Of a stretch of DNA of 10,445 bases, positions 1-10,445 are shown piece by piece. Source of the DNA: Gemmatimonadaceae bacterium. GTDB lineage: Bacteria > Gemmatimonadota > Gemmatimonadetes > Gemmatimonadales > Gemmatimonadaceae. The stretch is taken from contig JADGGM010000044.1 in NCBI GenBank assembly GCA_019689955.1, forward strand, positions 1 to 10,445, read 5' to 3'. The notes beneath the pieces are model-generated. The model did not search any database and had not been told where the DNA came from. It worked only from the letters and a program-made list of their open reading frames with translations. Made by a program: the position numbers and the translations under genes. The number at the start of each line of letters is the position of its first letter. The first letter of the stretch is position 1.

Positions 1-774
1 CGCCGCGTTCCCGTGGGGGAGCGCGTCGCGCTCGGGCCGCGCGCGCGTTTCGCCCTCCGCCTCACGGCAACGGGATTCGTGTTCGGCTCGGAGGACGACG
101 CGCGCCGCGCCGGGACGATCCCCGGCACGCGGCTGGCGAACGCGGTGGCGCCGCTCGGCGTGACCGCGCAGCGCTACGAGAGCGTGCGCCCCGCGCCACG
201 CACCCCCCTCGGCGCGACGGCGCACACCCGCTTCCTCGTCTGCCCGTACGATCCCTCGGGGCGCGTGCGCGCGGCGAACGTGCTGCGGGTGCTCGCGCTC
301 CTCGTCCCGCGTCACCCCGACCTGCAGCTCGTCATGCTCGGCCCCGGCACCGAGGACGGCGACCTCCGCATGCACGCGGCCGCGCTCCGCATCACCAAGC
401 ACGTCACCTTCCTCGGCCCGCGCGACGACGCGCTCTCGATCTACGCGCTGGCCGACCTGGGGTGGGTCGTTGCGAACGGGGACAACGGTGCATTCGGGGC
501 GCTCGACCTCATGGGCTCGCGCGTGCCGGTGATCGCCGAGCGCGGGACTCCGGCGCAGCTGTACGTGCCCGACGGGATCGCCGGGCTGCTCCTCCCTCCC
601 GGCGGAGCGCACGAGGCCGCGGCCGCGATCGCGCGGCTGTTGGCGCACGAGGAGCAGCGGAGCGCGATGGGCGCCGCCGGGCGCACGAAAGTCGCGCGCG
701 ACCACTCCGAGACCGCGATGGTGGAGGCGTTCGAACGGGCCGCGGCGCTCGCGAGCGACCGGGCGCAGTGGTAG
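1..774 (+). CDS. GT-B fold glycosyltransferase (family 4-like), C-terminal part
   Basis: The frame is open from the first base and probably continues upstream; the GTG at 13 is unlikely to be the true start because the visible sequence begins inside the protein. The readable part is the C-terminal Rossmann half of a GT-B enzyme: a beta strand followed by a long helix (RFLVCPYDPSG, then a helix ending in RHPDLQLVMLGPG), the VTFLG strand, and the donor-binding loop with PVIAERG, YVPDG and GLLLPPGG. Such enzymes transfer a sugar from a nucleotide-sugar donor at the cytoplasmic membrane face. The usual EX7E donor motif appears as DX7D (Asp161 and Asp169 counted from base 1). The stop overlaps the start of the acyltransferase by 7 bases, so a role in envelope glycolipid synthesis is plausible but inferred. 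Substrate and acceptor cannot be read. Confidence 0.8.
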   Translation, partial: RRVPVGERVALGPRARFALRLTATGFVFGSEDDARRAGTIPGTRLANAVAPLGVTAQRYESVRPAPRTPLGATAHTRFLVCPYDPSGRVRAANVLRVLALLVPRHPDLQLVMLGPGTEDGDLRMHAAALRITKHVTFLGPRDDALSIYALADLGWVVANGDNGAFGALDLMGSRVPVIAERGTPAQLYVPDGIAGLLLPPGGAHEAAAAIARLLAHEEQRSAMGAAGRTKVARDHSETAMVEAFERAAALASDRAQW

Positions 775-1718
775 CCACGCGCGCGGACCGGGCCGCGCCC
801 ACGCCCTCGCTCGCGCATCGCGTGGAGTACGGCGCGCTCCGAACCGCGATCGGCGCGCTCGGCGTGCTCCGGTGGGAGCGGGCCGTGCGGGCGGGGGCGC
901 GCATCGGCGCGCTCGGCTACGCCCCGTTCCGCGTGCGGCGCCGCGTGGTCGAGCGGCAGATCGCCGCGGCGTTCCCGGAGCTCGACCCCGCGCGCGTGGC
1001 CACCATTGCCCGCGGCGCGTTCGAGCACCTGGGGCGCATCGCCGTGGAGACCGCGCTCCTCTCGCGCATCGGGCGGGCCGAAGTGCTGGGGCTCGTGGAA
1101 GGCGTCGACGGGTGGGACCTCTTCGAGCGGCTGCACGCAGAGGGGCGCGGGCTCATCCTCGTCACCGGGCACCTCGGGAACTGGGAGGTGGGGGGCGCGT
1201 ACGTCGCCGCGCGCGGGCTCCCCATCGACGCGGTGGCGCGCCGGATGGGGAACCCCCTCTTCGACGCGTACCTCACGCGCACCCGCTCTCGCCTCGGGAT
1301 GGCCGTCGTGCCCGACCAGGACGCCGTGCGCCGCACCCCGCGCGCGCTGGCGCAGGGGCGGGTCGTGGCGTTCGTCGCCGACCAGGCGGGGCTCACGCTC
1401 TCGTCGAGCTACATCCCCTTCTTCGGCCGCCCCGCGAAGACCCCGCGCGGCCCCGCGGTGTTCGCGCTCCGGTTCGGCGCGCCGCTCGTCTTCGGCGTCG
1501 CCGTGCGGCAGCCGGCGGGGACGTACCGGATCACGTTCGAGGAGATCCCCGTGCGCGACACCGGGGACCGTGAGGGGGACGTGGACCGCGTGCTCGAGGC
1601 GTACACGCGCACCCTGGAGCGGTGGGTGCGTCGGGTGCCGGAGCAGTATTTCTGGCATCACCGGCGGTGGAAGCGGCAACCCCCCGACACACCGCCGGAG
1701 CTGCGCGACCCCACGTGA
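768..1718 (+). CDS. LpxL/HtrB-family lipid A-type lysophospholipid acyltransferase
   Basis: A 316-residue protein of the LPLAT family that moves a fatty acyl chain from acyl-ACP onto a lipid A precursor or other glycolipid at the inner membrane. The catalytic HX4(D/E) motif is clear: His135 in GHLGNWE with Glu140. Other family blocks follow: VADQAG (203-208), the FFGRPAKTPRGPA segment (218-230), and the C-terminal PEQYFWHHRRWK (291-302). Length fits the family (about 300). An N-terminal amphipathic/membrane-associated helix lies around 20-55. The start is GTG at 768, overlapping the glycosyltransferase stop by 7 bases; the open frame runs further upstream but there it only shadows the glycosyltransferase. 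No clear Shine-Dalgarno is visible, so translational coupling is likely. Exact acyl donor and acceptor are unknown; lipid A is the best guess in a Gram-negative cell. Confidence 0.9.
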   Translation: MVATRADRAAPTPSLAHRVEYGALRTAIGALGVLRWERAVRAGARIGALGYAPFRVRRRVVERQIAAAFPELDPARVATIARGAFEHLGRIAVETALLSRIGRAEVLGLVEGVDGWDLFERLHAEGRGLILVTGHLGNWEVGGAYVAARGLPIDAVARRMGNPLFDAYLTRTRSRLGMAVVPDQDAVRRTPRALAQGRVVAFVADQAGLTLSSSYIPFFGRPAKTPRGPAVFALRFGAPLVFGVAVRQPAGTYRITFEEIPVRDTGDREGDVDRVLEAYTRTLERWVRRVPEQYFWHHRRWKRQPPDTPPELRDPT

Positions 1719-1990
1719 GCGGCGGGCGGGCACACCCGGAGCGCTTCGTCTCCGCGTCGGAGCTCGCCGAGTACGCGTACTGCCGGCGCGCGTGGTGGCT
1801 GCGCGCCGTGCGCGGCGCCACGTCGGCGGAGCAGGGGACGCGGTTCGGCGACGGCCACCGCGCCCACGCGCGCCACGGCGCCGGGCTCCGGTGGGCGCGC
1901 GTGGCGCAGCGCCTCGCCTGGGCCGCGGCGCTGGCGGCGCTCGTCGCCGCGCTCGCCGCGCTGGCCGCGACGCTCGGGCTCCTCCGGTGA
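1715..1990 (+). CDS. Cas4/Dna2-like nuclease, N-terminal chain with membrane helix
   Basis: A 91-residue protein matching only the N-terminal part of a Cas4/Dna2-like (DUF83-type) nuclease. SASELAEYAYCRRAWWLR (13-30) holds the first cluster cysteine (Cys23) in the typical Y-x-Y-C-x-R-x-W/F context, and GTRFGDGHRAH (41-51) holds the conserved His region (His48 or His51) that helps bind metal. From about 66 to 88 it is an Ala/Leu-rich membrane helix, then it stops. The catalytic D...EVK residues and the other three cysteines are missing and lie in the next gene. Start is GTG at 1715, overlapping the acyltransferase stop by 4 bases (GTGA); its own stop overlaps the next GTG in the same way. Arginines before the helix put the N-terminus in the cytoplasm. 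I infer that it works only as a partner of the following chain. Confidence 0.75.
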   Translation: MSGGRAHPERFVSASELAEYAYCRRAWWLRAVRGATSAEQGTRFGDGHRAHARHGAGLRWARVAQRLAWAAALAALVAALAALAATLGLLR

Positions 1991-2499
1991 CGACGGCCGT
2001 TCTCCTCGCCCTCGCGGCGCTCGCGCTCGCGGTGCTGAGCCTCGCGCTCCGGCGCCGCGCCCGGCTCCCCGGCCGGGTCGTGGCCAGCGATGTGGGGGGC
2101 GCGCCGCCCGTGCGCCTGCTCCGCTCCGCGCACTACGGCCTCTCGGGGAAGCCCGACTACCTGCTCGAGGAGCGCGGGCGCATCGTGCCGGTGGAGGTGA
2201 AGCCCACCCGCCGCGCCACGCGCCCCTGGCTCCGCGACGTGGTGCAGCTCGCCGCGTACTGCCTCCTCCTCAGCGAGAGCGAACCGCGCTTCGCCGGCTA
2301 TGGCTATTTGCGGTACGCGCACCATACTTTTCGCATCGACTTCACCGCATCGCTGAGAGACGAGTTGCTGCGCACCCTCGCCGCGCTCCGCGCCGACCTC
2401 ACGGCCGCCGACGTCGACCCCAACCACCACGACCCCCGCCGGTGCGCGCGCTGCGCGCTCGTCACCGTGTGCGGGAAGGTGGTGACGGGGGCATCGTGA
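1987..2499 (+). CDS. Cas4/Dna2-like PD-(D/E)XK nuclease, catalytic chain with membrane helix
   Basis: A 170-residue protein. An N-terminal membrane helix (about 4-21) is followed by LRRRAR, which by the positive-inside rule places the rest in the cytoplasm. The PD-(D/E)XK core reads GKPDYLL (Asp57), VPVEVKP (Glu70, Lys72) and QLAAYCLLL (Gln87, Tyr91), the last being the RecB/Cas4 QxxxY motif. Three cysteines near the end, Cys153, Cys156 and Cys162 in CARCALVTVC, match the C-terminal ligands of the Cas4/AddB-type 4Fe-4S cluster; the fourth is supplied by the preceding chain. Expected activity is metal-dependent single-strand DNA exonuclease or endonuclease. Start is GTG at 1987, overlapping the upstream stop (GTGA). 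The frame is open far upstream, but translated there it is Arg/Ala/Gly noise. No cas1, cas2 or CRISPR array is in the window, so this is a solo Cas4 relative. Confidence 0.85.
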   Translation: MTTAVLLALAALALAVLSLALRRRARLPGRVVASDVGGAPPVRLLRSAHYGLSGKPDYLLEERGRIVPVEVKPTRRATRPWLRDVVQLAAYCLLLSESEPRFAGYGYLRYAHHTFRIDFTASLRDELLRTLAALRADLTAADVDPNHHDPRRCARCALVTVCGKVVTGAS

Positions 2500-3374
2500 C
2501 GCGTCTCCTCTGGGCGCGCCTGCGCGGCGACTCGCGCGCGGTGATCGGGATGGCGGTCGTCGCCCTCCTCATCGCGCTCGCGCTCGCGGCGCCGCTGATC
2601 GCGCGCTACGACCCCACGGCGATCGACCTCGCGCACCAGTTCGAGCGCCCGTCGGCGGCCCACTGGATGGGGACGGACTTCCAGGGGCGCGACGTGTGGG
2701 CGCGGCTCGTGTACGGGGCGCGGGTCTCGCTCGCGGTGGGGTTCATCTCGCAGTCGATCGCGCTCACGCTCGGCGTGCTGCTCGGCCTCGTCGCGGGGTA
2801 CTACGGCCGATGGGTCGACGAGACGGTGATGCGCCTCGCCGACGTGACGCTCGCCTTCCCGACGCTCCTCCTCCTGATCGCCATGGTGGCGGCGCTCGAG
2901 CCGTCGCTCACGACGGTGTTCGTGACGATCGGCGTGGTGGGATGGGCGGGGATGGCGCGCCTGGTACGCGGGCAGGTGCTCGTGACGCGGCAGCTCGAGT
3001 TCGTGCACGCCGCGCGCGCGCTCGGCGCCACGGACCGGCGCATCCTCGCGCGCCACGTCCTCCCCAACGTGATCGCCCCGGTGGTGATCGCGGCGACGCT
3101 CGGCGTGGCCGGCGCGATCATGGCCGAGGCGGCGCTCTCGTTCCTCGGCCTCGGCGTGCAGCCCCCGACGCCGAGCTGGGGGTCGATGATCTCCGACGGA
3201 CGCGACCTGTTCCAGCTCCGCAACGCGCCGTGGACGTCGGTGTTCCCCGGGCTCGCGATCGGCGCCGCGGTGCTCGGCTTCAACCTCCTCGGCGACGCGC
3301 TCCGCGACGTGCTCGACCCGCGCACGCTCCTGGGGCCCGACGCGCGCGCCGCGCACGAGCGGGACGCTCCCTGA
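2496..3374 (+). CDS. dppC: DppC/OppC-type ABC transporter permease
   Basis: A 292-residue inner-membrane permease of the binding-protein-dependent peptide (dipeptide/oligopeptide/nickel) type. It has the short N-terminal tail with helix 1 at about 16-36, the family block HWMGTDFQGRDVWARLVYGAR (56-76), further helices around 80-102, 118-134, 138-158, 198-220 and 248-266, and the EAA loop EFVHAARALGA...LPN (169-191) that contacts the ATPase. The C-terminal segment ALSFLGLGVQPPTPSWG is highly typical of DppC/OppC. Start is GTG at 2496, overlapping the nuclease stop by 4 bases, with a G-rich stretch (2487-2491) just upstream as a possible ribosome site. The frame opens at 2442, but the earlier residues overlap the nuclease cluster cysteines. 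Neither the DppB-type partner permease, nor ATPases, nor a binding protein are in the window; they must be elsewhere if the transporter is functional. Substrate unknown. Confidence 0.92.
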   Translation: MTRLLWARLRGDSRAVIGMAVVALLIALALAAPLIARYDPTAIDLAHQFERPSAAHWMGTDFQGRDVWARLVYGARVSLAVGFISQSIALTLGVLLGLVAGYYGRWVDETVMRLADVTLAFPTLLLLIAMVAALEPSLTTVFVTIGVVGWAGMARLVRGQVLVTRQLEFVHAARALGATDRRILARHVLPNVIAPVVIAATLGVAGAIMAEAALSFLGLGVQPPTPSWGSMISDGRDLFQLRNAPWTSVFPGLAIGAAVLGFNLLGDALRDVLDPRTLLGPDARAAHERDAP

Positions 3375-3381
3375 CCTCGGC

Positions 3382-4545
3382 ATGGCCATGACCTACGACG
3401 TGCACCAACTCCGCGCGCGCGAGTTCCCGTGGACCGAACGCGATGGAGTCATCTACCTCAACCACGCCTCGACGGGGCCGTATCCTGCGCGCGCGCTCGC
3501 CACGGTGAACGAGATCAACGCGCTCCGCGCCGAACCGCACCGGCTCCCCGAGGAGCGCGAGCTGGCGATCGCCGCCCGCGCGCGCGAGCTCGCCGCGCGG
3601 CTCATCAACGCCTCGCCCGGCGAGATCGCGTGCACGGTGAACACGTCGTACGGGATCAACCTCGCCGCGCGGGCGCTGCCGCTCGCGCCGGGGGACGTGG
3701 TCGTCGCGCCGGACCGCGAGTTCCCGGCGAACGTGTACCCGTGGATGGCGCTCGAGCGGCGCGGCGTGCGGTTCGAGCGCGTGCCGTGCCGCGATGGGCT
3801 CCCCGACGAGGACGCGCTGCTCCGCGCGCTGGAGCGCCCCGAGGTCCGCGTGCTCGCGGTGTCGTGGGTCTCGTTCGCGACGGGGGCCCGTGTGGACCTC
3901 GCCGCGCTCGGCCGCGCGTGCCACGAGCGCGGGGCGTACCTGGTGGTGGACGCGATCCAGGGGGTCGGCGCCGCGACGCTCGACGTGCGCGCGTGCCACG
4001 TCGACATCCTCGCATGCGGCGGGCAGAAATGGCTCCTCGCACCGTGGGGGTCGGGCTTCGTGTACGTGCGCGAGGAGCTCGCGCGGACGTTGGAGCCGTT
4101 CGACGTGAGCTGGATGGCCATGCGCGGCTCGGACGACTTCACGCGGCTCGTGGACTACGACTTCACCTACCGCGACGACGCGCGCCGGTTCGAGATGATC
4201 ACGCTCCCCTATCAGGACTTCGCGGGGCTCAACGCGAGCCTCGAGCTGATCCACGAGCTCGGGGCCGCTGCCGTGGAGGCGCACATCGTGTCGCTCGTGG
4301 ACGACATCATCGCGTGGGCGACGTCGCGCAGCGACGTGCGGCTCGTGACGCCCAGGGAACGGGCGCGCCGGGCGGGGATCGTCTCTGTCGTTCCGCACGA
4401 CGTGCGTGCGGCGTCGGAACGGCTCGCGCGGGCCGGGGTCGCGCACTCGGTGCGCGAGGGGGCCATCCGGTTGTCCCCGCACTGCTACAACACGGCGGAC
4501 GAAGTGCGGCGCGCATTGGCGGTGATGACGGGGGAGGAACGCTGA
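3382..4545 (+). CDS. Class V PLP-dependent aminotransferase (cysteine desulfurase/isopenicillin epimerase-like fold)
   Basis: A 387-residue fold-type I PLP enzyme. N-terminal YLNHASTGPYP (25-35) is the class V substrate/PLP entry motif; TVNTSYGINLAA (85-96) the phosphate-binding region; VVDAIQGVGA (188-197) gives Asp190 for the pyridine nitrogen and Gln193; CGGQKWLLAPWGSGFVYV (212-229) holds the Schiff-base Lys216; and IRLSPHCYNT (362-371) gives the carboxylate-binding Arg363. The mobile catalytic-Cys loop of SufS/IscS desulfurases is missing: the chain runs almost directly from RAGVAHSVREG to the Arg363 strand. Cys368 sits where other members have F or M, after the Arg, and is not the sulfur-carrying Cys. 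So sulfur transfer is unlikely; an aminotransferase, lyase or epimerase role is possible, substrate unknown. Start is ATG at 3382 or 3388, 7 bases after the permease stop; no strong Shine-Dalgarno. Confidence 0.9.
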   Translation: MAMTYDVHQLRAREFPWTERDGVIYLNHASTGPYPARALATVNEINALRAEPHRLPEERELAIAARARELAARLINASPGEIACTVNTSYGINLAARALPLAPGDVVVAPDREFPANVYPWMALERRGVRFERVPCRDGLPDEDALLRALERPEVRVLAVSWVSFATGARVDLAALGRACHERGAYLVVDAIQGVGAATLDVRACHVDILACGGQKWLLAPWGSGFVYVREELARTLEPFDVSWMAMRGSDDFTRLVDYDFTYRDDARRFEMITLPYQDFAGLNASLELIHELGAAAVEAHIVSLVDDIIAWATSRSDVRLVTPRERARRAGIVSVVPHDVRAASERLARAGVAHSVREGAIRLSPHCYNTADEVRRALAVMTGEER

Positions 4546-4558
4546 GCAGCCTGGCCGC

Positions 4559-4574
4559 CGTCGTGAGCACGACG
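4559..4574. terminator. Short inverted repeat after the plus-strand operon, possible weak terminator
   Basis: CGTCGTGAGCACGACG is a perfect inverted repeat (6-bp stem with a GAGC tetraloop) starting 14 bases after the aminotransferase stop. There is no following T tract, so a strong intrinsic terminator is not supported. The rest of 4546-4590 shows nothing else I recognise. Confidence 0.25.
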
Positions 4575-4590
4575 AAGGCCCTCGCCTGCG

Positions 4591-4905
4591 GTGATGTCAA
4601 CATCGGGATCGGGTTCGGACCGGAGCAACCCGTCGGCGTCTTTTCCGCACACGACATCGCTGCTGACGTTTGATCACGACAGCTTCGTCATGCAATGGAT
4701 GATGACGATGCAGGCGACATTGGGTGGCCTCGTCAAGCACGTCGACAGCATGGACAAGAAGCTGGACCGAGTGGCAGACGAAGTCGCCAAGCATGGTCGT
4801 TGGATCTATGCGGCGAGCGTCGTCGTGGTACTTGGCGTCAGCGTTCTCGGCTTCCTGGTCAAGGCACTGTGGGACATCGCCACGGCGACGCTCGGCGTGT
4901 CGTGA
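4591..4905 (+). CDS. Small coiled-coil, single-helix membrane protein of unknown function
   Basis: Up to 104 residues. I do not recognise a family. From the N-terminus it has a low-complexity Ser/Gly/Thr region, a short amphipathic heptad-like helix LGGLVKHVDSMDKKLDRVADEVAKHG (44-69), one strongly hydrophobic helix (about 71-91), and a short tail. This layout resembles XhlA/holin-accessory or DUF1640-like small proteins, but only by architecture. The start is uncertain: GTG 4591, ATG 4594 or ATG 4690 all fit and none has a convincing Shine-Dalgarno; a start at 4690 would give 71 residues and keep the heptads and helix. By hand count the stretch is about 60% GC, far lower than neighbours, with codons such as TTG, GGT, CGA, GTA and CTT that neighbours avoid. 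It ends 4 bases from the convergent cobC stop. It may be a recent acquisition. Confidence 0.6.
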   Translation: MMSTSGSGSDRSNPSASFPHTTSLLTFDHDSFVMQWMMTMQATLGGLVKHVDSMDKKLDRVADEVAKHGRWIYAASVVVVLGVSVLGFLVKALWDIATATLGVS

Positions 4906-4909
4906 GGCG

Positions 4910-5611
4910 CTATGCAGTACCGAACCGGCACGTGCCGCGCACGAGCGCTGTGGCATTCGCGGCGTCCGTCTCTGCGCGCTCGTTCAGGCCGCGGAGCAGC
5001 GCCCCGCGCGGCGTGAGCTCGATCGTCGTGACGCTCGCGTAGTCGATCGGCTGCGCCATCGCGTCGGCGGGCGGCCACGCGAGGCAGTGCGCGAGCGCGG
5101 CGCGGATGCTCCCGGCGTGCAGCACGACGATGCGCGCGTTCGCCTGCGCGGTGCCGAGCACCCGAGTTGCGGCGGTCACGCTGTCGCGCATCTCGTCGAT
5201 CCACCCCCCCACCCGGCGCACGAGATCGAGGAACGACTCGCCCTCCGGCGGCGCGAACGTCACCCACTCTCGCGTCCATCGCTCCACGCGCGCCGGATCC
5301 TCCCGCCCGAGCTCGTCCCACGATCGATTCTCCCACGCACCGAAGGAGATCTCCCGGAGCCGCGCGTCGCGCACGATGGTGCACGGCCGTTCGGGCCACC
5401 CGCCGCGGACGAGCGACTCGGCGGTCTCGACCGCGCGCCGGAGATCGCTCGCCACCACGACCGGCGGCGGAGCCACGCGCGCCGCCAGGAAGGCGCCAAG
5501 CCGTGCCGCCGCATCCCGCCCGGCCGGCGTCAGCGCAGCGTCAGTGTGCCCGATGCAGTGGCCCGGTGGATGTTCCGATGCGCCGTGGCGCACGAGGTAC
5601 AGTCTCACCAT
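4910..5611 (-). CDS. cobC: Alpha-ribazole phosphatase-like histidine phosphatase
   Basis: A 233-residue phosphoglycerate-mutase-like histidine phosphatase. LVRHG (6-10) carries the phosphorylated His9 and Arg8; SDLRRAVETA (55-64) the second Arg region; LREISFGAWE (85-94) the acid residue Glu87 and the FGxWE block typical of CobC; and VLHAGSIRA (163-171) the second active-site His165. In this operon it most likely removes the phosphate from alpha-ribazole 5'-phosphate or adenosylcobalamin 5'-phosphate, the last step of nucleotide loop assembly. It is the last gene of the operon. The start is ATG at 5611 (7-base overlap with cobS) or the adjacent GTG at 5608 (GTGA, 4-base overlap). The open frame runs on past 5611 inside cobS but is a shadow there. 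The histidine phosphatase family is broad, so the substrate rests on the context. Confidence 0.88.
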   Translation of the reverse strand: MVRLYLVRHGASEHPPGHCIGHTDAALTPAGRDAAARLGAFLAARVAPPPVVVASDLRRAVETAESLVRGGWPERPCTIVRDARLREISFGAWENRSWDELGREDPARVERWTREWVTFAPPEGESFLDLVRRVGGWIDEMRDSVTAATRVLGTAQANARIVVLHAGSIRAALAHCLAWPPADAMAQPIDYASVTTIELTPRGALLRGLNERAETDAANATALVRGTCRFGTA

Positions 5612-6405
5612 GCGAGGTGGACCCCGATCACGTCGAGGTGCGCCGCCGCCACGAGGTACGTCGCGACCTCCACGAGCACGACCGTCGCGCCCAGGCAGTC
5701 CCCCGTCACGCCGCCGATCCGCCGCCGATAGAAGCGCCCGCTCAACCACACGAGGAGCATCGCCACGGGCACCGCGATCAGCGCGCGCCCGCGGAGCGTG
5801 ATGCCGGCCGCCGCGAACGCGACCGCCGAACCGCCGGCGACGCGCGCGGGCGTGACGTCGTTCGCGAATGCGCTCCCGGTGCCCCCCTCGGCGCGGGCAT
5901 AGGAGTGCCGCCAGAGGAGAGGGAGGCTCGACCACCGCGCCAGCGCGTGCGCCGCGATCAACGTCCGCACCACCGCCCCCGTCCCCGCATCGGCGATCGC
6001 GAGCAGCGCCACGAGCCGCGCGGCGATCGTCACGACGAGCGCGAGCGCTCCGTACGAGCCGACGCGGCTGTCCTTCATGATCGTGAGCACCTGCTCGCGC
6101 GTCCACCCGCCGCCGAAGCCGTCGGCCACGTCGGCCAGGGCGTCCTCGTGCAGCGCCCCGGTCGCCCAGATCGCGCCGACGATGGCGAGCGTGACCGCGA
6201 CCGGGGCGGGCCAGAGCGCGCGCGCCCCCGCGTAGAGCGCCCCCGCCCACGCGCCCACGATGATCCCGACCGCGGGGAAGTACGGCATGGACCGCGCGAG
6301 ATCCCCCGCGTCGTGGCCGACCCACCGGGGGGACGGCATGCGCGTGAGGAACGAGAGCGCGACGCACAGCAGCCGCAGGGGCGTCGTCCGCGCGGCCCCG
6401 GCCAT
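5605..6405 (-). CDS. cobS: Adenosylcobinamide-GDP ribazoletransferase (cobalamin synthase)
   Basis: A 266-residue polytopic inner-membrane protein that joins adenosylcobinamide-GDP with alpha-ribazole (phosphate), releasing GMP. The N-terminal FLTRMPSP and MPYFPAVGIIVG blocks (19-51) are typical. The catalytic, acid-rich loop ALHEDALADVADGFGGG (84-100) is followed by IMKDSRVGSYG (109-119), and GGVTGDCLGA (231-240) is the C-terminal signature. About six hydrophobic helices lie between these. Length is in the family range (about 250-270). The start is ATG at 6405, sharing one base with the cobT stop (TGATG); a GTG at 6408 directly before it is also possible. The product is the substrate of CobC, encoded just downstream. 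Confidence 0.95.
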   Translation of the reverse strand: MAGAARTTPLRLLCVALSFLTRMPSPRWVGHDAGDLARSMPYFPAVGIIVGAWAGALYAGARALWPAPVAVTLAIVGAIWATGALHEDALADVADGFGGGWTREQVLTIMKDSRVGSYGALALVVTIAARLVALLAIADAGTGAVVRTLIAAHALARWSSLPLLWRHSYARAEGGTGSAFANDVTPARVAGGSAVAFAAAGITLRGRALIAVPVAMLLVWLSGRFYRRRIGGVTGDCLGATVVLVEVATYLVAAAHLDVIGVHLAW

Positions 6406-7457
6406 CACTCCACTCTCCCCGACACGCCCGCGCTCTCGAACGTCGCCATGTCCGTGAGGATGCGCGCTGCGCTCCGGACGAGCGGGATCGCGCACGCGGC
6501 GCCGGAACCTTCGCCGAGTCGCATGTCGAGGTCGAGCAGCGGCTCGGCGCCGAGCGCGCGGAGCGCGAGGCCGTGGCCGCGCTCGGCCGAACGGTGCGCG
6601 CACACGATCGCATCGCGCAGCGGCGCGTGCGGGTCCAGGTACATCGCCGCGAGCACCGCCACGGTGGAGATGAAGCCGTCGACGATCACCGCGATCCCGA
6701 GTCGCGCCGCCTCGAGCGCCGCGCCCGCGATCGCCGCGAGCTCGAGCCCGCCCAGCGCGGCGAAGCGCGCGGCCGGGTCGTGGAGCACGGCCGCGTGCCG
6801 ACGGAGCGCGCGGTCCACCACCGCGCGCTTGTGCTCCAGCGTGGCATCGCTCACCCCGGTGCCGCGTCCCACCGTGGCCGAGGGCGAGTCGCCGGTGGTC
6901 GCGGAGAGGAGCGCCGCGGCGGCGGTCGTGTTGCCGATCCCCATCTCGCCCAGCCCGAGCGCGCGCACGCCGTCCTGTGCCGCCCGTCGCGCCGCGCCGC
7001 GCCCGACGAGCAACGCGGCCTCCAGCTCGGCGTGCGTCATCGCCGGCTCCGCCGCGAGGTTGCGCGTACCGCGGCGCACCTTCGCGTGGACGATCCCGTC
7101 CAGCCCGGCCAGGTCCGCATCCACGCCGACATCCACCACCTCCACGTCGGCGCCGTTCGCGCGCGCGAGCACGGTCACCGCCGCGCCGCCGCGGGCGAAG
7201 TTGCGCATCATCTCGGCCGTGACCGCGGCCGGGTACGCGCTCACCCCTTCCGCCGCCACGCCGTGGTCCGCGCCGAACACCACGACGCGCGCGCGGTCGA
7301 CCACCGGCGCGGTCGTGCGCTGCAGGAGCGCGAGCTGCAGCGCGAGCGACTCCAGGCGCCCCAGCGAGCCGGGCGGCTTGGTCTTCGCGTCGAGCGCGCG
7401 CTGGACCATCTCGCGCGTGAGCTCCGTGCGGGTGCCCGCCGGCTGCACGGTGCTCAC
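6405..7457 (-). CDS. cobT: Nicotinate-nucleotide--dimethylbenzimidazole phosphoribosyltransferase
   Basis: A 350-residue cytoplasmic enzyme that moves phosphoribose from nicotinate mononucleotide to the lower-ligand base, giving alpha-ribazole phosphate for CobS. Signatures: KTKPPGSLGRLE (25-36), VFGADHGVAAEGVSAYP (60-76), GLGEMGIGNTT (168-178) with Glu171, the TVGRGTGV loop (195-202), and LLDLDMRLGEGSGA (307-320) with Glu316, the counterpart of the catalytic Glu317 of the Salmonella enzyme. The length is close to the Salmonella protein. Start is GTG at 7457, overlapping the cobO stop by 4 bases (GTGA); the frame is open far upstream but only as a shadow of cobO. No bluB gene for 5,6-dimethylbenzimidazole synthesis is in the window, so the source of the base is unknown. 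Confidence 0.96.
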   Translation of the reverse strand: MSTVQPAGTRTELTREMVQRALDAKTKPPGSLGRLESLALQLALLQRTTAPVVDRARVVVFGADHGVAAEGVSAYPAAVTAEMMRNFARGGAAVTVLARANGADVEVVDVGVDADLAGLDGIVHAKVRRGTRNLAAEPAMTHAELEAALLVGRGAARRAAQDGVRALGLGEMGIGNTTAAAALLSATTGDSPSATVGRGTGVSDATLEHKRAVVDRALRRHAAVLHDPAARFAALGGLELAAIAGAALEAARLGIAVIVDGFISTVAVLAAMYLDPHAPLRDAIVCAHRSAERGHGLALRALGAEPLLDLDMRLGEGSGAACAIPLVRSAARILTDMATFESAGVSGRVE

Positions 7458-8113
7458 AGCTCGATCCCCGCTTGCGCGCCGAGCCCGCGATCGCGGTACG
7501 GGTGCTTGATCGCGCGCATCTCGGTCACGAGGTCCGCGGCATCCACGAGCGCCTGCGGCGCGTTGCGCCCCGTGACGACGACGTGCGTGCCCGCCGGCCG
7601 GGCGCGGATGGCGTCGAGGACCTCGCTCGTGGAGAGCCAGCCGTAGTTGAGGGGGTAGGTCAGCTCGTCGAGGATGAGCACGTCGTACGCGCCGTTGAGC
7701 AGTGCGTCGCGGCACGTCGCCCACCCCGTGGCGGCGAGGGCGCGGTCGGCCTCGATGTTCTCGGAGAGCCAGGTGAAGCCGTCGCCGAGGGGGGTGATCG
7801 AGACGCCGAGCCGCTCGGCGGCGATGTGCTCGCCGTAGCGCGCCTCGGTGTTCTTGATGAACTGGTAGACCCCGACCGTCATCCCGCGTCCGGTCGCGCG
7901 CAGGAGGAGGCCGAGTGCGGCGGTCGTCTTCCCCTTGCCGTCGCCGGTGTTGACGATCAACAGCCCGTGGCGCCGCTCGCGCGGCGGGACGCGGTACGGG
8001 CCCGGGCGCTTCTGCTTCGGCCGTGGGCCGCGACGGTCCGGGCGACACAGTGGGAGCTCGGGCGGAGCGGTGGGATCGGTCACGTGATCGGGTTCGGTTG
8101 GTTCGGTCATCAT
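7454..8113 (-). CDS. cobO: Corrinoid adenosyltransferase, CobA/CobO/BtuR type
   Basis: A 219-residue ATP:co(I)rrinoid adenosyltransferase that puts the 5'-deoxyadenosyl group on cobalt. The P-loop TGDGKGKTT (56-64) is the family's unusual form; VGVYQFIK (80-87) follows; GDGFTW (110-115) matches the ATGFTW block; ILDELTYPLNYGW (147-159) is the Walker B-like acid segment; VVTGRNAP (179-186) follows; and KHPYRDRGLGAQAGIE closes the protein. Compared with E. coli BtuR the N-terminus before the P-loop is about 20 residues longer, rich in Pro and Arg, and looks disordered. Start is ATG at 8113, sharing ATGA with the stop of the decarboxylase gene; the second ATG at 8110 is an alternative. It supplies adenosylated corrinoid to CbiB and later enzymes. 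Confidence 0.96.
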   Translation of the reverse strand: MMTEPTEPDHVTDPTAPPELPLCRPDRRGPRPKQKRPGPYRVPPRERRHGLLIVNTGDGKGKTTAALGLLLRATGRGMTVGVYQFIKNTEARYGEHIAAERLGVSITPLGDGFTWLSENIEADRALAATGWATCRDALLNGAYDVLILDELTYPLNYGWLSTSEVLDAIRARPAGTHVVVTGRNAPQALVDAADLVTEMRAIKHPYRDRGLGAQAGIEL

Positions 8114-9330
8114 GGTGTAGCTGGCGGAAGGGCGAGGGTGCGGTGAGGGGAGGAAGCCGGCGGCGCGGCGTCGCGGTGCATCACGGCGCAGAGCGCCGCC
8201 GCGAGGGCGTCGTTCTCGGCGGGCGTGCGCGCGGCGATGCGCACGTGCTCCGGAAGCCCGAACGACGTCGCATCGCGCACGCCGATCGCGTGCTCGGCGA
8301 GGAGCCGACGTTGCACACGCGACGCGTCGCCGACCTCGATGAGGAGGAGATGGGTGTCGCTCGCGACCGTCGGCACGCCGGCCGCGCGCAGCGTCTCGGC
8401 GAGCCGCGCGCGCTCGCTGCGCACGCGCGCCGTCGTCTCGGCGACGTGGGCGATCCCCGCATCGGAGAGCGCCGCTTCGGCCGCGGCCTGTGCGTAGGCC
8501 GACGCGGCCCACGGCGCGCGTGCCCGTTCGACGGCGTGGATGAGCGGCGCCGGCCCGACGAGGAACCCCGCCCGAACGCCGGCCAGCGCGTGATCCTTCG
8601 TGATCGAGCGGAGGTGCAGCACCGCCGGATGCCCGGGGAGCGCCGGGGTCCCGAGCGGCGCCGCGTCGAACGCGTCGTACGACTGATCGAGCACGAGCAG
8701 CGCGCCGCTCGCGGCGCAGGCGTCGGCGAGGCGGCTCAGCACGTCGCGCGGCACGCGCGCGCCGGTGGGGTTGTTGGGCGCGCACACGAACACGATCCGC
8801 GGCCGCGCGTCGGCGACGGCGTCGATGAGCGTCGCGATCGCCATCGCGTGGCGGTCGTTCGCCGCGACGGTGTGAACGCGCGCCCCGCACAGCGCGGCCG
8901 CGCGCGCGTACTCGCCGTACGCCGGCGCCGGCACGAGCACCCGGTCGCGGCGGCGCACGAAGGCGGTGGCGATCGCCTGCAGCAGCTCCGACGCCCCCGC
9001 GCCGAAGGCGATCTCCGTCGGCGCCCGGCCCCAGCGTGCCGCCGCCGCGCGCCGCGCCGCCGTGCTCCGCGGGTCCGGGTAGTGGTCGGGCGCGACACGA
9101 CTGAGCGCATCGAGCACTACGGGGGCGGGGCCGAACGCGTTCACGGAGACGCTGAAGTCGATCAACGGACGCACGGGGGACCCGTCAGCCGCCCCGCGCT
9201 CGCCGGTGACGCCGTCCCAGCTGCCGCCGTGCATCGCGGGCGCGACACGAAGGACGTCGCGCCGCGGCCGCACGCGCGCTGCGTGCCGCGCGCCTGTCGC
9301 GTCGGGCGTGCGCCGCTCGCGTGCCGTCAT
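8110..9330 (-). CDS. cobD: L-threonine-O-3-phosphate decarboxylase (CobD of Salmonella; CobC of Pseudomonas naming)
   Basis: A 406-residue PLP enzyme of the class I/II histidinol-phosphate aminotransferase type. MHGGSW (33-38) matches the characteristic start block of these decarboxylases; FSVSVNAFGP (59-68) follows; APNNPTG (184-190) binds substrate and PLP, Asp215 and Tyr218 in VLDQSYD contact the cofactor, Lys245 in SITKDHALAGVR forms the Schiff base, and Arg364 in VRIAAR binds carboxylate. It would make (R)-1-amino-2-propanol O-2-phosphate, the linker used by CbiB, whose gene is directly upstream. The start at ATG 9330 shares ATGA with the cbiB stop and has GGAG about 10 bases upstream; it adds 32 Arg-rich residues before the usual MHGG. 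ATG 9234 is the alternative, giving 374 residues. A histidinol-phosphate aminotransferase is less likely given the cob context. Confidence 0.9.
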   Translation of the reverse strand: MTARERRTPDATGARHAARVRPRRDVLRVAPAMHGGSWDGVTGERGAADGSPVRPLIDFSVSVNAFGPAPVVLDALSRVAPDHYPDPRSTAARRAAAARWGRAPTEIAFGAGASELLQAIATAFVRRRDRVLVPAPAYGEYARAAALCGARVHTVAANDRHAMAIATLIDAVADARPRIVFVCAPNNPTGARVPRDVLSRLADACAASGALLVLDQSYDAFDAAPLGTPALPGHPAVLHLRSITKDHALAGVRAGFLVGPAPLIHAVERARAPWAASAYAQAAAEAALSDAGIAHVAETTARVRSERARLAETLRAAGVPTVASDTHLLLIEVGDASRVQRRLLAEHAIGVRDATSFGLPEHVRIAARTPAENDALAAALCAVMHRDAAPPASSPHRTLALPPATP

Positions 9331-10229
9331 GCTGCGATGACTCCGGCGCCGATCGTCGCCGCCGCGGCGACGATGCGCCGCGCGCGCGCGATGTCGGCCG
9401 CGCGCGGCGGGCGGCCGCCGGGGTTGAGCACGTACACCAGCGCGCGGCCGCTCCGCTTGGTGAGCCGGCATCCGAGCGCGCCGGCCATCGCGGCCATGGG
9501 CCAGCCGGCGTTGGGGCTCGGCGTCCGATGCGCATCGCGCACCGCGCACGCCAGGGCGCCAACGAAGGAGCCCCGCCCCGCGCGCGCCGCCGCGCAGATC
9601 GCGAGCGCGGTGAGGCGCGCAGGGATGAGGTTCAGGAGATCGTCCGCGCGCGCGGCCGCCTTGCCGAGGTATTCCAGCTCCGGCGTCCGGTAGCCGATCA
9701 TGGCATCGGCGGTGTTGACGAAGCGGTAGACGTACGCCCCCGCCAGTCCGCCGAGCCGCTCGTACACGAGCGGCGCGAGCAGCCCATCGCTGAGGTTCTC
9801 GGCCAGCGACTCGATCGTCGCGCCGGCCACTTCGGAAGGCGCGAGCGTGCGCGTGTCACGCGAGACGAGGTGCCGGGCGAGGAGCTGCCGTGCACGCTGT
9901 AGGTGCCCCCGCGCCAGCGCCCGCTCGACCGCGCGCCCCGCGGCGAGCAGCGCGCGCAGCGAAAGCGCCGGTTTGAGCGCGAGGCCGCGGACGCAGGGGC
10001 GCGCCGCCGGCGGCAGCGCGCGGACGAGATGCTCCGCCGCGTGCGCGATCCCCGCCGTGACCGCTGCTCCCGCCGCGAGCCCGAGCGCCCCGATCGCCAG
10101 CGCCTCGAGCGACGGCGCGCCCTTCGCGCGGGCACGGAGGGGCGCGATCCACCGCCCCATGGCGACGGTCGGATGGACCCGCGCGGGCGGCTCGCCGAGC
10201 AGGACGTCCGCGCCGAGCGCGACCACCAC
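9327..10229 (-). CDS. cbiB: Adenosylcobinamide-phosphate synthase
   Basis: A 300-residue inner-membrane protein that amidates adenosylcobyric acid with aminopropanol phosphate. Signatures: GADVLLGEPPARVHPTVAMG (6-25), ESLAENLSDGLLAPLVY (140-156), FVNTADAMIGY (170-180) with YLGKAAARADDLLNLIPARL (187-206), and SPNAGWPMAAMAGALG (238-253). Several hydrophobic helices, including one around 44-64 and another near 204-217, place it in the membrane. The chosen start is GTG at 10229: GGAGG at 10240-10236 is 6 bases upstream, a clear Shine-Dalgarno, and the LGEPP block follows at the usual short distance. GTG 10226 is nearly as good. Sequence upstream of it in the same frame is Arg/Val-rich noise overlapping the preceding gene. 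Gene naming varies: this protein is also called CobD in the Pseudomonas scheme. Confidence 0.95.
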   Translation of the reverse strand: MVVALGADVLLGEPPARVHPTVAMGRWIAPLRARAKGAPSLEALAIGALGLAAGAAVTAGIAHAAEHLVRALPPAARPCVRGLALKPALSLRALLAAGRAVERALARGHLQRARQLLARHLVSRDTRTLAPSEVAGATIESLAENLSDGLLAPLVYERLGGLAGAYVYRFVNTADAMIGYRTPELEYLGKAAARADDLLNLIPARLTALAICAAARAGRGSFVGALACAVRDAHRTPSPNAGWPMAAMAGALGCRLTKRSGRALVYVLNPGGRPPRAADIARARRIVAAAATIGAGVIAA

Positions 10230-10230
10230 G

Positions 10231-10240
10231 CTCCCCCTCC
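10231..10240 (-). promoter_or_regulatory. Strong Shine-Dalgarno for cbiB
   Basis: On the minus strand this reads GGAGGGGGAG, 1 to 6 bases before the two adjacent GTG codons at 10229 and 10226. It is the only strong ribosome site seen in the cob operon; the downstream genes rely on stop/start overlaps. It decides the cbiB start. Confidence 0.7.
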
Positions 10241-10267
10241 GCCCACGCGCCGCGGTCACACCCACGC

Positions 10268-10445
10268 TCAGTGCCGGAACGAGCGGATGTCGAGCGCCGA
10301 CGGCCCCACGCCGACCGACACGCTGTCCGCCAGCTCGAACGTCGAGGCGTGGTACACGAACATGTACGGCGCCAACCCCTGCGCCGCGCTGCCGAAGAAG
10401 AGCTGGTACAGCGCGCCGTTCGACGCGACCCTCCCGGAGCACCCC
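10268..10445 (-). CDS. Unknown protein, C-terminal 58 residues
   Basis: The frame enters from the window edge and stops with TGA at 10270-10268. The 58 visible residues run from GCSGRVASNGALYQLFFG to SALDIRSFRH. Every one of the 58 sense codons ends in G or C, which in this genome is strong evidence of real coding, although no start lies in the window. I do not recognise a family. The alternation of hydrophobic and polar residues (for example ALYQLFFG and YMFVYHASTFELADSVSVGVG) suggests beta strands, so a periplasmic, outer-membrane or lipoprotein origin is possible but not shown. It lies 38 bases upstream of cbiB in the same direction and may be in the same transcript; the gap is too short for a riboswitch. 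Confidence 0.7.
   Translation of the reverse strand, partial: GCSGRVASNGALYQLFFGSAAQGLAPYMFVYHASTFELADSVSVGVGPSALDIRSFRH

Follow-up and report, generated by a model that had tools for sequence, protein, structure and literature searches.

A Cas4-like domain divided between two genes for predicted membrane proteins in Gemmatimonadota and Chloroflexota

The window, that is the whole 10,445-nt stretch of contig JADGGM010000044.1 from a Gemmatimonadaceae bacterium that was analysed here, carries two short overlapping genes whose products, chain A and chain B, each resemble one part of a Cas4-like nuclease domain. The genes, their motifs and their direct neighbours are the following.

768..1718, + strand: LpxL-type acyltransferase gene, directly upstream (PF03279, E 6.2e-42); its stop overlaps the chain A start by GTGA
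1715..1990, + strand: chain A gene, GTG start, 91 aa; N-terminal half of the Cas4-like domain and a predicted C-terminal membrane helix
1781..1783, + strand: codon of chain A Cys23 (YAYCRRAW), first putative Fe-S ligand, present in 91/91 A homologues
1865..1867, + strand: codon of chain A His51 (GxxxH), invariant in 91/91 A homologues
1928..1984, + strand: 19-residue segment of chain A with the highest hydrophobicity, residues 72-90 (Kyte-Doolittle 2.42), predicted membrane helix
1987..1990, + strand: GTGA overlap read from the sequence, holding both the chain A end and the chain B start codon
1987..2499, + strand: chain B gene, GTG start, 170 aa; predicted N-terminal membrane helix and catalytic C-terminal half of the Cas4-like domain
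1993..2049, + strand: 19-residue segment of chain B with the highest hydrophobicity, residues 3-21 (Kyte-Doolittle 2.63), predicted membrane helix
2155..2202, + strand: PD-(D/E)XK active site of chain B, D57 (2155-2157), E70 (2194-2196) and K72 (2200-2202), each in 120/120 listed B homologues
2245..2259, + strand: Q87xxxY91 motif of chain B, Q and Y each in 120/120 listed B homologues
2443..2472, + strand: C153, C156 and C162 of chain B (CARCALVTVC), three further putative Fe-S ligands, each in 120/120 listed B homologues
2496..3374, + strand: OppC-type ABC permease gene, directly downstream, with a GTGA overlap with the chain B end

Further along, the ORFs at 4910-10445 on the - strand presumably form a cobalamin biosynthesis cluster (CobC, CobS, CobT, CobO and CobD types). 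A sequence-only reading of the window had proposed that one Cas4-like nuclease is divided between chains A and B, and both ORFs, Cys23, D57, E70-V-K72, Q87xxxY91 and the three cysteines were found where it had placed them. We take His51 of chain A to be the metal-binding His of Cas4-type active sites.

The PDDEXK_1 profile matches chain A at profile positions 2-44 (E 0.017, under the curated cut-off) and chain B at positions 88-246 (E 6.4e-10, 39.8 bits, cut-off 22). TIGR00372 matches chain A at positions 2-43 (16.3 bits) and chain B at positions 61-179 (61.5 bits), neither reaching the cut-off of 65, and Cas_Cas4 (PF01930) matches chain B alone (positions 53-158, 34 bits, cut-off 22.7). Since chain A matches early and chain B later profile positions, the two chains appear to be consecutive parts of one profile. 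The catalytic D and ExK together with the upstream His of the Cas4 family are supplied only by A and B jointly. Four conserved cysteines, which all Cas4 members contain according to the parts of PMC5704561 available to us, are likewise present, one N-terminal and three C-terminal, and are divided between A and B; among the loci compared, two fused exceptions (L182 and L214) have them on one polypeptide.

Of 463 candidates in the protein search with chain A, 91 are homologues, with lengths of 67-111 aa, and the search with chain B returned 195 homologues among 7998 scored candidates. The 120 B homologues listed of these 195 are all of at most 200 aa, though the search admitted proteins as long as 1.75 times the query (about 297 aa). 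C23, R25, A26, W27, W28, L29, G47 and H51 of chain A are identical in all 91 homologues, and D57, E70, K72, Q87, Y91, C153, C156 and C162 of chain B in all 120 listed; D, E, K, Q and Y of chain B are also invariant in a wider alignment of 29 rows. The best chain A match (P0123, longest contig 944 bases vs 10445 for the window) has one internal difference and an identical end point. Among 95 further loci, the sole ORF scoring for both halves is a one-chain Cas4 (L107). Thus the split, which the earlier reading had left to be checked against relatives, is real: A and B homologues, close and distant, are divided at the same point, and the compared sequences indicate a feature conserved in two groups of bacteria and no sequencing mistake. 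A sequencing or assembly frameshift, or gene decay, dividing an ordinary one-chain Cas4 might be suspected because the window is a single contig from a draft genome in 751 pieces, but its probability is negligible: the same split recurs in the 91 A and 120 listed B homologues from Chloroflexota and Gemmatimonadota, the reading frame of B with respect to A can be 0, 1 or 2, B can also stand behind an intervening gene or at a separate locus, and the one-chain Cas4 of the same genome shows no hydrophobic helices of the sort that flank the split. An error or pseudogene was therefore rejected on the strength of conservation across homologues.

To map the distribution, one genome per species was scanned from the A alignment with the single pattern [AV][YF]C[RH]RAWW, giving 67 loci. 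All but four carry names of Chloroflexota groups, among which we count, as an assumption, two Promineifilum loci; the rest are two Gemmatimonadaceae, 'bacterium LB3_1' and one Thermoplasmata archaeon MAG. This phylum range is a lower bound, because a one-pattern scan misses divergent A chains such as L170-L189. The A-B pair on the contig labelled Thermoplasmata archaeon (L076) has a long branch, and transfer or misbinning is possible there. A viral origin was considered and dropped: the pattern had 39 matches in viral contigs, none of them a relative by tblastn. A single MAG (JAJRVT) has A loci on two different contigs (L068 and L073); in both, A is preceded by a translin-like gene and followed by one of ABC type.

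The 67 scanned loci and six from Gemmatimonadota genomes, the window included, make up a table of 73 entries, in which L004 duplicates L081 and, apparently, L057 duplicates L079. In 36 entries of this table the two genes overlap or have at most 30 bases between them, in 12 they are 31-400 bases apart and in nine more than 400; B falls outside the fetched stretch in 14, ten of which have at least 1.2 kb after A, and A runs off the contig in one. The remaining entry, L077, was scored as one ORF and is frame-disrupted; it was rejected as a genuine one-ORF form, the A helix and stop being readable in another frame and B also being broken. At the nine loci with the widest gaps (L030, L047, L054, L055, L059, L062, L070, L071 and L074) a gene of one cluster stands between A and B; the member scanned, that of L062, is a YkuD L,D-transpeptidase. 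In the 12 genomes without B in the fetched A locus (three of these loci, L039, L045 and L053, end at most 333 bases from A), B was located elsewhere in 11, the exception being G404.

A possible start codon with the same 4-nt overlap as in the window is found at L004, L051, L057, L079, L082 and other loci. Such GTGA/ATGA overlaps at many loci would suit programmed frameshifting or stop read-through that yields one polypeptide; however, the frame relation differs by locus, gaps reach 1.1 kb with a gene between, some pairs lie on different contigs, and no slippery heptamer was seen by eye before the overlap. This explanation is hardly credible and is rejected because frames, gaps and linkage vary.

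Genome surveys of the two phyla bear on the pairing. Within the phylum of the window, 13 of 395 genomes have B profile matches, of which, judged by the length and position of the ORF, seven (G000, G022, G079, G130, G133, G210 and G313) read as split-type and the rest resemble one-chain Cas4; in the genus of the window, none of five other genomes searched has the pair. A divergent Gemmatimonadota pair is seen at L084 and L085 (G313 and G210), where the profile search missed chain A; L084 has lost the QxxxY Tyr, and a candidate chain A was recognised there by eye in a different frame. In Chloroflexota (the phylum of G406, Anaerolineae), 87 of 301 genomes have A at E <= 0.001 and 125 have B profile matches. 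We classed B as split-type in the 87 of these 125 with E <= 2.7e-23, a cut chosen by us; the other 38 stand outside individual classing, and most listed genomes among them match the B profile from about position 42 on, like one-chain Cas4. On this basis both chains occur in 80 of the 301 genomes, A only in seven and B only in seven (Fisher p 1e-55, a value that overstates independence, the genomes being related).

Among the genomes with A only, the A matches of four (G497, G625, G692 and G706) lie inside frames of 475-960 aa and are not chain A, two (G449 and G486) hold split pairs whose B falls under the cut, and G404 has A and no detectable B. Among those with B only, G433 and G682 encode natural A-B fusions, G534, G630, G689 and G703 have A below threshold, and G675 shows no A at E <= 1. 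The genes of the 80 pairs are under 400 bases apart in 62 cases and 400-1500 in nine; two pairs share a contig at the long distances of 0.89 and 2.8 Mb, and seven lie on different contigs of draft genomes. A distinct Chloroflexota branch (L180, L181, L184 and L186) has EQK for ExK and an altered QxxxY and keeps the cysteines and both hydrophobic helices.

The two fusions, L182 (G433, 353 aa) and L214 (G682, 330 aa), are single ORFs in which the A helix leads through a short turn into the B helix. As read from their sequences, they are a Rosetta stone for the A-B partnership and a direct display of the presumed hairpin. L182 falls within the split group and has a split form as its sister, with support 98, in a tree built on the B half (L214 is outside this tree). 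Both fusions are without the catalytic Asp, having PAY and PTY instead of PDY, and some branches may therefore not be active nucleases.

Against solved structures, the B profile matches at E <= 0.01 only Cas4 chains (8d3l at E 6.5e-8, 4r5q, 7mi4 and 4ic1). The A profile matches Cas4 chains weakly (8d3l, E 0.068; 4r5q, E 0.09), with Cys and His aligned, and a designed helical protein (8qag, E 0.014) outscores them via the hydrophobic helix. A predicted model of A plus B gives one complete Cas4 fold; the chain folded was a read-through fusion made from L067, which favours contact. The expectation of the earlier reading that an intact domain takes both chains thus agrees with the model. Modelled alone, B retains the PD-(D/E)XK core, in another species and from another alignment, so that the two models are not a strictly controlled comparison.

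It might be argued that B alone is the working nuclease and A an unrelated small membrane protein or regulator, since D, ExK and Q/Y are all on B and the predicted core survives without A. Nevertheless, A keeps the Cas4 Cys and His in 91/91 homologues, aligns, if weakly, with the N-terminal half of Cas4, co-occurs with B, forms one ORF with it in two genomes and, in the model, supplies the rest of the fold, and we consider an unrelated chain A very unlikely.

With a Kyte-Doolittle window of at least 1.6 as the measure, a C-terminal hydrophobic helix is present in 90 of 91 A homologues and an N-terminal one in 120/120 listed B homologues; the predicted model of chain B has a helix at residues 2-25. 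Lys and Arg are commoner before than after the chain A helix (86/91 homologues) and commoner after than before the chain B helix (120/120 listed). By the positive-inside rule, the Lys/Arg-rich flank of a membrane helix faces the cytoplasm. This placement would put both nuclease halves in the cytoplasm, and the split would then correspond to the outside turn of a would-be membrane hairpin. The two membrane helices, absent from the earlier note, may be as important as the cluster in keeping the pair together.

The gene neighbourhood differs between groups. An LpxL homologue lies upstream of A in L051, L057 and L079, and an OppC homologue, 78% identical, directly follows B in L057 and L079; the order in these close Gemmatimonadaceae is GT - LpxL - A - B - OppC - class-V aminotransferase (L057/L079, and in part L051, whose contig ends in B). 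The kept order and the LpxL/A, A/B and B/OppC GTGA overlaps in the window suggest, at the level of sequence, one translationally coupled operon. In G022, which belongs to a different genus of the family, the pair precedes a HolA-like gene, as read by eye, and in another branch an HD-domain gene lies upstream (L194). Many scanned Anaerolineae loci (within L022-L078, e.g. L025, L058, L066 and L067) have the order SSB - DUF3467 - translin-like - A - B - NAD kinase - TPR - RecN; over the 67 pattern-scan loci the translin-like gene occurs in 37, NAD kinase in 19, SSB in 16 and RecN in 14. The translin-like gene matches AfTRAX (E 8e-35), and with the look of a DNA-repair operon a functional tie to translin/TRAX was considered. 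It was rejected: the bacterial translin/TRAX-like family is present in 167 of 301 Chloroflexota genomes whether or not the pair is, the gene is rarely beside A (directly so in at least seven Chloroflexota genomes, G404, G422, G506, G586, G594, G618 and G693), and none of the seven Gemmatimonadota genomes with the pair has translin. No neighbour is common to all groups among the compared loci, and gene context therefore points to no one role. Our best guess, and a rather doubtful one, is that the pair processes single-stranded or incoming DNA at the inner membrane. A membrane-bound Cas4 relative outside CRISPR would suggest an unstudied DNA-processing role at that site.

We propose that A and B are two single-pass inner-membrane proteins of opposite topology that together make up one Cas4-like nuclease. 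Chain A would have a cytoplasmic N-terminal part and end in a membrane helix, and chain B would begin with a membrane helix and have a cytoplasmic catalytic part. The membrane helices of A and B would pair as a split hairpin, and the N-terminal helices of A, with the Cys and the metal-binding His, would dock onto the PD-(D/E)XK core and the cysteine tail of B. Such docking would complete the active site between the subunits and, most likely, also one [4Fe-4S] cluster with one Cys from A and three from B. We hold with good confidence that the paired membrane proteins form one such nuclease, active site and most likely cluster being shared. Given the anatomy read from the sequences (the split, the invariant residues, the hydrophobic helices, the co-occurrence, the unlinked gene pairs and the natural fusions), a cluster-sharing heterodimer appears to be the best explanation, and we infer that the separate chains associate, bind the cluster and cut DNA at the membrane. 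It is possible, and put forward tentatively, that the single [4Fe-4S] cluster is the intersubunit joint, whose loss under oxidative stress or iron starvation would part the halves and switch the nuclease off. If true, Chloroflexota and Gemmatimonadota would have retained, even with unlinked genes, a split enzyme that is stapled by its cluster and under redox control.

A further rival holds that the pair assembles a Cas4 fold but, in some branches at least, is no nuclease and acts as a sensor or scaffold with an Fe-S cluster at the membrane. The catalytic Asp is lost in the Chloroflexota forms L182, L183, L185, L187 and L214 and the QxxxY Tyr in L084, and the window pair has no nucleic-acid gene among its close neighbours; against this, D, E, K, Q and Y are invariant in the 120 listed B chains and the 29-row alignment, and we regard a non-nuclease role as unlikely. 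In a tree made by a quick method from the B half alone, in which the split family has 66 rows (65 split, one fused) and one-chain Cas4 has 12 (long rows L084, L076, L189 and L086 flagged, L187 and L188 left out), the starred branch (99) separates one-chain Cas4 from the split family, and the split rows from Gemmatimonadota group together, though weakly supported (58). The long branches (L180 and three more, with the Cas4 rows) meet in this tree; a single origin of the split is therefore likely, not proven.

To our knowledge, AdnA/AddB, Dna2, Exo5 and MGME1 carry the nuclease domain within one chain and have no membrane hairpin. The Argonaute-associated Cas4 family protein ACE1 (9iab, 9iac) is also one chain, of 266-269 residues, in contrast to the two chains here. 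The Cas4 of CRISPR adaptation (type I-C Cas4, 8d3l; Cas4-Cas1 fusion, 7mi4) differs from the present pair, which consists of two polypeptides with two predicted membrane helices. CRISPR-associated Cas4 is encoded with cas1/cas2, whereas the Cas1 matches of the host genome (G000) lie on contigs C557 and C175 and not on the window contig, C536. Contig C557 (L001, L009) encodes an ordinary one-chain Cas4-Cas1 fusion in a 613-aa frame; therefore, the split pair is an additional system and not a replacement.

With its neighbours being GT, LpxL, OppC and class-V aminotransferase genes, the pair is a Cas4-family gene set outside cas loci, and in this it resembles the solo-Cas4 described in the available parts of PMC5704561 (Phylogenomics of Cas4 family nucleases, 2017), where solo-Cas4 is reported as 'present and monophyletic' in many Chloroflexi. 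The solo-Cas4 of Chloroflexi in that study may be chain B of the split pair. Where the listed homologues are named, most B chains appear as 'CRISPR-associated exonuclease Cas4' or as a Cas4-domain protein, and most A chains are labelled 'hypothetical protein', with a Cas4 name on 4/91; surveys may therefore count half an enzyme as a whole. The sequence-only reading had called the layout a non-standard Cas4 form, and the literature bears this out as far as it was covered: a term search of the main text of PMC5704561 gave 0 occurrences of 'split' and 'transmembrane', and no description of a split or membrane Cas4 was found in the literature searched, which mostly excludes subscription journals. 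Within that reach the split Cas4-like pair is undescribed. Set beside these systems, it would be a Cas4-type putative Fe-S nuclease divided at the turn between two paired membrane helices and encoded by two genes in two phyla, even at separate loci, and it offers a natural test case for the function of the Fe-S cluster in Cas4/AddB/Exo5-type nucleases, in which the cluster becomes testable as a joint between chains.
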